Positions 1 to 64,000 of a DNA stretch of 64,000 bases are shown in pieces. The number at the start of each line of letters is the position of its first letter. Position 1 is the stretch's first letter. This stretch comes from Kitasatospora sp. NBC_01246 (GTDB lineage Bacteria > Actinomycetota > Actinomycetes > Streptomycetales > Streptomycetaceae): the NCBI RefSeq assembly GCF_036226505.1, contig NZ_CP108484.1, forward strand, positions 3,968,001 through 4,032,000. The letters run 5' to 3'. The notes below the pieces were generated by a model. The model saw only the letters and a list, made by a program, of their open reading frames with translations. It did no database searches and was not told the origin of the DNA. A program made the translations under genes and the position numbers.

Positions 1-332
1 AGCGCCGCGTAGCCGTCGTTGAAGGCCCGCTCGTTGGCGTAGGCGATCTGCCACCACGGCGTACCGAGCTGGCGCTCCTTGGCGATGACCTTGTCGTCGA
101 TGTCGGTGACGTTGCGCGCGAAGGTCACCTGGTAGCCGCGGTAGGCGAACCACCGCTGCATGATGTCGAAGCTGAGCCCGGACCGGATGTGCCCGATGTG
201 TGGCGCCGACTGGACGGTAGCGCCGCACAGGTAGATCGAGACACAACCCGGTACAAGCGGGACGAAGTCGCGTACCTGGCGGGTGCTGGTGTCGTACAGG
301 CGAATGCTCACAGCGTCAAGCGTAGTGGGCAT
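1..332 (-). CDS. cysS: Cysteinyl-tRNA synthetase, N-terminal part (3' end outside window)
   Basis: Class I aminoacyl-tRNA synthetase that charges tRNA-Cys in the cytoplasm. The first ~110 residues are visible. They start MPTTLDAVSIRLYDTST and contain the segment VSIYLCGATVQSAPHIGHIR, which carries the zinc-ligand Cys and the HIGH-type nucleotide signature (HIGH is HIGHI here) at the expected ~40-residue distance from the start. I chose the ATG at 332; the sequence runs off the left edge, so length and the KMSKS motif cannot be checked. MshC, the mycothiol ligase, is a close paralogue. The position next to ispF-ispD-carD matches the cysS locus of streptomycetes (established gene order, recalled). 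Confidence 0.93.
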   Translation of the reverse strand, partial: MPTTLDAVSIRLYDTSTRQVRDFVPLVPGCVSIYLCGATVQSAPHIGHIRSGLSFDIMQRWFAYRGYQVTFARNVTDIDDKVIAKERQLGTPWWQIAYANERAFNDGYAA

Positions 333-427
333 GAGGGGGTGCCCCGCGACATTCTCGAATGTCAATACCGCGGCTACGCCGTTTCTTCTTCATGGCCTAC
401 CGGAGCCACCCGCTCCGCCTGGCTCTC

Positions 428-823
428 TCAGAGGTTGCCGACCACCTTGCGCGGGCTGAGCCGGACCACCACCCGGACGTCCTCCGGGCCGTCGTAGCCG
501 TAGGACTCCTCGCCGCGGTACTTGCGCGCCAGCTCGTCGATCAGCTCCTTGCCGCCCTCCCGGGTGAGGGTGGCCTCGCCGCGCAACTCCACGTAGGAGT
601 AGGGGCTCTCCGGCGGGTTGACCACCAGCGAGATCCGCGGGTCCTTCAGCAGGTTGAGGTGCTTGCGGCGGCCCTCCACCGTGGAGAAGAGCACGTCGTC
701 GCCGTCCCGCTTGACCCAGACCACCGAGGACTGGGGGCTGCCGTCGGGCTGGATGGTGGAGACCACGGCGAAGCTCTTGCCGTCGATCAGGGCCTTGGCC
801 CGGTCGGAGAGCTGTGCGGCCAT
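428..823 (-). CDS. PPOX-class (split beta-barrel) F420/FMN-dependent oxidoreductase family protein
   Basis: 131 aa, starting MAAQLSDRAKALIDGKSF at the ATG at 823; longer in-frame openings upstream look like non-coding low-complexity translation. The fold signature is a pyridoxamine-phosphate-oxidase-like split barrel: FAVVSTIQPDGSPQSSVVWV (strand pair), then VLFSTVEGRRKHLNLLKDPR (phosphate-contacting basic segment), then YVELRGEAT. It resembles the Rv1155-type subfamily that binds F420 in actinobacteria, although FMN cannot be excluded. Substrate unknown. It lies between cysS and ispF on the same strand but is separated from both by ~95 and ~230 bp, so it is probably monocistronic. Confidence 0.8.
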   Translation of the reverse strand: MAAQLSDRAKALIDGKSFAVVSTIQPDGSPQSSVVWVKRDGDDVLFSTVEGRRKHLNLLKDPRISLVVNPPESPYSYVELRGEATLTREGGKELIDELARKYRGEESYGYDGPEDVRVVVRLSPRKVVGNL

Positions 824-1054
824 CGGGGACCTCTTCTCGTCAAGCGGCGTCGGACGCCCCGCGGTGAGCGGGCGGGCCTCGCTCGGCCCGCTCCGAACGG
901 TAGCGACTCGGGCACCGGCCAAGGCTCCTGAACACCCGTCACGGGCCGGGTATTCCCGGCCCGGACCACCCGGACGGCCTACCGACCGCCGCCACCGCTC
1001 TACCGCCCCCGGGCCGCCCCTGCCGCTGTCCGGCGCTCCTGGTGCGCCCCCGGG

Positions 1055-1627
1055 TCAGCGGCGCTCGTACACCAGCGCGGTGGCGATCGCCGCGAGCCCC
1101 TCGGCCCGGCCGGTGAGGCCGAGGCCGTCCGTCGTCGTCCCGGAGACCGAGACCGGCGCGCCGACCGCCGCCGAGAGCGCGGCCTGCGCCTCGGCGCGCC
1201 GCTTGCCGATCTTCGGCCGGACACCGATCACCTGGACGGAGACGTTGCCGATCTCGAAACCGGCCTCGCGCACCAGCCGGGCCGCCTCGCCGAGCAGCCG
1301 GACGCCGGACGCGCCCGACCACTCCGGCCGGTCGGTGCCGAAGTGCGCGCCCAGGTCCCCGATCCCGGCGGCCGAGAACAGCGCGTCGCAGGAGGCGTGC
1401 GCGGCCACGTCGGCGTCGGAGTGCCCGGCCAGGCCGTACTCGGCGCCCGGCCACTCCAGGCCGGCCACCCAGAGCGGGCGCCCGGCCTCGAAGGCGTGCA
1501 CATCGGTGCCGATCCCCACCCGGGGGATCAGCGGCGGCCGCGAGTCCGCGGCGGGCGGCGCCGGGGCGTGGGCGGTCGGCGCCGCGTCCTCGGCGCGCGG
1601 GCCGGAGGCCGTGGGATCAGTAGGCAT
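1055..1627 (-). CDS. ispF: 2-C-methyl-D-erythritol 2,4-cyclodiphosphate synthase
   Basis: MEP-pathway enzyme that cyclises CDP-ME-2-phosphate to MEcPP, giving isoprenoid precursors; trimeric and cytoplasmic. After a ~35-residue Ala/Pro-rich N-terminal extension, the core begins [21 protein letters not shown], where the Asp-x-His metal ligands (DVH) are seen. [10 protein letters not shown] supplies the third ligand and [17 protein letters not shown] follows. The C-terminal [23 protein letters not shown] motif is intact. 190 aa against ~160 aa usual, the excess being the extension. Its start overlaps the end of ispD (1617-1627), which indicates translational coupling; this is the usual actinobacterial ispD-ispF order. 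Confidence 0.95.
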
Positions 1628-2375
1628 CGGCGGCCCTCCGGCGGGCGAGAACGGCCTCGGCGAGCACGAGGTCCAGTGGACGGGTCACCTTGAACGCCTC
1701 CTCGTGGCCGGGCACCACCACCACCCGGCCGCCGAAACGCTCCACCAGGCCCGCGTCGTCGGTGACCGCCGGCAGGGCGTCGGCCCCCGCGGCTGCCTCC
1801 TCGGCGAGCGCCTTCTCGTGCACCTCGGCCAGCGTCTCCCGGCGGAAGCCCTGCGGAGTCTGCACGGCCCGCAGGGTGGAGCGGTCGGGCGTGTCGAGGA
1901 CCGGCTCGGGACCGCCCGGCCGCGGCTCGACCCGCTTCACCGTGTCGGCGAGCGGCACGGCGGGCACCACCGCCTCCGCCCCGCCGCGGACGGCGGCCGC
2001 GACGGCGTCCACCACCTCGACCGGCACGAGCGGACGCGCCGCGTCGTGCACCAGGACGATCTCCACCTCGGCCGGGATCGCGGCGAGGCCCAGCCGGACC
2101 GACTCCTGGCGGGTCGCCCCGCCCGGCACGACCCGGATGTCCTTGCCGTCCAGGCCGTGGGTGTCGAGCAGTCCGACCACCTCGGCCACGCCGTCGGCCG
2201 GCGCCGCGACCACGACCAGCCCGACCGCCCGGCTGCGGGTCAGCGCCCTGACGGCGTGCACCAGGAGCGGCACCCCGCCCAGCTCCCGCAGGGCCTTCGG
2301 GGCTCCGGGCCCCAGTCGCTCACCGCGTCCCGCGGCGGGCACCACCGCTGCTGCAACTGCTCCTGTGGCGTTCAG
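1617..2375 (-). CDS. ispD: 2-C-methyl-D-erythritol 4-phosphate cytidylyltransferase, probable CTG start
   Basis: Transfers CMP from CTP to MEP in the MEP isoprenoid pathway. The nucleotidyltransferase loop [18 protein letters not shown] is followed by [12 protein letters not shown], a [12 protein letters not shown] segment and [12 protein letters not shown], all typical of IspD. Start choice is unusual. The first ATG/GTG in frame is GTG at 2345, but it would begin inside the first beta-strand and has no well-placed ribosome site. Ten codons upstream, CTG at 2375 lies 6 nt after a strong AAGGAG (plus-strand 2382-2387) and just after an in-frame TGA, so I extend to 2375. If the GTG is used the product is 242 aa, otherwise 252 aa. 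ispF overlaps its 3' end. Confidence 0.85.
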
Positions 2376-2381
2376 GTTTCA

Positions 2382-2387
2382 CTCCTT
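2382..2387 (-). promoter_or_regulatory. Ribosome binding site that favours a CTG start for ispD
   Basis: AAGGAG on the minus strand, 6 nt before a CTG codon in the ispD frame. The next in-frame GTG pair is about 37 nt from this site, which is too far. A weaker AGGAG lies 14 nt before that GTG. Confidence 0.5.
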
Positions 2388-2655
2388 CGGCGAAGTGGGT
2401 ATGGCCATGGCGTGCACGACGGGCGCGCGGGACCCCTTCCGAAAAGCTCCACGGTCTCCCGCCCACAGAACACGCAGAAACGGTCATGCGGGCCCGGGGC
2501 CGGCCGGCTCGGGTGCGTCGGGTGCGGGGGCGTCGTCCGGACACGCCTCAGCGCCCGAAGTGCCACTGCACCACTCCAGGACGGTTCGTCCGGTGAGCGG
2601 CGCGCCGGCATCGGGCGCTGTGAACGTGTGGGCGGTGGGCGCGAGCCCGACTGCG

Positions 2656-3138
2656 CTACGAGGCGAGCACCTCGTCGAGCAGCGTCTCCGCCTTGTCCTC
2701 GTTGGTGTTCTCGGCCAGCGCGAGCTCGCTGACGAGGATCTGGCGCGCCTTGGCGAGCATGCGCTTCTCACCGGCGGACAGACCGCGCTCGCGCTCGCGA
2801 CGCCAGAGATCGCGCACAACCTCGGCGACCTTGATAACGTCACCCGAAGCGAGCTTCTCCAGGTTTGCCTTGTAGCGACGGGACCAGTTGGTCGGCTCTT
2901 CGGTGTACGGTGCGCGAAGCACCTCGAAGACCCGGTCCAGACCCTCCTGGCCGACTACATCGCGCACGCCGACGAACTCCGCGTTCTCGGCGGGCACCCG
3001 GAGCGTCAGGTCTCCCTGCTGCACCTTGAGGACCAGGTAGGTCTTGTCCACACCTTTGATCTGGCGAATTTCGATGGCCTCGATCAGCGCGGCCCCGTGA
3101 TGGGGGTAGACCACCGTGTCGCCAACCTTGAACGTCAT
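2656..3138 (-). CDS. carD: CarD-family RNA polymerase-binding transcription regulator
   Basis: 160 aa. CarD binds the RNA polymerase beta subunit with its N-terminal Tudor-like (RID) domain and stabilises the open promoter complex; it is essential in mycobacteria. The RID starts [21 protein letters not shown] (residues 3-22), followed by [16 protein letters not shown]. The helical C-terminal domain includes the conserved Trp in [17 protein letters not shown] and [19 protein letters not shown]. Length equals the family norm. ATG at 3138 is preceded by AAGGGGTCC. A 547-bp gene-free region lies upstream, so it has its own promoter. It sits between the phoRP and ispDF loci, as in other streptomycetes. 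Confidence 0.96.
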
Positions 3139-3685
3139 GTGACAGGACCCCTTCCGTGGCTTTCCAGAATAACACGCTTTTCGGCGCACCCGAAGGGCGT
3201 TTTCGCAGGTCAGGGCCGGTCTCGGGGCTTGACAAGGACCCCCATGACGTGCTGCGGGCGGCCTTCGGCGCGGGCTTCCCGCAGGTCGGAGGCGGTTCCG
3301 GTACCTCCCGAAACCTGCGGCAACACTCCTGAAACCGTGATTGGATCTTGAGATTTCACCGTTTATCGGGCCGTTTCCCGATCGTGATCCGATCTTGGTC
3401 GACACTTGACCAGGACACGCCGGTGTGTTGCCACGAGTACGGCGCCGGGTCGCGGCCGAGGTCGGAGCCGTACCGCCGTCCGGGCCCGCGCCGTGCCGGT
3501 GCCGGGCGCGGGGCCCCGCCGACGCCGCCCCGCCGGTCGTCTCCGGGCGTGGCGGGGTGCCGCCGTCCGGGCGCCGGGCGGACTCCCGGAGCGCGACACG
3601 GGGACCACCCCGTGAGGAGCGCATAAGCGAGGTCGATAATCTGAGGCCTGACCACCCGACATGTGACCTAGGAGAAGCCGCCGCC
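3139..3685. other. Intergenic region carD / lipoprotein (547 bp)
   Basis: Divergent promoter region. The minus-strand half must carry the carD promoter and leader. On the plus strand a GATAAT-like -10 hexamer at about 3634 precedes the lipoprotein gene. The block 3320-3420 is distinctly AT-richer than its surroundings, as expected for promoters. No convincing ORF of its own: the frames open here are high-GC artefacts. Confidence 0.5.
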
Positions 3686-4357
3686 GTGAGCCGCAGCATT
3701 CGAGTCGGCAGCATCGCCGCCATCGCCGCCCTCGCCATCGCCTCGCTGTCGTCCTGCTCGGCCGGCAACAAGGCGGAGACTCTGGAGATCAAGCCCGACA
3801 ACGCCTACGCGACGGTCGGCACCGACCTCCGGCTGAACAACATCGTTGTCATCACCGGGGACGAGTCCTCCGGCGAGCACACCGGTCCGGCCAACGTGTC
3901 GGTGAACATCAGCAACACCGGGACGGAGCCCGTCGAGCTCCAGTCCATCGTCGTGGGCGACGGCGGGGCCGCCGCCTTCGCCGACCAGAAGGGCGCCCCG
4001 CTGGGCAGCATCGTCGTCCCGGCCGGCGGCGCCGTGCTGATCGGCGGCGAAGGCAACCCCTCCGCCAAGGTCGCCTCGGCCAGCGTCCACGTCGGTGGCT
4101 TCGTGCCCACCGCCTTCGCCTTCAAGAACGGCGAGAAGGTCGCGACCGAGGCCGCGGTCAGCCCGAACAAGGGTCTGTACAAGGGCTGGGGCCCGACCGC
4201 CTCCCCCGCCGCCGTGCCGTCCAAGGCCGCCGGCTCGCCCAGCGCCTCGGCCGGTGCCGCCACCCCCTCGGGCACCGCCGCCCCCTCCGGTACCGCGGCC
4301 GGCACCGGTGCGGCCACTCCGGCCGGCACCGCCTCGCCGACCGCCGGCTCCCACTGA
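3686..4357 (+). CDS. Secreted lipoprotein of the DUF461 / copper-chaperone-like type
   Basis: 223 aa. GTG at 3686 is preceded by AGGAG (11 nt). A lipoprotein signal peptide is clear: [20 protein letters not shown] then the lipobox LSSC with Cys ~26, so it should be anchored to the outer face of the membrane. The middle (residues ~45-160) is a single beta-rich domain with [20 protein letters not shown], resembling an Ig-like or DUF461/PCu(A)C-type fold. I see no Met/His copper motif, so a copper role is not supported. The last ~60 residues are a low-complexity Ala/Ser/Thr/Pro tail. It is convergent with phoP across a strong hairpin. The same gene occurs beside phoP in streptomycetes; function unknown. 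Confidence 0.8.
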
Positions 4358-4451
4358 CCCACCGCCTCCGGCGCCCGGTCCCGCGAACGCGGGATCCGGG
4401 CACCGCGGAGGCGGACACGCGGAGGGCCGGCCGGGCTCGGTCGCGCACGCG

Positions 4452-4487
4452 AAGGACCCCTCCGGGCGGCTGCCCGGAGGGGTCCTT
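4452..4487. terminator. Bidirectional terminator between lipoprotein gene and phoP
   Basis: Sixteen-bp perfect inverted repeat (AAGGACCCCTCCGGGC at 4452-4467 and its complement at 4472-4487) with a 4-nt loop. It lies between two convergent genes. Confidence 0.85.
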
Positions 4488-4576
4488 CGTGGGGCCGCCC
4501 GGTCCGCGTCGGCGGAGCGGGCCGCTCTACTGAGCCGCTCACCCGCCCCCGGCACGGGGGCTCAGGGTCGTCCGGT

Positions 4577-5269
4577 CTACGGCTCGAACTTGTAGCCGAG
4601 GCCGCGGACCGTGACCAGGTAGCGCGGCGCGCCCGGGTCCGGCTCGATCTTCGCCCTCAGTCGCTTCACGTGGACGTCGAGCGTCTTGGTGTCACCGACG
4701 TAGTCGGCGCCCCAGACCCGGTCGATCAGCTGCATCCGGGTGAGCACCCGGCCCGCGTTGCGCAGCAGCATCTCCAGCAGGTCGAACTCCTTGAGCGGGA
4801 GGTCGACCTTGGCGCCGTCGACGGTCACCACGTGGCGGTCGACGTCCATCCGGACCGGGCCCGCCTCCAGCGCGCCCGGGCCGCCACCGTCGCCGGGGCC
4901 CTCGGCCTCGCCGCGCCGGCGCAGCACCGCACGGATCCGGGCCACCAGCTCACGGGTGGAGTAGGGCTTGGTCACGTAGTCGTCCGCACCTATCTCCAGG
5001 CCGACGACCTTGTCGATCTCGCTGTCCTTGGCGGTGACCATGATCACCGGGACGTTCGAGCGCACCCGGAGCTGGCGGCAGACCTCGGTGCCGGGCAGGC
5101 CCGGCAGCATCAGGTCGAGCAGGACGAGATCGGCGCCGTTCCGTTCGAACTGCTCCAGGGCGTCGGGGCCGGTGGCGGCGATGGCCACCTCGAAGCCCTC
5201 CTTGCGGAGCATGTACGAGAGAGCGTCGCTGAACGACTCCTCGTCCTCGACCACCAGTACTCGGGTCAC
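4577..5269 (-). CDS. phoP: Phosphate-starvation response regulator PhoP (OmpR family)
   Basis: 230 aa. Receiver domain: VLVVEDEESFSDAL (acidic pair), phosphoacceptor in DLVLLDLMLPGLPG (Asp ~51), Thr in IMVTAKDSE and Lys in YVTKPYSTRELVARI. The winged-helix domain contains KEFDLLEMLLRNAGRVLTR and a terminal RGLGYKFEP. GTG at 5269 is chosen because GGAGG precedes it by 7 nt; an upstream opening to 5410 lies within phoR. It is 2 bp downstream of phoR and so co-transcribed. In streptomycetes PhoP binds PHO boxes, activates the pst, phoU and phosphatase genes and represses nitrogen and antibiotic genes (established). Confidence 0.96.
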   Translation of the reverse strand: MTRVLVVEDEESFSDALSYMLRKEGFEVAIAATGPDALEQFERNGADLVLLDLMLPGLPGTEVCRQLRVRSNVPVIMVTAKDSEIDKVVGLEIGADDYVTKPYSTRELVARIRAVLRRRGEAEGPGDGGGPGALEAGPVRMDVDRHVVTVDGAKVDLPLKEFDLLEMLLRNAGRVLTRMQLIDRVWGADYVGDTKTLDVHVKRLRAKIEPDPGAPRYLVTVRGLGYKFEP

Positions 5270-5271
5270 GA

Positions 5272-6558
5272 TCAGGCCTCCGGGGCAAGCTGGGGGGTTG
5301 TGTCTGACAGGGGTTGCGCGGACTCCCCGGCGGGGAGCGTGTGGTCCTCGGGGGCCTGCCCGGCGGGCAGGCGCACGGTGAAGGTGGAGCCCTGGCCCTC
5401 GACGCTCCACACCGAGACGGTGCCGCCGTGCGAGGCGGCCACGTGCTTGACGATGGAGAGGCCGAGGCCGGTGCCGCCGGTCGCCCGGGACCGGGCCGGG
5501 TCGACCCGGTAGAACCGTTCGAACACCCGCTCGCGGTCCTTCTCGGAGATGCCGATGCCCTGGTCGGTCACCGAGATCTCGATCAGCTCGCCGTCGGCCT
5601 CGCCGAGGGCGGCGGCACTGGAGATCCGGCGGGTGGCGATCGCGACCCTGGTCCTCGGCGGGCTGTAGTTCACGGCGTTCTCGACCAGGTTGCCGAGCGC
5701 CGCGGCCAGCTGGCCGCGGTGGCCGTGCAGGTAGAGGCCGGCGATGCCGCCGGCCGCGATCAGGATCTGCTTGGCGGCGGCCTGCTGGCGGCAGCGGTCG
5801 ATCGCCTCCGCGATCAGCTCGTCCACCGCGACCGGCTCCGGGTCGACCATCAGCCGGTCGTCCTGGACCCGGGAGAGGTCGATGATCTCCTGGACCAGGC
5901 TGGCCAGCCTGGTCGCCTCGATCTGCATCCGGCCGGCGAAGCGCTGCACCGCCTCCGGGTCGTCGGACGCGTCGGCGACCGCCTCGGAGAGCAGCGAGAG
6001 CGCGCCGACCGGGGTCTTGAGTTCGTGGCTGACGTTGGCGACGAAGTCGCGGCGGACCGCCTCGACCCGGCGGCGGTCGGTCTGGTCCTCGACCAGGACC
6101 AGGACCAGCCGGGAGCCCAGCGGGGCGACCCGGACCGACACCGCGAGCGGCTCGGCGGCCCGCGCCGCGCCGGGGCGGGGCACCTCCAGCTCGACCTGGC
6201 GGATCTCACCGTCCCGGCGGGTGGCCCGGGCCAGCGAGAGCATCTGGTCGATGGCGACCGCGCCGCCGCGCACCAGTCCCATCGCGTACGCCGCGGAGCT
6301 GGCCTTGACCACCTCGTCGCCCTCGCCGAGCACGATCGCGCAGGAGCGCAGCACGGAGAGGACGGTGTCGACCCCCGGGGGAAGGGGAGGTTCATGGGTG
6401 GGGTTGTTGAGCCCCTGCTGTCGGGTTCTCCCGTTGGTGCCGCCGTATCTGCCCTTGGCCTGTTCGCGCTCGCTCCAACGGAAGGCGATGGAGGCCGTGA
6501 GGCCGACGCCGAGCCCGGCTATGGCGCAGGCAGCGGCGGCGGCCACGTTCACGTCCAT
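5272..6558 (-). CDS. phoR: Phosphate sensor histidine kinase PhoR (SenX3 type)
   Basis: 428 aa. One N-terminal membrane segment (VAAAAACAIAGLGVGLTASIAF, residues 4-25), then a PAS-like region with LSVLRSCAIVLGEGDEVVKAS. The dimerisation box VANVSHELKTPVGALSLL carries the phosphorylated His. The ATPase part has NLVENAVNYSP (N box), DQGIGISEKDRERVFERFYR (G1/F), and GTGLGLSIVKHVAASHGG (G2). The C-tail is acidic and Pro-rich. Autophosphorylates and transfers to PhoP, whose gene starts 2 bp downstream. Faces phoU across a 307-bp region holding a PHO box. Confidence 0.95.
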   Translation of the reverse strand: MDVNVAAAAACAIAGLGVGLTASIAFRWSEREQAKGRYGGTNGRTRQQGLNNPTHEPPLPPGVDTVLSVLRSCAIVLGEGDEVVKASSAAYAMGLVRGGAVAIDQMLSLARATRRDGEIRQVELEVPRPGAARAAEPLAVSVRVAPLGSRLVLVLVEDQTDRRRVEAVRRDFVANVSHELKTPVGALSLLSEAVADASDDPEAVQRFAGRMQIEATRLASLVQEIIDLSRVQDDRLMVDPEPVAVDELIAEAIDRCRQQAAAKQILIAAGGIAGLYLHGHRGQLAAALGNLVENAVNYSPPRTRVAIATRRISSAAALGEADGELIEISVTDQGIGISEKDRERVFERFYRVDPARSRATGGTGLGLSIVKHVAASHGGTVSVWSVEGQGSTFTVRLPAGQAPEDHTLPAGESAQPLSDTTPQLAPEA

Positions 6559-6865
6559 ACCGCCAGCCTAAGCGCATGACGTGGCCACTCCTCCAGGGTC
6601 GGATCAAGGGATCGGCCGCCCGTTGCCGAGAATTCACCTCCACGTAGCTGCCGATTCACCGCACGGGTCGTGCGTGGTCGCCCGGGCGGCCCAGAGTTGG
6701 TCACGCAGCCCGTGTGGGAAGGAACGGTGGATCGAACGCCTGTCCGTCGTCCCCGGTGCGCGCGTACGATGCGCGCCACCAGCAGCGGTCATTCGTACGC
6801 CCTACCGACGGTCGTACGGGATGACCGGTCGGCACCGCCACCGACACAGCTACTGAGGAGAGAGC
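6559..6865. other. Divergent promoter region phoR / phoU (307 bp)
   Basis: Gene-free and AT-enriched. It holds the two outward promoters and the PHO box at 6631-6663. No ORF supported. Confidence 0.7.
6631..6663 (+). promoter_or_regulatory. PHO box (PhoP operator)
   Basis: Three 11-nt direct-repeat units: AATTCACCTCC, ACGTAGCTGCC and GATTCACCGCA. Units 1 and 3 match the Streptomyces PHO-box consensus (G-G/T-TCAYYYRG/CG) at an exact 22-nt phase; the middle unit is degenerate. Its location between phoRP and phoU matches the known autoregulated S. coelicolor site. Confidence 0.7.
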
Positions 6866-7543
6866 ATGCGCGACGCGTACCACGAGGAACTCGACTCGAT
6901 CGGCGACAGCCTGATCGAGATGGCCCGGCTGGTCGGCTCGGCCCTGGGCCGGGCCACCACCGCGCTCCTCGACGCGGACCTGGCGCTGGCGGAGAGCGTG
7001 ATCGCCGCCGACGAGAGGATCAACAACCTGCACCACGAGCTGGAGAACCGGGCGATCGACCTGCTCGCCCGCCAGCAGCCGGTCGCCACCGACCTGCGCA
7101 TCGTCGTCACCTCGCTGCGGATGAGCGCCGACCTGGAGCGCTGCGGCGACCTGGCCCGACACGTGGCCAAGGTCGCGCGGCTGCGCTACCCCGAGTCGGC
7201 GGTGCCGCGTGACCTGCACGCGACCGTCCTGGAGATGGGCCAGCTCGCCCAGCGGCTGGTGGCCAAGGCCGGCCTGGTGATCGCCACCAAGGACGTCGAC
7301 AAGGCGCTGGAGCTGGAGCAGGACGACGACGCGATCGACGCGCTGCACCGCGACCTGTTCGCGCACCTGATCGACGACCGCTGGCAGCACGGGATCGAGA
7401 CCGCGGTCGACGTCACGCTGGTCGGCCGCTACTACGAGCGCTTCGCGGACCACGCGGTCTCGGTGGCCAAGCGCGTGGTGTACCTGGTGACCGGCGAGCA
7501 CGTGAGCGAGTTCATCGCCTCGTCGGAGGCCGCCGGGGAGTGA
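6866..7543 (+). CDS. phoU: Phosphate-specific transport system regulator PhoU
   Basis: 225 aa, all-helical, two tandem PhoU repeats. The first contains the metal-site motif VIAADERINNLHHELENRAIDLLARQQPVATDLR (E/DxxxD pattern), the second ALELEQDDDAIDALHRDLF. RIVVTSLRMSADLERCGDLARHVAK is the usual linker helix. Restrains PhoR signalling when phosphate is plentiful, by contact with the Pst transporter. ATG at 6866 is preceded by GAGGAGAGAGC. Transcribed away from phoRP under the shared PHO box, so it should be phosphate-controlled. Confidence 0.94.
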   Translation: MRDAYHEELDSIGDSLIEMARLVGSALGRATTALLDADLALAESVIAADERINNLHHELENRAIDLLARQQPVATDLRIVVTSLRMSADLERCGDLARHVAKVARLRYPESAVPRDLHATVLEMGQLAQRLVAKAGLVIATKDVDKALELEQDDDAIDALHRDLFAHLIDDRWQHGIETAVDVTLVGRYYERFADHAVSVAKRVVYLVTGEHVSEFIASSEAAGE

Positions 7544-7898
7544 CCCCGGTACGGCACCGCGCCCCCGGAGGCAGGGTCGGTCCCGCCGCCGGGGGCGGCG
7601 CCGTGTCCGCTCCGGGCACCGTGGTCTCCGCTCCGGGCGGTGGGCCGGCCCTGTCCCGGACGGGTGGGTCGCCGCTGGTCGGGGTGGGTGGACCGGCTCC
7701 GCCGGTGGCGGGCCGGGGCTCCGACGGGCCGGTGGCGCTCACTCCGCGGGGTGAGTAAACCTCGAACAGGGGTGGTGAGGGCGCACGGCTTCTCGGATCG
7801 CCCACCACTGCGCGCCCGTTGACGCCCCGTCCGATCGGCGGTTTCACTCGATGCCGTAGGCACCGAAGTGTGCCCGTCACAAGGAGGGTTCCAGCGCG
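7544..7898. other. Intergenic region phoU / Cys-rich peptide gene (355 bp)
   Basis: Begins with a GC hairpin (CGCCCCCGG at 7560-7568 against its complement at 7589-7597), a possible phoU terminator. An 18-bp near-perfect palindrome lies at 7738-7755. AAGGAGG at 7881-7887 is the ribosome site of the following small gene. No other coding sequence is supported. Confidence 0.5.
7738..7755. promoter_or_regulatory. Palindromic operator candidate upstream of the Cys-rich peptide gene
   Basis: CTCACTCCGCGGGGTGAG: eight of nine base pairs are symmetric. It lies 144 bp before the start of the Cys-rich ORF, in otherwise unremarkable sequence. The regulator is unknown. Confidence 0.35.
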
Positions 7899-8075
7899 AT
7901 GAAGGCAAACCCGACCCGACCGGCACCGGCCCACGAGATCGTCGAGCCGCCCGCCCCGAAGCTGCTGCCCGTCCTCGCGGCCGGCTGCGGCTGTGGTCCG
8001 GGCTGCGGCTGCGGCTGCCAGTCCGGCGCCCCCTGCCAGTGCGGCGGGGTCAGCGGCGGCTGCTGCGGCCACTGA
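7899..8075 (+). CDS. Small cysteine-rich peptide (58 aa), metallothionein-like or peptide precursor
   Basis: ATG at 7899 lies 11 nt after AAGGAGG; stop at 8073-8075. The first ~29 residues are Pro/Ala-rich and contain no Cys (MKANPTRPAPAHEIVEPPAP...). The last 29 hold nine Cys in a Gly/Gln/Ser matrix, in the order CGCGPGCGCGC, PCQC and CCGH. Cys-x-Cys spacing with a final Cys-Cys-Gly-His is what small Zn/Cu-binding metallothioneins show, but a leader plus Cys-rich core is also a RiPP-precursor layout. No maturation gene is adjacent, which favours metal binding (inference). I do not recognise a named family. A hairpin follows at 8103-8136. Confidence 0.6.
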   Translation: MKANPTRPAPAHEIVEPPAPKLLPVLAAGCGCGPGCGCGCQSGAPCQCGGVSGGCCGH

Positions 8076-8102
8076 GAACCGCCGCACCCGGCGAAGCCCC
8101 GT

Positions 8103-8136
8103 GGTGCACGGCCGCCGTGGGAGACGGTCGTGCACC
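8103..8136. terminator. Possible terminator after the Cys-rich peptide gene
   Basis: Inverted repeat GGTGCACG (8103-8110) and CGTGCACC (8129-8136) between two convergent genes. The loop is 18 nt, so the call is weak. Confidence 0.4.
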
Positions 8137-8220
8137 CCGGTCACCGGGTCGGAGTCCTCCGGCCGCCCGACCGCTCGCTCGCGGCGTGCGGCGCGTGGCG
8201 TCCAGCGTGCCGCGCCCTGA

Positions 8221-8808
8221 TCAGAACAGGACGTCGGTGCAGGAGTAGAAGGCGTTGCCGGTGTCGGCGATCTCCCAGACCGCCACGACCACCTGGTGCC
8301 CGGTCCGGCCGCTCGGGATCGTCGCGGTGTGGCTGAGCGTGCTCGGCACCTGGGTGCCGTTGTAGGGGACGGTCAGGAACGGCGTCAGCTCCAGACCGGC
8401 CCGGGTGACCTTCTGGCCGGCGTTGTAGCCGGCCTTGGTCAGGTAGTACTTGAAGTTCGCGGTGGCGTGCCGGGCGGTGAACTTCCAGGTGAAGGTGAGC
8501 CGCTGCCCCGCCGCCACCTTGGTGGTGGGCCAGGCACCGCCGCGCGGGTCGTCCAGCTCGGCGAACCGGCTGTTGCCGCCGGCGCAGATGGTGCCGTCGG
8601 CCGGCCCGGCGCCAGGGAAGCCCTTCGACCCCTCGACGCTCTGCGGCTCCCAGCGGATCGCACCGCAGTCGGTGACCGTACCCGCCCCGCAGAGCGCGGC
8701 CCGGCTGGGCGGGGTGGAGACGTAGCCGTGCGACTGCGCCGGCAGGGCGACGGTGAGCGGAACCGCGAGCGCGGCGACGGCCGCTCCCACGAGATGACGT
8801 GTGCGCAT
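8221..8808 (-). CDS. Secreted lytic polysaccharide monooxygenase, family AA10 (chitin/cellulose)
   Basis: 195 aa. Copper-dependent enzyme that oxidatively cleaves crystalline chitin or cellulose outside the cell. A Sec/Tat-like signal peptide ends AQS, so the mature protein begins HGYVSTPPSRAALC: the N-terminal His is the first half of the copper histidine brace. The second His is in KFTARHATANFKYYLTKAGY. The C-terminal NAFYSCTDVLF supplies the axial aromatic residue and a disulphide Cys. It is the catalytic domain only, without a carbohydrate-binding module. ATG at 8808 has GGAGGAG before it. Substrate specificity cannot be told from sequence by eye. Confidence 0.9.
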   Translation of the reverse strand: MRTRHLVGAAVAALAVPLTVALPAQSHGYVSTPPSRAALCGAGTVTDCGAIRWEPQSVEGSKGFPGAGPADGTICAGGNSRFAELDDPRGGAWPTTKVAAGQRLTFTWKFTARHATANFKYYLTKAGYNAGQKVTRAGLELTPFLTVPYNGTQVPSTLSHTATIPSGRTGHQVVVAVWEIADTGNAFYSCTDVLF

Positions 8809-9035
8809 GGTGCTCCTCCGTGGGGGTGGATGGAGAGTGCGCCGGGCACAGACGCGCGCGCCTGGGGGTGCGGCGGCCATGGAAGATCCGTTGGCATGCC
8901 TGTGCCAGGACAGTGCTCACACGGTAGGAGCCCCCACGGCGACCGTCAATGGTCTGAACCACCTTCGCCACACACTGAACCCCCTTGCCGCGCACGAGGA
9001 TTGCACGAGGATTGACTGCGAAGCCGACACGGCGA

Positions 9036-9068
9036 CGGCCCCGCCTCCCGGAGCGGGAAGCGGGGCCG
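9036..9068. terminator. Terminator downstream of gpmA
   Basis: CGGCCCCGC (9036-9044) pairs with GCGGGGCCG (9060-9068), with further internal pairing CTCCCG/CGGGAG. It lies 15 bp after the gpmA stop. Confidence 0.75.
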
Positions 9069-9082
9069 TAGCGGCAAGCGGG

Positions 9083-9841
9083 TTACTTCTTGCCCTGGTT
9101 CTTGACGGCCTCGATGGCGGCTGCGGCGGCGTCCGCGTCGAGGTAGCGGCCACCCTTGGCGACCGGCTTGAAGTCGGCGTCCAGCTCGTAGACCAGGGGG
9201 ATGCCGGTCGGGATGTTGAGGCCGGCGATGTCCTCGTCGGAGATGCCGTCGAGGTGCTTCACCAGCGCGCGCAGGCTGTTGCCGTGGGCGGTGACCAGGA
9301 CGGTCTTGCCGGCGGCGAGGTCCGGGACGATGGCGTCGTACCAGTACGGGAGCATCCGGTCGACGACGTCCTTGAGGCACTCCGTGTTCGGGCGCAGCTC
9401 GCTCGGGATGTCGGCGTAGCGGGCGTCACCGGCCTGCGAGTACTCGGCGTCGTCGGCCAGCGCCGGCGGCGGGGTGTCGTACGAGCGGCGCCACAGCTGG
9501 AACTGCTCCTCGCCGAACTCGGCCAGGGTCTGGGCCTTGTCCTTGCCCTGGAGGGCGCCGTAGTGGCGCTCGTTCAGACGCCAGCTGCGGCTGACCGGGA
9601 TCCAGTGGCGGTCGGCCTTGTCCAGGGCGATCTGCGAGGTGCGGATCGCACGGCGCAGCAGCGAGGTGTGCAGCACATCGGGGAGCAGGCCCTCGGCGGC
9701 GAGGAGCTCGCCGCCACGCGCGGCCTCCTTCTCGCCCTTCTCGTTGAGGTCGACGTCGACCCAACCGGTGAACAGGTTCTTCTGGTTCCACTGGCTCTCG
9801 CCGTGGCGGAGGAGGATGAGTCGGTACGTCGTGTCAGCCAT
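9083..9841 (-). CDS. gpmA: 2,3-bisphosphoglycerate-dependent phosphoglycerate mutase
   Basis: 252 aa glycolytic enzyme interconverting 3- and 2-phosphoglycerate. The phosphohistidine motif [20 protein letters not shown] is at residues 8-27. The second catalytic His is in [20 protein letters not shown], and [15 protein letters not shown] holds the substrate Glu. Full family length. ATG at 9841. Monocistronic: a hairpin follows and a divergent MFS gene precedes. The C-terminal end is Ala/Lys-rich as in other actinobacterial GpmA. Confidence 0.96.
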
Positions 9842-9988
9842 GGCCCCCAGCTTAATGGAGGCGTTTAAACGGCTGGTCGGGACCCGCCCCCATGTGTAAT
9901 GTTTGCTTCGCGTTAGTGACACTTACCTCGCCGCAGCGCGGACATGCCGGTCCGCTCAGCGGAACGCCTGCCGCCCGGGAGCCCTCAG

Positions 9989-11392
9989 ATGCCCGCTTCG
10001 CCCCTTCCTGCCCGAATTCGAAGAGTCGCGAGCGAAACGGTGGGCGGACTGCCCCGGCAGTTCTGGTGGCTCTGGACGTCGACCCTGATCAACAAGCTCG
10101 GCGCGTTCGTCGTCACGTTCCTGGCGCTCTACCTGACGACCGACCGAGGCTACTCGGCCGCGTACGCGGGTCTGGTCGCCTCGCTGTTCGGCCTGGGCTC
10201 GGCCATCGCCGCGATCGTCGCCGGCGTGCTTACCGACCGGATCGGCCGGCGCCCGACGCTGGTCGCCGCACAGCTCGGCACCGCGCTGTTCACGGCGGTG
10301 CTGGGCTTCACCGACGGCCAGGTGGCGATCGCCGCGGTCGCCTTCCTGGTCGGCTTCTGCAACAACGCGACCCGCCCGGCCACCTCGGCGATCATCGCCG
10401 ACATCGTGCCGGCCGCGGACCGGGTCCGGGCCTACTCGCTGAACTACTGGGCGATCAACATCGGCTTCGGCCTCTCCGCGGCCGCCGCCGGCCTGATCGC
10501 CACGCACGGCTACCTCACGCTCTTCCTGCTGGACGCACTCTCCACGCTGGTCTGCGCGGTGGTGATCTTCGTCCGGATCCCCGAGACCAGGCCGGACACC
10601 CCGGCCGTTCGGGTCGACCAGCCCACGGTCGGCCTCGGCACGGTCTTCCGGGACAGCCGGTTCATGGCGGTCGTGGGACTCAACCTGCTGCTCGCGCTGG
10701 TCGCCCAGCAGGGCAGCACCACGCTCGCCGTGGACATGGGCCGCAACGGCATCACCTCGACCCAGTACGGCCTGGTCATCGGCCTCAACGGCCTGCTGAT
10801 CGTGGTGCTGCAGATCCCGCTCACCCGGTGGATGGAGGGGCGCAACCGGACGGCGCTCCTGGTCGCCAGCGCGCTGTTCATCGGCTGGGGCTTCGGGCTG
10901 ACCATGCTCGCCGGGTCCTCCGCGTGGTTCTACGCGTTCACGGTGGCGGTCTGGACGATCGGCGAGATCCTGAACGCGCCGACCATGATGGGCCTGGTCG
11001 CCGAGCTGTCACCGACCCACGCCCGGGGCCGCTACCAGGGCGTCTACTCGCTGTCCTGGTCGCTCGCCTCGTTCCTCGGCCCGGCGGTCGGCGGAGTGCT
11101 GCTGGAGCGGGCCGGGAGCACGGCGGTGTGGGGCGCCTGTGCGGCCTGCGGCACCGTCGCGGCGGCGGGGTACGTCCTGCTCGGGCGGCGCCCGGGCGCC
11201 GCCACGGCCGCCGCTCCGGCGAAGCGGACGCCGGTGGTCGAGGCGTCGGCGGTCGAGGCGTCGGCGGTCGAGGTGCCTGTGGTCGAGGTGCCTGTGGTCG
11301 ACCTGTCGGGGGTGGAGCCGTCGGCCGACGTGGCGTCGACGAAGGTGCCGACCGCGAAGGTGGCGACGGCGAAGGCCCCGGTCGGCCGCTGA
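9989..11392 (+). CDS. Major facilitator superfamily transporter (12 TM, peptide/drug type)
   Basis: 467 aa. The MFS loop motif between TM2 and TM3 is present as GVLTDRIGRRPTLVAA. Hydrophobic segments cover residues ~20-405. ATG at 9989 follows GGGAG; an ATG at 9944 in frame would add 15 residues and is less likely. The C-terminal tail of ~50 residues is a Val/Glu/Ala repeat (VEASAVEASAVEVPVVEVPVV), encoded by 15-bp direct repeats from about 11236. The substrate is unknown. Convergent with the YbjN gene across a hairpin. In S. coelicolor an MFS gene also lies between gpm and mshA (recalled). Confidence 0.85.
   Translation: MPASPLPARIRRVASETVGGLPRQFWWLWTSTLINKLGAFVVTFLALYLTTDRGYSAAYAGLVASLFGLGSAIAAIVAGVLTDRIGRRPTLVAAQLGTALFTAVLGFTDGQVAIAAVAFLVGFCNNATRPATSAIIADIVPAADRVRAYSLNYWAINIGFGLSAAAAGLIATHGYLTLFLLDALSTLVCAVVIFVRIPETRPDTPAVRVDQPTVGLGTVFRDSRFMAVVGLNLLLALVAQQGSTTLAVDMGRNGITSTQYGLVIGLNGLLIVVLQIPLTRWMEGRNRTALLVASALFIGWGFGLTMLAGSSAWFYAFTVAVWTIGEILNAPTMMGLVAELSPTHARGRYQGVYSLSWSLASFLGPAVGGVLLERAGSTAVWGACAACGTVAAAGYVLLGRRPGAATAAAPAKRTPVVEASAVEASAVEVPVVEVPVVDLSGVEPSADVASTKVPTAKVATAKAPVGR
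11236..11300 (+). repeat. 15-bp direct repeats in the 3' end of the MFS gene
   Basis: Two copies of a GGTCGAGGCGTCGGC unit are followed by two copies of a GGTCGAGGTGCCTGT unit, all in frame, giving the repeated Val-Glu-Ala-Ser-Ala and Val-Glu-Val-Pro-Val pentads. A likely slippage site. Confidence 0.75.
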
Positions 11393-11397
11393 GGCGG

Positions 11398-11429
11398 AGC
11401 GCCCCGGAGCCCCGCTGGTCCGGGGCGCT
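11398..11429. terminator. Shared terminator of the convergent MFS and YbjN genes
   Basis: AGCGCCCCGG (11398-11407) pairs with CCGGGGCGCT (11420-11429). The second arm overlaps the YbjN stop codon. Confidence 0.75.
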
Positions 11430-11943
11430 ACTGCTGCGCCGTCGGCGCGGCCAGGTGGGCGAAGGCGGCCAGGTTGCGGGTGGACTCCCCGCGCTTGGTG
11501 CGCCACTCCCACTCGCGCCGGATCGCCGAGGCGAAGCCCAGCTCCAGCAGCGTGTTGAACGGCTCGTCGGCGCTCTCCAGCACCGTCCCGAGCAGCCGGT
11601 CGACGGAGTCCCCGGTGAGCGCCTCCAGCGGCAGCCGGCCGGCCAGGTAGACGTCGCCGAGCGCGTCGATCGCGTAGGCGACGCCGTACATCCGGGTGTT
11701 GCGCTCCAGCAGCCAGCGGTAGACGGCCTCGTGGTTCTCGTCGGGCCGGCGGATCACGAAGGCGTTCACCGAGAGCGTGTGGTCGCCGACCCGCAGGGCG
11801 CAGGTGGTGCTCAGCTTGCGAGTGCCCGGGAGGGTCGCCACCAGGGTGTACGGGTCGGTGGTGGCCGGCTCCCAGCCGACCCCGGCGTCGTCCAGGGCGG
11901 TACGCAGGAGGGTGAGGGCCTCGTCCTTGGTGCGAATTGCCAT
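11428..11943 (-). CDS. YbjN domain-containing protein
   Basis: 171 aa from the ATG at 11943. The domain has the type III secretion-chaperone-like alpha/beta fold seen in YbjN and TY-Chap proteins: VNAFVIRRPDENHEAVYRWLLERN and YAIDALGDVYLAGRLPLEAL are its usual hallmarks. E. coli YbjN affects stress and motility, but no biochemical role is known for the actinobacterial form. The neighbour order YbjN-mshA is conserved in streptomycetes, though a functional link to mycothiol is unproven. 152 bp separate it from the mshA stop, on the same strand. Confidence 0.8.
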   Translation of the reverse strand: MAIRTKDEALTLLRTALDDAGVGWEPATTDPYTLVATLPGTRKLSTTCALRVGDHTLSVNAFVIRRPDENHEAVYRWLLERNTRMYGVAYAIDALGDVYLAGRLPLEALTGDSVDRLLGTVLESADEPFNTLLELGFASAIRREWEWRTKRGESTRNLAAFAHLAAPTAQQ

Positions 11944-12095
11944 GGGGGTGACGTTACTCGGCGGTACCGGTGGCGCGCAGCAGCGCAGCTGCGGCGGCTC
12001 CGTGACTCCCGGCCCTGGCCGGGAGCCGGGACGGCTCGGAGCCGCACGGCCCCGACCCCGCACCTCCGCCCACCGGCCCCGGCGACCGCCCCGGC

Positions 12096-13472
12096 TCAGG
12101 CCAGTCGCAGCCGGGATCCGGTGAGCCGGCCGGCCGGGCGGGCCAGGCTGCCGGCGTACACCTCGGCGGTGGTCGCCGCCGCGGTGTCCCAGCCGAACCC
12201 GGCGGCATGCCGGGCCGCCGCCTCGCCGCGCCGGGCGACCAGCGCCGGTTCGGTGACGTACGGCTCCAGCGCCTGTGCCCAGGCGAGCGGATCGTGGCCG
12301 TGGACCAGGGTGCCCGTCACGCCGTCGCGGACGGCGACCGGCAGACCGCCGACCGCCGCGGCCACCACCGGCGTCCCACAGGCCTGCGCCTCCAGCGCGA
12401 CCAGCCCGAAGGACTCGCTGTACGAGGGCATCACCAGCGCCGTGGCCGCGCGGTACCACTCGGCGAGCAGGTCCTGGCCGACCGGCCGGTGGAACCGGAC
12501 GACGTCGCCGATGCCCAGCTGGGCGGCGAGCTTGTGCAGGCTCTCCGGCTTGGCCAGCCCGGTGCCGGACGGACCGCCGACCACCGGGACCACCAGCCGC
12601 TCGCGCAGCTCGGGCCGCGCCTCCAGCAGCGCGGCTACCGCCCGGAGCAGCACGTCCGGCGCCTTCAGCGGCTGTATCCGACCGGCGAACAGCAGCACGG
12701 CGGCGTCCTGCGGCAGGCCCAGCCGGGCCCGCGCGGCGGCCCGCGCGTCCGGGGCGCCGGGGCGGAAGACGTCCAGGTTGACGCCCGGGTGGACGACGGC
12801 GAGCTGGTCGGGCCGGGCCGCGTAGTGCAGCGCCAGCTCGGCGGCCTCCTCGGTGGTGTTGGCGATCAGCCGGTCGGCGGCCTCCACCACCTGCGTCTCA
12901 CCGATCACCCGGGCGGCCGGCTCGGGGGTGTCGCCCTCCGCCAGCGCGGCGTTCTTGACCTTCGCCATGGTGTGCATGGTGTGCACCAGCGGCACGCCCC
13001 AGCGCTGGGCGGCCAGCCAGCCGACCTGACCGGACAGCCAGTAGTGCGAGTGCACCAGGTCGTAGTGGCCGGGGCGGTGGCCGGCCTCGGTGCGCAGCAC
13101 GCCGTGGGTGAAGGCGCAGAGCTGGGCCGGCAGGTCCTCCTTCACCAGGCCCTCGTACGGGCCGGCGGTGACGTGGCGCACCAGGACGCCGGGGGCCAGC
13201 TCGACGGTGGGCGCGTCGTCCGAGCAGATCGCCCGGGTGAAGACCTCCACCTCGATGTCGAGCTCGGCGAGGCGCTTGGCCAGCTCCACGATGTAGACGT
13301 TCATCCCGCCCGCGTCACCGGTACCGGGCTGGTGCAGCGGGGAGGTGTGGACGCTGAGCATGGCGATCCGGCGCGGACGGCGCTGGCGGCCCGGGACGAG
13401 CGACTGGAGCCGGCTCCGCACGGGCGGGGTCGGCTGGGCACGGCGTACCGGACGGACGGGGTGCTGGATCAC
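12096..13472 (-). CDS. mshA: D-inositol-3-phosphate N-acetylglucosaminyltransferase (mycothiol synthesis)
   Basis: 458 aa GT4-family glycosyltransferase, first committed step of mycothiol. After a ~35-residue basic leader the GT-B N-domain begins [36 protein letters not shown], with the glycine loop GDAGGMNVY that contacts inositol phosphate. The C-domain has [19 protein letters not shown] and the sugar-nucleotide motif [23 protein letters not shown] (E-x7-E). Length matches MshA of actinobacteria. ATG at 13472 could be replaced by a downstream start near RIAMLS. Cytoplasmic. Mycothiol is the main thiol of actinobacteria. Confidence 0.95.
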
Positions 13473-13936
13473 CTGGCTGAAGCCTCCTCTGAGCTGCCCG
13501 TCTCTGCAGCCTGCTTGCCTGCTGTTCGGTGTGTGCGCGGCCGCCCACGCCGTACCGCCGCGTCACGGGATGTGGCGCGGCGGTGTGCCGCCCCGTCCGG
13601 GCGCACATCACCACCAGTGTGCCAACCACGTGGTCATCGACCGGCATTCCCGTCCCGGCCCATGAGATGGCCCACGGACGGGAACCCGGGCGGCGGGCGG
13701 GGGTGCGGGGTGGTGCCGGGAGGCGGCCGGGCGGGCCGCCGCGCCGGGGCGGAGCGGAGCGCAGGGGTCGTCGGAAGGCTTCAGGAGGTGCGGCGGGGGC
13801 GCGTGCCTCGCCGCGCGGGCGTGTGTCGGGCGGCCGGCGCGGACCGTCCGGGGCGGGTCTGCCGCGGGGCGAGCCCGTGCGGCGGCCGGAGCCGGGGCGG
13901 CGCGGGCGGCCGCGGGCGGGCCGTACGATTTCCGGC
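13473..13936. other. Intergenic region mshA / methyltransferase (464 bp)
   Basis: Divergent region with very high GC in its right half. I find no ORF with a convincing start and composition; the long frames read here are extensions of neighbours. The promoters of both flanking genes must lie here. Confidence 0.4.
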
Positions 13937-14767
13937 ATGGCCGCCTTCTTCGACTCCGCGACCGCGCCTGCCCGCGGACGGACGGGGCGCCCGGTCGGGA
14001 CGGTGACCCGGGGGACCACCAACACCAACCGGCTGCGCCGGATGGACCGCTGGATCGCCCACACGCTGGGACCGGCACTGCGCTCCGCCGACCGCCCGCC
14101 GGTCGCCGTGGACCTCGGGTACGGCGCCGCGCCCTGGACGGCCGTGGAGCTCTCCGGGCGGCTGCGGACGGTGCGGCCGGACGTCCGGGTGGTGGGGATC
14201 GAGATCGAGCCGGAGCGGGTCGCCGCGGCGCTGCCGTACGCCGAACCGCCGCTGCTCACCTTCCGGCGCGGCGGCTTCGAGGTGCCGCTGGACGGCGGCG
14301 CGCCCGCCCAGCTGATCCGGGCCGCCAACGTGCTGCGGCAGTACGACGAGTCGGCGGTGGCCGGCGTCTGGGACCGGCTCCGGGCCCGGCTGGCGCCGGA
14401 CGGGCTGCTGGTCGAGGGGACCTGCGACGAGATCGGGCGCCGGCACGTCTGGGTCGCGATCGGACCGGAGGGCCCCCGCACGGTGACCTTCGCGGCCCGG
14501 CTGGGCGGCCTCGGACTCCCCTCCGATCTGGCCGAGCGGCTGCCCAAGGCGCTGATCCACCACAACGTGCCGGGCCGGCCGGTGCACGCCTTCCTCACCG
14601 ACTTCGACCGCGCCTGGGCGGCCGCCGCGCCGTACGGGGCGTTCGGCGCCCGGCAGCGCTGGGTGGCCGCGTGCACGGCGCTGGCGGGCAGCTGGCCGTT
14701 GGTGGACGCGCGCGGGCGGTGGCGGCAGGGCGAGGTCACCGTCCCCTGGACGGCGCTCGCCCCGTAG
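13937..14767 (+). CDS. Class I SAM-dependent methyltransferase-like protein
   Basis: 276 aa from the ATG at 13937. The Rossmann motif I is VAVDLGYGAAPWTAVELSGRL, followed by VVGIEIEPERVAAALPY (acidic loop E-I-E binding the SAM ribose) and ANVLRQYDESAVAGVWDRL, then APDGLLVEGTCDEIGRRHVWV. It is not a member of the small-molecule or rRNA methylase families that I recognise; the target is unknown. It is a conserved stand-alone gene in streptomycetes. Divergent from mshA, convergent with the macrodomain gene. Confidence 0.7.
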   Translation: MAAFFDSATAPARGRTGRPVGTVTRGTTNTNRLRRMDRWIAHTLGPALRSADRPPVAVDLGYGAAPWTAVELSGRLRTVRPDVRVVGIEIEPERVAAALPYAEPPLLTFRRGGFEVPLDGGAPAQLIRAANVLRQYDESAVAGVWDRLRARLAPDGLLVEGTCDEIGRRHVWVAIGPEGPRTVTFAARLGGLGLPSDLAERLPKALIHHNVPGRPVHAFLTDFDRAWAAAAPYGAFGARQRWVAACTALAGSWPLVDARGRWRQGEVTVPWTALAP

Positions 14768-15020
14768 CGGGCGGCGGCCGGAACGCCCGGACGGCCGGAC
14801 CTGCCTACCGGACCGGCCGGCCTGCCGGACCGGCCTCGGACGTGCGCGGATGAGCGAACCCGGGGATTCACTCGAACGAGTTATCGAATACCTCTGGCGT
14901 GTTGACGCCTCGTCACGCCACGATGGGGGCACTTGGCCGGCACCTCGTGTGCCACCCCTCCGACCCGGCGTTTCGCCTCTTCCCAGCCCCTCCGCTCCCG
15001 CTCCGCCACGCCCCTACGAC

Positions 15021-15656
15021 TCATGCCCGCTCCTCCGGCTCCCGCCCCTCGGCCTCCTCCGCCTCTTGTCCGTGCGACCGGCCCCCGTCGAGCCCCAGCG
15101 CCCGCCACTCCCGCTCGAACGCCCGGTACGCCTCCGCCCCGAACAGCACGAACCGCACCTCCTCCAGCTCTCCCACCGACCCCGACCCCGACACCGCCCC
15201 CGACCCCGACCTCGCGGCCGCGACGGTGCCGAGGGCGATCCGGGCCGCATCGTCCAGCGGCCACCCGTACACCCCGGCCGACACCGCCGGAAAGGCCACC
15301 GTGCGCGCGCCGAGCTCCACCGCCACCCGGAGCGACTCGCGGTAGCACGAGGCCAGCTGCTCGGCCCTCTTGTCGTACTCCTCCGCCAGATGAACCGGCC
15401 CCACCGTGTGGACCACCCAGCGGGCCGGCAGCCGTCCCGCCGCGGTCGCCACCGCGCACCCGGTGGGCAGCCCCTTGCCGTACTGCGAGGCCCGAAGCCT
15501 TCGACACTCCTCCAGGATCTGCGGTCCGCCCTTGCGGTGGATCGCACCGTCCACGCCACCGCCTCCCAGCAGGGAGGAGTTGGCAGCGTTCACCACCACG
15601 TCCACCTGCTGTTCCGTGATGTCACCCTCGACCAGGGTGATCCGCGTCACCGTCAT
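15021..15656 (-). CDS. Macrodomain protein, O-acetyl-ADP-ribose deacetylase (MacroD/YmdB type)
   Basis: 211 aa. ADP-ribose-binding macrodomain: ITLVEGDITEQQVDVVVNAANSSLLGGGGVDGAIHRKGG carries the catalytic-loop Asn (NAAN) and the GGGGVDGAIH diphosphate loop, which defines the hydrolase-active MacroD class. LPTGCAVATAAGRLPARWVVHTVGP and AFPAVSAGVYGWPLDDAA complete the fold. It removes ADP-ribose from proteins or O-acetyl-ADP-ribose (family knowledge). The C-terminal ~40 residues are Gly/Ser then Glu-rich and outside the domain. ATG at 15656. Divergent from the phosphatase gene at 15900. A second, different macrodomain gene lies at 24209. Confidence 0.92.
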   Translation of the reverse strand: MTVTRITLVEGDITEQQVDVVVNAANSSLLGGGGVDGAIHRKGGPQILEECRRLRASQYGKGLPTGCAVATAAGRLPARWVVHTVGPVHLAEEYDKRAEQLASCYRESLRVAVELGARTVAFPAVSAGVYGWPLDDAARIALGTVAAARSGSGAVSGSGSVGELEEVRFVLFGAEAYRAFEREWRALGLDGGRSHGQEAEEAEGREPEERA

Positions 15657-15899
15657 GTCCGACCTCCACCGTCCGTTCCGGAGCTCGCGGGCGCGTGCTC
15701 CGGCTGTCGCTGTCGTTCCCGTCATCCCCGTACCCACCGCACCGCCACCGGCGTGGCAGGAGCCACCACAGCGCCGGGCGGCCGAAGAAATCCCCGGAGT
15801 CACGTTATGGTCGCGAGAAGTTCCCCGGCGCAGAGTGCCAGGCGGGCACTGCGGACGGGCTCCGACCGTTACGCACTCGGGGAAAAGGAGGAGCAGTCG

Positions 15900-17384
15900 A
15901 TGCCCGCTACGGGAGACGGGCGGGCACCTGGTGCCGCGGACCTGTGGGGTGCCCTCGACGGCACCCTCACCGACCGCGCCCGCATTCGGGCCGCCGCCAC
16001 CGAGCAGTCGGCCGGACCGGCCACGGCGACTCCGCCGATACCCCACCCCCGGTCGGTCACCGCCGGAGCCCCCTCCCGGGGCGCCTCCTCCGCCGTTCCG
16101 TCGGCCGCCCCGCTCAAGCTGCTGGTGATCGAGGACGACGCCTCCGACGCCCAGCTGCTCAAGGACGCCGTGGCCGACAGCGGCGCCCAGATCGAGATCC
16201 ACTGGGCCCGCGGGCTGGAGCAGGCCTCCGAGCTGCTGGCGACCGGCACCTCGGGAGGCCGGCGTGGACGGCAGCGCGCCGCCGGTTTCAGCTGCGTCCT
16301 GCTCGACCTGGCCGCCCCCGCCGACCTGCCGCACCCCTCGGACGCCTCCGACGGCCTGGAAGGTCTGCACGAGCTGCTCCGGCGGGCCCCGCACACCGCC
16401 GTCGTGGTGCTCACCGACGCCGCCGGCGCCGAACTCGGTGCCGCCGCGGTGGCCGCCGGGGCACAGGACTTCCTGATCAAGCACGAGACGGACGGTCCGC
16501 TGCTGGCCCGCGCCCTGCGGTACGCCGTCGAGCGCAAGCGCGCCGACGAGTCGCAGCGGCGACTGGTCGAGGCCGAGCTGCGCGGCCAGGAGAACGCCCG
16601 CCTCCAGCGCCACCTGCTGCCCACTCCCCTGCTGGACGGCGCCGGGTTGTCCTTCACCCGGCGCTACCGCCCCGGCCGCCGCCGCGCCCTGCTCGGCGGC
16701 GACTTCTACGACGCCGTCCGCACCGACGACGGCACCGTCCACGTGGTGATCGGCGATGTCTGCGGTCACGGACCGGACGAGGCGGCCCTCGGGGTCGCCC
16801 TCCGGATAGCGTGGCGCACCCTGGTCTTCGCCGGCCTCACCGGCGAGGCCCTGCTGACCACCCTCCAACACGTCCTGGAGCACGAGCGCCGCAGCGACGA
16901 GATCTTCGCGACGCTCTGCATGCTGGTCATCGAACCCAACGACGCGACCGGCGAACTCGGCTCACTCGGCGCCGTCGAGCACGCGCAGCTGTACCTCGCC
17001 GGGCATCCCGCTCCGCTGCTGCTCGGCACGGACCACAAGCCGGTGACGCTGCCGTCCGACCCGGCCGGCCCAGCGCTCGGTCTGCTGCCCTGCGACGACG
17101 GCCTGGCCGTCTGGCCCTCGCACCCGCTCGAACTCCGCCCCGGCTGGCGGCTGCTGCTCTACACCGACGGGCTCATCGAGGGCCGGGTCGGCGCCGGCTC
17201 CCGGCGTCTCGGCCAGGACGGGCTGGCCGACCTCGTCGGCGACCACCAGGCCGCCGGGCTGACCAGGGGCCGCCTGATCGACAGCGCGATCGCCGAGGTC
17301 GAGGAGCTCAACGGCGGCGCGCTGACGGACGATGTGGCCGTCCTGCTGCTGGAGCGCAACCCGGTGCAGCTGATCCTCGGCTGA
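15900..17384 (+). CDS. Receiver domain fused to PP2C-type (SpoIIE) serine phosphatase
   Basis: 494 aa. The N-terminal ~75 residues are low complexity. Receiver domain ~76-215: LKLLVIEDDASDAQLL, phosphoacceptor in FSCVLLDLA, Thr in VVVLTDAAG, Lys in DFLIKHETD, with an insert in the beta2-beta3 region. A coiled-coil linker (AVERKRADESQRRLVEAEL) leads to the PP2C SpoIIE domain from ~240 with GGDFYDAV, GDVCGHGPDEAAL, YTDGLIEGR and LTDDVAVLLLER, all metal Asp residues present. The RsbU/RsbP-like logic is that it dephosphorylates an anti-anti-sigma factor when activated (inference). ATG at 15900 with AAAAGGAGGAGC. Stand-alone; partners not in the window. Confidence 0.9.
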   Translation: MPATGDGRAPGAADLWGALDGTLTDRARIRAAATEQSAGPATATPPIPHPRSVTAGAPSRGASSAVPSAAPLKLLVIEDDASDAQLLKDAVADSGAQIEIHWARGLEQASELLATGTSGGRRGRQRAAGFSCVLLDLAAPADLPHPSDASDGLEGLHELLRRAPHTAVVVLTDAAGAELGAAAVAAGAQDFLIKHETDGPLLARALRYAVERKRADESQRRLVEAELRGQENARLQRHLLPTPLLDGAGLSFTRRYRPGRRRALLGGDFYDAVRTDDGTVHVVIGDVCGHGPDEAALGVALRIAWRTLVFAGLTGEALLTTLQHVLEHERRSDEIFATLCMLVIEPNDATGELGSLGAVEHAQLYLAGHPAPLLLGTDHKPVTLPSDPAGPALGLLPCDDGLAVWPSHPLELRPGWRLLLYTDGLIEGRVGAGSRRLGQDGLADLVGDHQAAGLTRGRLIDSAIAEVEELNGGALTDDVAVLLLERNPVQLILG

Positions 17385-17458
17385 TGCTCCTCGGCCGAGG
17401 CGGCCGGCCCTGCTACCAGGGGCCGCGTCGAGGTGGCACGGGGCACCGGCACAGCAGC

Positions 17459-17501
17459 GAGCCCCGGTGCGCGCGGATCGGTCCCGCGAGCACCGGGGCT
17501 C
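17459..17501. terminator. Terminator between phosphatase and DUF2516 genes
   Basis: GAGCCCCGGTGC (17459-17470) and GCACCGGGGCTC (17490-17501) form a 12-bp perfect stem. It serves convergent genes. Confidence 0.8.
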
Positions 17502-17522
17502 GTCGCTGAAGTGCCCGGCGTC

Positions 17523-17876
17523 CTACCAGGGGCCGTACGGGCCCATGTTGCGCTGGTCGCCCCGGCCACCGCCCCGGTTGGTCAGCTCCCGGATCGCCGG
17601 CCGCACGTCGACCATGTAGACGATCGCGGCGACGAGACCCGCCAGGGTCAGGAAGCTGGTCAGGAAGTTCGCCCCGAACAGCAGGTCCAGCCCGAACGCG
17701 ATGCCCAGGACGGCCAGCCAGAACCCCTTGGTCTTCTTGTCCGTCGCCCGATAGGCGTCCTCCGGGCGGGTGGCCGCGTCGATCAGTGCGAACAACTTGA
17801 AGCCCAGAATGGCGACGGCCAGCCACCAGAACGGGTTCAGGTAGTCCATGCCCAGGATCTGAGCCACTCCGCCCAT
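17523..17876 (-). CDS. DUF2516 family membrane protein
   Basis: 117 aa, three predicted membrane spans: NPFWWLAVAILGFKLFALIDAA, FWLAVLGIAFGLDLLFG and FLTLAGLVAAIVYMVDVRPA. The tail is short, basic and Gly-rich (GGGRGDQRNMGPYGPW). Orthologous by context to mycobacterial Rv0476, which also follows the HBHA and XRE genes. Function unknown. The ATG at 17876 is used, although an internal ATG (MDYLNPF) at codon 10 is possible. 146 bp downstream of the HBHA-like gene on the same strand. Confidence 0.8.
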   Translation of the reverse strand: MGGVAQILGMDYLNPFWWLAVAILGFKLFALIDAATRPEDAYRATDKKTKGFWLAVLGIAFGLDLLFGANFLTSFLTLAGLVAAIVYMVDVRPAIRELTNRGGGRGDQRNMGPYGPW

Positions 17877-18022
17877 CGCGGTCTCCTCTGCGTCTCGGCT
17901 CCGGCGTGCCGACCGTCGTCCATCCTGGCACGACGGACCGCTCGCCACGGTGTCAACGTCCCGAGGTCACCGGATGTGCCCTGCGGGCAGCCCGGTCCCA
18001 CCGGAGTGCGGCGGTGCCGGTG

Positions 18023-18550
18023 CTACTCGGCGGCCTTCTTGGCCCGGGCCTTCTTCGGTGCGGGCTCCTCGGCGGGGGCGACGGCCGGCTCGTCGTCCTC
18101 GACCAGCTCGGCCTCGACCGGCTCGGGGCCCTCGGCGGACTGCGCCGCCCCGACCGGCTCGACCGCGTCGGCCGGGCCACCCCGCTCGACGACGCCCTTG
18201 CCGCGCTCGGCCAGCTCGTCGTAGGCCTCCTTGGCCTTCACCGCCAGCTCGACCGCGCGGCCGACCTGCTGGAGGGCGAAGCTCTGCGCCTTCTCCTGGA
18301 GCACCTTGAGGTCGGCGGGCAGGGTGGTCACGGTGCCCGCGACCTTCGCCTGCGCCTCGACCAGCCTGGCCTGCGCGTCCTGGAGCCTGGCGGCGGCCTT
18401 GTCCTGCGTGCCCTTGCGGTCCGCGGCCAGGGCCTCGACCTTGCCGGGCACCTCGCGCAGCTTCTCGTAGGCGAGGTCGCCCGCGCCGGCGAGTGCGTAG
18501 AGCGGGGTCGGGTCGCTCAGGGTCTTCTTGATCTCGTCCGTGATCGGCAT
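18023..18550 (-). CDS. HBHA-like coiled-coil protein with Lys/Ala-rich C-terminus
   Basis: 175 aa. The N-terminus TDEIKKTLSDPTPLYALAGAGDLAYEKLREVP resembles mycobacterial heparin-binding haemagglutinin. Residues ~45-125 form a heptad-rich Ala/Gln/Glu/Lys coiled coil. Then comes an acidic Glu/Pro/Ala region and a C-terminal cationic patch (PAPKKARAKKAAE), shorter than the heparin-binding repeat of HBHA. No signal peptide. In mycobacteria HBHA is surface-exposed and methylated; in a soil streptomycete the role is unknown. ATG at 18550, 17 bp after the XRE gene stop, so the pair is likely one operon. Confidence 0.8.
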   Translation of the reverse strand: MPITDEIKKTLSDPTPLYALAGAGDLAYEKLREVPGKVEALAADRKGTQDKAAARLQDAQARLVEAQAKVAGTVTTLPADLKVLQEKAQSFALQQVGRAVELAVKAKEAYDELAERGKGVVERGGPADAVEPVGAAQSAEGPEPVEAELVEDDEPAVAPAEEPAPKKARAKKAAE

Positions 18551-18567
18551 GCCGGTCCTCCCGTGGT

Positions 18568-18984
18568 CTAGGTTGCCGAGCCGACGGCGGTCGGACCGTC
18601 GGCCTCGGGGTCGTGCGGCGCCGCGTCCGTGTCCTTGCGGGCGGCGTTCTCCTTGAGGAAGGCGTCGTAGACCGCGAGCAGCGCCTGTTTCTGCTGCTCG
18701 TTGATCAGTGGATCGGCCAGGATCGAGGCCCTCAGCTCCAGGCCCTCACCCCGCCGCTCCTCCAGGATCCCGGCCTGGACGTACAGCGTCTCCGCCGAGA
18801 TCCGCAGCGCCTTGGCGATCTGCTGCAGGATCTCCGCACTCGGCTTGCGCAACCCTCGCTCGATCTGGCTGAGGTAGGGGTTGGACACGCCGGCGGCCTC
18901 GGCGAGTTGCCTCAGCGAGTACTGCGCGTTCCGCCGCTGCTCGCGGATGTACTCGCCCAGCGAGCCGACGTTCAGTGAGGCCAT
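18568..18984 (-). CDS. XRE-family helix-turn-helix regulator (Rv0474 type)
   Basis: 138 aa. N-terminal HTH_3 domain: LGEYIREQRRNAQYSLRQLAEAAGVSNPYLSQIERGLRKPS, with the recognition helix at SNPYLSQIE. The rest is helical with LRASILADPLINEQQKQALLAVYDAFLKENA, a conserved C-terminal feature of this family, ending in an acidic tail. First gene of the XRE / HBHA / DUF2516 cluster. An 11-2-11 palindrome 18 bp before the start codon (19002-19025) is the natural autoregulatory site. Mycobacterial Rv0474 has been reported as a copper-responsive repressor (recalled; not evidence for this gene). Confidence 0.85.
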   Translation of the reverse strand: MASLNVGSLGEYIREQRRNAQYSLRQLAEAAGVSNPYLSQIERGLRKPSAEILQQIAKALRISAETLYVQAGILEERRGEGLELRASILADPLINEQQKQALLAVYDAFLKENAARKDTDAAPHDPEADGPTAVGSAT

Positions 18985-19001
18985 GGGCCCAGCCTGCCCC
19001 A

Positions 19002-19025
19002 CCGTGCTTGCAAATGCAAGCACGG
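19002..19025. promoter_or_regulatory. Palindromic operator of the XRE / HBHA cluster
   Basis: Arms CCGTGCTTGCA and TGCAAGCACGG are perfectly complementary over 11 bp, separated by AA. A degenerate extra half-site GTGCTAGCAA follows immediately. Just upstream of the XRE start codon. Confidence 0.7.
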
Positions 19026-19111
19026 TGCTAGCAACAGCAAACGCGTCGGTGCCGAGTGCTGCCGCCCGCGCGCCTGCGGGAACGTCCGGCCCGCTCAGGC
19101 CGGCGGGCCGC

Positions 19112-19303
19112 CTACTCGTCGCCGCCGCTGGACCGCTTGATGCTCCGGCGGCGGTTCCGCCGCGCGATGTGCAGCAACTCGCCCGCGGCCAGGGTCACCG
19201 CCGCCACCGCGCGGACCCATCGGGGCCCACCCCGATCGGCCCACACGACACAGACGCACCCGCCGATGGCGAGCGCCAGGATCCCGAGCAACAGAACGAT
19301 CAT
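19112..19303 (-). CDS. Small membrane protein (63 aa), hypothetical
   Basis: ATG at 19303. Residues 1-22 form a hydrophobic helix (MIVLLLGILALAIGGCVCVV). A second weak segment, WVRAVAAVTLAAGELLHIA, is followed by a strongly basic C-terminus (RRNRRRSIKRSSGG). The topology suggests a small inner-membrane protein with a cytoplasmic basic tail. No family recognised. Same strand as the XRE gene but 127 bp upstream of it. Confidence 0.5.
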   Translation of the reverse strand: MIVLLLGILALAIGGCVCVVWADRGGPRWVRAVAAVTLAAGELLHIARRNRRRSIKRSSGGDE

Positions 19304-19697
19304 GAGCCCACCCCTGCGGTCGTTCGTCCATCCGTGAGATGGAGTCTTCCGGAGTGGCGACGTTCTACGCGTGGCACGACGGGATTGCCGGGCAGCTGAG
19401 GTGTTCGACCTGCTCGGTGCCGCCGACCGGGTTGCCGTTCGGCGGCACCTGGCCGACGGCCCGGCTTCCTCGAAGCTCCACGCCGGCCGACGGGCCCGAC
19501 CGGCCAGAGCGACGGCACCGGACCCCTCGGACCGGCGGGCGGAAGCCAGGCCGACCGGTGCCCGTCGAGCCGGGGGCGGGGGCCGGCTCCGGACCGCGTG
19601 GCAGGGGCGCGCGCCGTCCAGGATTCGTCGGGACCGCCGGTGCTCCCCGTGGCGGTCGAGGGCCGCGACCAGCGCCGCCCCGACCGACCTCGGCGGA
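19304..19697. other. Intergenic region (394 bp), possible gene remnant at 19339-19460
   Basis: Mostly featureless GC-rich sequence. On the plus strand from the ATG at 19339, the translation MESSGVATFYAWHDGIAGQL followed by RCSTCSVPPTGLPFGGTW has the look of a small conserved streptomycete protein, but the similarity is lost after ~40 codons. This may be a decayed gene; I cannot confirm it. Confidence 0.3.
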
Positions 19698-20822
19698 TCA
19701 GACGGCGTCCGCCACCCGGACCGGCATCAGGATGGAGAAGGTGCCGTCACGGCCGGCCGTGCGGATGGCCAGGGGGGCGATGGGACCGGCGAGTTCGAGG
19801 ACGAGCTGCTCGGGGCCGGCGGCCGGCAGGGCGTCGAGGAGGAAGGCGCGGTTGACGGCCACCCGGAGGTCCCCGGGGGCCGGGTCGCCGTCGGCGGCGA
19901 CGGTGAGCCGCCCGTCCCGGCCGACGGTGAGCACGGTGACCTCGCAGACTCCGCCGTTCGGGCCCGAGGGCAGGCTGCGGGTGGCACCGGACTCGACGGC
20001 GTCGCGCAGCTCGGCGGCGGCCAGGTCGATCCGGTGGACCGGGTCCAGCCGGGTCAGCGAACGGTAGTCGGGGAAGTCGTGGTCGAGGGCGGCACCCTCG
20101 ATCCGGTGGCCGCCGGTCTCGGCCCGGACCAGGCCCGCGCCGAGGGTCAGTTCGGCCTCCTCGGCCCCGGAGCCCAGCAGCGCGCGGATACCGTCGACCA
20201 GGGCGGTCGGAGCGATCGCGGCGACCGGGGCCCAGCCCTCGTCAGGTGCGTCCGGCAGGTCGGGCGCGTCCGGCAGCCGCACCTCGGCGAGCGCCATCCG
20301 GTACCGGTCGGTGGCCACCAGCCGCAGCAGTCCACCCTCCAGGTCGAACAACACCCCTGACAGCACCGGGAGTTCGGGGTCGGCGCCGACCGCGAAGCGG
20401 ACCGCGCCGAGGGCCTCGGCCAGTTCGCGCGCGGGGACGGTGACGGTACGGGCGGCGGGCGTGGCGGTCATGGGGTTCTCCCTCTGGTCGATCAGCATGC
20501 GGATCAGGGAGAGCTCCCGGCGCGCGTCCGCGAGACCGGCCTCCAGCCGGCGCAGGTGGGCGTCGACCACCCGGTGGGCCGCGCCGGAACCGGCTTCCGC
20601 ACCGAGCACGGCCCGGATGTCGGCCAGCGGCAGGCCCACCCGGCGGAGGCGGCAGAGCAGCCGGGCGTCGGCGAGCTGGGCGGGCGCGTACCAGCGGTAG
20701 CCGGTCTGCGGGTCGACCCAGGCGGGGGTGAGCACGTCGGCGCCGTCGTAGAAGCGCAGCGCGCTGACGCCGAGGCCGCTGTCGCGGGCCAGTTCACCGA
20801 TGCTGCGCAGGTCGCTCTCCAT
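19698..20822 (-). CDS. MerR-type regulator fused to DNA polymerase III beta (sliding clamp) domains
   Basis: 374 aa. Residues ~5-75 are a MerR winged helix: SIGELARDSGLGVSALRFYDGADVLTPAWVDPQTGYRWY, then a coiled coil with LRRLEAGLADARRELSLI. From ~125 the chain switches to a DnaN-like fold: VPARELAEALGAVRFAVGADPELPVLSGVLF, LRLVATDRYRMALAEVRLP, and the C-terminal clamp signature VNRAFLLDALPAAGPEQLVLELAGPIAPLAIR ending FSILMPVRV. About 250 aa of clamp, so two of the three clamp domains. ATG at 20822. Possibly a regulator whose effector domain is a clamp fold. Related fusions exist in Streptomyces annotations, but the function is unknown. Confidence 0.85.
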   Translation of the reverse strand: MESDLRSIGELARDSGLGVSALRFYDGADVLTPAWVDPQTGYRWYAPAQLADARLLCRLRRVGLPLADIRAVLGAEAGSGAAHRVVDAHLRRLEAGLADARRELSLIRMLIDQRENPMTATPAARTVTVPARELAEALGAVRFAVGADPELPVLSGVLFDLEGGLLRLVATDRYRMALAEVRLPDAPDLPDAPDEGWAPVAAIAPTALVDGIRALLGSGAEEAELTLGAGLVRAETGGHRIEGAALDHDFPDYRSLTRLDPVHRIDLAAAELRDAVESGATRSLPSGPNGGVCEVTVLTVGRDGRLTVAADGDPAPGDLRVAVNRAFLLDALPAAGPEQLVLELAGPIAPLAIRTAGRDGTFSILMPVRVADAV

Positions 20823-20987
20823 GCCCGGGACTCTCCGGCCTCGACCAGGTCGAGGGTCAAGCCGCGCGGCCGGACCGGACGTGACGATACCGATCGCCGC
20901 CCGTCGGCCACCCCCGGGGCGGCAGGCGCCCGCCACCAACTCGCCGCTCCGTCGTCCGGGTGATTCGGCGAGCCGCGCGGGCCTCAT

Positions 20988-21045
20988 GGTTGAACTTTGA
21001 ACGAAACCGTCCTATGGTGGAGCCAACAAGTTGAAGCCTAAACAA
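20988..21045 (+). promoter_or_regulatory. Promoter/operator region of yceI
   Basis: AT-rich island with a tandem TTGAAC TTTGAAC at 20990-21002 and AAGTTGAAGCCTAAACAA at 21028-21045. The latter resembles MarR-type sites found before YceI genes. No MarR gene is adjacent. Confidence 0.3.
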
Positions 21046-21070
21046 ATGGCTTCGGACCCGAGGAGGAGCC

Positions 21071-21682
21071 ATGGGCCTTTTCAACCGCACCAAGACCGCC
21101 GCCACCGCCACCGCCGTCGTCGAGACCCCGGCCGGACCGGACCTCGCCCACCTCACCGGTGACTGGGCGATCGACACCACCCACAGCGAGGTCGGCTTCT
21201 CGGTGCGCCACGCCATGGTCACCAACGTCAAGGGCCGCTTCACCGAGTACGACGGCAAGCTGCACCTGGACGGCGCCCTCCCGCACAACTCCACCGCCGA
21301 GCTGGTGATCAAGGTGGCGAGCATCGACACCAACCAGGCCCAGCGCGACGAGCACCTGCGCACCGGCGACTTCTTCGCGGCCGAGGCCCACCCGGAGATC
21401 CGCTTCCGCAGCACCTCCGCCGAGCGCCTGCGCGGCGACTCGTACCGGATGACGGGCGACCTCACCATCAAGGGCACCACCCGATCGATCGTCCTGGACC
21501 TCGACTACACGGGCAGCGCCACCGACGCCTACGGCGCCGAGCGGGTCGGCTTCGAGGGGACGGCCGTGCTGGACCGCACCGACTGGGGCCTCAGCTACAA
21601 CGCCGCGCTGGAGACCGGCGGCGTGCTGATCGGCGAGAAGGTCAAGCTCAGCTTCGACATCTCCGCCGTCAAGGCGGCCTGA
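21071..21682 (+). CDS. YceI family polyisoprenoid/lipid-binding protein
   Basis: 203 aa lipocalin-like barrel. Core: LTGDWAIDTTHSEVGFSVRHAMVTNVKGRFTEYDGKLHLDG (the DxxHSxVxFxVRHL/M signature), then ASIDTNQAQRDEHLRTGDFFAAEAHPEIRFRS, then DWGLSYNAALETGGVLIGEKVKLSFDISAVK. No signal peptide; a 30-residue Ala/Thr-rich leader instead, so it is probably cytoplasmic, as for most actinobacterial YceI. Binds long-chain isoprenoid or quinone-like ligands in homologues. ATG at 21071 follows GAGGAG. Stand-alone, with a terminator hairpin at 21714-21751. Confidence 0.93.
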   Translation: MGLFNRTKTAATATAVVETPAGPDLAHLTGDWAIDTTHSEVGFSVRHAMVTNVKGRFTEYDGKLHLDGALPHNSTAELVIKVASIDTNQAQRDEHLRTGDFFAAEAHPEIRFRSTSAERLRGDSYRMTGDLTIKGTTRSIVLDLDYTGSATDAYGAERVGFEGTAVLDRTDWGLSYNAALETGGVLIGEKVKLSFDISAVKAA

Positions 21683-21713
21683 CCCGGCCGACCGCTGTCA
21701 CGGCCCCGCGTTC

Positions 21714-21753
21714 GACCCGCCCCTGCCGACCCCCGAACGGCAGGGGCGGGTTC
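21714..21753. terminator. Terminator after yceI
   Basis: ACCCGCCCCTGCCG (21715-21728) pairs perfectly with CGGCAGGGGCGGGT (21738-21751). It lies between yceI and the convergent LysR gene. Confidence 0.85.
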
Positions 21754-21817
21754 ATGCCGCGAACCGCGCCCGCCCCGGGCCGCGCCCCGAGCCTCCCCGC
21801 CCCACGGCTAAGGACGC

Positions 21818-22783
21818 CTACGCCGCGAGCAGCGCGGCGTCCGCCTCCGCCAGCCAGCTGCCCGCCGGGCGGCTCAGCCAGCCCTCGCGCGCCCCGAGTT
21901 CGGCGGCCGCCGCCTCCAGCGCGGACAGGCCCGGGTGCCGCAGGTCCGACCGGCGCACCAGGCTCACCAGCGTCAACGGCACCGGATCGACCAGTGGCAC
22001 GTTCACCACACCGGGGATCAGCGGGCCCCCGACGGTGGTCAGCATCGGGTCGCCGTGCCGGGTGAGGTAGCGGGCGGTCTCGTCCACCCCGACCGGCGGC
22101 GCGTACGGCGCGGCGGGCGTGAGGCCGTGGTCGCGCAGCAGGCAGGTCCCCAGGTCGGCCCACTCGGTGGTGGCCGGATTGCCCGCGCAGACGTCCACCG
22201 GGTGCCCGGCCAGGTCCGCGAGCCGCAGCGCGGGCCGGTCGGCGAGCGGGTGGCCGACCGCCATCATCACCGAGACCCGCTCCAGCCGGACCGGCGTCTG
22301 GGCCAGTTGAGCACGCAGGCCGGCCGGCAGACCGGCGAAGCGCCCGAACGCCGCATCCAGCCGGTGCGCCGCCAACTCCTCGGCGGCCGCAGCGAGTCCG
22401 CCGAGGAAGCGGGCCAGGATCTCGCCCTCCGGCCAGGCGGCCCGGGCCCGTTCGAGCACCCGGTCGGTGGTCAGGTCCGGCCCGGAGACGTCGCTGTTGA
22501 GGTCGAGCAGCAGTGGGCGCCGCTCGGCACCGTTGACGATCTCGTCGTGCAGGGCCAGCAGCCGGCGGGCCTGCGGCAGCAACCGCCGCCCGGCCGGGGT
22601 GAGGTCGACGCTGCGGGTGGTGCGGGTGAAGAGCGCGTCGCCGAGCAGCTTCTCCAGCGTGCGGACGTCGCGGCTGAGCGCCTGCTGGGCGACGTGCAGC
22701 CGCTGGGCGGCCCGGCCGAAGTGCAGCGTCTCGGCCGTGGCGACGAAGCCGCGGAGCAGCCGGGGGTGCAGGTCATGGGGCAT
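21818..22783 (-). CDS. LysR-family transcriptional regulator
   Basis: 321 aa. Winged HTH at residues 5-65: LHPRLLRGFVATAETLHFGRAAQRLHVAQQALSRDVRTLEKLLGDALF, then TRSVDLTPAGRRLLPQARRLL (linker helix). The effector domain is of the periplasmic-binding type II fold. The recognition helix with QQALSRD instead of SQPALSRQ is an atypical variant. Divergently transcribed from the MFS gene at 22894 across 110 bp, the classic arrangement for a LysR regulator and its target transporter (inference). Confidence 0.92.
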   Translation of the reverse strand: MPHDLHPRLLRGFVATAETLHFGRAAQRLHVAQQALSRDVRTLEKLLGDALFTRTTRSVDLTPAGRRLLPQARRLLALHDEIVNGAERRPLLLDLNSDVSGPDLTTDRVLERARAAWPEGEILARFLGGLAAAAEELAAHRLDAAFGRFAGLPAGLRAQLAQTPVRLERVSVMMAVGHPLADRPALRLADLAGHPVDVCAGNPATTEWADLGTCLLRDHGLTPAAPYAPPVGVDETARYLTRHGDPMLTTVGGPLIPGVVNVPLVDPVPLTLVSLVRRSDLRHPGLSALEAAAAELGAREGWLSRPAGSWLAEADAALLAA

Positions 22784-22893
22784 GGCGGCAGATTAACAAC
22801 AGCCTGATGTGAGTACGGCGAAACAGGTGTTGGACCGGAAGCGGGCGGCTGTTCGAGGCTGGAGCCCTCCCCCACCCCTCCACGAGGAGTTCC

Positions 22894-24198
22894 ATGCCCG
22901 CCTCCTACCGCCGGCTGTTCGCACTGCCCGGTACCGCCGCCTTCACCCTGGCCGGGCTGCTCGGCCGGCTCACGATGTCGATGACCGGCGTCGCCCTGGT
23001 GGTGCTGCTCTCGGAGCGGCGCGGCTCGTACGCGCTGGCGGGCACCGTCGCGGCGGTCGGCCTGGCCACCGGAGCGATCGGCATGCCGCTGCTCGGCCGG
23101 CTGGTCGACCGGTACGGGCAGGCCCGCGTCACCGTCCCGGCCACCCTGTACAACGCCGTCCCGCTCGTCGGCCTGCTGCTCTGCGTCCGGTTCGACGCAC
23201 CGGACTGGACGCTGTTCGTCTGCTGGGCGGCCTGCGCGGCGGCACCGAACCTGGGCGGCATGGCGCGGGCCCGCTGGGCACACCTGTACCGGGACGACGC
23301 GGCGGCCCGGCACCTGGCCAACTCCTTCGAGCAGTCGTTGGACGAACTCTGCTTCATGGCCGGTCCGGTGCTCGCGATGGTGCTCTGCACCACCGTCGCA
23401 CCGGAGGCCGGTCTGCTCGCCGCCGGGGTCTTCGGCAGCGCCGGCGCCCTGCTGTTCGCCGCCCAGCGCCGGACCGAACCCCCGCTCGCGGACCGGCGCC
23501 CCGGCTCGACGCCCGACCGGTCCGGCCCCCACCCCGAGTGCTCGGACCCCGCCGATCGCGCGCACCGGCACGGCTCTCCGCTCCGGACACCCGGGCTGCG
23601 GGTGCTGCTGCTGACCTTCCTCGCCACCGGCGTGGTCTTCGGTTCGATGGAGCTCACCACCGTGGCGTACGCCGACGCGCTCGGCCACAAGCCGCTGGCG
23701 GGCGGGCTGTTGGCGCTGGTGGCGGGCGGTTCCTGCGTGGCCGGACTGGTCTTCGGCCTGCTCCGGCCCCGCCGGGCGGCGGGCGTCCGCTTCCTGTTCG
23801 GCGTCACGGCGATGGCCGTGCTGCTGCTCCTGCCGCTGGCCGCCGGGCTCGGCGGGGCCGGGCTCGTCCTGCTCGGCGCGGCGCTCTTCGTGGCCGGGAC
23901 GGGCACCGCCCCGACCATGGTCACCGGTATGACGCTCGTCCAGGAGCTCCTGCCGGAGAGGCAGATGAACGAGGGCATGGCGGTGGCGGTGTCCGGCATC
24001 GTGGTCGGCATCTCGGCCGGGGCGGCGCTCGCCGGCGCGGTCGCCGAGCACACCGCCCCCGGCACCGGCTACTGGCTGCCGGCCGGCGCCGCCTCGCTCG
24101 CCCTGCTGATCGCCCTGGCCGGCCGCCGCCACCTGCGGACGCCGGCCGCTCCCCCGGCGCCCCGGGGTTCCGGACGGATTGTCAGTGCCGCGCACTAG
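22894..24198 (+). CDS. Major facilitator superfamily transporter (putative efflux)
   Basis: 434 aa, about 12 hydrophobic segments. First helix region FALPGTAAFTLAGLLGRLTMSM, TM2-TM3 loop GMPLLGRLVDRYGQARVTVPA (A-motif variant). A soluble His/Arg/Pro-rich linker at ~190-230 separates two six-helix halves. ATG at 22894 follows GAGGAGTTCC. Placed back-to-back with the LysR gene, so probably its target. Substrate not predictable. Confidence 0.85.
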   Translation: MPASYRRLFALPGTAAFTLAGLLGRLTMSMTGVALVVLLSERRGSYALAGTVAAVGLATGAIGMPLLGRLVDRYGQARVTVPATLYNAVPLVGLLLCVRFDAPDWTLFVCWAACAAAPNLGGMARARWAHLYRDDAAARHLANSFEQSLDELCFMAGPVLAMVLCTTVAPEAGLLAAGVFGSAGALLFAAQRRTEPPLADRRPGSTPDRSGPHPECSDPADRAHRHGSPLRTPGLRVLLLTFLATGVVFGSMELTTVAYADALGHKPLAGGLLALVAGGSCVAGLVFGLLRPRRAAGVRFLFGVTAMAVLLLLPLAAGLGGAGLVLLGAALFVAGTGTAPTMVTGMTLVQELLPERQMNEGMAVAVSGIVVGISAGAALAGAVAEHTAPGTGYWLPAGAASLALLIALAGRRHLRTPAAPPAPRGSGRIVSAAH

Positions 24199-24208
24199 CG
24201 TGCTCGAC

Positions 24209-24694
24209 ATGGAACCGGCGACCATCCGATACGTCCGTGGCGATGCCACCGCGCCCCAGGGCAAGGGCGTGAAGGTGATCGCCCATGTCTGCAACGACCT
24301 CGGCGGCTGGGGGAAGGGCTTCGTCCTGGCGCTCTCACGGCGCTGGCCGGAGCCGGAGGCGGCGTTCCGCCACTGGCACCGGGAGCGCGCGAAGAACGAC
24401 TTCGGCCTGGGCGCGGTGCAGATGGTCCAGGTCGAGCCGTACGTCCGGGTGGCCAACATGGTCGGCCAGCGCGGCATCCGGACGGGCCGGTCGACGGGCC
24501 CACCGGTGCGGTACGGGGCGATCGACTCCGCGCTGGCGGCACTGGCCGGACACGCACTCGCGCTCGGCGCCTCCGTCCACATGCCCCGGATCGGCTGCGG
24601 CCTGGCGGGCGGGCGCTGGGAGCTGGTCGAGCCGCTGGTGACGGCCCGCCTGGTGGATCAGGGGGTGCCGGTGACGGTCTACGACCATGACTAG
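24209..24694 (+). CDS. Macrodomain protein (POA1/ALC1-like ADP-ribose phosphatase or reader)
   Basis: 161 aa. VIAHVCNDLGGWGKGFVLALSRRWPEPEAAFRHWHRE contains the N/D and GGWGKGF loop of the ALC1/POA1 macrodomain class, unlike the NAAN / GGGGVDGAIH loop of the protein at 15021-15656. The second loop is HMPRIGCGLAGGRWELVEPLV. Family members bind ADP-ribose or hydrolyse ADP-ribose-1''-phosphate or ADP-ribosyl-DNA. ATG at 24209 is used; a GTG at 24179 overlaps the end of the MFS gene and would add 10 residues. 10 bp after the MFS stop. Confidence 0.85.
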   Translation: MEPATIRYVRGDATAPQGKGVKVIAHVCNDLGGWGKGFVLALSRRWPEPEAAFRHWHRERAKNDFGLGAVQMVQVEPYVRVANMVGQRGIRTGRSTGPPVRYGAIDSALAALAGHALALGASVHMPRIGCGLAGGRWELVEPLVTARLVDQGVPVTVYDHD

Positions 24695-24712
24695 CCGACC
24701 ACCACCGGTTCG

Positions 24713-25255
24713 CTACCTCCGCGATCCGACCGTCAGTGTGGCGGCGGGCCAGGTGTACTCGTACTCGGGCAGCACGTATCCGCCCGGGAAGACGCCCTCC
24801 TGCTCCGCCGTCCGGTGACCGCCCTCGCGCTCGTAGAAGGCGACCGCCCGGGTGTTGTCGCGCAGCACCTCCAGGTAGAGGTCGGCTCCGGGGTGGCACT
24901 CGGCGACGTGCAGGCGCACGGCGTCGAGCAGCGCGCGGCCGATGCCGCCACCGGTGCGGTCGGGCCGGACGTGCAGGTTGTCGATCAGCACCCGGCCGTC
25001 GGGCTGCGGCACCGCGTAGGCGAACCCGACGGTGCTCCCGGCCTGCTCGGCGATCAGCAGCTCCGGGGTGTTGGCCGGTTCGCCGTAGTCGACGGCCAGC
25101 CGCAGGGCCCACACCTCGTGCCGCTCGGCGGTCAGCCCGTCGCCCAGCGCCCGCGCCGGGACGATGCCGGTGTAGGTGGTCCGCCAGCTGAGGGCGTGCA
25201 GCTCGGCGACGGCCCCGCTGTCGTCCGCGGTGCCGCGGCGGATGGTGATGTCCAT
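24713..25255 (-). CDS. GNAT-family N-acetyltransferase
   Basis: 180 aa. Typical GNAT order: N-terminal ITIRRGTADDSGAVAELHALSWRTTYTGIV, acetyl-CoA pyrophosphate loop in LHVRPDRTGGGIGRALLDAVRLHV (R/QxxGxG/A present as RTGGGIG), and LEVLRDNTRAVAFYEREGG for motif B. Substrate unknown. ATG at 25255. It faces the macrodomain gene (convergent, 18 bp apart) and is divergent from the TetR gene. Confidence 0.88.
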   Translation of the reverse strand: MDITIRRGTADDSGAVAELHALSWRTTYTGIVPARALGDGLTAERHEVWALRLAVDYGEPANTPELLIAEQAGSTVGFAYAVPQPDGRVLIDNLHVRPDRTGGGIGRALLDAVRLHVAECHPGADLYLEVLRDNTRAVAFYEREGGHRTAEQEGVFPGGYVLPEYEYTWPAATLTVGSRR

Positions 25256-25321
25256 GGGACGAGCGTCCCACACGGCCGGACTTGATCATGATCGGACTTT
25301 GCGCCTACAGTCTCCCCATGC

Positions 25322-25339
25322 TTTTGAACGCGTTCGAAA
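25322..25339. promoter_or_regulatory. Palindrome upstream of the TetR gene
   Basis: TTTTGAACGCGTTCGAAA: the central GAACGCGTTC is a perfect 10-bp palindrome, with partly symmetric T/A flanks. It lies in the 183-bp gap between the GNAT and TetR genes, typical for TetR self-operators. Confidence 0.45.
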
Positions 25340-25438
25340 TGCATGGGGCGGGGCGTCGGTACCGGATGTGGAGGGGGCATCCGGTACCGCACGCACCGAC
25401 ACCGGCCGTCGAGGGGCGATCCGGCTAGGCTCGGGGCC

Positions 25439-26266
25439 GTGGACGACCTGGCAGCGACGAACGGTACGAACAAGAAGAGCGGCACGAACGGCACGGACGG
25501 CCCCGAGGTCGCGCCCGGCACGCCGTCGATCCCGGCGGCACCACCCGCCGAGGTGCACGGCAGTCGCGCGCAGCCGAAGACCGACAAGAGCGAGGCGACC
25601 AGGGCCCTGATCCTGGAGACCGCGATGCGGCTCTTCCAGGAACGGGGCTACGAGAAGACCACCATGCGCGCCATCGCCTCCGAGGCCGGTGTCTCGGTCG
25701 GCAACGCGTATTACTACTTCTCGGCGAAGGAATTCCTGATCCAGGGGTTCTACGACCGGATGACGTACGACCATGCGGCGGACGCCAGGAATCGCATGGC
25801 CAAGACGCGGGATTTCTCCGAGCGACTGGAGATCGCGCTGACGTCCTGGCTCGACACGGCCGCGCCGTACCACGAGTTCGCGGCGCAGTTCTTCCGGACG
25901 GCGGCGGACCCGAACAGCGCGCTGAGCCCGTTCTCCAACGAATCGCACCCGGCCCGGGCCACGGCTGTGGAGCTGTTCCGCGATGTGCTGCAGGGCTCCG
26001 ACCTGGCGCCGAAGCTGGACGCCGAGCTGGTCGAGCTGCTGCCCGACGTGCTCTGGCTGCACCTCATGGTCGTGGTCCTCTACTGGGTCTTCGACCGGAC
26101 CGAGGACACCGAGCGGACCCGGGAGTTCGTCCGGCGCTCGACCCCCATGGCGGCCCGGGTGATCAACCTCTCGCGCTATCGGGTGTTCCGGCCGATCGTC
26201 CGCGACGCCAAGGGCCTCATTCAGGACTTCATCCTGCCCACCATCGGAAAGAACGCCGTCAAATAG
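25439..26266 (+). CDS. TetR-family transcriptional regulator
   Basis: 275 aa from GTG at 25439. The first ~55 residues are low-complexity Asn/Thr/Pro. The HTH follows: KSEATRALILETAMRLFQERGYEKTTMRAIASEAGVSVGNAYYYFSAKEFLIQGFYDR. The C-terminal domain has the conserved LLPDVLWLHLMVVVLYWVFDRTEDTERT of a widespread streptomycete TetR group with a large ligand pocket. The long disordered leader might mean that a start closer to the HTH is used. No target gene is adjacent except the divergent GNAT gene. Confidence 0.88.
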   Translation: MDDLAATNGTNKKSGTNGTDGPEVAPGTPSIPAAPPAEVHGSRAQPKTDKSEATRALILETAMRLFQERGYEKTTMRAIASEAGVSVGNAYYYFSAKEFLIQGFYDRMTYDHAADARNRMAKTRDFSERLEIALTSWLDTAAPYHEFAAQFFRTAADPNSALSPFSNESHPARATAVELFRDVLQGSDLAPKLDAELVELLPDVLWLHLMVVVLYWVFDRTEDTERTREFVRRSTPMAARVINLSRYRVFRPIVRDAKGLIQDFILPTIGKNAVK

Positions 26267-26294
26267 GGCCCACCTCCGCCCTGGAACACATGCG

Positions 26295-26332
26295 ACGGCC
26301 GGGCGCTCCCGATATCGGGAACGCCCGGCCGT
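26295..26332. terminator. Terminator shared by TetR and Eis-like genes
   Basis: ACGGCCGGGCG-x-TCCCGAT and its complement meet at GATATC, giving an 18-bp stem with one mismatch and almost no loop. It lies between convergent genes. Confidence 0.75.
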
Positions 26333-26379
26333 GAACACGCGGCCGTGAACACCCGGATGCGTGGGCTCACCCACGCGAC

Positions 26380-27684
26380 TCAGAAGTTGTCCGGGTTCCA
26401 GGCGAGCAGGGGCGTGCGCAGCAACAGGTCGGCGGCGGCGGCCGCGCCCGGGCGCAGTTCGGTGACCAGGCCCGCCGCGGCCAGTCGGGGGACTGTCTCG
26501 CCACCCAGGTAGAGCGAGCCGAGCGCGGAGACGCCCAGCGCCAGGTCGGCCTCGTCGTCGGTGCGGGTGCAGCGGCCGCTGCCGTCGGCGGCGACCTCGA
26601 CGGCCCACCGGCCGGCCGCGTAGCCGTCCCGGTCCTCGACCTCCAGGACGACCCGGCCGGGCGCGCCGTACGTCCGGGCGTTGAAGGCCGCCTCGACGTC
26701 GAGCACCCGGAGCCACATGAAGTCGGCGTTCTCCGCGTAGGGCGTGGCGGCGCGCGGGTCGGCCAGCAGCAGCGGCAGCGGGTCGTCCGGTCCGATGTTC
26801 TCCACCACGACCTTGCGCACCCAGTCGACGGAGAGGACGAACCGCCACAGCTCGGCGGCGGTGCCCCGGTCCAGTGCGAGGAAGTCGACGACGGTGAGGG
26901 TGCAGTTCGGGTAGCTGCCGTCCCAGGTGTCGTCGACCCGGTAGACGACCAGGCCGGTGGCGGTGCCCTCGGCGTCGCGGTGGACGGCGGCGAAGGGCTC
27001 CTTCCATTCGAAGCCCGGTACCTGGACGTCCCCGGTCTGGCGCCTCCACCAGAGCTCGTTGCGGGCGATCGCACCGGGCTGGGTGCGCCGCCAGCGGTCG
27101 TGCAGCTCGGAGCCGACCTTGCGCAGCTCCTCCATGCCGACGAGATCGATCCGCCCACCGGGCACGGTCGGCAGGCCCTCGCGCAGACCCCGGGCCCGCA
27201 GCAGGTCGATGTTCCAGCCGTGGCCGCGGGTGGCCGGGCCGAAGCCGTAGCGCCCGTAGATGTTGTACTCGGCGGCGACCAGGATGGCGACGGCCGAACC
27301 TCGTTCCCGGGCGGCCGCCAGATCCTCCGTCATCATCCGGCGGAGCAGGCCGCGCCGGCGGTGGGTGGCGGTCACGGTGACGGAGGTGATGGCGTCCGCC
27401 TCGACGACCGCTCCGCCGGGGACGGTCAGCTCGACGTCGAAGCTGCGGAAGGTGGCGACGTAGCGGCCGGCGTCCAGGGCGCCGAGCACCCGGCCGGGCG
27501 CCCACTGCTGGCGACGGAAGTCCGCCGCGCTGTCCACGTGTGAACGGAGGAATCCGAGAGCGAGCGCCCGGTCCCAGCCCTCGATCTCGTCCTTGGCGAT
27601 CGCACGGATCTCGACTCCGCCGATGCCTTCTGTCTGCTGGGCGCTGCCCGGATCGCGGGTGCCGCCGTCCACATCGTTGCCCAT
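26380..27684 (-). CDS. Eis-type GNAT N-acetyltransferase
   Basis: 434 aa, full length for the Eis family (N-terminal GNAT, middle GNAT-like, C-terminal SCP2-like domain). The N-domain has ITSVTVTATHRRRGLLRRMMTEDLAAARERG, with the acetyl-CoA loop RRRGLL, and AEYNIYGRYGFGPAT with the conserved Tyr general acid. The chain ends in Phe (NPDNF), and in Eis the terminal carboxylate is the catalytic base. Mycobacterial Eis acetylates many amines of aminoglycosides; for streptomycete homologues the substrate is not known. ATG at 27684. Convergent with TetR. Confidence 0.9.
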   Translation of the reverse strand: MGNDVDGGTRDPGSAQQTEGIGGVEIRAIAKDEIEGWDRALALGFLRSHVDSAADFRRQQWAPGRVLGALDAGRYVATFRSFDVELTVPGGAVVEADAITSVTVTATHRRRGLLRRMMTEDLAAARERGSAVAILVAAEYNIYGRYGFGPATRGHGWNIDLLRARGLREGLPTVPGGRIDLVGMEELRKVGSELHDRWRRTQPGAIARNELWWRRQTGDVQVPGFEWKEPFAAVHRDAEGTATGLVVYRVDDTWDGSYPNCTLTVVDFLALDRGTAAELWRFVLSVDWVRKVVVENIGPDDPLPLLLADPRAATPYAENADFMWLRVLDVEAAFNARTYGAPGRVVLEVEDRDGYAAGRWAVEVAADGSGRCTRTDDEADLALGVSALGSLYLGGETVPRLAAAGLVTELRPGAAAAADLLLRTPLLAWNPDNF

Positions 27685-27807
27685 GACGTCACGGTACGAC
27701 CGCCCTCCGGCGACGGCACCTCATTTTCGGCCGCCCCGGAATCGGCCCTGCGGGCCGGTGCGCGGCCGGGCCCCGCGCTGTCGGCCCACCCTTTCGCGCC
27801 GGTGGCG

Positions 27808-28593
27808 TCAGGCGGCGCACCCCGGCACCACCAGGCCGGACTCGTACGCGATCACCACCGCATGGGTCCGGTTCTGTGCGCCGAGCTTGGTCAGCACGTT
27901 TCCGACGTGCGTCTTGACCGTCTCCTGGCTCACTGTGAGCGAGTCCGCGATCTCCGGGTTGGACAGACCGGTGGCCATCAACCGCAGCACCTCCTCCTCC
28001 CGCCCAGTCAGCGCCGCCCTCGGCAACGCCTCGGCGGAACCCAGCGGCCGGGCGGCGACCATCCGGCGCAGCGCCGCCGGGAAGAGGATCGCCTCTCCCG
28101 CCGCCACCACCCGCACCGCCTCGGCGATCTGCCGGACCGGGAGCCGCTTGAGCACGAACCCGCTGGCCCCCGCGCTGAGCGCGGCGGTGACGTAGCCGTC
28201 GTTCTCGAAGGTGGTGATGACCACGACCTTCGGCGCATCGGCCGAGTCGGCCAGCAGCTGCCTGGTCGCCTCGATTCCGTTGCGACGCGGCATCCGCACG
28301 TCCATCAGGACCACGTCCGGCCGCAGCAGCCGCGCCTGCTCGACCGCCTCGACGCCGTCGGCGGCCTCCCCGACCACAACGATGCCCGGCTGCACCGCGA
28401 GCAACATGCGCAGACCGCTGCGGGTCACCTCGTCGTCGTCCGCGATCAGCAGGGTGACGGGGTTGCCGGTGGGGCCGGCGGTGGCCCGGCTCGTGGTGGC
28501 GGCGCCGGTGTCGTCACCGGTCGCGCCCGCCGGGTTCGCCTCCGGGCCGGTCGCGGCGGCCTCAACCGGCCCGGAGCCGGTCGTGCCGATCAT
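27808..28593 (-). CDS. NarL/FixJ-family response regulator (partner of a disrupted kinase)
   Basis: 261 aa. A ~40-residue low-complexity leader precedes the receiver: VTLLIADDDEVTRSGLRMLL, phosphoacceptor DVVLMDVRMPRRNG, Thr in VVVITTFENDG and Lys in GFVLKRLPVRQI. LuxR HTH: LTGREEEVLRLMATGLSNPEIADSLTVSQETVKTHVGNVLTKLGAQNRT. The ATG at 28593 overlaps the stop of the sensor-kinase 3' fragment (ATGA), so the two were translationally coupled. With the kinase broken (28590-28820 and 29466-30641), this regulator is now an orphan or takes phosphate from elsewhere. Confidence 0.92.
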   Translation of the reverse strand: MIGTTGSGPVEAAATGPEANPAGATGDDTGAATTSRATAGPTGNPVTLLIADDDEVTRSGLRMLLAVQPGIVVVGEAADGVEAVEQARLLRPDVVLMDVRMPRRNGIEATRQLLADSADAPKVVVITTFENDGYVTAALSAGASGFVLKRLPVRQIAEAVRVVAAGEAILFPAALRRMVAARPLGSAEALPRAALTGREEEVLRLMATGLSNPEIADSLTVSQETVKTHVGNVLTKLGAQNRTHAVVIAYESGLVVPGCAA

Positions 28594-28820
28594 GCGGACA
28601 ACCGTACCGGCAGCCGGACGTCCAACCGCCAGTGCTGCGGCCCGCTCGGCCCGGCCTCGATCTCACCGTGCAGCAAGCGCACGCGCTCGGCCAGCCCGGG
28701 CAGGCCGTGGCCGGACGTGGGGAAGGCGCCCGGGCCCTTGCCGGCTGCCGCCGACCTGACCGGGTTGACCACGCTGAGCGACAGTCCGTCCGGCGCAGCC
28801 AGCCTCTGGATCATGGGCAC
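28590..28820 (-). pseudogene. 3' fragment of a NarL-type sensor histidine kinase (ATPase G2 box)
   Basis: 76 codons on the minus strand encode only the C-terminal end of a HATPase domain: LSLSVVNPVRSAAAGKGPGAF and the G2 motif SGHGLPGLAERVRLLHGEIEAG, ending DVRLPVRLSA. An in-frame TAG lies four codons upstream of its first GTG. The matching front part, with the phosphorylatable His and N box, lies inverted at 29466-30590. Reading frame and ATGA overlap with the regulator are preserved, so the break is probably recent. Confidence 0.8.
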
Positions 28821-28845
28821 CCCGGACTTCTACGCCCGCCCGTAA
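28810..28845 (+). pseudogene. Displaced 3' end of the NlpC/P60 gene (inversion footprint)
   Basis: The codons IMGTPDFYARP and TAA on the plus strand have no gene of their own but look like the C-terminal end of a streptomycete NlpC/P60 hydrolase. They are followed 6 bp later by a terminator hairpin. They would complete the NlpC/P60 gene (30557-31918) if the segment between them were flipped. Confidence 0.5.
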
Positions 28846-28851
28846 CGGATA

Positions 28852-28872
28852 CGGCCCCGGGGAGAGGGGCCG
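28852..28872. terminator. Hairpin terminator at the left inversion end
   Basis: CGGCCCC (28852-28858) and GGGGCCG (28866-28872) with a 7-nt loop, then ATTCATTT. It now serves the DUF4190 gene on the minus strand. Before the inversion it would have separated that gene from NlpC/P60. Confidence 0.6.
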
Positions 28873-28893
28873 ATTCATTTCGCGCGGCACTGG

Positions 28894-29322
28894 TCACCCT
28901 CCGGTCAGCTGGTGGTGGACGCATTCCGTGTACTGCCGGAAGCCGTCGGGCTGATAGCACTCCTGGGTGTTGTCGGCGTACCAGACGAAGAAGACGGCCA
29001 TCAGGGCGGACAGCACGATCGCGACGCACGACGCCACCACACCGGTGATGGCGCCGGCCCGGCCGACTCCGGTGCGCTTGGCCGTCCTCAGCGCGAGGAC
29101 GCCCAGGACCAGGCCGATGACGCCGAGCGGGCCGCCGATGAGGATGATCGAGGTGGCCAGGGCGGTGATGCCCACCACCCAGGCGGCCACCGCGGCGCCG
29201 TTGCTCGCCGTCGGAGGCTGCGGGCCCTGACGGGGGGTCGGGCCGTGGAGGCCCGCCCCGGTGCGGGGCGGTGCCGGCCGGCTCGGTACTTCCGGCGCCG
29301 TCGTCCGTCCTTGAGCATTCAT
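28894..29322 (-). CDS. DUF4190-domain small membrane protein
   Basis: 142 aa. A Pro/Thr-rich cytoplasmic leader (~40 residues) is followed by two membrane helices: NGAAVAAWVVGITALATSIILIGGPLGVIGLVLGVLALRTAKRTG and AGAITGVVASCVAIVLSALMAVFFV, the DUF4190 pattern. Then a short external tail with two Cys (ECYQPDG, TECVHHQ). Function unknown; such proteins are abundant in streptomycetes. ATG at 29322. It lies inside the inverted segment and is divergent from the broken kinase, an arrangement that is the same in either orientation. Confidence 0.75.
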   Translation of the reverse strand: MNAQGRTTAPEVPSRPAPPRTGAGLHGPTPRQGPQPPTASNGAAVAAWVVGITALATSIILIGGPLGVIGLVLGVLALRTAKRTGVGRAGAITGVVASCVAIVLSALMAVFFVWYADNTQECYQPDGFRQYTECVHHQLTGG

Positions 29323-29465
29323 CAGCCGTACTCCCGTCCCGTCGATTGGTCAGGGCATGATTGTGAGTTCCGGGGGGTGGGGTGCACATCGCTGAAAGGC
29401 GGGATATATCGATCCCCCGATCGGGGGAGGTCGACGGCGGACGTTCCGGCAATACTGGCTCGATC

Positions 29466-30641
29466 ATGGTTAAGGGACTCCCGCCGCTGTTGCGCGGCTT
29501 CACATTCTCGGGCGCGCTGTTCGCGTTCGGCGGCGCGCTGGCAAGCCTTCCGCTGGTTCCTCTCGCGATGCTGCCGGCGGCAGCCTGGCGGACCGCTCCC
29601 TACGGGGTGCAGGTCGCCATGACGCTGTCGGCCTGGGCGGCAATGATCGCCGCGGTCGGGCTCGCGCGCCCCACGCGGCAGGTGCTGATCTCGTGCGCCC
29701 GCCGTCTGCTGCGGGTACCGCTGCCGGATCTCGTGGCCGCCCGCCGCCCCGTCCCCTCCCTTTCGCACGACACTCTTCCCGGAGCGCCGTCCGCCAGCGT
29801 GCAGGCCGTGACCGGGTCGGCCGTCAGCGCGCAGTCCGTCACTGGGCCGTCCGGGGTCGGCCGTTGGCGGACCCCGGCCTGGCTGCTGCTGCACGCGGCA
29901 CTGGGGTGGACGGGAGTGCTGGTGAGCGGCGCCCTGTTCATCGCCGGCCTCACCCTGCCGGGGGGCTGGACCGGGGCCGAGGCGGGGCTGAGCCTGTTCG
30001 GCCGGTCGATGCGGCCGGGGACGGGCTGGGCGAGCTGGGGGGTGGCGCTGGTCTGCCTGCTGCTGGCAGCGGCCGGCTGCATCGTCGTGACGGGCGCCCT
30101 GCGGTGGCTCGCACCACGGCTGTTGGGCCCGTCGGCGGCCGAGCGCCTCGCGCTGGCGGCCGAGCGTGAGCTGCGGCTGGCCGAACGCAACCGGTTGGCA
30201 CACGAGTTGCACGACTCGATCGGTCACACGCTGACGTCCGCCACGATCCAGGCGGCGGTGGCGGGCGAGGTGCTCGCGGCCGATCCGGTGGCCGCGCGGG
30301 CCGCCCTGCGAAGCATCGAGGAGTCGACCCGGGCCGCGTTGGAGGACTTGGACTACGTGCTGGGCGTGCTGCGCGAGGAGAAGGCGGGGACGGCCCCGAC
30401 CAGGACCTTGGCCGACCTGCCGGAGCTGCTGGACCGGTTGCGGCATGCGGGCGCGGTGGTGGTGTCGGAGCTGTCGGGCGAGCCGGCACAGGTCCAGGGG
30501 ACGCTCTCCCGGGCGGCGTACCGGATCCTCCAGGAGGGCCTGACGAACGCGTTGCGTCACGGGGCGGGCGGTCCGATCGAGGTCCGGGTTACGGGCATGC
30601 CCTGGCGGGGGGCCTCGATCATCTGGTCGTCGCCGATGTAG
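29466..30641 (+). pseudogene. 5' part of a NarL-type sensor histidine kinase, truncated by inversion
   Basis: ATG at 29466. About four hydrophobic helices (residues ~8-75 and ~140-225) form the sensor. The HisKA_3 motif RNRLAHELHDSIGHTLTSATIQAAVAG carries the phosphorylated His. The ATPase domain starts with the N box YRILQEGLTNALRHGAGG and then stops at IEVRVT (about 30593). The last ~16 codons are antisense to the NlpC/P60 gene. The G1/G2 ATP-lid boxes are missing; they survive inverted at 28590-28820. The product could fold a sensor and dimerisation domain but should not bind ATP. Confidence 0.85.
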
Positions 30642-31918
30642 AGGCCGACGTGGTGGATGTCGGCGGCCCGGCCGGTGTCCGTCCAGAAGACCAGGTCGCC
30701 GGGGCGGAGCTGGCGGTAGCCGATCGGAGTGCTCTGCGCGTACTGGTCGGCGGCGAAGTGGTTCAGCTGCTTGCCGCCCTGGCGCCAGGCCATCATGGTC
30801 AGCCCCGAGCAGTCGTAGCCGCCGGGGCCCTCGCCGCCCCAGACGTAGGGGAGGCCGATCTTGGAACGGGCGAAGGCCACGGCGGCGGCCGCGCCCTCGG
30901 CCGACCACGGGCGGGCAGCCGGGGGCGAGCTCGGAGCCGGCGCCATCGCGGTGCCCGCCGCCTCGGCTGCCGTCTTCTCCGCCGTGGCCTTCTCCGCTGC
31001 CGCCTGTTCAGCCGCCGCCTTCTCGGCAGCGGCCTTCTCGGCGGCCGCCCGGGCCGCGGCCTCGGCCTCACGGGCGGCGATCGCCTCCAGCGCCTCGCGC
31101 CGCTGCCGCTCCAGTTCGACGGTGGTGTGGCGGGCGGCGGCGAGATCGGCGAGCAGTTGTTCGCGGCGCAGGCCGACCGCCGTGACCTGCGCCTGCTGCG
31201 CGGCCAGCCGCGCCTCGGCCCGGCCCCGCGCCGCACCGACCTCGGCGGCGGCCTTCTCGGCGGCCTCGGCGGCGGTGCGGGCGGTGGCCGAGGCGCGGGC
31301 CGCAGCGGCTGCCGTGGAGGTGGCCGCGTCCAGGATCTGCCGGGTGCGGTCGCTGGCGACGCCGACCACCGCCGCCTGGTCGCCGGCCTCGCGCGGCCCA
31401 TGGGCGCCGATGAGGGCGTTGACGGCGGAGAGCTCGGCGCTGGTGCCCTGACGGTACGTTTCGGCGGCCAGCCGGGCGGCGTCCTCGGCGGCCTCGGTCC
31501 GCGCCGCCTCGGCGGTGGCGGCCCGTCCGACGGCGGCGGACTCCTCGGTGCGAGCGCGGGCGAGTGCGACCTGCGCGCCGTTGTAGGCCTCGACGGCCTG
31601 CTCGGCGGTGCGGGCGGCCCGGTCCAGTTCGGCGGTCGCCGCGGTGAGCCCGGCTTCGATGGTGGAGACCGAGGCGGCCCGGCGGTCGGCCTCGACCCGG
31701 GAGCGGTCGACCTCCTCGGCGGAGGGGTAGGCCCCGTCGGCCGGCGCCCCCGCTGCAGAACCGGACTCGGAACCGGCCCCGGCCCCGGACGCGGAACCGG
31801 CTGCGGCGCCGGACGCCGCGTCATCGAGCGCGTCCGCCGGGACTGCCGCGGCGGCGGGAAGCAGCCCGAGCAGAGCGGTGAGGGACAACAGGAGGGTCGG
31901 CAGGAGCCTGCGCACCAC
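30557..31918 (-). CDS. Secreted NlpC/P60 peptidoglycan hydrolase with coiled coil; native 3' end replaced
   Basis: 453 aa. Signal peptide VRRLLPTLLLSLTALLGLLPAAAA. Residues ~65-310 are a long Ala/Glu/Arg coiled coil as in RipA/CwlO-type endopeptidases, with KAAAEKA-type repeats near 290-310. The NlpC/P60 domain (~335-450) carries the catalytic Cys in YVWGGEGPGGYDCSGLTMMAW and the His in DIHHVGLYIGDDQMIEAP. It cleaves D-Glu-mDAP peptide links in the wall (family knowledge). The last residues (TRTSIGPPAP) are read from antisense kinase sequence: the inversion replaced the original C-terminus. The domain core is complete, so activity is likely kept. Confidence 0.88.
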   Translation of the reverse strand: MVRRLLPTLLLSLTALLGLLPAAAAVPADALDDAASGAAAGSASGAGAGSESGSAAGAPADGAYPSAEEVDRSRVEADRRAASVSTIEAGLTAATAELDRAARTAEQAVEAYNGAQVALARARTEESAAVGRAATAEAARTEAAEDAARLAAETYRQGTSAELSAVNALIGAHGPREAGDQAAVVGVASDRTRQILDAATSTAAAAARASATARTAAEAAEKAAAEVGAARGRAEARLAAQQAQVTAVGLRREQLLADLAAARHTTVELERQRREALEAIAAREAEAAARAAAEKAAAEKAAAEQAAAEKATAEKTAAEAAGTAMAPAPSSPPAARPWSAEGAAAAVAFARSKIGLPYVWGGEGPGGYDCSGLTMMAWRQGGKQLNHFAADQYAQSTPIGYRQLRPGDLVFWTDTGRAADIHHVGLYIGDDQMIEAPRQGMPVTRTSIGPPAP

Positions 31919-32153
31919 GGGACATCCCTTCTCAGGTGTCGGACGTGGGCCTTCGGAGAGCCCCAGGCGGACCTGGTCACCCCGACCACCCAGCGAATCT
32001 GGCGAAATATCCCATCACGTGACAAGTCGGTCACTCATCGCCATATTCTCAAGCCGGACGGCCTTCACACCCCAAGCCCGCACCGCCGGCCGGGTGACCC
32101 ATCAGATGATCTGACCGGGAATCACCATCAGCCAAGGGCTCAGGGTATACGAA

Positions 32154-33233
32154 CTACCGATGGATCCGAGGGGTGTGCGGCCTCAGTCGGGGGTGTCGGT
32201 CGGGCCGGGGCTCCAGACCGGTCGGACGTACCGCGTAGGTGCGGTTACGGCCCGCCCGGACGGTGCGGCGGCGTTGCTGCGCGAGCGGCCGGGGGCCGGG
32301 CTCGGGCCCGATGGGAGCGGGCCCGCCGGGGCCGAGGCGCTGCCTGCCCCCCGGCCCCGGCGTCGCCGCCGAGCGGCGATCGGCCAGCCGGGCGGAACGC
32401 CGGGCCAGCGCGCGGGCGGCGTGCGCGTCCAGGTGGGCGGAGGCCCGGGCGGCCATCCGCTCGGCGACCCGGTGAGCGGCGGGGTGGCCGGCCGGCACCT
32501 TGTCGGGGGCGCCCGCGATCAGGTCGAAAAGCCAGGTACGGGCGATGTCCGCACGCCGGTGCAGCCGTCGCTCACGCCGGAGCGCGCGGGCCCGGCGCCG
32601 CGGACGGGTCGCGTAGCGCCAGCGCGCCCACGGGCTGCTCGGGCGGGCCAGCCGGATGGCACCGATCCAGGACAGGCCGGGCACCAGGATGCCGAGCAGT
32701 CCGGTCCACATCTTGCCCTTGAGCAGGGTGATGACCGAGACCAGGGCGTTCACCGAGATCACCGTGACCAGTCCCCACCTGGTCTCCTGACTGGGTACCA
32801 CGCCGAGTGGCACGTACCCGACGAGCAGCAGTGAGGTGCAGAGGATGCCGAAGATCACCGCGTCCACCGACTTGCGGCCCTGCTCGCTCCAGTAGACGTC
32901 GTCCAGGTGCAGGATCAGCGCGAACTCGTCCAGCACCAGGCCGCAGCCGATGCCGAAGAGCAGTCCGAAGACATCGATCCACGGGTGGCCGCCGTAGGTC
33001 GCGAACACCCCGATGCCGCCGGTCAGCAGGAAGCCGAGACCGAAGACCATGTGGTGGATGTGCAGGCCGCCGGGGGTCACATTGCCGGGCCACCAGCGGA
33101 CCTTGGCCCGGATCATCCGGACGCTGAACCGGATCAGAACGAAGGAGGTGATGAATCCGACCAACAGCAGGAACAGCGGTTGCTTGTGCGCGGCGACGAT
33201 GTGCTCGCGGCAGCCGTCCAGCAGTGTGGTCAT
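32154..33233 (-). CDS. Polytopic membrane protein with His-rich first loop, function unknown
   Basis: 359 aa. Five to six membrane helices in residues ~20-225: FLLLVGFITSFVLIRF, FGLGFLLTGGIGVFA, FGLLFGIGCGLVLDEFALIL and VIFGILCTSLLLVGYVPLG, plus a pair around VISVNALVSVITLL. Conserved motifs are GGLHIHHMVFG and LDEFALILHLDDVYW, whose His/Asp/Glu cluster in the membrane suggests metal binding (inference). The C-terminal ~130 residues are cytoplasmic and extremely Arg/Ala/Pro-rich. A conserved hypothetical of actinobacteria. ATG at 33233. Confidence 0.75.
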   Translation of the reverse strand: MTTLLDGCREHIVAAHKQPLFLLLVGFITSFVLIRFSVRMIRAKVRWWPGNVTPGGLHIHHMVFGLGFLLTGGIGVFATYGGHPWIDVFGLLFGIGCGLVLDEFALILHLDDVYWSEQGRKSVDAVIFGILCTSLLLVGYVPLGVVPSQETRWGLVTVISVNALVSVITLLKGKMWTGLLGILVPGLSWIGAIRLARPSSPWARWRYATRPRRRARALRRERRLHRRADIARTWLFDLIAGAPDKVPAGHPAAHRVAERMAARASAHLDAHAARALARRSARLADRRSAATPGPGGRQRLGPGGPAPIGPEPGPRPLAQQRRRTVRAGRNRTYAVRPTGLEPRPDRHPRLRPHTPRIHR

Positions 33234-33385
33234 GCGTCTTACCTTCGTTCCTGGTCCTGCGTACGTCCTGCCACGACATGACCCGGGGGCCAACACCGGC
33301 CCAACGAGCCCACCACCCGCACCGACGCGGCGCCGGGGGCCGGGGCCCGGGGCCCGGAGGCCGGGGTGCGCGTCGGTGCGGGCGG

Positions 33386-35329
33386 TCAGAAGCCGCGCGT
33401 GCGCTTGGCCGCCCGGCGGGGGGCGGCGAGGTACGGTTCCGGCCGCTCGGCGCCGGCCGGGAGCTTCATGAAGAGCCGGGCGATCTCACCCCCGAGGTTC
33501 ACCCCGATCGCCAGCGCCAGGGCGATCGCGGCGGCCCGGGTGATCTGCACCAGACCGGCGCTGGCGTGGCCCTGGGTGAACGAGAGCATCCCGAGGTAGA
33601 GCGCCGAACCGGGCATCAGCGGGCCGATCGCGGCGGTCACGTAGGGCAGCGCCGAGCCGTTGCGGTAACGGGCCATCAGCTGGCCGAAGAGACCGACCAG
33701 GCCCGCCGCCACTCCGGTGGCGGCGATCGGAGAGACCCCGGCGTTGTAGACCAGCACGCCGTAGCTGGCCCAGCCGATGCCGCTGTTCAGGGTGACCAGC
33801 GCGAGCGAGCGGCGGTCGGTCTGCAGCAGCATCGCGAAGGCCAGCGTGAGCACCAGGGCGGCGATCATCTGGACCGGTGGGTAGTTCGCCCCGGCCAGGC
33901 TCTCGTCCGGTTTGAGCTGGGGGTCGAAGCCGACCCCCAGGTAGAGGATCAGCATCACGCCGATGACGATGCCCGACACCAGGTAGATCACTTCGAGCAG
34001 CCGGGCGGCGGCGGTGATGTAGAAACCGGTCAGGCCGTCCTGGACGGCGGCCACCAGGGCGCGGCCGGGCAGCAGGGCGAACAGCCCGCCGGTGATCACC
34101 ACCGAACCGCGCAGGCCCAAGGTGTTGAACGAGAGGATGATGCCGGAGGCCGCGGCCGGCATCGCGGCCAGCACGAACTGGTAGAACTCCGGCAGCCCGC
34201 GCCGGGCGATCAGTGAGGCCAGCCGGTCGCCGAGGACGGCCGCGATGAACGCGCTGGCGAACACCAGCCAGGCCTTGTCGTCGATCCGGCCGCCGACCAG
34301 GAAGGTCGCCGCGCCGGCCAGCAGTCCGGTGTTCAGCGCGAGCAGCCAGGTCGGGTACGGGTGCCGGTTGCGGCGGATCAGCGCGAGGCGGCGGTACGCG
34401 TCGTTGACCGAGACCGTCTCGGCGGTGATGTCGGCGACCAGCTCGTACACCGCGTTCAGCCGGGTGTAGTCCGAGGTGCGGCGGCGCACCACCCGGTCCG
34501 CGGTGACCGGCGGTTCGACCAGCGAGGGCTGGTGCGAGATCCCGATCAGGGTGAAGGTGACCTGCGGCTCGCAGTGGTCCAGCCGGTAGGCGTGGGCGAT
34601 GCCGAGCATGGCCGCCTCGACGTCCTCGGCGGCCTCGCCGCTGGCGAGCAGCAGTTCGCCGATGCGCAGGGTCAGGTCGAGGATGCGCGGGACGCTCCGG
34701 CCCGCGGAGGGGTGCAGCTCACGGGGGGTCCGCTCGAAGGCCGGGCGCTCGGACATCGGGGTGCGCAGCAGGGTGCGCATCCGGTCCGGCCAGGGCGCCT
34801 CGCCGGGCGCGCCCGCCGTCAGGGTGGGGATGGCGATGCCGTCGGGCGGGGTGTAGCCGGCGGCCCGCCACTCCTCGGGGGTGAGGGTGTCCTCGGCGAC
34901 CGAGCGCCGACGGCTGCCGGGCACGGTGTCGGTGTCCAGCCCCCCGGCGGCCGCGGCGGCCGCGGCGGCACCAGCGACGACGCCCTCGGCGACGACCGCG
35001 CCCGCCGCACCGACCGCGCCCGCCGCACCGACCGGCCCCGGCTGGGGCCCCACCTCCAAGAGCTCCGCCTCCGCGAGCTCCGGCTCCGAGGGCTCGGCGG
35101 CCGGCTCCGGGTTCAGCAGGCCCTTGGTCTCCCGGACCGGCGTGACCAGCGGGATCACGGTGGCGGGTTCGACGGTCGGGGCGGGGTGGCCGAGCAGGCC
35201 CTCGGTGGGTGGGGCCTCGGAGGGGTGGAACGGACGCGGCTCCGACCCCGGGCCTGTCTGTCGCGCCTGACGGGCCACCCTGCCGCCCCTGGCCCGCTTG
35301 CCTCCGCCCGGTCGGCCCCGCTTAGGCAC
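33386..35329 (-). CDS. thrE: Threonine/serine exporter family protein (ThrE)
   Basis: 647 aa. A ~200-residue low-complexity cytoplasmic leader (Ala/Gly/Pro/Glu) precedes the ThrE N-domain (DUF1212): LDLTLRIGELLLASGEAAEDVEAAMLGIAHAY, the family hallmark with the essential Ser/Gly turn. Ten hydrophobic helices follow (about 320-620), the second half matching the DUF3815 domain. C. glutamicum ThrE (489 aa) exports Thr and Ser using the proton gradient; this leader is unusually long. ATG at 35329. Stand-alone. Confidence 0.88.
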   Translation of the reverse strand: MPKRGRPGGGKRARGGRVARQARQTGPGSEPRPFHPSEAPPTEGLLGHPAPTVEPATVIPLVTPVRETKGLLNPEPAAEPSEPELAEAELLEVGPQPGPVGAAGAVGAAGAVVAEGVVAGAAAAAAAAGGLDTDTVPGSRRRSVAEDTLTPEEWRAAGYTPPDGIAIPTLTAGAPGEAPWPDRMRTLLRTPMSERPAFERTPRELHPSAGRSVPRILDLTLRIGELLLASGEAAEDVEAAMLGIAHAYRLDHCEPQVTFTLIGISHQPSLVEPPVTADRVVRRRTSDYTRLNAVYELVADITAETVSVNDAYRRLALIRRNRHPYPTWLLALNTGLLAGAATFLVGGRIDDKAWLVFASAFIAAVLGDRLASLIARRGLPEFYQFVLAAMPAAASGIILSFNTLGLRGSVVITGGLFALLPGRALVAAVQDGLTGFYITAAARLLEVIYLVSGIVIGVMLILYLGVGFDPQLKPDESLAGANYPPVQMIAALVLTLAFAMLLQTDRRSLALVTLNSGIGWASYGVLVYNAGVSPIAATGVAAGLVGLFGQLMARYRNGSALPYVTAAIGPLMPGSALYLGMLSFTQGHASAGLVQITRAAAIALALAIGVNLGGEIARLFMKLPAGAERPEPYLAAPRRAAKRTRGF

Positions 35330-35456
35330 TTCCGCTCCTTGCCGCCCCTGATGGCGCCGGGTCGGCCCGGCGCCGTTCGATCACGGGTTACACCTTGCCT
35401 GATCGAACTGCCGGACGCACATGTACGTCGCGGCGGGCGGCCGCCCGCGCGGGTGC

Positions 35457-36110
35457 CTACCCGGCGCGGTGGCGGGCGGGGACGGACCGGCCGGACCGGC
35501 GGGCCCGCAGCAGTTCGACCGCCACCGGCACCACCGAGACCAGCACGATGCCGACCAGGATCGCCTCGATGTGCTCCCGGACGAAGGGGATCTGGCCGAG
35601 GAAGTAGCCGAGCACCGTGACGCCGACGCCCCAGAGCACACCGCCGATGACGTTGTAGACGACGAACGTGCGGTAGTTCATCCTGCTCACCCCGGCGACG
35701 ATCGGGGTGAAGGTCCGCACGATCGGCACGAAGCGGGCCAGCACGATCGCTCTGGGGCCGTGCCGGTCGAAGAAGGCGGCCGCCTTCTCCACGTTCTCCT
35801 GCTTGAACACCCGGGAGTCGGGCCGCCGGAAGAGGCCCGGTCCGACCTTGCGGCCGAAGAGGTAGCCGACCTGGTCCCCGGCCACGGCCGCGGCCACGAT
35901 CAGCACGCACATCAGCCAGAGCGGCAGGTGCAGGTAGGTGCCGTCGGCGATCAGCAGGCCGGTGGTGAAGAGCAGGGAGTCGCCGGGCAGGAAGAAGCCG
36001 ATCAGCAGACCGGACTCGGCGAAGACGATGGCGAGGATGCCGAGCGGCCCGAAGGTGGAGATCAGGGTGGTCGGATCGAGCCAGGACGGGCCGAGGGCGA
36101 GGCTGGTCAC
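35457..36110 (-). CDS. DedA family (VTT/SNARE-associated) membrane protein
   Basis: 217 aa. Motifs: AIVFAESGLLIGFFLPGDSLLFTTGLL (re-entrant helix with E-x8-F-x-PG), AAVAGDQVGYLFGRKVGPGLFRR and ARFVPIVRTFTPIVAGVSRMNYRTF, the conserved basic Arg pair of DedA. VLWGVGVTVLGYFLGQIPFV ends the fold. Members scramble or flip undecaprenyl phosphate or phosphatidylethanolamine. GTG at 36110 is used, with AGGAG upstream. A long N-terminal run to 36209 is not supported. An AT-rich promoter-like stretch (36120-36170) precedes it. Confidence 0.92.
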   Translation of the reverse strand: MTSLALGPSWLDPTTLISTFGPLGILAIVFAESGLLIGFFLPGDSLLFTTGLLIADGTYLHLPLWLMCVLIVAAAVAGDQVGYLFGRKVGPGLFRRPDSRVFKQENVEKAAAFFDRHGPRAIVLARFVPIVRTFTPIVAGVSRMNYRTFVVYNVIGGVLWGVGVTVLGYFLGQIPFVREHIEAILVGIVLVSVVPVAVELLRARRSGRSVPARHRAG

Positions 36111-36261
36111 GGGGCAGGCACTCCTGGAGGTCGAGTCTTGGCAATGAAACAGTAAAGCATTTGCCAAGAACCTCTTGATCCGGGAGTCCCTGCCCCGTGC
36201 CGGGGGCACTACTCGGGGCCGCTACTCGGGGTCGAAACTCGGGCCGGCTACCAGCGGCCCG

Positions 36262-38619
36262 CTACAGCCCGTAGCGCTCGATGATCTCCTCGTGCCGGGC
36301 GGTGTCCGTGCCCGCCGCCCGGGCCAGGTCGAGCCAGGCCGGCGGGTGCGGCCAGGCCGCGGTGAGTCGGCGCAGCAGCGCGTCGGCGTCGGCGGCCCGC
36401 TCGGTGGGCGGCACCCCGACGGCGGCGTAGATCCCGGGCAGGACCTCGTCCTCGTCGGTCGGGTCGGTGACGCTGTACTGCTCCCCGCTGTAGGCCCAGA
36501 CCGCGTACCCGGCCTGTCCGAGCTCCTCGCGCAGCCGGGCCCAGGCCTCGTCGCCGGGCCAGCCGCCGTCGATCCAGTAGGTGGTGTAGCCGGCCGGGTC
36601 GAGCAGCGTCAGCAGTCCGAACACCGGGCGGTGGCGGCGCCGCTCCTCCTCCGGGGCATCCTCGCCGGGCGGCTCCTCCAGCAGGGCCGGGGCGAAGACC
36701 ACCACGTCGCCGTGGTTGAGCGTGAGGTCGTCACCGAGCACCGGCAGGATGCGGGCGGTGGCCGGGCCGGTGCGGACGGCCGGGAGGTCCGCGGTCGCGC
36801 CGTTGGTCCGGGTGGCCCGGACGGTGACGATGTGCCACTCCTCGTCGACCGGGCCCTCGGCCTCGTCGAACTCCATGCCTATCAGCGCGCCGGTCGAGCG
36901 GACCGTCGCCCAGTCCCGGTTGACGGTGGCCGCGGTGATCAGGTGCCAGAGGTCGGGCTCCTGGACGGTGCGGTGCCGCTGCTCGTCCGGAGTGCCCTCG
37001 GCGGGCAGCGCGTGCTCCAGCAGTTCCTGGTAGTACCGCTGCGCGGCCGCGTGGTCGCCCAGCTCGGTGGCCGCGGCGGCGGCCAGCCGGCGGGTGTTGA
37101 TCCGGTCCGGGTGCAGGGCCAGGATCGCCTCGCACTGCTCCACCACGTCGGCCCAGCGGCTCTCGGCGGCGGCCCAGCGCGCCCGGATCCAGTGGCCGCC
37201 GGACGGGTTGGTCCCGGTGATCCGGTCGGCGAGCCGACGGATGCCCTCGTCGTCCCCGGCCTCGATCAGGGCGCTGCCGAGCATCGCGGTCAGGCCCTCG
37301 CTCGCCGGGTCGGCGTCCAGCCGGTCCCAGAGCAGGTCCGCGGCGGCCCGGGAGTGGCCGAGGCCGCCCAGCACCGCGGCCAGGTCGAGCGCCAGCCCGG
37401 TGGCGCCGGCCGGCTCGCCCCGGTACTCGTCCAGGGCGGCGGCGAGCAGGTCGGCGCCGGCCTCGTAGGGCACCTGCGCCTCCCCGAGGTACTCGGACAG
37501 CTCGTCCGCCGGGACGGGCAGCTCCGGCACGGGCAGCGTCTCGGCGTCCGCGCGCAGCCGGGCGACCTGCTCGGCGACGCCGTCGGTGCGGCGCAGCCGG
37601 GACAGCTTCCGTTCGCCGAAGGCCGCCAGGGTGAGCGCGATCGTCCGGGCGCCGCGTGCGACGGCCAGCCGGCCGGCGGCCAGCAGCAGGTCGACGCAGG
37701 GGCGGTGCGAACCGGTGCCGTCCAGGTACCCGACCCAGCCGGCCAGCGCGGCGCCGAGCTCGGCGTCGTTCTCGCGGGCGCCGGCGGCGACCAGCAGCTC
37801 GACCGTCGCCGTCCAGGCGGCCCGGATGTCGGCATGGCGCTCGGCGTCCGCCAGGCTCGGCAGCAGGGCCAGTGCCTCGTCGGTGCGGCCGAGCGAGGCG
37901 AGCGCGCGGGCGCGCAGCACGGCGCCCCAGCGCCGGTCGCTCTCGTCGATCTCACGGCCCCGGCCGCGCTCGGCCTGCTCGGCGGTGTCGAGCAGGGCCA
38001 GTACGTCCTCGTGCCGGCCGAGCAGGTGCAGGGTGCCGGCCCGGGAGTGGTGGAAGTGCAGCGAGAGCCGCTGGCCGGCCGACTGCATCCGGGCGGCGGC
38101 GGTGTCGAGGTGGCTGAGCGCCTCGGCCGGCCGGCCGTCGTCCTCCAGGGCGTCCGAGTACTCCCGGGAGAGGCAGTCGAAGCAGGCCCGGGCGGGCTCG
38201 ATCCGCTCCAGCGTCTCGCTCAGCACGGCGAGCCGCTCGGGCACGTAGCCGGGACCGTCGACCCGGGCGTGGCAGATCGCGAAGTCCTGCACCACGCAGA
38301 CGGACTGCGGGCAGCCCGCCGTCTCCTCGCGGTGCGCGAACTCCAGCAGGTCGACCGCCTCGGGCAGCGCCTGCTCGCCCTGGTGGCGCTTGTTCAGCAG
38401 GTTCTGCATCCGCCAGTGCCGCAGGTAGACCTCGACCCAGGGCAGGCCGAGCGCCCGGGCGGCGGCGACCGCCTCCGGGTAGACGGCGTCGAGCTGGTCG
38501 TTGCGCCCCTCGTTGGCGTGGCCGGGGAGTTCGTAGATGGCGTCGGCCAGCCGCCGGTGGCCGGCCTCGGCCAGCTGCTGGTGGGTGTCGTGCACCCAGG
38601 CCCAGATGTCGGTGCTCAT
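36262..38619 (-). CDS. Large TPR-repeat protein next to the Hsp90-like ATPase
   Basis: 785 aa, cytoplasmic (no signal or membrane segment). Residues ~1-450 and ~480-620 are helix-turn-helix TPR-type repeats (EALSHLDTAAARMQSAG, GRHEDVLALLDTAEQAERG, GRTDEALALLPSLADAERHA, GHSRAAADLLWDRLDADP). A cluster of Cys (AGCPQSVCVVQDFAICHA, ARACFDCLSREYSD) lies at ~100-160. The last ~160 residues form a separate alpha/beta domain of unknown type (VVVFAPALLEEPP, GLLTLLDPAGYTTYWIDGGW). Same strand as and 240 bp downstream of the Hsp90-family gene, so the two may act together as chaperone and TPR co-factor (inference). ATG at 38619. Confidence 0.75.
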   Translation of the reverse strand: MSTDIWAWVHDTHQQLAEAGHRRLADAIYELPGHANEGRNDQLDAVYPEAVAAARALGLPWVEVYLRHWRMQNLLNKRHQGEQALPEAVDLLEFAHREETAGCPQSVCVVQDFAICHARVDGPGYVPERLAVLSETLERIEPARACFDCLSREYSDALEDDGRPAEALSHLDTAAARMQSAGQRLSLHFHHSRAGTLHLLGRHEDVLALLDTAEQAERGRGREIDESDRRWGAVLRARALASLGRTDEALALLPSLADAERHADIRAAWTATVELLVAAGARENDAELGAALAGWVGYLDGTGSHRPCVDLLLAAGRLAVARGARTIALTLAAFGERKLSRLRRTDGVAEQVARLRADAETLPVPELPVPADELSEYLGEAQVPYEAGADLLAAALDEYRGEPAGATGLALDLAAVLGGLGHSRAAADLLWDRLDADPASEGLTAMLGSALIEAGDDEGIRRLADRITGTNPSGGHWIRARWAAAESRWADVVEQCEAILALHPDRINTRRLAAAAATELGDHAAAQRYYQELLEHALPAEGTPDEQRHRTVQEPDLWHLITAATVNRDWATVRSTGALIGMEFDEAEGPVDEEWHIVTVRATRTNGATADLPAVRTGPATARILPVLGDDLTLNHGDVVVFAPALLEEPPGEDAPEEERRRHRPVFGLLTLLDPAGYTTYWIDGGWPGDEAWARLREELGQAGYAVWAYSGEQYSVTDPTDEDEVLPGIYAAVGVPPTERAADADALLRRLTAAWPHPPAWLDLARAAGTDTARHEEIIERYGL

Positions 38620-38698
38620 ACTGCTTGCGTCTCCCCCTGCGGGTGGTGCGCTGTGCTGGTGGACAGTGTGCTGACCACCTCTGACAATCCGTCCGACG

Positions 38699-38875
38699 GT
38701 CCCGGACGGGCGGGTCCCGGACGAACAGGTTCCGGCCGGCCCGGACCCGAACGGGCGGGTCCCGGACGGCCGGGACCTGGACGGGCGGGACCTGGACGGG
38801 CGGCGCGGGGCATGGCCCCCGGGCGGGCGCCGGGGACGGGCGCCGGGGACGGGCGCCGTTCAGGCCCGGTCGCGA
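38699..38875 (+). repeat. GC-rich imperfect tandem repeats between Hsp90-like and TPR genes
   Basis: Variants of a GGTCCCGGACGGGC unit repeat about six times, merging into GGGACCTGGACGGGC (two exact copies) and GCCGGGGACGGGC (three copies). They fill most of the 240-bp gap and the 3' codons of the Hsp90-like gene. Confidence 0.65.
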
Positions 38876-40824
38876 AGGCCCCCCGGGTCACCGGGGCCGC
38901 CCGGTTCCCCGAGCTCGCCGGGGCTGTCCGGCACCGTGCCCAGCCCGGCTGGCACGGCGGCGGTCAGCGCGGAGACCGCCGTCCCGATGCCCGCCAGCGC
39001 GCCGCCCAGGTCGCCACCGCCCGAGCCCGAGCCGGCGGCCCCGGCGGACCCGGCCGAGGCCGCCGCCATGATCACCTTGAGCGAGCGGAGCAGCCCCGCC
39101 GCGGTCGCGCTGCCGGTGTGCCCGCCGCGGTAGGCGGTGAGCAGGTCCTGGACGGCCGGGCAGGCCAGGTTGAGGTAGAGCCGGGCCTTCACCTCGCCGC
39201 CGGACCGCGCGGTGAAGGCCCGGGCCAGACGCAGTGCGGCGGACGGGATCCGGGCGTCCGCCTGGTCGTCCTCGATCCGCGCCTTCAGCTCGGCCTCGCG
39301 GTCCGGGACGAGGACGAGCGGCAGGCCCGGCGGGTCGAACCGGGCCGGGACGAGTTGCTCGCCGGGGTCGGCCAGGGCGCCGGTCAGCCAGGCGGTCTCC
39401 TCGGCCGGCAGCGGCCGCTCCGGGTCGCGGAACAGCTCACGGTTCCCGTTCTCACTGCCGAGTTCGACGATCCGGCAGTCGCGCAGTGCGGCGTAGCGGC
39501 GCAGGAAGGGCAGCACCGCGTAGCGGTCGCCGCGCGCGATCGGCACCTGCATCGCCCGGTACAGCATCTCCTCGAAGCCGCCGCCGCTGCCGAGCGCGAC
39601 GTGCACCGCGCCGCCGCCGGCGGCCCGCAGCGCACCGGCCGTCAGGTCGCCCTGCGAGGTGGGCACCGGGACGTCGTCGGCGAGCAGGGTGAAGAGCCGG
39701 TCGTCGCAGAGCGCGGCGCCGAGCAGGTCCTGGCCGTGCCGGGCGAGGATGCGGCGCCAGACGGCGGGGCGCAGCCGGGCGGTCTCGTAGAGGCCCTCCA
39801 CCACGGCGTCGGTGAGGGCCTGCTGGAGCGCCCGGTAGTGCTCGTCGCGCTGGAGGTCCTCGCGGCTGGCGGTGGGGGTGAGCCGGCTGGACTCGACCAC
39901 ACCGCCGATGAACCCGGCCCAGCTGGGCAGCAGGTCGCGGGCGTCCTCGGCGAGCAGCATGCCGCGCAGGTAGACGGCGAGGTCGCGGTTGTCGCTGCTG
40001 CCGTAGGTGCCGCCGTCCTGGACCCAGAGCAGGCCGACCGCGTCGCTGCCGCCTTCGACGGGCCGCACGGGGAAGGCGGTGAGCGGTTCGAAGCGGCGGC
40101 CGAAGGCGCCGGCGAACCTCATCCGGGCCGCGTACGGGTCGCCGTCGACCGCCTGGCGCCAGGGCACCGGGACGGCGTTGACGGGTTGTTCGTCGTCGCC
40201 GACGTAGACCGGGATCGGCAGCAGGACGCAGTACCGGCCGAGCACCTCGCGCAACGCGTTCTCGTCGGCGAGGTGGGCGTGCTCGGTCTTCAGCGCGAGC
40301 TCGACCAGGGTGCCGGGGGCCGGCCGGGCGGGCACCCGCTCGACGCTGTACTGCTCGCCGCCGAAGCTGCGGTAGCGGTGGCCGAGCAGCGGCTCGCGGT
40401 GCGAGGTGGTGGTGACGGTGACCTCGTCGGCCACCGAGAAGGCGGAGAGGAAGCCGAGCCCGAAGGCGCCGATGAGCTCCTGGTTGCCGGTGAGTTCGCG
40501 CAGCATCCGGGTGTAGCCGGTGCCGACGGTGGCCAGGTAGGCGTGGATCTCCGGCTCGGTGAGGCCCGCGCCGGTGTCCTCGATGCCGACGGTGCGCCGG
40601 ACGGCGTCGGCGCGTACCCGGATCAGCGGGCGGTGGCCGCCGTCCGGGTCCTCCAGGAGCCGCCGGGTGTGCGAGTCGTGGGCGTTCTGGACGAGTTCGC
40701 GCAGGGCCACCAGCGGGGTGGAGTAGAGGTGGGTGGCGAGGACGTTCACCAGTCCGCCGAGATCGACCTCGGTCGTACGCAGATCCTCGGTGGGCACGGG
40801 GTCGGGCGGGAGACCATCAGACAT
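38860..40824 (-). CDS. Hsp90-family ATPase (HtpG-like)
   Basis: 654 aa. GHKL ATPase N-domain: STPLVALRELVQNAHDSHTRR (catalytic Glu and Mg-binding Asn), GIEDTGAGLTEPEIHAYLATVGTG (DxGxG), NQELIGAFGLGFLSAFSVADEVTV (G2 lid). The middle domain follows with VYLRGMLLAEDARDLLPSWAGFIGGVVESSRLTPTASREDLQRD, the Hsp90 catalytic-loop region. The C-terminal domain is degenerate: RLYLNLACPAVQDLL then a Gly/Ala/Pro tail without the eukaryotic MEEVD. Length is near that of HtpG. ATG at 40824. A TPR protein gene follows on the same strand. Confidence 0.88.
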   Translation of the reverse strand: MSDGLPPDPVPTEDLRTTEVDLGGLVNVLATHLYSTPLVALRELVQNAHDSHTRRLLEDPDGGHRPLIRVRADAVRRTVGIEDTGAGLTEPEIHAYLATVGTGYTRMLRELTGNQELIGAFGLGFLSAFSVADEVTVTTTSHREPLLGHRYRSFGGEQYSVERVPARPAPGTLVELALKTEHAHLADENALREVLGRYCVLLPIPVYVGDDEQPVNAVPVPWRQAVDGDPYAARMRFAGAFGRRFEPLTAFPVRPVEGGSDAVGLLWVQDGGTYGSSDNRDLAVYLRGMLLAEDARDLLPSWAGFIGGVVESSRLTPTASREDLQRDEHYRALQQALTDAVVEGLYETARLRPAVWRRILARHGQDLLGAALCDDRLFTLLADDVPVPTSQGDLTAGALRAAGGGAVHVALGSGGGFEEMLYRAMQVPIARGDRYAVLPFLRRYAALRDCRIVELGSENGNRELFRDPERPLPAEETAWLTGALADPGEQLVPARFDPPGLPLVLVPDREAELKARIEDDQADARIPSAALRLARAFTARSGGEVKARLYLNLACPAVQDLLTAYRGGHTGSATAAGLLRSLKVIMAAASAGSAGAAGSGSGGGDLGGALAGIGTAVSALTAAVPAGLGTVPDSPGELGEPGGPGDPGGLRDRA

Positions 40825-41252
40825 GGGTCCTCAGTGTGCCAGTGCGACTATCCGGCGACCATTTCTTTCTGAGGCCGGCCCGAAATCGGTTCGGGATCGA
40901 CCGGCGCTCGGCCCGGGTCGACCGGGACTCGGGCTGACACTGGCCTGGCACCGGGCTGACACCGGAGGACCGGTCAACCTGGTATTGACAGTGCGGTCCC
41001 GTCGAAGCCGCCGTCCGGTGGACCCAATCCACCCTCCTTCGAGGGAACTTGACGCTCTCCGCGTGACCGCGCGCGGCTCCTCCCGGCCCTCCCGGTTCGT
41101 CGTCTTCATGACACCATCGGGCGAATTGCCACCCATTCGGTGGAGTTCGCCCAGGTGCTGGTGAATGCTGGTCGTGCGACGTCAGGAACCGGCGCTGCGG
41201 GGCGGCCACCCCGGAACGCGCCACTTTTTCGCACTCTCTCAGGGAGATCAGC
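40825..41252. other. Intergenic region Hsp90-like / secreted peptide (428 bp)
   Basis: Divergent promoter region. It holds two copies of GGGCTGACAC at 40931-40940 and 40953-40962 (22-nt phase) and a TTGACA at about 40986. AGGGAG before 41253 is the ribosome site of the secreted peptide. No ORF supported. Confidence 0.45.
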
Positions 41253-41573
41253 GTGTCCCGTATCCGCGCAGCCGCCGCCGTCACCGCCCTCGGGGCCTTC
41301 CTCCTGGTCGGTCTCGGGTCCGCCACGGCGTACGCCGACAACGGCGCCGGTGCCAACGACCACTCCAACAGCAGCGTCGTGAACAACAACGGCTCCGGCA
41401 ACGTGATCGGCAACGTGACCGGCAACCTGGTCAGCACCCAGCAGACGGCCACCGGCTCCGGCGCCGGCAACCAGAACAACGGCCTCGCGGTCGCCGGCAA
41501 CGCCGGCAACGTCGGCGCCCTCCAGGGCAACGGCAACCTCGCCGCCGACGTGCACCCGCACATCTTCTTCTAG
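41253..41573 (+). CDS. Small secreted Asn/Gly-rich protein
   Basis: 106 aa from GTG at 41253 (AGGGAG upstream). Signal peptide RIRAAAAVTALGAFLLVGLG with cleavage after AYA. The mature ~78 residues are rich in Asn, Gly, Ser and Val with alternating polar/non-polar strands (SSVVNNNGSGNVIGNVTGNL, NQNNGLAVAGNAGNVGAL), and no Cys. The composition recalls chaplins and other amyloid-forming surface peptides of streptomycetes, but the Cys pair and VPVNVCGN signature of chaplins are absent. The C-terminus DVHPHIFF is aromatic. No domain recognised. Followed by two hairpins. Confidence 0.7.
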   Translation: MSRIRAAAAVTALGAFLLVGLGSATAYADNGAGANDHSNSSVVNNNGSGNVIGNVTGNLVSTQQTATGSGAGNQNNGLAVAGNAGNVGALQGNGNLAADVHPHIFF

Positions 41574-41584
41574 TCCCGGCCCTC

Positions 41585-41616
41585 CTCGCCGCCGCTTCCG
41601 CTCCGGCGGCGGCGAG
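41585..41616. terminator. Terminator after the secreted peptide gene
   Basis: CTCGCCGCCG (41585-41594) pairs with CGGCGGCGAG (41607-41616), 12 bp after the stop codon. Confidence 0.65.
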
Positions 41617-41675
41617 ACCCGGACCGAGCACCAGTGCGCTCGCGGCCCGACCGGATCCACCGGGTCGCGACGCCG

Positions 41676-41720
41676 GGCCGGGTGCCTGCCCCCACCATCC
41701 TCGGGGGCGGGCACCCGGCC
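41676..41720. terminator. Terminator downstream of the double TetR gene
   Basis: An 18-bp stem with one mismatch (GGCCGGGTGCCTGCCCCC at 41676-41693 and complement at 41703-41720) ends 5 bp before the TetR stop on the minus strand. Confidence 0.75.
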
Positions 41721-41724
41721 GTCG

Positions 41725-42897
41725 CTATGCGGGCCCGGGGAGGCCCAGGACGGCTCGGCCGAGCCGCCGCAGGCAGTCCCCGAGGTCCGGCCGTTCACAG
41801 TACGGGCGGTTCCGCACCCCGTCGTTGACCAGGGCGAACAGGGCGTGCACCCGGATCCTGGCCTGGGCCGCGTCGTACTCGGGGCGGACCTGGCAGAGCA
41901 GTTCGACCCAGGTCCGCAGGAAGTCCCGGCGGAAGTCCACCGCGGCCCGCCGGTCCGACGCGGCCAGCCGCTCGGTCTCGCTCAGCATCGCGCCCAGGTA
42001 GTCGTTGTTGCGCCGGGCGAAGCCCACGTAGGCGGCCAGCGCGGCCTCCAGGGCCGGCCCGGGCCCGTCGGCGACGGCGATCGCGCCCTCGACCTCGTGC
42101 CAGAGCCGTTCCCGGCTGCGCACCAGTGAGGCGGCCAGCAGCTGGGCCTTGCTCTCGAAGTGCCGGTACACGCTGGGCCCCGAAATGCCGACCGCGGCGC
42201 CGAGTTGGTCGGTGCTGACGTTGTCGAACCCGCGCCGGTGGAACAACCGCACCGCCACCGCGAGCAGTTCCTCCCGGCGGGACTGCGCCCGGGCCACCGG
42301 CGCGGCCGCCGGGCAGTAGTCCCGCGGGTCGGGCGAGGTGTCGCCCAGCGGCACCGCCAGGATCGCCGCCACCAGCTCGCGCAGCAGCCGCTCGGCCCGG
42401 CGCGGTTGCGGCACGGCCGACTGGTAGGAGAGGCCGGCTCCGGCGGAGAGCGCCGACCAGCAGAGCAACTCGGCGTCGGCAAGGCCGAGTTCCGGGCGCT
42501 CCGCCCGGAGCACGCCGGCCATCAGCGCGACGTCCGCGCGCAGCTCGCGGCGCAGTCCGGCCCGTCGGACCGGCGGCAGCAGCCGGGCGTCCCGCTGCAC
42601 CAGCGTGCCGAGCGGCCGGTGCCCGACCGCGACGGCGGCCAGCGCGGCGCCGACGTCAGCCGTGGTCGATGCCGCGCGCAGTCCGCCGGACAGCTCGTCC
42701 AGCCCCAACCGGAGAGTGCGGTCCAGTAGTTCGGGCTTGCCCCGGAAGTGTCGGTAGAGGGCCGGCGCGGTGATGCCGACCCCGGCGGCGACCTCCGTCA
42801 TGGAGACCTGGTGGTAACCGCTGCGGTGGAAGCGCTCGGCGGCCACGGCGAGGATCTGCGCCTGCCGGGATCGCGCGGGCGGCCGTCGTACCACCAT
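41725..42897 (-). CDS. Double-headed TetR regulator (two TetR units in one chain)
   Basis: 390 aa, twice the usual TetR length. First HTH at ~10-58: RQAQILAVAAERFHRSGYHQVSMTEVAAGVGITAPALYRHFRGKPELL, then a helical ligand domain. Second HTH at ~205-255: RREELLAVAVRLFHRRGFDNVSTDQLGAAVGISGPSVYRHFESKAQLL, with its own ligand domain. Each half resembles a complete TetR subunit, so the protein may act as a pseudo-dimer monomer. Such tandem TetR proteins are known for fatty-acid and steroid-type genes in actinobacteria. ATG at 42897. Divergent from an acyl-CoA dehydrogenase; the shared region holds two near-identical direct repeats. Confidence 0.88.
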   Translation of the reverse strand: MVVRRPPARSRQAQILAVAAERFHRSGYHQVSMTEVAAGVGITAPALYRHFRGKPELLDRTLRLGLDELSGGLRAASTTADVGAALAAVAVGHRPLGTLVQRDARLLPPVRRAGLRRELRADVALMAGVLRAERPELGLADAELLCWSALSAGAGLSYQSAVPQPRRAERLLRELVAAILAVPLGDTSPDPRDYCPAAAPVARAQSRREELLAVAVRLFHRRGFDNVSTDQLGAAVGISGPSVYRHFESKAQLLAASLVRSRERLWHEVEGAIAVADGPGPALEAALAAYVGFARRNNDYLGAMLSETERLAASDRRAAVDFRRDFLRTWVELLCQVRPEYDAAQARIRVHALFALVNDGVRNRPYCERPDLGDCLRRLGRAVLGLPGPA

Positions 42898-43034
42898 GAC
42901 GTCGCTCCTCGCCCTCGCCAGCCCGTATGTCGGGCACCTCGCCCGGATGCCGGTCCACGAGGTCTGCGGCACCGCGGCCCCGCGCCGCGGTCGGAGCGGA
43001 CTACGGGCGCCACCCGCCGACCGTAGGCTAGCAA

Positions 43035-43050
43035 GGATTCACTTGTGGGG
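43035..43050 (+). promoter_or_regulatory. Operator candidate, copy 1 (TetR / acyl-CoA dehydrogenase region)
   Basis: GGATTCACTTGTGGGG, repeated almost exactly at 43129-43144. Together with CAAG just before it, CAAG-GATTCA-CTTG forms a short inverted repeat. Confidence 0.5.
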
Positions 43051-43127
43051 GGCCGGAGCCGGTCACAGCGGGCTCGGTCACGGTACGGACACCGCCGCGC
43101 CGACCCTGGACAAGTCGAAGCTACCCG

Positions 43128-43144
43128 GGATTAACTTGTGGGGC
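43128..43144 (+). promoter_or_regulatory. Operator candidate, copy 2 (TetR / acyl-CoA dehydrogenase region)
   Basis: GGGATTAACTTGTGGGG; 15 of 16 positions match copy 1, on the same strand 94 bp away. Located 74 bp before the dehydrogenase start. Confidence 0.5.
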
Positions 43145-43217
43145 GATCAGCTGTCCACCGGCCCGCAGCCGCCCGTGCCGGCCCGCACCGCCTGGCACCA
43201 CCGAAGGGAGCGCCGTC

Positions 43218-44375
43218 GTGCGCCGCACCGTGTTCACCGAGGACCACGAGGCCTTCCGGGAGACCATCCGGGACTTCATCGCCAACGAGGTCGTGCCCGT
43301 CTACGAGGGCTGGGAGGCCGAGGGCCACCCGCCGCGCGACTTCTACCGCCAGCTCGGCGCGCTCGGCGTCTTCGGCATCGAGGTCCCCGAGGAGTACGGC
43401 GGCGCGGGCGAGAGCGGCTTCAAGTACCAGGCCGTGGTGGCCGAGGAGACCGCCCGGGCGGGCGTCAGCTTCGGCTCCTCGGGCGTGCACACCGGCCTGG
43501 TGCTGCCGTACCTGCTGGAGTACGCCGACGAGGAGCAGAAGCAGCGCTGGCTGCCCGGTTTCGTCTCCGGCGACATCATGACCGCCATCGCGATGACCGA
43601 GCCGGGCGCCGGCTCCGACCTCGCGGGCATCACCACCACGGCCCGGCTCTCCGAGGACGGCACCCACTACGTCCTCAACGGCGCCAAGACCTTCATCACC
43701 GGCGGCGTGCTCGCCGACCTCGTCCTGGTGATCTGCCGGACCGCGCCGTACGACCCGGAGAACCGCCGGGCCGGCCTCTCCATCCTCTGCGTGGACACGG
43801 CCTCCGCGGGCTACACCGTGGGCCGCAAGCTGCAGAAGATCGGTCTGCGCACCTCCGACACCGCCGAGCTGGCCTTCAGCGACGTCAAGGTGCCGGTGGA
43901 GAACCTGCTCGGCGAGGAGGGCAAGGCCTTCTCCTACCTGACCCACAACCTGGTCCAGGAGCGGCTGGCGATCGCGGTCGGCGCCTACGCGGCCTCCGCG
44001 GCGGCGGTGCGGTTCGCGGTCCAGTACGTCAAGGACCGCAAGGTGTTCGGCAAGGCGGTGGCCGAGTTCCAGAACACCAAGTTCACGCTGGCCGACTGCG
44101 AGGCCCAGGTGGTCGCCCAGCAGTCGATGGTCGACCGCGCGCTGGAGCTCTACCAGAGCGGCGAGCTGACGGTCGCGGACGCGGCGGCGACCAAGCTGTT
44201 CTGCACCGAGTCGGCCTCCGGCGTGATCGACAAGTGCCTCCAGCTGCACGGTGGTTACGGCTACATCCTGGAGTACCCGATCGCCCGCCTCTACACCGAC
44301 AACCGGGTGTTCCGGATCTACGGCGGCACCAGCGAGGTCATGCGCAGCATCGTCGCGAAGTCGCTCGGCCTGTAG
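43218..44375 (+). CDS. Acyl-CoA dehydrogenase
   Basis: 385 aa FAD flavoprotein catalysing alpha,beta-desaturation of an acyl-CoA in beta-oxidation. N-terminal helical domain FTEDHEAFRETIRDFIANEVVP, middle beta domain with MTEPGAGSDLAGITTTA and VLNGAKTFITGG, C-terminal domain ending LHGGYGYILEYPIARLYTDNRVFRIYGGTSEVMRSIVAKSLGL, where the Glu of GGTSE is the usual catalytic base. Full length with no gaps. GTG at 43218 preceded by AAGGGAG. Divergent from the double TetR, which is the likely repressor (inference). Chain-length preference not readable by eye. Confidence 0.93.
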   Translation: MRRTVFTEDHEAFRETIRDFIANEVVPVYEGWEAEGHPPRDFYRQLGALGVFGIEVPEEYGGAGESGFKYQAVVAEETARAGVSFGSSGVHTGLVLPYLLEYADEEQKQRWLPGFVSGDIMTAIAMTEPGAGSDLAGITTTARLSEDGTHYVLNGAKTFITGGVLADLVLVICRTAPYDPENRRAGLSILCVDTASAGYTVGRKLQKIGLRTSDTAELAFSDVKVPVENLLGEEGKAFSYLTHNLVQERLAIAVGAYAASAAAVRFAVQYVKDRKVFGKAVAEFQNTKFTLADCEAQVVAQQSMVDRALELYQSGELTVADAAATKLFCTESASGVIDKCLQLHGGYGYILEYPIARLYTDNRVFRIYGGTSEVMRSIVAKSLGL

Positions 44376-44681
44376 CGAGGACCCTGCGTCGGGACCTCTG
44401 CGGCGGGGCCCCGGCGGCAAGGCCCCGGCGGCGAGCGCCCGGCGGCGAGGACCCCCGCAACGGGAGCCGGGCCGGCCGCACCCACCGCGCCGGCACAGCC
44501 GGGAACGCCGGCGGGCCGCACCCCCATGGCGGCCCGCCGGAGCTCCCCCCGCCCCCCCGCCCGCACGGTCGCGACGGTTGCGCCGCCCGGGTGAAACCGG
44601 GCGGCGCGGCGGGACGGTGGAGAGGGCGGCGGGGCGGGCCGGCGGGCAGCGGGACGGCACGCGGACCGCGCCCGGGGCCGC
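44376..44681. other. Intergenic region (306 bp)
   Basis: Extremely GC-rich, with degenerate CGGCGGCAAGGCCC-type repetition just after the dehydrogenase stop and a poly-C run near 44550. No coding sequence or clear regulatory site is seen. Confidence 0.4.
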
Positions 44682-44960
44682 TCAGTTGGGCGAGCTGTGC
44701 TCGGCGCGCCAGGCCTCCCAGCCGGCCGCCGAGGCCACCTTCGCCTCGCGCAGCGCCCGCTGCGCGACGGCCGTCGCGACCGCCGTCGGCGGGGTCTCCA
44801 ACCGCCTGATCCACGTACGCCCGGCCGTGGCCAGCGCCGCGCACACCATGGCCGCACCGGCCGCGCCGAGCACCGCGCCGATGCCCGTGAGAACCGCTCC
44901 GCCGGCCAGCAGCGAACGGTTGACCTGGAAGCCACTGAGGAAACTGTCATTGGTCGCCAT
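44682..44960 (-). CDS. Small hypothetical membrane-associated protein (92 aa)
   Basis: ATG at 44960. After a short polar N-terminus (MATNDSFLSGFQVNR) one long hydrophobic stretch SLLAGGAVLTGIGAVLGAAGAAMVCAALA spans residues 16-44. It is followed by TAGRTWIRRLETPPTAVATAVAQRALREAKVASAAGWEAW, an amphipathic helix with conserved WI/W. Similar small proteins are common in streptomycete genomes; no function known. Divergent from the cupin gene. Confidence 0.6.
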   Translation of the reverse strand: MATNDSFLSGFQVNRSLLAGGAVLTGIGAVLGAAGAAMVCAALATAGRTWIRRLETPPTAVATAVAQRALREAKVASAAGWEAWRAEHSSPN

Positions 44961-45129
44961 GCGTCCACCATGGGCGCAGTCGGCGATCCCCGCACGCCGA
45001 GCTGCTCCGGGGTGCGGGAGCCGGGCCCGTCCGCGACGCTGGCCCCAGGGCCGCCGCGAACGGCCCGGCAGTCGGGCCCGGCGACGGACCCGGCGACGGA
45101 CCCGGCAGGCAGGCCCAGGAGGACACCCG

Positions 45130-45447
45130 ATGGTCGATCTCGAACAGCTCGCCGTGGAGCACGCGGCCAAGGCCACCGAGAGCCCGCACGGGCGAAGCGC
45201 CCACCTCGTGGTGCACGACGGCGTGCTGCGGCAGACCGTGATCGCGCTGACCGCCGGGACGTCGCTGGACGAGCACAACGCCCCCGCCGCCGCCAGCATC
45301 CAGGTGCTGCGCGGCCGGGTCTCGCTCACCGTCGCCGGGCATCTGCAGGAGCTGTCGGCGGGCCAGCTGCACCCGATCCCGCAGGACCGGCACGGGCTGC
45401 TGGCCCACGTCGACTCGGTGGTGCTGCTGACGGCGGTCACGGCGTAG
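45130..45447 (+). CDS. Small cupin-domain protein
   Basis: 105 aa. VVHDGVLRQTVIALTAGTSLDEHNAPAAASIQVLRGRVSLTVAG is a cupin motif 1 that keeps a single clear metal-type His (EHNAPAAASIQVL). ELSAGQLHPIPQDRHGLLAHVDSVVLLT is motif 2 with two His. It is the LuxR-like cupin/QdoI-type fold often annotated as a stress protein. Enzymatic activity is uncertain because the ligand set is incomplete. ATG at 45130 with AGGAGG upstream. Confidence 0.8.
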   Translation: MVDLEQLAVEHAAKATESPHGRSAHLVVHDGVLRQTVIALTAGTSLDEHNAPAAASIQVLRGRVSLTVAGHLQELSAGQLHPIPQDRHGLLAHVDSVVLLTAVTA

Positions 45448-45467
45448 CCGCCCCCGCCGGGCGGCGC

Positions 45468-45515
45468 GGCCCACGGCGGCCCACGGCGGCCCACGGCGGC
45501 CCACGGCGGCCTACG
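45468..45515 (+). repeat. 10-bp tandem repeat at the TetR gene end
   Basis: Units of GGCCCACGGC, four exact and one with C-to-T change (GGCCTACGGC), occupy 45468-45515 and run into the stop codon of the minus-strand TetR gene. A typical replication-slippage tract. Confidence 0.75.
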
Positions 45516-46101
45516 GCGCGGCCGCGCCCAGCACGGTGGGGGCGACCAGCTGGAGGCCGCGCAGGAAGTCCCGCCCGGTCGGCGCCATCTCGGGCGCGGC
45601 CAGCCACTGGGCGGCCAGGCCGACCAGCAGCGCCTGGTAGAACATCCCGCGGGCCAGTTCGTCCTCGGTGTCCGGCACCTCGGCGAGGCCCTGGAACAGG
45701 GCCGCGAGCCCGAGCCGCCCGCCCTTCTGCGCCGCGGTGAGCGCCGCCGCCAGCTCGGGTGCCCGGTCGGTCTGCACCATCGCCTCGAACTGCGCCGCCC
45801 AGAGGCCGCGGTGCTCGACGAAGGTCTCCTTCACCCCGTCCCAGACCGCGACGAACCGTTCCTCCGGCCCGTCCGCGAGTTCGTTCGCGCGCGCCACCAC
45901 GGCGCCCAGTGCGACGCCCCACTCCCCCGTCGCCTCGATCAGCGCCGCGTTGAGCAGCGCCTCCTTCGAGCCGAAGTGGTAGCCGATCGCCGCCAGGCTG
46001 ACGCCGGAGGCGGTGGCGACGTCCCGGGCGGTGGTGCGCCCGTAGCCCTTCTCGTACAGACAGCGCTTGGCGCCGGCCAGCAGGTCCTCACGATTTCCCA
46101 T
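45511..46101 (-). CDS. TetR-family regulator of the adjacent MFS exporter
   Basis: 196 aa. HTH: NREDLLAGAKRCLYEKGYGRTTARDVATASGVSLAAIGYHFGSKEALL. The C-terminal domain has LARGMFYQALLVGLAAQWL and ends LVAPTVLGAAAP. Divergent from the 14-TM MFS gene across 122 bp containing an inverted repeat (46174-46202), the textbook arrangement for a QacR-like repressor of a multidrug pump. The stop region overlaps a 10-bp tandem repeat. Confidence 0.92.
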   Translation of the reverse strand: MGNREDLLAGAKRCLYEKGYGRTTARDVATASGVSLAAIGYHFGSKEALLNAALIEATGEWGVALGAVVARANELADGPEERFVAVWDGVKETFVEHRGLWAAQFEAMVQTDRAPELAAALTAAQKGGRLGLAALFQGLAEVPDTEDELARGMFYQALLVGLAAQWLAAPEMAPTGRDFLRGLQLVAPTVLGAAAP

Positions 46102-46173
46102 GGCCCGATGCTACGGCCTGTCTGGACAGATGTCTTGCACGTGCGTCTCACACGGTGGCCTGAGACAAATGAT

Positions 46174-46202
46174 TTAGACACTTGTACTAGACAAGCGTCT
46201 GA
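46174..46202. promoter_or_regulatory. Inverted-repeat operator between TetR and MFS genes
   Basis: TTAGACACTTGT and ACAAGCGTCTGA, 10 of 12 pairs complementary, 5-nt spacer. It lies 22 bp before the MFS start codon, where repressor binding would block transcription. Confidence 0.65.
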
Positions 46203-46223
46203 CACGCCCGTACCGTCTTCCCC

Positions 46224-47822
46224 ATGACCGCAACCACCGGCCGCGCAGGCCGTCGCGAATGGATCGGCCTGGCCGTCCTCCTGCTCCCCACGCTCGTCCT
46301 GACCATGGACATGGGCGTGCTCTTCTTCGCCGTCCCGTACATCTCCACCACGCTGGCGCCGAGCGGCACCCAGCAGCTGTGGATCATGGACATGTACTCG
46401 TTCCTGCTGGCCGGGCTGCTGATCACGATGGGCTCGCTGGGCGACCGGATCGGCCGGCGCCGGCTGCTGATGATCGGCGCCGCCGGTTTCATCGGGGCCT
46501 CGGCCCTGGCCGCCTACGCCGACGGCGCGGGCCAGCTGATCGCCGCCCGCGCCGTGCTGGGCGCCGCCGGGGCGACCGTGATGCCCTCGACCCTCGCGCT
46601 GATCCGGAACATGTTCCACGACCCCAAGGAGCGGCAGATCGCCCTCGGCGCCTGGGGCGGCGTCCTCACCACCGGGGCCACGCTCGGCCCGGTCGTCGGC
46701 GGGTTCCTGCTGGCCCACTTCTGGTGGGGTTCGGTCTTCCTGGTCGCCGTCCCGGTGATGGCCCTGCTGCTGGTCGTGGCCCCCTTCCTGCTGCCCGAGT
46801 ACCGCTCCCCGCAGCAGGGCGGCTTCGACCTGCTCGGCGCCGGCCTCTCGCTGGCCTCGATCCTGCCGCTGGTCTACGGCGTCAAGACCCTCGCGGTGGA
46901 CGGCTGGAGCCCGCTCGCCGCCGCGGCCGTCCCGGTCGGGCTGGTCTTCGCCGCCCTCTTCGTCCTCCGCCAGCGCACCGCCGCCGCCCCGCTGCTCGAC
47001 CTGAGCCTGTTCAGGATCCGCGCCTTCACCGGGGCGATCAGCGTCAACATGGTCGCGATGTTCGCGATGATGGGCTTCACCCTCTTCACCTCGCAGTACC
47101 TGCAGCTGGTCAAGGGCATGAGCCCGCTGACGGCCTCGCTCTGGTCGCTCGTCCCCAGCGTGGGCGTCGGTGCGGCGGTCGGGCTGGGCGCGGCGCTCGC
47201 CGGGAAGGTCCGGCCGGCGGTGCTGATGGCCGGCGGCTTCCTGATCGGCGCGGCCGGCTTCGCGATGATGACCCAGGTCGGCGCCGACTCGCCGCTCGCC
47301 CTCATCCTCACCGCGGCGGGGGTCCTGGCCGCCGGCACCGTCGGCACCATGACGCTCACCGCCGAGATGGTCGTCTCCGCCGCACCGATCGAGCGGGCCG
47401 GTACCGCCTCCGCCACCTCCGAGACGGCGGTCGAGCTCGGCAGCTCGCTCGGCATCGCCCTGCTCGGTGCGGCCGGCGCCGCGGTCTACCGGTCTCGGCT
47501 GGACGGCGCCCTCCCCGTCGGGATCGACGGCGAGGCCGCCCGCACCGCCCAGGACACCCTCGGTGGCGCGGTCACCGTCGCCGCCCAGCTGCCCGGCCGC
47601 CTCGGCACCGAGCTGCTCGACACCGCGCGGACCGCCTTCACCGACGGCCTGCACGTGGCCGCCCTGGTCGGCCTGGTCTTCGCGGTCGGCGCCGCCCTCC
47701 TCGCCTACCGCCTGATGTCCCACCTCCCCGCCCGGCCGGCCACGGACGACACCGAGAGCGTCGAGGGTGCCGGGGGTGCCGAGGGCACCGACCGGAAGGC
47801 CGCCGAGCCCGCCACCGTCTGA
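46224..47822 (+). CDS. MFS drug:H+ antiporter, DHA2 family (14 TM)
   Basis: 532 aa. TM1 begins WIGLAVLLLPTLVLTMDMGVLFFAVPYIS with the DHA2 motif LTMDMG(V/I) and intramembrane Asp. A-motif GSLGDRIGRRRLLMIGA, C-motif GAWGGVLTTGATLGPVVGGFLL. Resembles SmvA/QacA-type quaternary-ammonium and dye exporters. ATG at 46224. A strong terminator at 47865-47894. Controlled by the divergent TetR (inference from operator and orientation). Confidence 0.92.
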   Translation: MTATTGRAGRREWIGLAVLLLPTLVLTMDMGVLFFAVPYISTTLAPSGTQQLWIMDMYSFLLAGLLITMGSLGDRIGRRRLLMIGAAGFIGASALAAYADGAGQLIAARAVLGAAGATVMPSTLALIRNMFHDPKERQIALGAWGGVLTTGATLGPVVGGFLLAHFWWGSVFLVAVPVMALLLVVAPFLLPEYRSPQQGGFDLLGAGLSLASILPLVYGVKTLAVDGWSPLAAAAVPVGLVFAALFVLRQRTAAAPLLDLSLFRIRAFTGAISVNMVAMFAMMGFTLFTSQYLQLVKGMSPLTASLWSLVPSVGVGAAVGLGAALAGKVRPAVLMAGGFLIGAAGFAMMTQVGADSPLALILTAAGVLAAGTVGTMTLTAEMVVSAAPIERAGTASATSETAVELGSSLGIALLGAAGAAVYRSRLDGALPVGIDGEAARTAQDTLGGAVTVAAQLPGRLGTELLDTARTAFTDGLHVAALVGLVFAVGAALLAYRLMSHLPARPATDDTESVEGAGGAEGTDRKAAEPATV

Positions 47823-48229
47823 GCGAAGAAGCCGATCGGAGCAACCCGCCCCCGCGCGTCATCAAGAGCCCCCGCCCACCCGGGCGGGGGCTCTCGCCCG
47901 TCCGCCCGGTGGTCTTGTTCCTGAGAACCGACATTCACTCATCCGGCCGAAGATCAATGCCAGGTGCCGGGGGTTGGCGTGGCGTGCCGTGGAGGATGCG
48001 CCTGCGCCCCGGCGACGCAGCCCGATCCGCGGGGTCTCGTGCGCCCCAGGCGGCCCAGCTGTGCTCGCTGTCCGAATCGCGGCGCTGCCGAAACTGCCGA
48101 ACATGTACTGCCGCATCCCGGGTTCCGGTCCAGCACCGCGGTCCAGCCGACCGGCCGGCCACCGCGGTGTGACGGGGCCGGGCGGAGGCGCGGCTGCCCG
48201 AAGGTCGTCCGCGTCGCGGCGGCGGCCTC
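47823..48229. other. Intergenic region MFS / response regulator (407 bp)
   Basis: Contains the MFS terminator at 47865-47894. The rest (47895-48229) has no ORF with good start or codon pattern on either strand. It separates two convergent genes, so it does not need promoters; its length is unexplained. Confidence 0.4.
47865..47894. terminator. Terminator after the DHA2 MFS gene
   Basis: AGAGCCCCCGCCC and GGGCGGGGGCTCT form a 13-bp perfect stem with a 4-nt loop. Confidence 0.85.
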
Positions 48230-48922
48230 TCAGCCGCCCGGCGCGACGAGCCCCGTCTCGTAGGCGAGGACGACGGCTTGGGCTCGATCGCGCAAAGTCA
48301 GTTTGGCGAAGATCCGGGCCACATGGGTCTTCACCGTCGCCTCGCTGAGCGTCAGTTCCTTGGCGAGTTCGGCGTTGGAGAGGCCCCGGCCCATGAGGGT
48401 CAGCACCTCGCGCTCGCGCGGCGTCAGGGCGGCCAGGTTCCGGTGGACGGCCGGGGTCGCGGAGGACGCACCGGCGGCCGGGGCGGCGGAGGAGAAGCGC
48501 TCCACCAGGCGGCGGGTGATCGAGGGTGCGAGCAGGGCGTCACCGGTGTTGACCAGGTGGACTGCGGCGGCCAGGTGCGCGGGGGTGACGTCCTTGAGCA
48601 GGAATCCGCTGGCTCCGGCGGCGAGGGCGGCGTAGACGTAGTGGTCGAGGTCGAAGGTGGTCAGCATGATGACCCGGCAGTGCGGGGACTGCGCGAGGAT
48701 GCGGCGGGCGGCTTCCAGGCCGTCCATAACGGGCATGCGGATGTCCATCAGGACGACGTCGGGTTGCAGCCTGAGCGCGGTGGCCACGGCCTCGGCCCCG
48801 TCTCCGGCCTCGCCCACCACGTCGAGGCCGCGCGCGGTCAGTATCAGTCGGAAGCCGGTACGGACCAGTTCCTGGTCGTCGGCGATCACGACGCGGGGCG
48901 CGGGGTCGGTGTGCGTCGTCAC
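48230..48922 (-). CDS. NarL/FixJ-family response regulator of the ABC-transporter two-component system
   Basis: 230 aa. Receiver: RVVIADDQELVRTGFRLIL, phosphoacceptor DVVLMDIRMPVMDG, Thr in VIMLTTFDLDH and Lys in GFLLKDVTPAHL. LuxR HTH: LTPREREVLTLMGRGLSNAELAKELTLSEATVKTHVARIFAKLTLRDR. GTG at 48922 overlaps the kinase stop (GTGA), so the two are translationally coupled. The pair faces away from the ABC transporter genes at 49895, whose expression it may control. Confidence 0.93.
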   Translation of the reverse strand: MTTHTDPAPRVVIADDQELVRTGFRLILTARGLDVVGEAGDGAEAVATALRLQPDVVLMDIRMPVMDGLEAARRILAQSPHCRVIMLTTFDLDHYVYAALAAGASGFLLKDVTPAHLAAAVHLVNTGDALLAPSITRRLVERFSSAAPAAGASSATPAVHRNLAALTPREREVLTLMGRGLSNAELAKELTLSEATVKTHVARIFAKLTLRDRAQAVVLAYETGLVAPGG

Positions 48923-49755
48923 GGCCGCTCCAGTGGGATCCGGGCCCGGACGCGGTAGCCGCCGCCGAGGCGGCGTCGGGCGTCGAGGTCGCCGCCGTAG
49001 ACGGCGACCCGCTCCCGCAGGCCGAGCAGCCCGCGGCCCGTTCCGGCGGCCTTGGCCGGGGCCGGCGCCGTCGTGGGCCGGCCGCCCGACAGGACGCTCG
49101 GCCCGCTGTTCAACACCTCGACCCGCAGGTGGGTGTCCGCGTATCGCACCGTCACCTCGGCTTTGGCTCCGTCCCCGTGTTTGAGGGCATTGGTCAGGGC
49201 CTCCTGAATGATCCGATAGGCGGTGACGTCGATGCCGGTCGGCAGCGGGCGCGGCTCGCCCGAGACGCGCATCTCGACGGGCAGGCCGGCGAAGGCGATC
49301 CGGTCGATCAGCGGGCTGAGCCGGCTCAGGCTCGGCTGCGGTGACAGGTCGACGTCGTAGGGCTCCTCCTCGCCGTTCTGCGGGGGTGCGAGCAGGCCGA
49401 GCAGGTGCCGCAGCTCGGTCATGGTGTTGCGGCCGGCGGTCTCGACGGCGCTCATCGCCGCCGCGGCCTCCTCGGGCATCGTGGCCAGGACCTCGCGGGC
49501 GGCCCCGGCCTGGACCACCATGAGGCTCACGTTGTGGCTGACGATGTCGTGGAGTTCGGCGGCGATCCTGGCCCGCTCGGCGTCGACCGCCGTCCGCGCC
49601 GCGCTCTCGCGCTCCCGCTCCAGCAGCCAGCCGCGCTCCTCGATGGCGGCTCGGTGCCGCCGCCGCGCCCGTGCCGCCGCCACGCCGAGCCACCCGGCGG
49701 CGCCGACTGCCGCCACCAGGGCGATGCCCAGCCAGATCGTCCAGGATTCCCACAC
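48919..49755 (-). CDS. NarL-type sensor histidine kinase with short membrane anchor
   Basis: 278 aa from GTG at 49755. One membrane helix WIWLGIALVAAVGAAGWLGVAA, then an Arg-rich linker. HisKA_3 box RARIAAELHDIVSHNVSLMVVQAG. ATPase with YRIIQEALTNALKHGDGA (N box) and GTGRGLLGLRERVAVYGGDL (G2). No extracellular sensor domain, so it is an intramembrane-sensing kinase of the type that often detects cell-envelope stress through a partner transporter. A longer opening to 49896 would overlap the ABC gene start and is not favoured. Confidence 0.9.
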   Translation of the reverse strand: MWESWTIWLGIALVAAVGAAGWLGVAAARARRRHRAAIEERGWLLERERESAARTAVDAERARIAAELHDIVSHNVSLMVVQAGAAREVLATMPEEAAAAMSAVETAGRNTMTELRHLLGLLAPPQNGEEEPYDVDLSPQPSLSRLSPLIDRIAFAGLPVEMRVSGEPRPLPTGIDVTAYRIIQEALTNALKHGDGAKAEVTVRYADTHLRVEVLNSGPSVLSGGRPTTAPAPAKAAGTGRGLLGLRERVAVYGGDLDARRRLGGGYRVRARIPLERP

Positions 49756-49894
49756 GTGATCATCTTCGCAGCCGCACGCCCCCGCGCACTCCTCCCCGGG
49801 ACGCAGTCTCCCTACATCCCCGGGATGACCTCCCCGGAGGGATACATCCGGTGGGTGACGCCCCGTCCAGCGGCGTCGCCATAGGTTTCGAGCC

Positions 49895-50605
49895 ATGACG
49901 ACTGATCATGGAAATGACCGGCCCGTGGTGGTGCGGCTCGACGGCGTGCACAAGGAGTTCGGCGACGCGAAGGCCCTGGACGGCCTGTCGCTGGAGATCA
50001 GGGCGGGGGACGCGGTGGCCGTGATGGGCCCCTCCGGCTGCGGGAAGTCCACCCTGCTCAACATGGTGGCCGGGCTGGACCGGCCGACCTCCGGCACGGT
50101 CGAGGTGCAGGGCCACGACCTCGGGAAGCTGAACGAGACCGGTCTGGCGCTGTTCCGGCGGCGCAACGTCGGCATGATCTTCCAGTTCTTCAACCTCATC
50201 GACGATCTGCCCGTGCTGGACAACGTGGCGCTGGCCGCGCAGCTCACCGGCACCCCGGCCCGGCAGGCCCGCCGCCGCGCCCTGGAGCTCCTCGACGAAC
50301 TCGGTGTCGCCGAACGCCGGAACAACTATCCGGCGACCCTGAGCGGCGGCGAGCGGCAGCGGGTGGCCGTGGCGAGGGCCCTGATGAACCGGCCCGCGCT
50401 GCTGCTCGCCGACGAACCGACCGGCGCCCTCGACAGCCGGTCGGGCGAGCAGGTGATGGACCTGCTGATCGACCTGAACCAGATCGGCCAGACCCTGTTG
50501 ATCGTCACCCACGACCCGCAGCTGGCCACCCGCTGTGCCAGCCGGTTGATCGAAGTGGCCGACGGCCGGGTCGGTCGCGAGAGCGTGCTGGAGGCGAGCG
50601 CGTGA
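49895..50605 (+). CDS. ABC transporter ATP-binding protein (MacB/LolD/BceA type)
   Basis: 236 aa. Walker A GPSGCGKSTLLNMVAGLDRPTSG, Q-loop IFQFFNLIDDLPVLDNV, signature LSGGERQRVAVARALMNRP, Walker B LLLADEPTGALDSRSGEQ, H-loop LIVTHDPQLATRC. The ALDSRSGEQ D-loop and FFNLI are typical of the MacB-like group that pairs with FtsX permeases. ATG at 49895. The permease start overlaps its end by 4 bp. The divergent two-component system is next to it. Confidence 0.95.
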   Translation: MTTDHGNDRPVVVRLDGVHKEFGDAKALDGLSLEIRAGDAVAVMGPSGCGKSTLLNMVAGLDRPTSGTVEVQGHDLGKLNETGLALFRRRNVGMIFQFFNLIDDLPVLDNVALAAQLTGTPARQARRRALELLDELGVAERRNNYPATLSGGERQRVAVARALMNRPALLLADEPTGALDSRSGEQVMDLLIDLNQIGQTLLIVTHDPQLATRCASRLIEVADGRVGRESVLEASA

Positions 50606-52911
50606 GCGCCGTGTGGAGGGCCTCGCGCGCGGCCGTGAAGCGCCGCCGGCTCCAGACCTTCGTCATCGGGCTCGTCGTGTTTTGCTCGACCACGACCGTC
50701 CTGCTCGCGCTGGCCCTGCTCGGCGTCGCGTCGAGCCCCTTCGACAAGGCCTTCGCCGAGCAGCGCGGCGCCCATACGGTGGCGACCTTCGACACCACGA
50801 AGGCATCGCCGGAGCAGCTGGCGCGGACCGCCCGGCAACCCGGGGTGGAGGCCGCGGCCGGGCCCTTCGGGCAGGCCGTCGTCGACATTCCCAAGGACTG
50901 GCTGTGGATGGCCGGCGGCACCCTCACGGTGGTCGGCCGGGCCGATCCGGCGGGACCGGTGGACCGGATCGAGCTGCTGGAGGGCCACTGGGCCACCGCG
51001 CCCGGGGAGATCGTCGTCAACTGGTCCGTCCAGGGTTCCCCCGGAACGAAGCTGCTGGGCACCAGGCTGGAGACGCCCGGGGGGCCGACGCTGACCGTCG
51101 TCGGCTTCGCCACCAGCATGAGCAGGTCGGCGAGCGCCTGGGTCACCCCCGAGCAGCTGGCCGAACTGCACCCGTCCGCGGCCCAGATGCTCTACCGCTT
51201 CACGGAGTCCTCGACGCAGGCCCGGCTGGGCGCCGGGCTGGCCGCGGCCACCGCAGGGCTGCCCGCGGAGTCGGTGACCGGCGCGCAGACCTGGCTCGAC
51301 CTCAAGCAGGCCTTCTCGGCACTGGTCGACTCCTACCTCCCCTTCATGACGCTCTTCGGCATCCTCGGCCTGCTGGTCTCCACCCTGATCGTCGGCAACG
51401 TGGTCAGCGGCGCGGTCGTCTCCGGGTACCGGCACATCGGGGTACTCAAGGCCCTGGGCTTCACCCCGAACCAGGTCGTCGCCGTCTACCTGGCGATGCT
51501 CTCGGTGCCGGCCGTGGCGGGCTGCGTGCTGGGCACGCTGGCCGGCAACGCCCTGGCCGGGCCGATCCTGAAGGTCGCCTTCACCGGCATCGACGTGGGC
51601 CGGGCCTCGGTCGGCGGCGTCAGCCCCTGGGTCTCGGTGGCCTGCCTCCTGGGCATGCCCGCCCTCGTCCTGCTGACCGCGCTGGTCCCCGCCCTGCGGG
51701 CCCACCGGCTGCCCGCCGCGCAGGCGATCAGCGCGGGCGCCGCGCCGAAGACCGGGCGCGGGCTGCGCGTCCAGCGGATCCTCGGCGCCACCAGGCTGCC
51801 CCGTCCGGTCAGCCTGGGGCTGGGCCAGCCGTTCGCCCGCCCCGCCCGCACGCTGCTGACCCTGGCGGCCATCGTCCTCGGGGTCACCACGGTGACCCTG
51901 TCGACCGGACTGACCAGCACCCTGGTGGCCTTCGGCAACGTCGGGAAGGAGGACGGCGGCGCCCGGATCCAGGTGCAGACCGGGGGACCGGGCAACGGCC
52001 GGACCGCCCCCCTGCCCGACGACCGGCAGATCGAGGAACGGCTGCGCTCCCTCCCGGGCGCGGACGGGGTGCGGGCCCGCGCGCTGGCCCAGGCGGGCAT
52101 GACCGGGCAGAGCCAGCCCGTCTTCGCCGACTTCTACCGCGGGGACGACTCCTCGTACGCCCACGTGATCGTCAGGGGCCGTGCGCCGGTGGCGGCGGGC
52201 GAGGCCGTGGCCGGGCCGTCGTTCCTGACCCAGCGCGGGTTGAAGGTCGGTGACCGGGTCATGCTGGAGCTGAACGGCAGGCAGGTCCAGGTGACCATCG
52301 TGGGTCAGCTCATCGAGGGCAACGCCCGGGCGCTGGAGGCCTCGTGGCAGACCCTCGCCCGACTCGCACCGGAGGCCCGCGCCACCGAGTACACGGTACG
52401 GCTCGCCCCCGGGGCCGACGCGCGCGCCTACGCCGAGGCGGTCCAGGCGATCGACCCGGGACTGAGCGCCTCGGTGCTGGACGCGGGCAACGCCGGCACC
52501 GCCACCGTCATCACCATCTCGACGGTGTTCACCGTGCTGCTGACCCTCGTCGCCTCGCTCGGTGTCTTCAACACCGTCCTCCTGAACACCCGCGAGCGGC
52601 GCCGCGACCTGGGCATGCTCAAGTCGATCGGAATGACCCCCCGGCAGGTGGTGGCGATGACGGTGACCTCCGTCGCCGGGCTGGGCGCGGTCGGCGGGCT
52701 AGTCGGAATCCCGCTAGGAATCGCGGCGCACCGCCTCGTGGTGGACCACGTCGGGGTGGTCGACTTCCCCGAGTACATGAAGGACGTCTGGCACGCGCCG
52801 CAGCTGGCCGCGATGCTTCTGGCGGGCGTGGCGATCGCCGTCCTCGGCGCCCTCGTCCCGGCCCGCACGGCGGCCCGGACGACCATCGCCTCGGTGCTGC
52901 ACACCGAGTAG
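50602..52911 (+). CDS. ABC transporter permease, FtsX/MacB family, duplicated
   Basis: 769 aa. Layout: one N-terminal helix (FVIGLVVFCSTTTVLLALALLG), a ~200-residue extracytoplasmic domain, three helices (~247-390, MTLFGILGLLVSTLIVGNVVSGAVVSGYRHIGVLKALGF), a further helix near 425, a second extracytoplasmic domain, and three closing helices ~640-765 (VFTVLLTLVASLGVFNTVLLNTRERRRDLGMLKSIGM). This is the duplicated 8-10 TM FtsX form of actinobacteria. GTG at 50602 overlaps the ATPase stop. Mechanotransmitter-type export or sensing of a membrane-active compound is the family role; substrate unknown. Confidence 0.93.
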   Translation: MSAVWRASRAAVKRRRLQTFVIGLVVFCSTTTVLLALALLGVASSPFDKAFAEQRGAHTVATFDTTKASPEQLARTARQPGVEAAAGPFGQAVVDIPKDWLWMAGGTLTVVGRADPAGPVDRIELLEGHWATAPGEIVVNWSVQGSPGTKLLGTRLETPGGPTLTVVGFATSMSRSASAWVTPEQLAELHPSAAQMLYRFTESSTQARLGAGLAAATAGLPAESVTGAQTWLDLKQAFSALVDSYLPFMTLFGILGLLVSTLIVGNVVSGAVVSGYRHIGVLKALGFTPNQVVAVYLAMLSVPAVAGCVLGTLAGNALAGPILKVAFTGIDVGRASVGGVSPWVSVACLLGMPALVLLTALVPALRAHRLPAAQAISAGAAPKTGRGLRVQRILGATRLPRPVSLGLGQPFARPARTLLTLAAIVLGVTTVTLSTGLTSTLVAFGNVGKEDGGARIQVQTGGPGNGRTAPLPDDRQIEERLRSLPGADGVRARALAQAGMTGQSQPVFADFYRGDDSSYAHVIVRGRAPVAAGEAVAGPSFLTQRGLKVGDRVMLELNGRQVQVTIVGQLIEGNARALEASWQTLARLAPEARATEYTVRLAPGADARAYAEAVQAIDPGLSASVLDAGNAGTATVITISTVFTVLLTLVASLGVFNTVLLNTRERRRDLGMLKSIGMTPRQVVAMTVTSVAGLGAVGGLVGIPLGIAAHRLVVDHVGVVDFPEYMKDVWHAPQLAAMLLAGVAIAVLGALVPARTAARTTIASVLHTE

Positions 52912-52959
52912 ACGGGTGACGTCACGGGGCCGACGTCACGGGGGGCGCAGGCCGACCGG

Positions 52960-53817
52960 CTACTCGACGGGTGAGCCGAAGCGCGCCAGGTAGTGCCAGA
53001 CCCGCTTGAGGGCCTGCGGATCGTGCCGGCCGGTGCGGACGGCGTCACCGATGACGCGCGGGTCGAGCAGCCCGTCCTCGGCGATCGCGAGGCCGAGGGC
53101 GACGAACTCGGCCCCCCGGTAGTCGGGGTGGCGGCTCAGCTCCTCGGTCGACAGCCGCAGGCCGGGGTGCCAGGCGAGCGGGCACGGCAGCCGGCGGGCC
53201 CGCTCCTCGACCGCGGTGCCCCGGTAGCTCGGGTCCAGCACCACCGCCTCCACGTCCCTGTCGAGCCGGACCGGCCCGTGCACCTGGGCCTCGATGTAGT
53301 CGTCCAGCTCGTCCGCGTCGTCGGCCTCGGCGAGGGCGATCAGGGCCATCCGGTCGGCGGTGCCGAAGTCGGACGGGTCGAGGTAGCTGTCCGGGTAGCA
53401 GAAGGTGGCCCGGGCGAGAGCCTGCGGAGCGAGCCGGAGATGGGCCGAGCCGAAGCGCGGCGCCGCGCCGACGGGCTTGCGCCGGTAGTCCAGCGCCCCG
53501 TACACCGGGCGCTCCTCCGCCGGGGCCTCGTCGTAGGCGCCGCCGAAGATCCGGCTCTCCCAGCGCCAGCGGTCACCGCCGGGGTGGGCGGTCAGCCCGC
53601 CGTTGCCGGTACCGGTGACGAACTGGGAGCGGTAGACGCCGTCCTGGGCGAGCGCCTCCAGGATGTCCCGGCCGCCGTCGGCCCGGTCGGGGTGGAAGTT
53701 GAGGGTGATGCGCAGTCCGGCGGCGAGCGGGCCGCCGGTGGCGAGCGCCGTGACGTGCCGCAGGGCTCGTTCCTGGGCGGGGCTGGGGGTCGCGGGGCCG
53801 GCCGTGTCGATGCTCAT
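52960..53817 (-). CDS. DUF3626 family protein
   Basis: 285 aa. Recognised by LRITLNFHPDRADGGRDILEALAQDGVYRSQFVTGTGNGGLTAHPGGDRWRWESRIFGGAYD and YGALDYRRKPVGAAPRFGSAHLRLAPQALARATFCYPDSYLDPSDFG, the invariant core of DUF3626. The paired His and Asp/Glu residues and the resemblance to ADP-ribosyl-fold domains suggest enzymatic activity, but no function is established. ATG at 53817. Cytoplasmic. Convergent with the ABC permease. Confidence 0.85.
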   Translation of the reverse strand: MSIDTAGPATPSPAQERALRHVTALATGGPLAAGLRITLNFHPDRADGGRDILEALAQDGVYRSQFVTGTGNGGLTAHPGGDRWRWESRIFGGAYDEAPAEERPVYGALDYRRKPVGAAPRFGSAHLRLAPQALARATFCYPDSYLDPSDFGTADRMALIALAEADDADELDDYIEAQVHGPVRLDRDVEAVVLDPSYRGTAVEERARRLPCPLAWHPGLRLSTEELSRHPDYRGAEFVALGLAIAEDGLLDPRVIGDAVRTGRHDPQALKRVWHYLARFGSPVE

Positions 53818-53962
53818 CGCGGCAGTCTGGCCGAGGCCGGCCGCCCTCCGCACCCGAGTTCCCGCCGGACGGGCGGCCCGCCCGGTCCTGAGCTGCGGGG
53901 CCGGGCGCGCCAGGGCAGCCTGGGGTTCGACGGGAACACTCGGGAGAGCGGCGGGAGGGCCG

Positions 53963-54352
53963 ATGCCGGAGGCGGAGCCGGGGCCGGGGCCGGAGGCGGA
54001 CGGCGCGCGGTCGCCGGGCGGTGGCGAGCCGGACTACCGGTTCTCGCTGGCCAACGAGCGGACCTTCCTGGCCTGGATCCGGACGGCACTCGGCCTGCTC
54101 GCGGGCGGCATCGCCGTCGACCAGCTGACCCCCGACGTCGCCCCCGCGCCGCTGCGGATCGCCCTGGCCGTGATCTGCGCCCTCGGCGGGGCGGTGCTCG
54201 GTGCCACCGCGTACCGGCGGTGGATCCGGGTCGAGGCGGCGATCCGCGCCGGGGCGCCACTGCCGGGCACCCGGGTCCTGCTGGTGCTGTCGGTCGGGGT
54301 GGCGCTGGTGGCGGCGGTGTTCTGCGGTCTCATCATCGGATACGGCAATTGA
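53963..54352 (+). CDS. YidH/DUF202 family small membrane protein
   Basis: 129 aa. A Pro/Gly-rich leader is followed by the DUF202 hallmark DYRFSLANERTFLAWIRTALGLLAGGIAVDQL (LANERTFLAWIRT). Two more helices follow: LRIALAVICALGGAVLGATAYRRWI and TRVLLVLSVGVALVAAVFCGLII. Three-span inner-membrane protein, in some relatives fused to SPX-type phosphate proteins; role unknown. ATG at 53963 after GGGAGG. Such genes usually precede a second DUF202 gene (YidG), which is absent here. Confidence 0.88.
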   Translation: MPEAEPGPGPEADGARSPGGGEPDYRFSLANERTFLAWIRTALGLLAGGIAVDQLTPDVAPAPLRIALAVICALGGAVLGATAYRRWIRVEAAIRAGAPLPGTRVLLVLSVGVALVAAVFCGLIIGYGN

Positions 54353-54400
54353 CCCGGTGGCCGGAATTCATCACGGGGCTTGCGACTAATCGCCATCCGC

Positions 54401-54426
54401 CTGGTCAACACCTGGTTTTTGACCAG
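54401..54426. promoter_or_regulatory. Inverted repeat upstream of tatA
   Basis: CTGGTCAA (54401-54408) and TTGACCAG (54419-54426), 8-bp perfect arms around a 10-nt T-rich centre, in an AT-rich island 107 bp before tatA. It could be an operator or a weak hairpin. Confidence 0.4.
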
Positions 54427-54532
54427 CGTTTCCCGACCGGTGTATACGTTCGCCTCCGCGGCCATGCATACTGGCCAGGTCGGGCGCTTTGCCCACCCGT
54501 GACTCTAGACAAGAAGGGACCGGTGGCCGGGG

Positions 54533-54853
54533 ATGCTGCGGAACGGTCTTGAGCCCTGGCACCTCCTGGTGGTGCTGGCTGTCGTAATCCTGCTGTTCGG
54601 ATCGAAGAAGCTGCCGGAGATGGCCCGGGGCCTCGGCAAGTCGATGCGCATCCTGAAGGCGGAGACCAAGGCGCTGCGCGAGGACGAGGCTCCGGCCGCG
54701 GACGCCGCTGCCGCCGCCGCGCCGGGTACGGCGCAGAGCACCGCTGCTCCGCAGGCGCAGACCGCGCCGCAGCAGCCTGTGGCCCCGCAGGTGGTCGCGC
54801 CGACCAATGTGACCAAGGCCACCGAGACCCCCCGGACCACGACCACGGCCTGA
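54533..54853 (+). CDS. tatA: Sec-independent protein translocase TatA
   Basis: 106 aa. Short N-terminus, then one membrane helix [42 protein letters not shown]: hydrophobic helix, FG-S-K-K-LPE hinge and amphipathic helix are the complete TatA core. The remaining ~55 residues are an Ala/Gln/Pro/Thr disordered tail. TatA oligomers form the pore for folded Tat substrates, with TatBC encoded elsewhere. ATG at 54533. Monocistronic with a terminator at 54869-54892. This is a second-locus style tatA without tatC beside it, as is normal in streptomycetes. Confidence 0.95.
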
Positions 54854-54868
54854 GGTTTCTCCGACCGA

Positions 54869-54892
54869 GCCCCCACCGGCAACGGTGGGGGC
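54869..54892 (+). terminator. Terminator after tatA
   Basis: GCCCCCACCG and CGGTGGGGGC flank a GCAA tetraloop; followed by TTCGTCGTGT. Confidence 0.85.
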
Positions 54893-54982
54893 TTCGTCGT
54901 GTCCGGGCCCCGCCGTGGCCGGCCGGTCCGTTCGGAGCAGCCCGGCGGGCGGGACCGGTGGCACTGCGACAGGCTGAGCGGG

Positions 54983-55597
54983 ATGTCCGCGACCCCGACC
55001 CCCCTCGCCCAGGAGCACCGCGTCGACGTGCGGGCCTGGTTCCTGCTGCTCGGCTCGTTCGCCGTGCTGATGCTCGCGTACTTCACGCTGCCGCTGCGCT
55101 ACTTCGGCGAACGCCGCCCGGTCCTCAGCTGGCTCGTGTTCGCCGGTGTCCTGACCCTGCTGAGCGGCCTGCTGCTGGGCCGGGTCCTCGACCTGCTGCG
55201 CGGGACGGGCCGACGGCCGGGGCTGTGGCTGGTCGTACTGATCTGCCTGTCGATGAACGTCTTCGCGGGCACGTACTACGTGCTGGCCGCCTCGGTGGGC
55301 GAGTTCGACGGCCTGCACACCCGGCTCGACGCGCTCTACTTCACCGTCGTCACAATGGCCACCGTCGGCTACGGCGACATCACGGCGGCCGGGCAGGGGC
55401 CCCGGCTGGTGGTGATCCTGCAGATCGTCTACAACTTCGTCTTCCTCGCGACCGCCGCCGGGACACTGACGCAGCGGCTCCGCACCGGATTGGAGAGCCG
55501 GATCCCCCGGGCGCAGGGCGGGGAGCACCGGCACGGCCTCCCCCGCCGCCGTCACCGGGCGGTGGAGCAGGACGAACACGACGAGCAGGGCGACTGA
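54983..55597 (+). CDS. Two-pore-helix potassium channel (Ion_trans_2)
   Basis: 204 aa. Four hydrophobic segments: WFLLLGSFAVLMLAYFTLP, LSWLVFAGVLTLLSGLLLG, GLWLVVLICLSMNVFAGTYYVLA and VVILQIVYNFVFLATAAG. The K+ selectivity filter is TMATVGYGDITA between the last two. No cytoplasmic RCK domain; instead a short His/Arg-rich tail. KcsA-like channel with two extra helices. ATG at 54983. Stand-alone after tatA. Confidence 0.92.
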   Translation: MSATPTPLAQEHRVDVRAWFLLLGSFAVLMLAYFTLPLRYFGERRPVLSWLVFAGVLTLLSGLLLGRVLDLLRGTGRRPGLWLVVLICLSMNVFAGTYYVLAASVGEFDGLHTRLDALYFTVVTMATVGYGDITAAGQGPRLVVILQIVYNFVFLATAAGTLTQRLRTGLESRIPRAQGGEHRHGLPRRRHRAVEQDEHDEQGD

Positions 55598-55614
55598 CGG
55601 AGCCCGGCCGGCCG

Positions 55615-55983
55615 TCAGCCGTGGGTGGTGTCGATCACGCAGAACCGGTTGCCGTCGGGATCTGCGAGGACGACGAAGTCCGGGTCCTCGGGGTAGCTGT
55701 CCCAGTCGACCGAGCTGGCTCCGAGGGCGAGCAGCCGCTCGATCTCGGCCGCCTGCTCGGCGGCGTCCGCCGTGTACAGGTCGAGGTGGACACGCGGGTG
55801 CTCCTGGAGGGGCGATTCGCTGAGGCCGAGCGCCAGTTGCACGCCCGGCCCCTCGGCGGGTTCCAGAACGGCCCAGTGGTCCTCGACCTCGTCGCGGGCC
55901 GCGTAGCCCAGCGCCTCCGTCCAGAAGTCGACGGCCCGCCGCACGTCCGCGACACCCAACACGATGGATCCGATCGTCAACAT
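55615..55983 (-). CDS. VOC-family (glyoxalase-like) protein
   Basis: 122 aa. Starts LTIGSIVLGVADVRRAVDFWTEALGYAARDEVEDHWAVLEP, the N-terminal beta-alpha-beta-beta-beta unit. The second half is HPRVHLDLYTADAAEQAAEIERLLALGASSVDW then DFVVLADPDGNRFCVIDT, with His and Glu/Asp at metal positions and the ADPDGNRFCV ending of the Glyoxalase_6 / DUF1338-like group. Often annotated as bleomycin-resistance-like; there is no evidence for that here. ATG at 55983. Convergent with the channel gene. Confidence 0.88.
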   Translation of the reverse strand: MLTIGSIVLGVADVRRAVDFWTEALGYAARDEVEDHWAVLEPAEGPGVQLALGLSESPLQEHPRVHLDLYTADAAEQAAEIERLLALGASSVDWDSYPEDPDFVVLADPDGNRFCVIDTTHG

Positions 55984-56085
55984 GGGCCCGATTCTGCCCG
56001 GTCGCGGGCCCCGGACACCGGGAATTCCGGCCGGGTCGCCCGGGGTGACGGGCGGATGGCCCATCACCCCGGTACGGGCGTCCGG

Positions 56086-56370
56086 TCAGTGCGGTGTGGC
56101 GTGGCGTGCGGGTTTCTTCTGGGGGGTGCGGTGGTGGGTTTCGGGGCCGTAGTGGCCGGCCTGGCGGGCGATCCAGGCGTATTCGTGGGTGCCGTCGGGG
56201 CGGGTGCGGAGTTCCCAGCGACCGTGGGGGGTGATGGGTGGGGGCGGTGGTGGGGGGTGGTGGTTGATTTTGAGGGTGGTGAGGACGCCGAGGGCGACGG
56301 TGGTGAGGGCGAGGGCGAGGAGGGTGAGGAGGGCCGCGCCGACGAGGAAGTTGGCGGTGCCGGTTCTCAT
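56086..56370 (-). CDS. Small membrane protein, hypothetical (94 aa)
   Basis: ATG at 56370. One N-terminal helix ANFLVGAALLTLLALALTTVALGVL, then a run of Pro (HHPPPPPPPI) and a polar C-terminus with GRWELRTRPDGTHEYAWIARQAGHYGP. No family recognised; similar genes cluster with HATPase/DUF397 loci in streptomycetes. Overlaps the upstream gene stop by 4 bp (ATGA), so it is the last gene of a three-gene minus-strand operon starting at 57018. Confidence 0.6.
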   Translation of the reverse strand: MRTGTANFLVGAALLTLLALALTTVALGVLTTLKINHHPPPPPPPITPHGRWELRTRPDGTHEYAWIARQAGHYGPETHHRTPQKKPARHATPH

Positions 56371-56606
56371 CGGCGGATCCCGAGGACGCGGTGGCCGAGG
56401 TGGGCGGCGAGGTCGTGGAGGAGGTCGTGGGCCTGGTCGTGGGTGAGGGGGAGGGCGAGCTGTTCGCCGGGGCCGGTGTGGAGGTCGAGGTCGACGGCGA
56501 GGCGGAGCTGGACGGTGGCGTCGGGGGCGTGTTCGACGGTGAGGTAGGCGACGGTGGTGCGTTCGGTGTGGATGGCGTCGGTGGTCATCGGGATCAGGAC
56601 TCCCAC
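56367..56606 (-). CDS. Hypothetical protein (79 aa), operon with HATPase
   Basis: GTG at 56606 preceded by AGGA; a downstream ATG (codon 7) is possible. Content: TTVAYLTVEHAPDATVQLRLAVDLDLHTGPGEQLALPLTHDQAHDLLHDLAAHLGHRVLG, a beta-sheet then His-rich helix. Acidic, no membrane segment. No known domain. Between the HATPase (38 bp upstream) and the membrane protein (4-bp overlap downstream). Confidence 0.6.
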   Translation of the reverse strand: MGVLIPMTTDAIHTERTTVAYLTVEHAPDATVQLRLAVDLDLHTGPGEQLALPLTHDQAHDLLHDLAAHLGHRVLGIRR

Positions 56607-56643
56607 GGGGGGTTCCTCTCGGTGTCGGGTCGGGGGGTGGTGC

Positions 56644-57018
56644 TCACGCGGCGGCGTCCAGTTCGAACCAGACGCGCTTGCCGTGCTTGCGGGGGTCGGT
56701 GCCGAAGCGGTGGGTGAGGGAGCGGACGAGGTGCAGGCCCCGGCCGGAGAGGGCGTAGGGGTCGGCGGGGGTGCGGGGTTCGGGGAGGTGGGGGTTGTCG
56801 TCGGCGACGGAGACGCGCAGGGTGTGGTCGCGGAGCAGGACGACGACGAGCGGGGCGGGGCTGCCGCCGTGGCGCCAGGCGTTGATGTAGAGCTCGCAGA
56901 GGGCGAGTTCGGCGTCGTGGATGAGGTCGTCGGGCCAGCCGGCGCGGTCGAGGGCCTCGCGCAGCTCCTCGCGGGCGGCGGACCAGTCGGGCGGTTCGGG
57001 CAGGGTGAAGGCACACAT
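56644..57018 (-). CDS. HATPase_c_2 (RsbW-like) ATP-binding protein
   Basis: 124 aa. Anti-sigma-type GHKL domain: ELALCELYINAWRHGG (N box), RVSVADDNPHLPEPR (G1, DD-N variant) and ALSGRGLHLVRSLTHRFG (G2, GRGL). No membrane or kinase part. Streptomycetes have dozens of these small RsbW-like proteins, often adjacent to XRE/DUF397 gene pairs as here; the partner (a sigma factor or anti-anti-sigma) is not encoded nearby. ATG at 57018 preceded by GGAGG. Confidence 0.88.
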   Translation of the reverse strand: MCAFTLPEPPDWSAAREELREALDRAGWPDDLIHDAELALCELYINAWRHGGSPAPLVVVLLRDHTLRVSVADDNPHLPEPRTPADPYALSGRGLHLVRSLTHRFGTDPRKHGKRVWFELDAAA

Positions 57019-57348
57019 GAGGGACCTCCGAAGAGAGGGGGAGTGGAGTGGAGTGGGTGCGGTGGAACCGGCGGATACGTCGCCGTGAGCCAGGCCGGGA
57101 CGGGACTGGGAGTGCCGCGTACGGCTGCTCTGCGGTGCGCGGGCAGCAGGCGCCTACTGCCCTGGAAACAGGCGTTACTGACGATCCGTCGGATCGATGT
57201 GAGACGACCGTAGCGCATCACTGGGTCAACTTTTACCCAGAATCAAGATGTTCCCTCTACCGTGTTAACAACCGCCTGACCGCTGCCCAGATGGACCGAC
57301 CAGCAAGCGGCGCGGCAAACTTGGAACGATCCCGCCCGAAAGGACGTC
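57019..57348. other. Divergent promoter region HATPase / XRE (330 bp)
   Basis: The part 57200-57280 is AT-rich (TTTTACCC, GTTAAC palindrome in GTGTTAACAAC), markedly different from its surroundings, as expected for the two outward promoters. No ORF supported. Confidence 0.55.
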
Positions 57349-58215
57349 ATGGCTGCACGCACGAACCCCACGCTCCGCCAGCGACGCCTGGGCGCAGAGC
57401 TGCGACGGATGCGAGAGCAAGCCGGGTTTGGCGGCAGCCAGCTCGGCCGCGCCGTCGGAATGAGCCCAGCGCAGGTCACGCAGATGGAGGCCGGGAAGAT
57501 CGGCATCAGCGTGGACCGGCTGCGCACCATCGCTGCAACGTGCATGTGCATCAACGATTCACTGATCGATGCCCTCGCCGACATGATCACGGAACGCGCA
57601 AAGGTCGGTTGGTGGGAAGAGTACAGAGGCACTCTGGCCGCGGACTTCCTTGACGTCGCGGAGTTCGAAAGCCAGGCAACGAAGCTGTCCACCTACACGA
57701 TGACGTTCATCCCTGGACTACTTCAAACCGGCTCATACGCCTCCGCCGTCTTCGCGCAGACCTTTCCGCCGCTTCCTCGCCATGAGGTCGATCTCCGGAC
57801 AGCTTTCCGCATGCAGCGCCAACGCGCCATCCGATCCGGCGCCGTGCCCTACTCCGCATTCGTCCACGAAGCCGCACTGCGTATGCAGTTCAGCGGGCCG
57901 ATTGTCCTTGCGGAACAGCTCGGCGCCCTCATCGAGGACTCCGAGCAACCGAGCATCTCGGTGCGAGTAGTGCCGTTCGACATCGCTGCCATGCCCAGCT
58001 CCAGTGACAACTTCACCTACGCCGAGGGTCCGATTCCCGAGCTCGACGGAGCGCAGACCGACACGGGTCTTGGTTGTCGACTCTTCGATGCCCCGGCCCA
58101 CATGGCAAGGTTCCGATCCCTGCTCGCCCAGATCGCGTCGGCTGCCCTCTCCGAAGAGGAATCCCGAGACTTCGTGCGATCCATCAAGAAGGAAATGGAA
58201 AGCAAGCGTGGCTAG
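57349..58215 (+). CDS. Scr1-family XRE regulator (HTH_31 + DUF5753)
   Basis: 288 aa. HTH at ~8-65: LRQRRLGAELRRMREQAGFGGSQLGRAVGMSPAQVTQMEAGKIGIS. DUF5753 effector domain at ~95-270: ESQATKLSTYTMTFIPGLLQTGSYASAVFAQ, then LRMQFSGPIVLAEQLGALIEDSE and IAAMPSSSDNFTYAEGP. Such regulators control the adjacent DUF397 gene and sometimes antibiotic or development genes; BldB-partner type systems are the named relatives. ATG at 57349 after AAAGGACG. The DUF397 gene overlaps its end by 8 bp. Confidence 0.92.
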   Translation: MAARTNPTLRQRRLGAELRRMREQAGFGGSQLGRAVGMSPAQVTQMEAGKIGISVDRLRTIAATCMCINDSLIDALADMITERAKVGWWEEYRGTLAADFLDVAEFESQATKLSTYTMTFIPGLLQTGSYASAVFAQTFPPLPRHEVDLRTAFRMQRQRAIRSGAVPYSAFVHEAALRMQFSGPIVLAEQLGALIEDSEQPSISVRVVPFDIAAMPSSSDNFTYAEGPIPELDGAQTDTGLGCRLFDAPAHMARFRSLLAQIASAALSEEESRDFVRSIKKEMESKRG

Positions 58216-58411
58216 TACCGTGTGGCAGAAGTCCAGCTACTCAAGCGCAAACGATGAGTGCGTCGAAGTGCGTGCCCTGGACGGACTGGTCGAACTCCGC
58301 GAGTCCGACACGGGCGCCGTCATCGTCCGCACCACTCCCCTCAAGTTCGCCAAGTTCCTCCAGGGCGTCAAGGCCGGCGAGTTCGACCACCTCACCGACC
58401 TCACGACCTGA
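58208..58411 (+). CDS. DUF397 protein (Scr2-like partner)
   Basis: 67 aa from GTG at 58208, inside the end of the XRE gene. Sequence WQKSSYSSANDECVEVRAL then VELRESDTGAVIVRTTPLKFAKFLQGVKAGEFDHL: the SSYS-x3-ECVEV opening, VRDSK-like RESD and W/F-x-x-F-L-x-x-V-K-x-G end are the DUF397 signature. Works with the overlapping XRE regulator as antagonist or co-regulator (family knowledge). Followed by a perfect 18-bp stem terminator. Confidence 0.92.
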   Translation: MASTVWQKSSYSSANDECVEVRALDGLVELRESDTGAVIVRTTPLKFAKFLQGVKAGEFDHLTDLTT

Positions 58412-58414
58412 CCC

Positions 58415-58454
58415 GATCGGCGGCCCTCGCTCAACCGAGCGAGGGCCGCCGATC
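58415..58454. terminator. Terminator after the DUF397 gene
   Basis: GATCGGCGGCCCTCGCTC and its perfect complement with a 4-nt AACC loop: an 18-bp stem between convergent operons. Confidence 0.9.
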
Positions 58455-58521
58455 CACACCCGTCCCCAATCTTCGCGAAACCGCCCTCACCGGGGCGCAC
58501 TCCGAAGGCATCCTTATTCGA

Positions 58522-58746
58522 TCACCTGTCCAGCCCCTTCCGAATCAGAGCGGCGAGCGTGGCGGCCTCGACCTCCTTGAGGTGCCCCAGGACCACCCAT
58601 GAGAACCTGGATTCCGCGAACACGTCCGGACCACCCCGGACGAGGGTGGAGATCCCGGCGGCGCGCAGCGCTTCCCGTAGATCGTTGGCAGCGGACTCCT
58701 CGACGCCCACCCGTTCCGACTGTCCAGTTGGCTCAAGCTCCGACAT
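58522..58746 (-). CDS. Hypothetical protein (74 aa), last gene of the DUF6879/XRE operon
   Basis: ATG at 58746, GGGAG upstream. Acidic N-terminus then ANDLREALRAAGISTLVRGGPDVFAESRFSWVVLGHLKEVEAATLAALIRKGLDR, an alpha-beta-alpha pattern. No family recognised, though it recurs in streptomycete XRE/DUF397-type loci to my recollection. Follows the second XRE gene by 85 bp, with two tandem GGTGATTCTC motifs in the gap. Confidence 0.6.
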   Translation of the reverse strand: MSELEPTGQSERVGVEESAANDLREALRAAGISTLVRGGPDVFAESRFSWVVLGHLKEVEAATLAALIRKGLDR

Positions 58747-58812
58747 ACGCTCTCCCTTGACCGGCGAGGCCCCTTGGCCAGGAAGGTAGGGCCGACAGTC
58801 GGGACCGGTGGG

Positions 58813-58832
58813 CGGTGATTCTCGGTGATTCT
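58813..58832 (+). promoter_or_regulatory. Tandem GGTGATTCTC motif
   Basis: Two adjacent exact copies of a 10-mer, covering the XRE stop codon. The same 10-mer recurs at 60485 and, inverted with one change, at 60578 upstream of this operon. Possible regulator-binding element. Confidence 0.45.
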
Positions 58833-59668
58833 CAGAGCAGCGATCGGCGCGCTCGGGCGATCACCCGATGGGCCGACGGGCCGTAGACGGCGCTCTCCGC
58901 CAACGCCTCCCATGCCCGGACATGAAGCGCGAGGTCGGCCGGGTCGTCCAACCACATTTCTGCGTGCCAGGACTCGGTGATGACCAATGCGCCATCGTGA
59001 ATGGAGAATCCGACTCCTGCGGGCACTCTGAGATCGGCATCGAACGGCACGATGCCGAGTCGGACGTTCCCGCACGCCAGCCGTGCGGCAAGTGACTCCA
59101 GCTGATCCACGAGTACGGCCGGCGAGCAGAGCCGAGAGACAAGAGCGCCTTCCCACACCAGGAAATGGAACGATCGCAAGCGATCGCCGAGGACCTTCTG
59201 GCGTTCCATCCGCGCCTCGACCGCAGCCTCGACATCGCGGATCGATGGATGGACCCTGGTATACCGGGTGAGGACCGCTCGCGCGTACTCTGCGGTCTGA
59301 AGCAAGCCGGGAATCAGGGTCGGATCGAACGACCGGCGGTCACTGGTCCTCTTGCCCTGCGCGGCGTGCGCCTCCTGCACCGGCCTCATACCGCCCGCGA
59401 GTTGACGCCGCCACGATCGGTACTGAGTCTCCACGGTCCGCAGTCGACCCACCAGTTCGGCCACCGCATCGGGCCTGCCGACGGCCTCTGCCCATGCGGT
59501 CACGTCGGCTCTGGTCGGGGACTGCCTACCGTTCTCCAGTTTGCTGACCTTGGACTGGGCCCAGCCCAGTCGTGCGGCCAAGGCGCGTCCCGACAGGCCG
59601 CTCTCGGTGCGGAGTTCACGCATCCGGGCACCGAGAGCGAGCCGTGCCTGCTGATAGTCGGTGCTCAC
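58832..59668 (-). CDS. Scr1-family XRE regulator (HTH_31 + DUF5753), second copy
   Basis: 278 aa. HTH at ~10-65: ALGARMRELRTESGLSGRALAARLGWAQSKVSKLENGRQSPTRADV. DUF5753: IPGLLQTAEYARAVLTRY, EGALVSRLCSPAVLVDQLESLAARLACGNVRLGIVPFDADLRVPAGVGFSIHDGALVITES. Only ~30 percent alike by eye to the copy at 57349, so not a recent duplicate. Its ATG overlaps the DUF6879 stop (ATGA). Middle gene of a minus-strand trio. Confidence 0.92.
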   Translation of the reverse strand: MSTDYQQARLALGARMRELRTESGLSGRALAARLGWAQSKVSKLENGRQSPTRADVTAWAEAVGRPDAVAELVGRLRTVETQYRSWRRQLAGGMRPVQEAHAAQGKRTSDRRSFDPTLIPGLLQTAEYARAVLTRYTRVHPSIRDVEAAVEARMERQKVLGDRLRSFHFLVWEGALVSRLCSPAVLVDQLESLAARLACGNVRLGIVPFDADLRVPAGVGFSIHDGALVITESWHAEMWLDDPADLALHVRAWEALAESAVYGPSAHRVIARARRSLL

Positions 59669-60420
59669 ATGCCGGAAGGTACCTGAGCCCGGAACCGCGC
59701 GTAGCGCGTTGCGTGGTGCCAGGCGGCATCGCGAGTCTGGCAGGCTCGCAGGACCTCCAGCGGGTCAGTGACCAGCTCCATCCCTACGGTGCGCTCTCCT
59801 TCGAAGTGGAAGCGCGCGACCGTGCGGGAGTCGAAGAGCCAGAAATCCGACAGCCCTGCCATTCCCGCCTCTGCCGCGTCCGAGCGCCACATGTACCGGA
59901 TGTCTTCGCCGGCCGCCACGTTGGTCCGGGCGCACGCCAACAGATACCGCTGCCCCTCGGTCGGCGGATCATCCACCAGACGGACCCGCTCGAACCTCTT
60001 GCCCTTGTCCACCATGCGGCGCACGTTCTCGAACCAGGGGTGCCCGACCTCACCTGCCGTGTCACCGGTACGAAGGAACTCGTCGTAGGAGGGCATCTGC
60101 TTGTCGGAGAGGTAGCCGGTCCGCGTCTCCAGTCGCCACGCGGTGTGCTCGAATCCGTCGTTGATGAACTCGGTGATCTTCTGCTGAGGCACGAACTCCG
60201 GCACTGACGTGGCCTCCTTCGGTGCGAACCTCACGAGCAGCTCGCGGGGGACGACGACGAAGCCCTCATCGTCCCTCACGTACTTGAGTTGCGTCACGTC
60301 CTCGGGGTCCGTCACGGCGTACCCCTGCACGACCACTTCACCAGTGTCCACATCCTCGTACAGCGTCGGGCAGTCACCAACTCCCGACGTGCTCCCGATG
60401 ACCCGCAGTCGCCTTGCCAT
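59665..60420 (-). CDS. DUF6879 protein with fused N-terminal domain
   Basis: 251 aa. The N-terminal ~65 residues (LRVIGSTSGVGDCPTLYEDVDTGEVVVQGYAVTDPEDVTQLKYVRDDEGFVVVPRELL) correspond to a small protein encoded separately in many streptomycetes. The DUF6879 domain follows from ~80: FEHTAWRLETRTGYLSDKQMPSYDEFLRTGD, GKRFERVRLVDDPPTEGQRYLLACARTNVAAGEDIRYM and SDFWLFDSRTVARFHFEGERTVGMELVTDP. Its regular partner is an XRE/DUF5753 regulator, as here. Function unknown; the co-occurrence looks like a toxin/antitoxin-like or signalling pair (inference). ATG at 60420. Confidence 0.85.
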   Translation of the reverse strand: MARRLRVIGSTSGVGDCPTLYEDVDTGEVVVQGYAVTDPEDVTQLKYVRDDEGFVVVPRELLVRFAPKEATSVPEFVPQQKITEFINDGFEHTAWRLETRTGYLSDKQMPSYDEFLRTGDTAGEVGHPWFENVRRMVDKGKRFERVRLVDDPPTEGQRYLLACARTNVAAGEDIRYMWRSDAAEAGMAGLSDFWLFDSRTVARFHFEGERTVGMELVTDPLEVLRACQTRDAAWHHATRYARFRAQVPSGM

Positions 60421-60750
60421 GGCCGTTCCTCTCGCCGAGAGACAGGAAGGTCCCATGATCGGCGCGAGCCGGGAATCCGGCAGCGGTGATTCTCGAATAT
60501 TCTCGGGTGCTGACGGGACTGTCCCGAAGGCCCCGGGGGAATCCGCGCGGACCTCGGGCACCGCGTCTGGAATATCTGCGAATCACCCACCCACCAGCGG
60601 CTTTCGTGCACCTAGCGTGCTTGTCATTGGCGTCGATCATTGACGCCCCTTGTTCGCCCCCGTCCCGGTGCGACCTGGACGGGGGCGAACAAGACGCAGG
60701 CCGGGTCGGGGGCTCCCCCCTGGCCCGAGGTGACGACGGAGGGGCAGCAG
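60421..60750. other. Divergent region DUF6879 operon / candidate RiPP operon (330 bp)
   Basis: Holds the inverted motif pair at 60485-60502 and 60569-60587. From about 60650 it is GC-rich with a repeated GGACGGGGGCG / GACCTGGACGGGGGCGA stretch. GGAGG at 60738-60742 is the ribosome site for the small ORF at 60751. Confidence 0.55.
60485..60587. promoter_or_regulatory. Inverted pair of GGTGATTC...ATATTC motifs
   Basis: GGTGATTCTCGAATATTC (60485-60502, plus) and, on the opposite strand, GGTGATTCGCAGATATTCC (60587-60569): about 15 of 18 positions shared. They flank a 66-bp core between the DUF6879 operon and the candidate RiPP operon and are likely sites of the XRE regulator. Confidence 0.5.
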
Positions 60751-60912
60751 GTGGCCATTCCCACGTTCGACGGCAAGCACGGCGGCGGGACCGGTGACGG
60801 CAAGGGCGGCGGTCAGCAGGACGACTCCAACAGCGGCAACAAGCACGGCGGCGGCGGGTCGTCCGAGGGTGGGAACTCCTCGGACGGCAAGGGCCCGGCG
60901 GACGGTAAGTAG
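60751..60912 (+). CDS. Gly/Asp-rich small peptide (53 aa), candidate RiPP precursor
   Basis: GTG at 60751, GGAGG 8 nt upstream; GTG at 60730 would add 7 residues. Hydrophobic start VAIPTF, then only Gly, Asp, Lys, Ser, Asn, Gln and His. Four Asp-Gly-Lys motifs (FDGK, GDGK, SDGK, ADGK) and two KHGGG blocks form irregular repeats. No Cys, no Thr/Ser-Cys ring pattern, so not a classical lanthipeptide. The next gene, 3 bp away, is a PIMT-like methyltransferase, which favours an aspartimide-type RiPP precursor whose Asp-Gly sites are methylated and cyclised (inference). Alternatively a disordered hydrophilic protein. Confidence 0.65.
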   Translation: MAIPTFDGKHGGGTGDGKGGGQQDDSNSGNKHGGGGSSEGGNSSDGKGPADGK

Positions 60913-60915
60913 CCG

Positions 60916-62088
60916 GTGACCGGGAAGCACGAAGCGGAGGCCGGTCGGGCCCGGCCGGCCTCCGCGCTCATCGCGAACGGGTCGCTCACCACGGACTGGC
61001 TGGCGTCGTACGACGCCGTTCCCCGTCACCTCTTCGTCCCGGACACGATCTGGCCCGGTCGGGCCGACGGCGTCCGCCAGGGCCGGGCCGTCCACCGGGA
61101 CACCGACCCGGCGGCCTGGTGGGAGGCCGTCCACTCGGACGTGCCGCTCACCACCCAGTGGGACGACGGTGAGCACACCGGGGACGACGTGGGCACCATG
61201 CCCACGTCGTCCAACTCCATGCCCACCATGGTCTTCTCGATGCTCGCCGCCCTGGACGTCGAGGACGGCCACCGGGTCCTGGAGATCGGCACCGGCACCG
61301 GGTGGAACGCCGCCCTGCTGGCCCACCGGGTCGGCTCCGGGAACGTCGTCAGCGTCGAGGTGGACCGGGCCAGCGCGGCCGACGCCGAACGCCGCCTCGC
61401 CCGCGCCGGGTACACCCCGCGCCTCGTCGTCGGGGACGGCGCCGAAGGCCACCCGGAGGCGGCGCCGTACGACCGGGTGATCGCCACCTGCTCGGTCGGC
61501 TGGGTGCCGTACCCGTGGGTGGCACAGGCCCGACCCGGCGCGGTGATCGTCGCGCCGTGGGGGCCGGAGTACGGCGGTGAGGCGCTCGTACGCCTCACCG
61601 CCGCCGCCGACGGCACGGCGAGCGGCCGGTTCGTCGGCTCGTCGGCCTTCATGCGGCTGCGCCGGCAGCGGAGCGCCCGGCCGGACAGCCTGGCCTACCT
61701 CTCCGGCCCCTGGCCCGCGGACGGCACCGCGTCCACCACCAGCCTGTCCCCCGAGGCGGTCGGCGGCTGGCTGGAGATGTTCGCCGTCGGCGTGCAACGG
61801 CCCGGGGTGTTCCCGCTGACCGAGCGCTACGACGACGGCACGTACACGCTGTGGCTGCACGACACCGCCGTCACCTCGTGGGCGACCGCCGACTGGGCGC
61901 CCGGCCGCGCCGCGTACGAGGTCGTGCAGTCCGGGCCCCGACGGCTGTGGGACGAGGTGGCGACGGCCTGGCAGTGGTGGCGCGACCAGGGCCGACCGGG
62001 CTTCGACCGCTTCGGGCTCACGGTGACCCCGTCCGGCCACACCGTGTGGCTGGACGCGCCGGACAACCCGGTGCCGCTCGGCCCGTGA
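60916..62088 (+). CDS. PIMT-like protein methyltransferase with C-terminal extension (RiPP-type)
   Basis: 390 aa. N-terminal part matches protein-L-isoaspartate O-methyltransferase: VPRHLFVPDTIWP, then SNSMPTMVFSMLAALDVEDGHRVLEIGTGTGWNAALLAHRVG (motif I, EIGTGTGWNAALLA), VVSVEVDRASAADAERRLARAGY and YDRVIATCSVGWVPYPWVAQARPGAVIVAPWG. Housekeeping PIMT is ~210 aa; here ~170 extra C-terminal residues resemble the methyltransferases of FxLD lanthipeptide, graspetide and imiditide clusters. GTG at 60916 follows the peptide stop by 3 bp, so coupled translation. Probably methylates Asp in the upstream peptide, yielding aspartimide (inference). Confidence 0.85.
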   Translation: MTGKHEAEAGRARPASALIANGSLTTDWLASYDAVPRHLFVPDTIWPGRADGVRQGRAVHRDTDPAAWWEAVHSDVPLTTQWDDGEHTGDDVGTMPTSSNSMPTMVFSMLAALDVEDGHRVLEIGTGTGWNAALLAHRVGSGNVVSVEVDRASAADAERRLARAGYTPRLVVGDGAEGHPEAAPYDRVIATCSVGWVPYPWVAQARPGAVIVAPWGPEYGGEALVRLTAAADGTASGRFVGSSAFMRLRRQRSARPDSLAYLSGPWPADGTASTTSLSPEAVGGWLEMFAVGVQRPGVFPLTERYDDGTYTLWLHDTAVTSWATADWAPGRAAYEVVQSGPRRLWDEVATAWQWWRDQGRPGFDRFGLTVTPSGHTVWLDAPDNPVPLGP

Positions 62089-62127
62089 CCCCGACCGGCA
62101 GCCGTGCGGGGGGTGTCGGCCCCGCGC

Positions 62128-63504
62128 TCAGCCCGCTATGAGCGCGTCCCACTGGTCGCGGGTCGGGCCGTCGTGTTCCGGCTCGAAGTCGGGGTGGGCG
62201 GCCAGCCAGGCGGTGACGTGGCGGTCCACCTCCTCGGTGGCGTAGGCCTCGTCCGGTCGCGAGACCAGGTGCCGCACCTTGGCGCGGGCCCGCATGACGA
62301 CCGGGTCCTCGAAGGCGCAGGTGGCCACGGCCGCCGCGCGCCGCTCCGGGGGCGGCGCGCTCTCGGCGAGCCGCTGCTCGTTGGCGCGGTCGGACGCCAC
62401 CTGCGCGTCGAACCACGGGCGGAGGGCCTCCACCGTCCACGCGTGGTAGCCGGCGGGGTCCGCGACGACCTCGTCGACGTGTCCGGCGAGGTACCGGGCG
62501 GCACGCAGGCCCAGGGACACCCCGTGGCCCGAGGTGGGGTTGGTGTGAATGAGGCTGTCCCCCGCGTTGACCAGACCCGTGACGACCGGTCCCTCCGCGT
62601 CGGCGAGCGCCGTCCAGCGGTTGTCCAGGCCGGCCATCGCCAGCACGGCCGACTGCGGCTCGGCGTCCAGGTCGAGCCAGGCGGCGCAGGCGGGGAAGCG
62701 GCGCGCCACGGCCTCGAACACCTCGGGGTCGGTGAGCGCGCCCCGGGTCGGATCCGCCGTGGAGAGCAGCAGGTTCACCGCGAAGGTGTCGTTGTCGGAG
62801 GGGAAGACCCCGGCCAGCGCGAACGACGCGGCCGAGCCGGTCTTGACCCCTCGCCCCGGGTCGCGCGGGCCGTCCGCCCGCAGGCGGTACCAGCGGCACA
62901 GGTAGGCGATCCCGGTGCGGTGGCTCTCGACCACCGGCGGCCGGCAGCCCGCCTCCACCAGCCAGGCGGGCACCGGCGAGCGCCGGCCGGCCGCATCGAC
63001 GACGAGGTCCGCCCCGAAGGTCTCCGCGCCGACCCGCACGCCGGTGACCCGGACGGGCCGCCCCTCCCCGACGGCGAGGCCGCTCACCCGGCGCCCCCGC
63101 CGCACCTCCACGGTGGCCTCCCGCCGCACGGCCGCGGTCAGGGCGGCCTCCAGCACGATCCGGCGGGTGCGCAGGGTCACCAGGTCCTCGTCACCGTCCC
63201 GGTGCGGCGGGTGCTCGTCGAACCAGTCGAAATCGTGGAACTCCCGGGCCCCGCGCGCCAACAGGTCCTCGTAGACGTCGGGCGCCTCGGCCCGCAGCAC
63301 GGTGCGCACCGGTGCGAGCAGCGAGTGCGGCTGGACGGCCTGCGGGACCCGCGGCCTGCCCCACCCGAAGAAGTCCTGCTCCAGGTCCGCGCCGGCCTCC
63401 CGCGCGTCCTGCTCGTACAAGGTGACCGTGTGACCCCGCCGACCCAGCATCAGCGCCGTCCCCAGCCCGCTGATGCCTCCACCGATCACTGCAACCCGCG
63501 CCAC
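62128..63504 (-). CDS. FAD-dependent monooxygenase/oxidoreductase
   Basis: 458 aa from GTG at 63504 (GGGGAG upstream). GxGxxG dinucleotide site VARVAVIGGGISGLGTALMLGRRGHTVTLYEQD at the N-terminus; a second FAD motif GLVNAGDSLIHTNPTSGHGVSLGLRAARYL contacts the flavin ribityl chain (GD). In between lies a PHBH-like substrate domain with LVVDAAGRRSPVPAWL. C-terminal ~80 residues are helical. Resembles geranylgeranyl-reductase / PHBH-type oxidoreductases of unknown substrate. Convergent with the methyltransferase, so not co-transcribed with it. Confidence 0.9.
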   Translation of the reverse strand: MARVAVIGGGISGLGTALMLGRRGHTVTLYEQDAREAGADLEQDFFGWGRPRVPQAVQPHSLLAPVRTVLRAEAPDVYEDLLARGAREFHDFDWFDEHPPHRDGDEDLVTLRTRRIVLEAALTAAVRREATVEVRRGRRVSGLAVGEGRPVRVTGVRVGAETFGADLVVDAAGRRSPVPAWLVEAGCRPPVVESHRTGIAYLCRWYRLRADGPRDPGRGVKTGSAASFALAGVFPSDNDTFAVNLLLSTADPTRGALTDPEVFEAVARRFPACAAWLDLDAEPQSAVLAMAGLDNRWTALADAEGPVVTGLVNAGDSLIHTNPTSGHGVSLGLRAARYLAGHVDEVVADPAGYHAWTVEALRPWFDAQVASDRANEQRLAESAPPPERRAAAVATCAFEDPVVMRARAKVRHLVSRPDEAYATEEVDRHVTAWLAAHPDFEPEHDGPTRDQWDALIAG

Positions 63505-63632
63505 TGAGCTCCCCTTCGCGTCGTGTTGCGAAGCGAGCCTACTTCTCGACGATCTTCGATCGAGCACCGGCGCCGGCTTCGGCACCGGCTTCGGCGGTCA
63601 CGGCGCGGACGCGGGGCTCCCCGGTCACCGGA

Positions 63633-64000
63633 TCAGTCGCTCTGGTCGTGGTCGGCGGAGGCGTTGAGGGAGGTGATCAACGTGCTGAGGCGGGAGTTCC
63701 AGTTCTGGGCCGTCTGCCCGTCGATCGCGTGCTTCTTGGCGATGTCCCGGACTGTTTTCTGGGCATTCTTCAGCTCCTGCGCGGCGTCCTCCTCCTTGCC
63801 CTGGTTGAGGCGCGCGGCGGCGCCGTCGAGGGTGTGCAACAGGTCGAGCTGGCGGTCGCGCTCCTTGGTCATCTGGGTTTGCGCCACCGCCCCGCGAAGG
63901 GCGTTGAGCTGGACGGCCGGGGCCTGGCCGCGCGGCGGGGTAGTGGCGGCGCTGGGCGTGGCCGACGGGGTCGGGAGCGCCGTCGGGGTGGTGGGCGCGG
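63633..64000 (-). CDS. Partial protein, C-terminal part (5' end outside window)
   Basis: The frame is open from 64000 to the stop at 63633. It begins with a Thr/Pro/Ala/Ser linker (TPTALPTPSATPSAATTPP) and continues QLNALRGAVAQTQMTKERDRQLDLLHTLDGAAARLNQGKEEDAAQELKNAQKTVRDIAKKHAIDGQTAQNWNSRLSTLITSLN, an all-helical module like the FIVAR or C-terminal sensory tails of streptomycete Ser/Thr kinases. The catalytic or membrane portion is not visible, so identity is open. Confidence 0.6.
   Translation of the reverse strand, partial: APTTPTALPTPSATPSAATTPPRGQAPAVQLNALRGAVAQTQMTKERDRQLDLLHTLDGAAARLNQGKEEDAAQELKNAQKTVRDIAKKHAIDGQTAQNWNSRLSTLITSLNASADHDQSD

Follow-up and report, generated by a model that had tools for sequence, protein, structure and literature searches.

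Does the pairing of a short Gly/Asp/Lys-rich peptide with a methyltransferase related to protein isoaspartate repair enzymes (PIMTs), as found in Kitasatospora sp. NBC_01246, constitute a dedicated biosynthetic operon and, if so, which aspartate is modified, how is the peptide recognized, and what controls its production? Imiditides are a recently described peptide class, and a first-pass annotation of the 64,000-nucleotide stretch of DNA analyzed here (the window) had proposed that the pair is of imiditide type, with the peptide as the substrate of the enzyme. The features of the window that bear on this question are the following:

58832 to 59668, minus strand: gene for an XRE-DUF5753 regulator (Pfam PF19054, 121 bits), overlapping the DUF6879 gene by 4 bp; by association the probable regulator of the operon.
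59665 to 60561, minus strand: gene for a DUF6879 protein (Pfam PF21806, 158 bits), divergent from the precursor gene and recurring beside such methyltransferases.
60562 to 60750, no strand assigned: divergent intergenic region, probable promoter/operator, as read from the sequence.
60738 to 60744, plus strand: ribosome binding site GGAGGGG, 6-8 nt 5' of the GTG start, as read from the sequence.
60751 to 60912, plus strand: precursor peptide gene (53 aa), with a conserved core at residues 20-50 and Asp45 as the likely modified residue.
60883 to 60885, plus strand: codon of Asp45, the predicted methylation/aspartimide site, based on column counts of 61 precursors and on alignment with the PDG site of related precursors.
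60916 to 62088, plus strand: gene for a peptide aspartyl O-methyltransferase (PAMT) of 390 aa with PIMT fold and C-terminal domain, assigned from profiles, predicted structure and a WXXXGXP motif.

The precursor reading frame extends from a GTG start at 60751 to a stop codon at 60910-60912 and encodes V/M-AIPTFDGKHGGGTGDGKGGGQQDDSNSGNKHGGGGSSEGGNSSDGKGPADGK. Its initial description proved accurate: the 53-residue product contains four DGK motifs (residues 7, 16, 45, and 51) and two KHGGG blocks (residues 9 and 31), the ribosome binding site rates as good, and the methyltransferase gene begins 3 bp past the peptide stop, with a GTG at 60916. Four DGK motifs did not arise in any of 20,000 shuffles of the peptide. 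No sigma-70 promoter was recognized by consensus in the intergenic region, and the DNA 5' of the precursor gene revealed neither a common palindrome nor a well-aligned promoter among close relatives.

The peptide is conserved beyond the window strain, across many species. When 395 Streptomycetaceae genomes were searched with the peptide core, it was found at 57 places, spread over 51 genomes and 7 of the 17 genera; with additional loci included, there are 61 distinct loci in which the peptide gene ends -7 to +12 bp from the gene of a homologous methyltransferase. Three core matches remained, two of which (L042 and L143) were rejected as precursors, being chance low-complexity matches; the third (L139) is a frameshifted, decayed precursor copy without an intact methyltransferase adjoining, both genes being broken. 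Purifying selection acts on the peptide core: over its 25 codons, pN/pS is 0.34 for the peptide as opposed to 1.2 and 1.6 in other frames of the same DNA, and variable sites comprise 21 of the 25 third positions, 12 first positions, and 11 second positions. Near-invariant residues, in the numbering of the window peptide, are G20, Q23, D24, D25, H32, G33-36, N42, D45, G46, P49, and A50; D45-G46 occurs in 60 of 60 intact precursors and P49 in 59, at a mean length of 48 residues. D7, D16, and D51 vary among the 61 precursors, which leaves D45 as the sole conserved DGK aspartate. The DGK repetition, put forward initially as the key feature, is therefore peculiar to the window strain, and the conserved signal is instead a QDD / HGGGG / N-x-x-DG-x-GPA core. 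Precursors of this type are rich in Gly (34%) and Asp (12%), contain little Pro (3.9%), and have net charges of 0 to -8; their C-terminal ten residues mostly carry a charge of -1 to 0, compared to +1 to +2 in other precursor types. Cys is absent from the window peptide and the conserved core, and the precursor lacks the two CXXCXGXG motifs that mark type II pamtides/cysimiditides.

Streptomyces sp. NBC_00239 has a further copy of the pair on a linear plasmid (L169:4343-7176), where the annotations of the two genes read "hypothetical protein" and, for the enzyme, "methyltransferase domain-containing protein"; a tblastn search of plasmid records with the peptide gave no match, this search being too insensitive for a low-complexity peptide, as the existence of the plasmid copy illustrates. 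A 359-aa helix-turn-helix protein without a DUF5753 match is encoded 5' of the plasmid-borne pair. Its location and this different upstream protein imply mobility of the peptide-methyltransferase unit and, possibly, its control by another regulator.

The enzyme matches PF01135 at residues 99-248 of 390. Its closest named model is that of graspetide methyltransferases (TIGR04188; 342.4 bits, under the cut-off of 380). The LanSA/FxLD methyltransferase model (TIGR04364; 112.5 versus 320) and models of repair PIMTs (TIGR00080, 75 versus 159; PRK00312, 100 versus 188) score far under their cut-offs. The AF2 model (pLDDT 90.9) aligns nearly end to end with the PIMT of Thermotoga maritima, 1DL5 (model residues 10-381, 307 residues, Z 25.1, rmsd 6.2), and several other PIMTs match its N-terminal 250 residues. 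The PIMT fold reported initially is confirmed, but the C-terminal extension is slightly shorter than the approximately 170 residues proposed, at about 140 (~250-390). This part consists of a strand, a helix, four strands and a helix, an arrangement published for the methyltransferase clade (PMC10787088). It contains the WXXXGXP motif at residues 355-361 (W355-RDQ-G359-R-P361), a motif that a 2026 review ascribes to the enzymes of lassimiditides, graspimiditides, and imiditides (PMC13001092) and that is present in 51 of 59 methyltransferases with the window peptide type and in 43 of 46 of the PDG types. Nine residues of the enzyme are clade-specific. The idea that the enzyme has an inverted charge to suit its acidic precursor was considered and rejected, the mean net charge of the N- and C-terminal parts being similar in both groups.

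Enzyme and peptide types coincide phylogenetically. In a quick tree of 118 methyltransferases, made without bootstrap, all 59 enzymes with the window peptide type fall on one side of a single branch (SH-aLRT 99), and the others accompany precursors with PSPDGSTPPGDGxHRK-like or KPSPDGQGPxPDPKHKK-like tails. The string DGQGP is common to the clade peptide and other precursor types, in support of a shared ancestry of the modified segment, and in alignments with other imiditide precursors, D45 falls on their PDG site. Four clade loci contain a methyltransferase without an intact precursor (L011/L061, L065, L069, and L071); L071 has a truncated precursor, and L061, L065, and L069 are nested within the clade and therefore look like losses of the precursor. 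With these four exceptions, the methyltransferase homologues have a conserved Asp-rich reading frame directly upstream. Taken together, loci with a missing or broken precursor and a retained methyltransferase (L011, L061, L065, L069, and L071) and the locus at which both genes are broken (L139) suggest that such units often decay. A further group of methyltransferases, at about 42% identity, was observed at L038, L041, and L050, where the upstream reading frames matched neither precursor type.

The absence of a visible lanthionine synthetase or ATP-grasp gene, reported at first for the window, holds over a longer range: neither a LanC nor a graspetide ATP-grasp gene is encoded within 500 kb. 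No LanC gene was found within 1 Mb of the pair, the nearest being approximately 1.2 Mb off, so that the LanB/LanC neighbors of a LanSA/FxLD context are not represented by a LanC near the window methyltransferase. The only TIGR04187 gene lies at C1 4,533,289, approximately 503 kb off, and the window locus contains no graspetide precursor. Clustering of neighboring reading frames produced, among its main clusters, no common transporter, protease, or cyclase family besides XRE and DUF6879 proteins. The proposal that the pair could be the whole pathway may hold for the modifying enzymes, yet a DUF6879/XRE-DUF5753 pair recurs alongside. The same genome also encodes a PDG-type imiditide locus (L165:4850-6132, minus strand), a third type in two near-identical copies at the right end of C1 and on contig C2 (L167 and L168; precursor GNREKDQPLDKGKAPPGNADGKVDKPDPGSDGKHRKPKQD), a graspetide locus that includes a precursor and an ATP-grasp (L166:5133-7509, minus strand), and a 1123-aa reading frame containing a PIMT domain, approximately 1 kb from a LanC gene (L001).

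The conserved adjoining precursor, the PIMT fold with C-terminal domain, and the WXXXGXP motif support the initial assignment to the imiditides, and the conserved pairing, the selection on the peptide, and the match of enzyme and peptide types in the tree support its role as substrate. The window pair is thus a conserved two-gene unit, very probably of the imiditide/type I pamtide class. The class itself is already known and large, with 1,414 type I pamtides reported (PMC13001092), among which the window clade is possibly contained, unlabeled; distinctive here are the separate clade, the unusual precursor, and the regulator link.

This link is evident from gene distances. Across 70 genomes of the genus, the matches listed include 150 DUF6879 genes; of these, 57 have such a methyltransferase within 5 kb, compared to 0.7 expected by random placement, an enrichment of approximate size given the relatedness of the genomes and an expectation that takes no account of gene islands. 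The association is rarer at graspetide-type loci than at others (3/46 versus 50/148 among the matches listed, Fisher p 1e-4). In the Kitasatospora genome, three of four DUF6879 genes and five of 20 DUF5753 genes are located within approximately 4 kb of three methyltransferase loci, namely the window pair, the PDG-type imiditide at C1:54,852, and the graspetide at C1:4,532,180. Besides the window, DUF6879 and XRE-DUF5753 genes are paired at L166:7650-9133, L165:6908-8309, and L164:5370-6803; near the last of these, the fourth pair of this genome, the searches made found no such methyltransferase. A common order on one strand is DUF6879, XRE-DUF5753, precursor, methyltransferase, whereas in the window the regulators are divergent. 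In 20 of 65 clade loci, an XRE gene precedes the pair by at most 1.6 kb on the same strand, and 32 of 65 have an XRE gene within 4.5 kb, many loci being too short to tell. DUF5753 and DUF397 proteins beside graspetides have been noted before (PMC8939145, PMC13097080); the literature searched contained no mention of DUF6879. Adjoining the first regulator pair in the window are genes for another XRE-DUF5753 regulator and, after it, a DUF397 protein (57349-58411, plus strand). A HATPase_c_2 protein is encoded at 56644-57018 (minus strand), and a similar HATPase lies between XRE and precursor genes in the PDG-type locus L165. On the other side of the pair, an 84-aa protein (63633-63887, minus strand) matches ribosomal protein S20 at 23 bits (cut-off 29.5), probably by chance.

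Our preferred reading, in which we have high confidence, is that the pair is an imiditide (type I pamtide) operon in which Asp45 is methylated and converted to an aspartimide, with specificity conferred by the clade core and expression controlled by the divergent regulators. The data directly show that the pair is conserved, that selection acts on the peptide, which family and fold the enzyme has, that its relatives with this peptide stem from a single clade, and that the regulators are associated with such loci. We infer what is catalyzed and at which residue, how the peptide is recognized and how the genes are regulated, the reaction by homology with characterized members (PMC13001092, PMC10787088). 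The methyltransferase would bind the linear 53-aa peptide and methylate the side chain of Asp45 from S-adenosylmethionine, within the invariant N-[TS]-[SN]-D-G-x-G-P-A segment; the ester would then be lost spontaneously to the backbone amide of Gly46, yielding an aspartimide that water would slowly open to isoAsp or Asp. SpaA and NmaA are linear precursors that are modified without a cyclase (PMC10787088, PMC13001092). For SpaM, replacing the C-terminal residues of SpaA is deleterious (PMC10787088). With the basic C-terminus missing in the window clade, this known recognition mode does not carry over, and specificity would likely come from the clade core (QDD, HGGGG, and GGN) rather than from a Pro-rich context and a basic C-terminal tail. 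The divergent DUF6879/XRE-DUF5753 pair would most likely control expression.

Could the modified residue be a different one? D24 (61 of 61 precursors) and D25 (60 of 61) match D45 in conservation, which makes a different or an additional site possible, with the same class of enzyme acting on the same substrate at Asp24 or Asp25 of the QDD motif, or at several aspartates. We regard this as distinctly unlikely, as the conserved aspartate common to other precursor groups is the PDG site, which aligns with D45. Moreover, Asp-Gly is the context most prone to succinimide formation. Modification of several aspartates would also depart from the known enzymes of the class, which modify one Asp (PMC13001092). 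Slightly less probable still is that the peptide becomes a substrate only after a further step encoded elsewhere, e.g., metal binding at His32 or the action of an unlinked cyclase, comparable to zinc-dependent type II pamtides and graspetides. H32 and the four glycines are invariant for no obvious reason, and most PAMTs require a folded or cyclic substrate (PMC10787088); however, the conserved core is devoid of cysteines, no cyclase is encoded nearby, and linear peptides are the substrates of type I enzymes (PMC13001092). A housekeeping role of the methyltransferase in isoAsp repair, next to an unrelated reading frame, is hardly credible: the PIMT fold and the PF01135 match would fit, but the C-terminal domain with WXXXGXP, the low scores of repair-PIMT models, the conservation of and selection on the partner frame, and the phylogenetic match of enzyme and peptide types all argue against it.

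A different view of the product, which we judge unlikely, is that the modified peptide remains intracellular and serves the DUF6879/XRE-DUF5753 proteins as a signal or ligand, making the locus a self-contained regulatory circuit without a secreted product. The enrichment of DUF6879 genes near the methyltransferases, the recurring one-strand order of regulators, precursor, and enzyme, and the lack of a common transporter or protease from the neighborhood clustering would agree with such a circuit. However, co-location equally fits plain transcriptional control, and the regulators are missing near many loci. A combined version, in which the QDD-HGGGG core takes the place of a basic tail in recognition of the peptide of this imiditide branch and the aspartimide or isoAsp form is sensed intracellularly by the linked DUF6879/XRE-DUF5753 proteins, is a speculative and rather improbable extension; if it were true, self-inflicted aspartate modification would serve as a timed signal.

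We know of no imiditide with an established biological role. The DUF6879/XRE-DUF5753 link provides a testable lead on the timing and reason of peptide production, and DUF6879, a family of unknown function, offers a new hook for locating such loci. In addition, because the clade precursor is without the traits by which substrate choice has been explained, it can serve to probe what the C-terminal domain actually reads. Only two type I members that have been expressed and tested are named in the 2026 review (PMC13001092).

Both NmaA-NmaM of Nonomuraea maritima and SpaA-SpaM of Streptomyces sparsogenes resemble the window pair in being two-gene units with a short Gly/Asp-rich precursor, an enzyme with PIMT fold, C-terminal domain and WXXXGXP motif, and no primary RiPP enzyme. 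As in imiditides/type I pamtides generally, which are present in Streptomycetaceae, there is one conserved Asp near Gly/Pro. Published type I precursors contain on average 17.3% Gly, 16.8% Pro, and 10.2% Asp, and mostly have charged termini with a basic C-terminus (PMC10787088), whereas those of the window clade are Pro-poor (3.9% versus 16.8%), neutral to acidic, and without a conserved basic tail. Compared to the PDG types examined, the QDD...HGGGG...GGN core is confined to the window clade, and the enzymes form a clade of their own. Graspetide methyltransferases (TIGR04188), including those of graspimiditides such as amycolimiditide, share a homologous enzyme (342 bits) and the expected reaction, and the regulator pair also adjoins the graspetide locus of the same genome; the window enzyme, however, stays under the cut-off of 380, has no ATP-grasp or graspetide precursor beside it, and presumably acts on a linear substrate. 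Type II pamtides/cysimiditides (FcaA-FcaM) have the two-gene organization and a central Asp-Gly in common with the window pair, but their tetracysteine zinc motif is lacking from its precursor. Canonical PIMTs share the fold, and 1DL5 the C-terminal domain as well, at approximately 20-22% identity over the structural alignment; in contrast to them, the window enzyme is paired with a dedicated peptide. Finally, XRE-DUF5753 proteins at aspartimide RiPP loci are familiar from the XRE/DUF397 and DUF5753 genes near group 11 and 13 graspetides (PMC13097080, PMC8939145), whereas the window regulator has DUF6879 as its partner and sits at an imiditide locus, and the association has been quantified.
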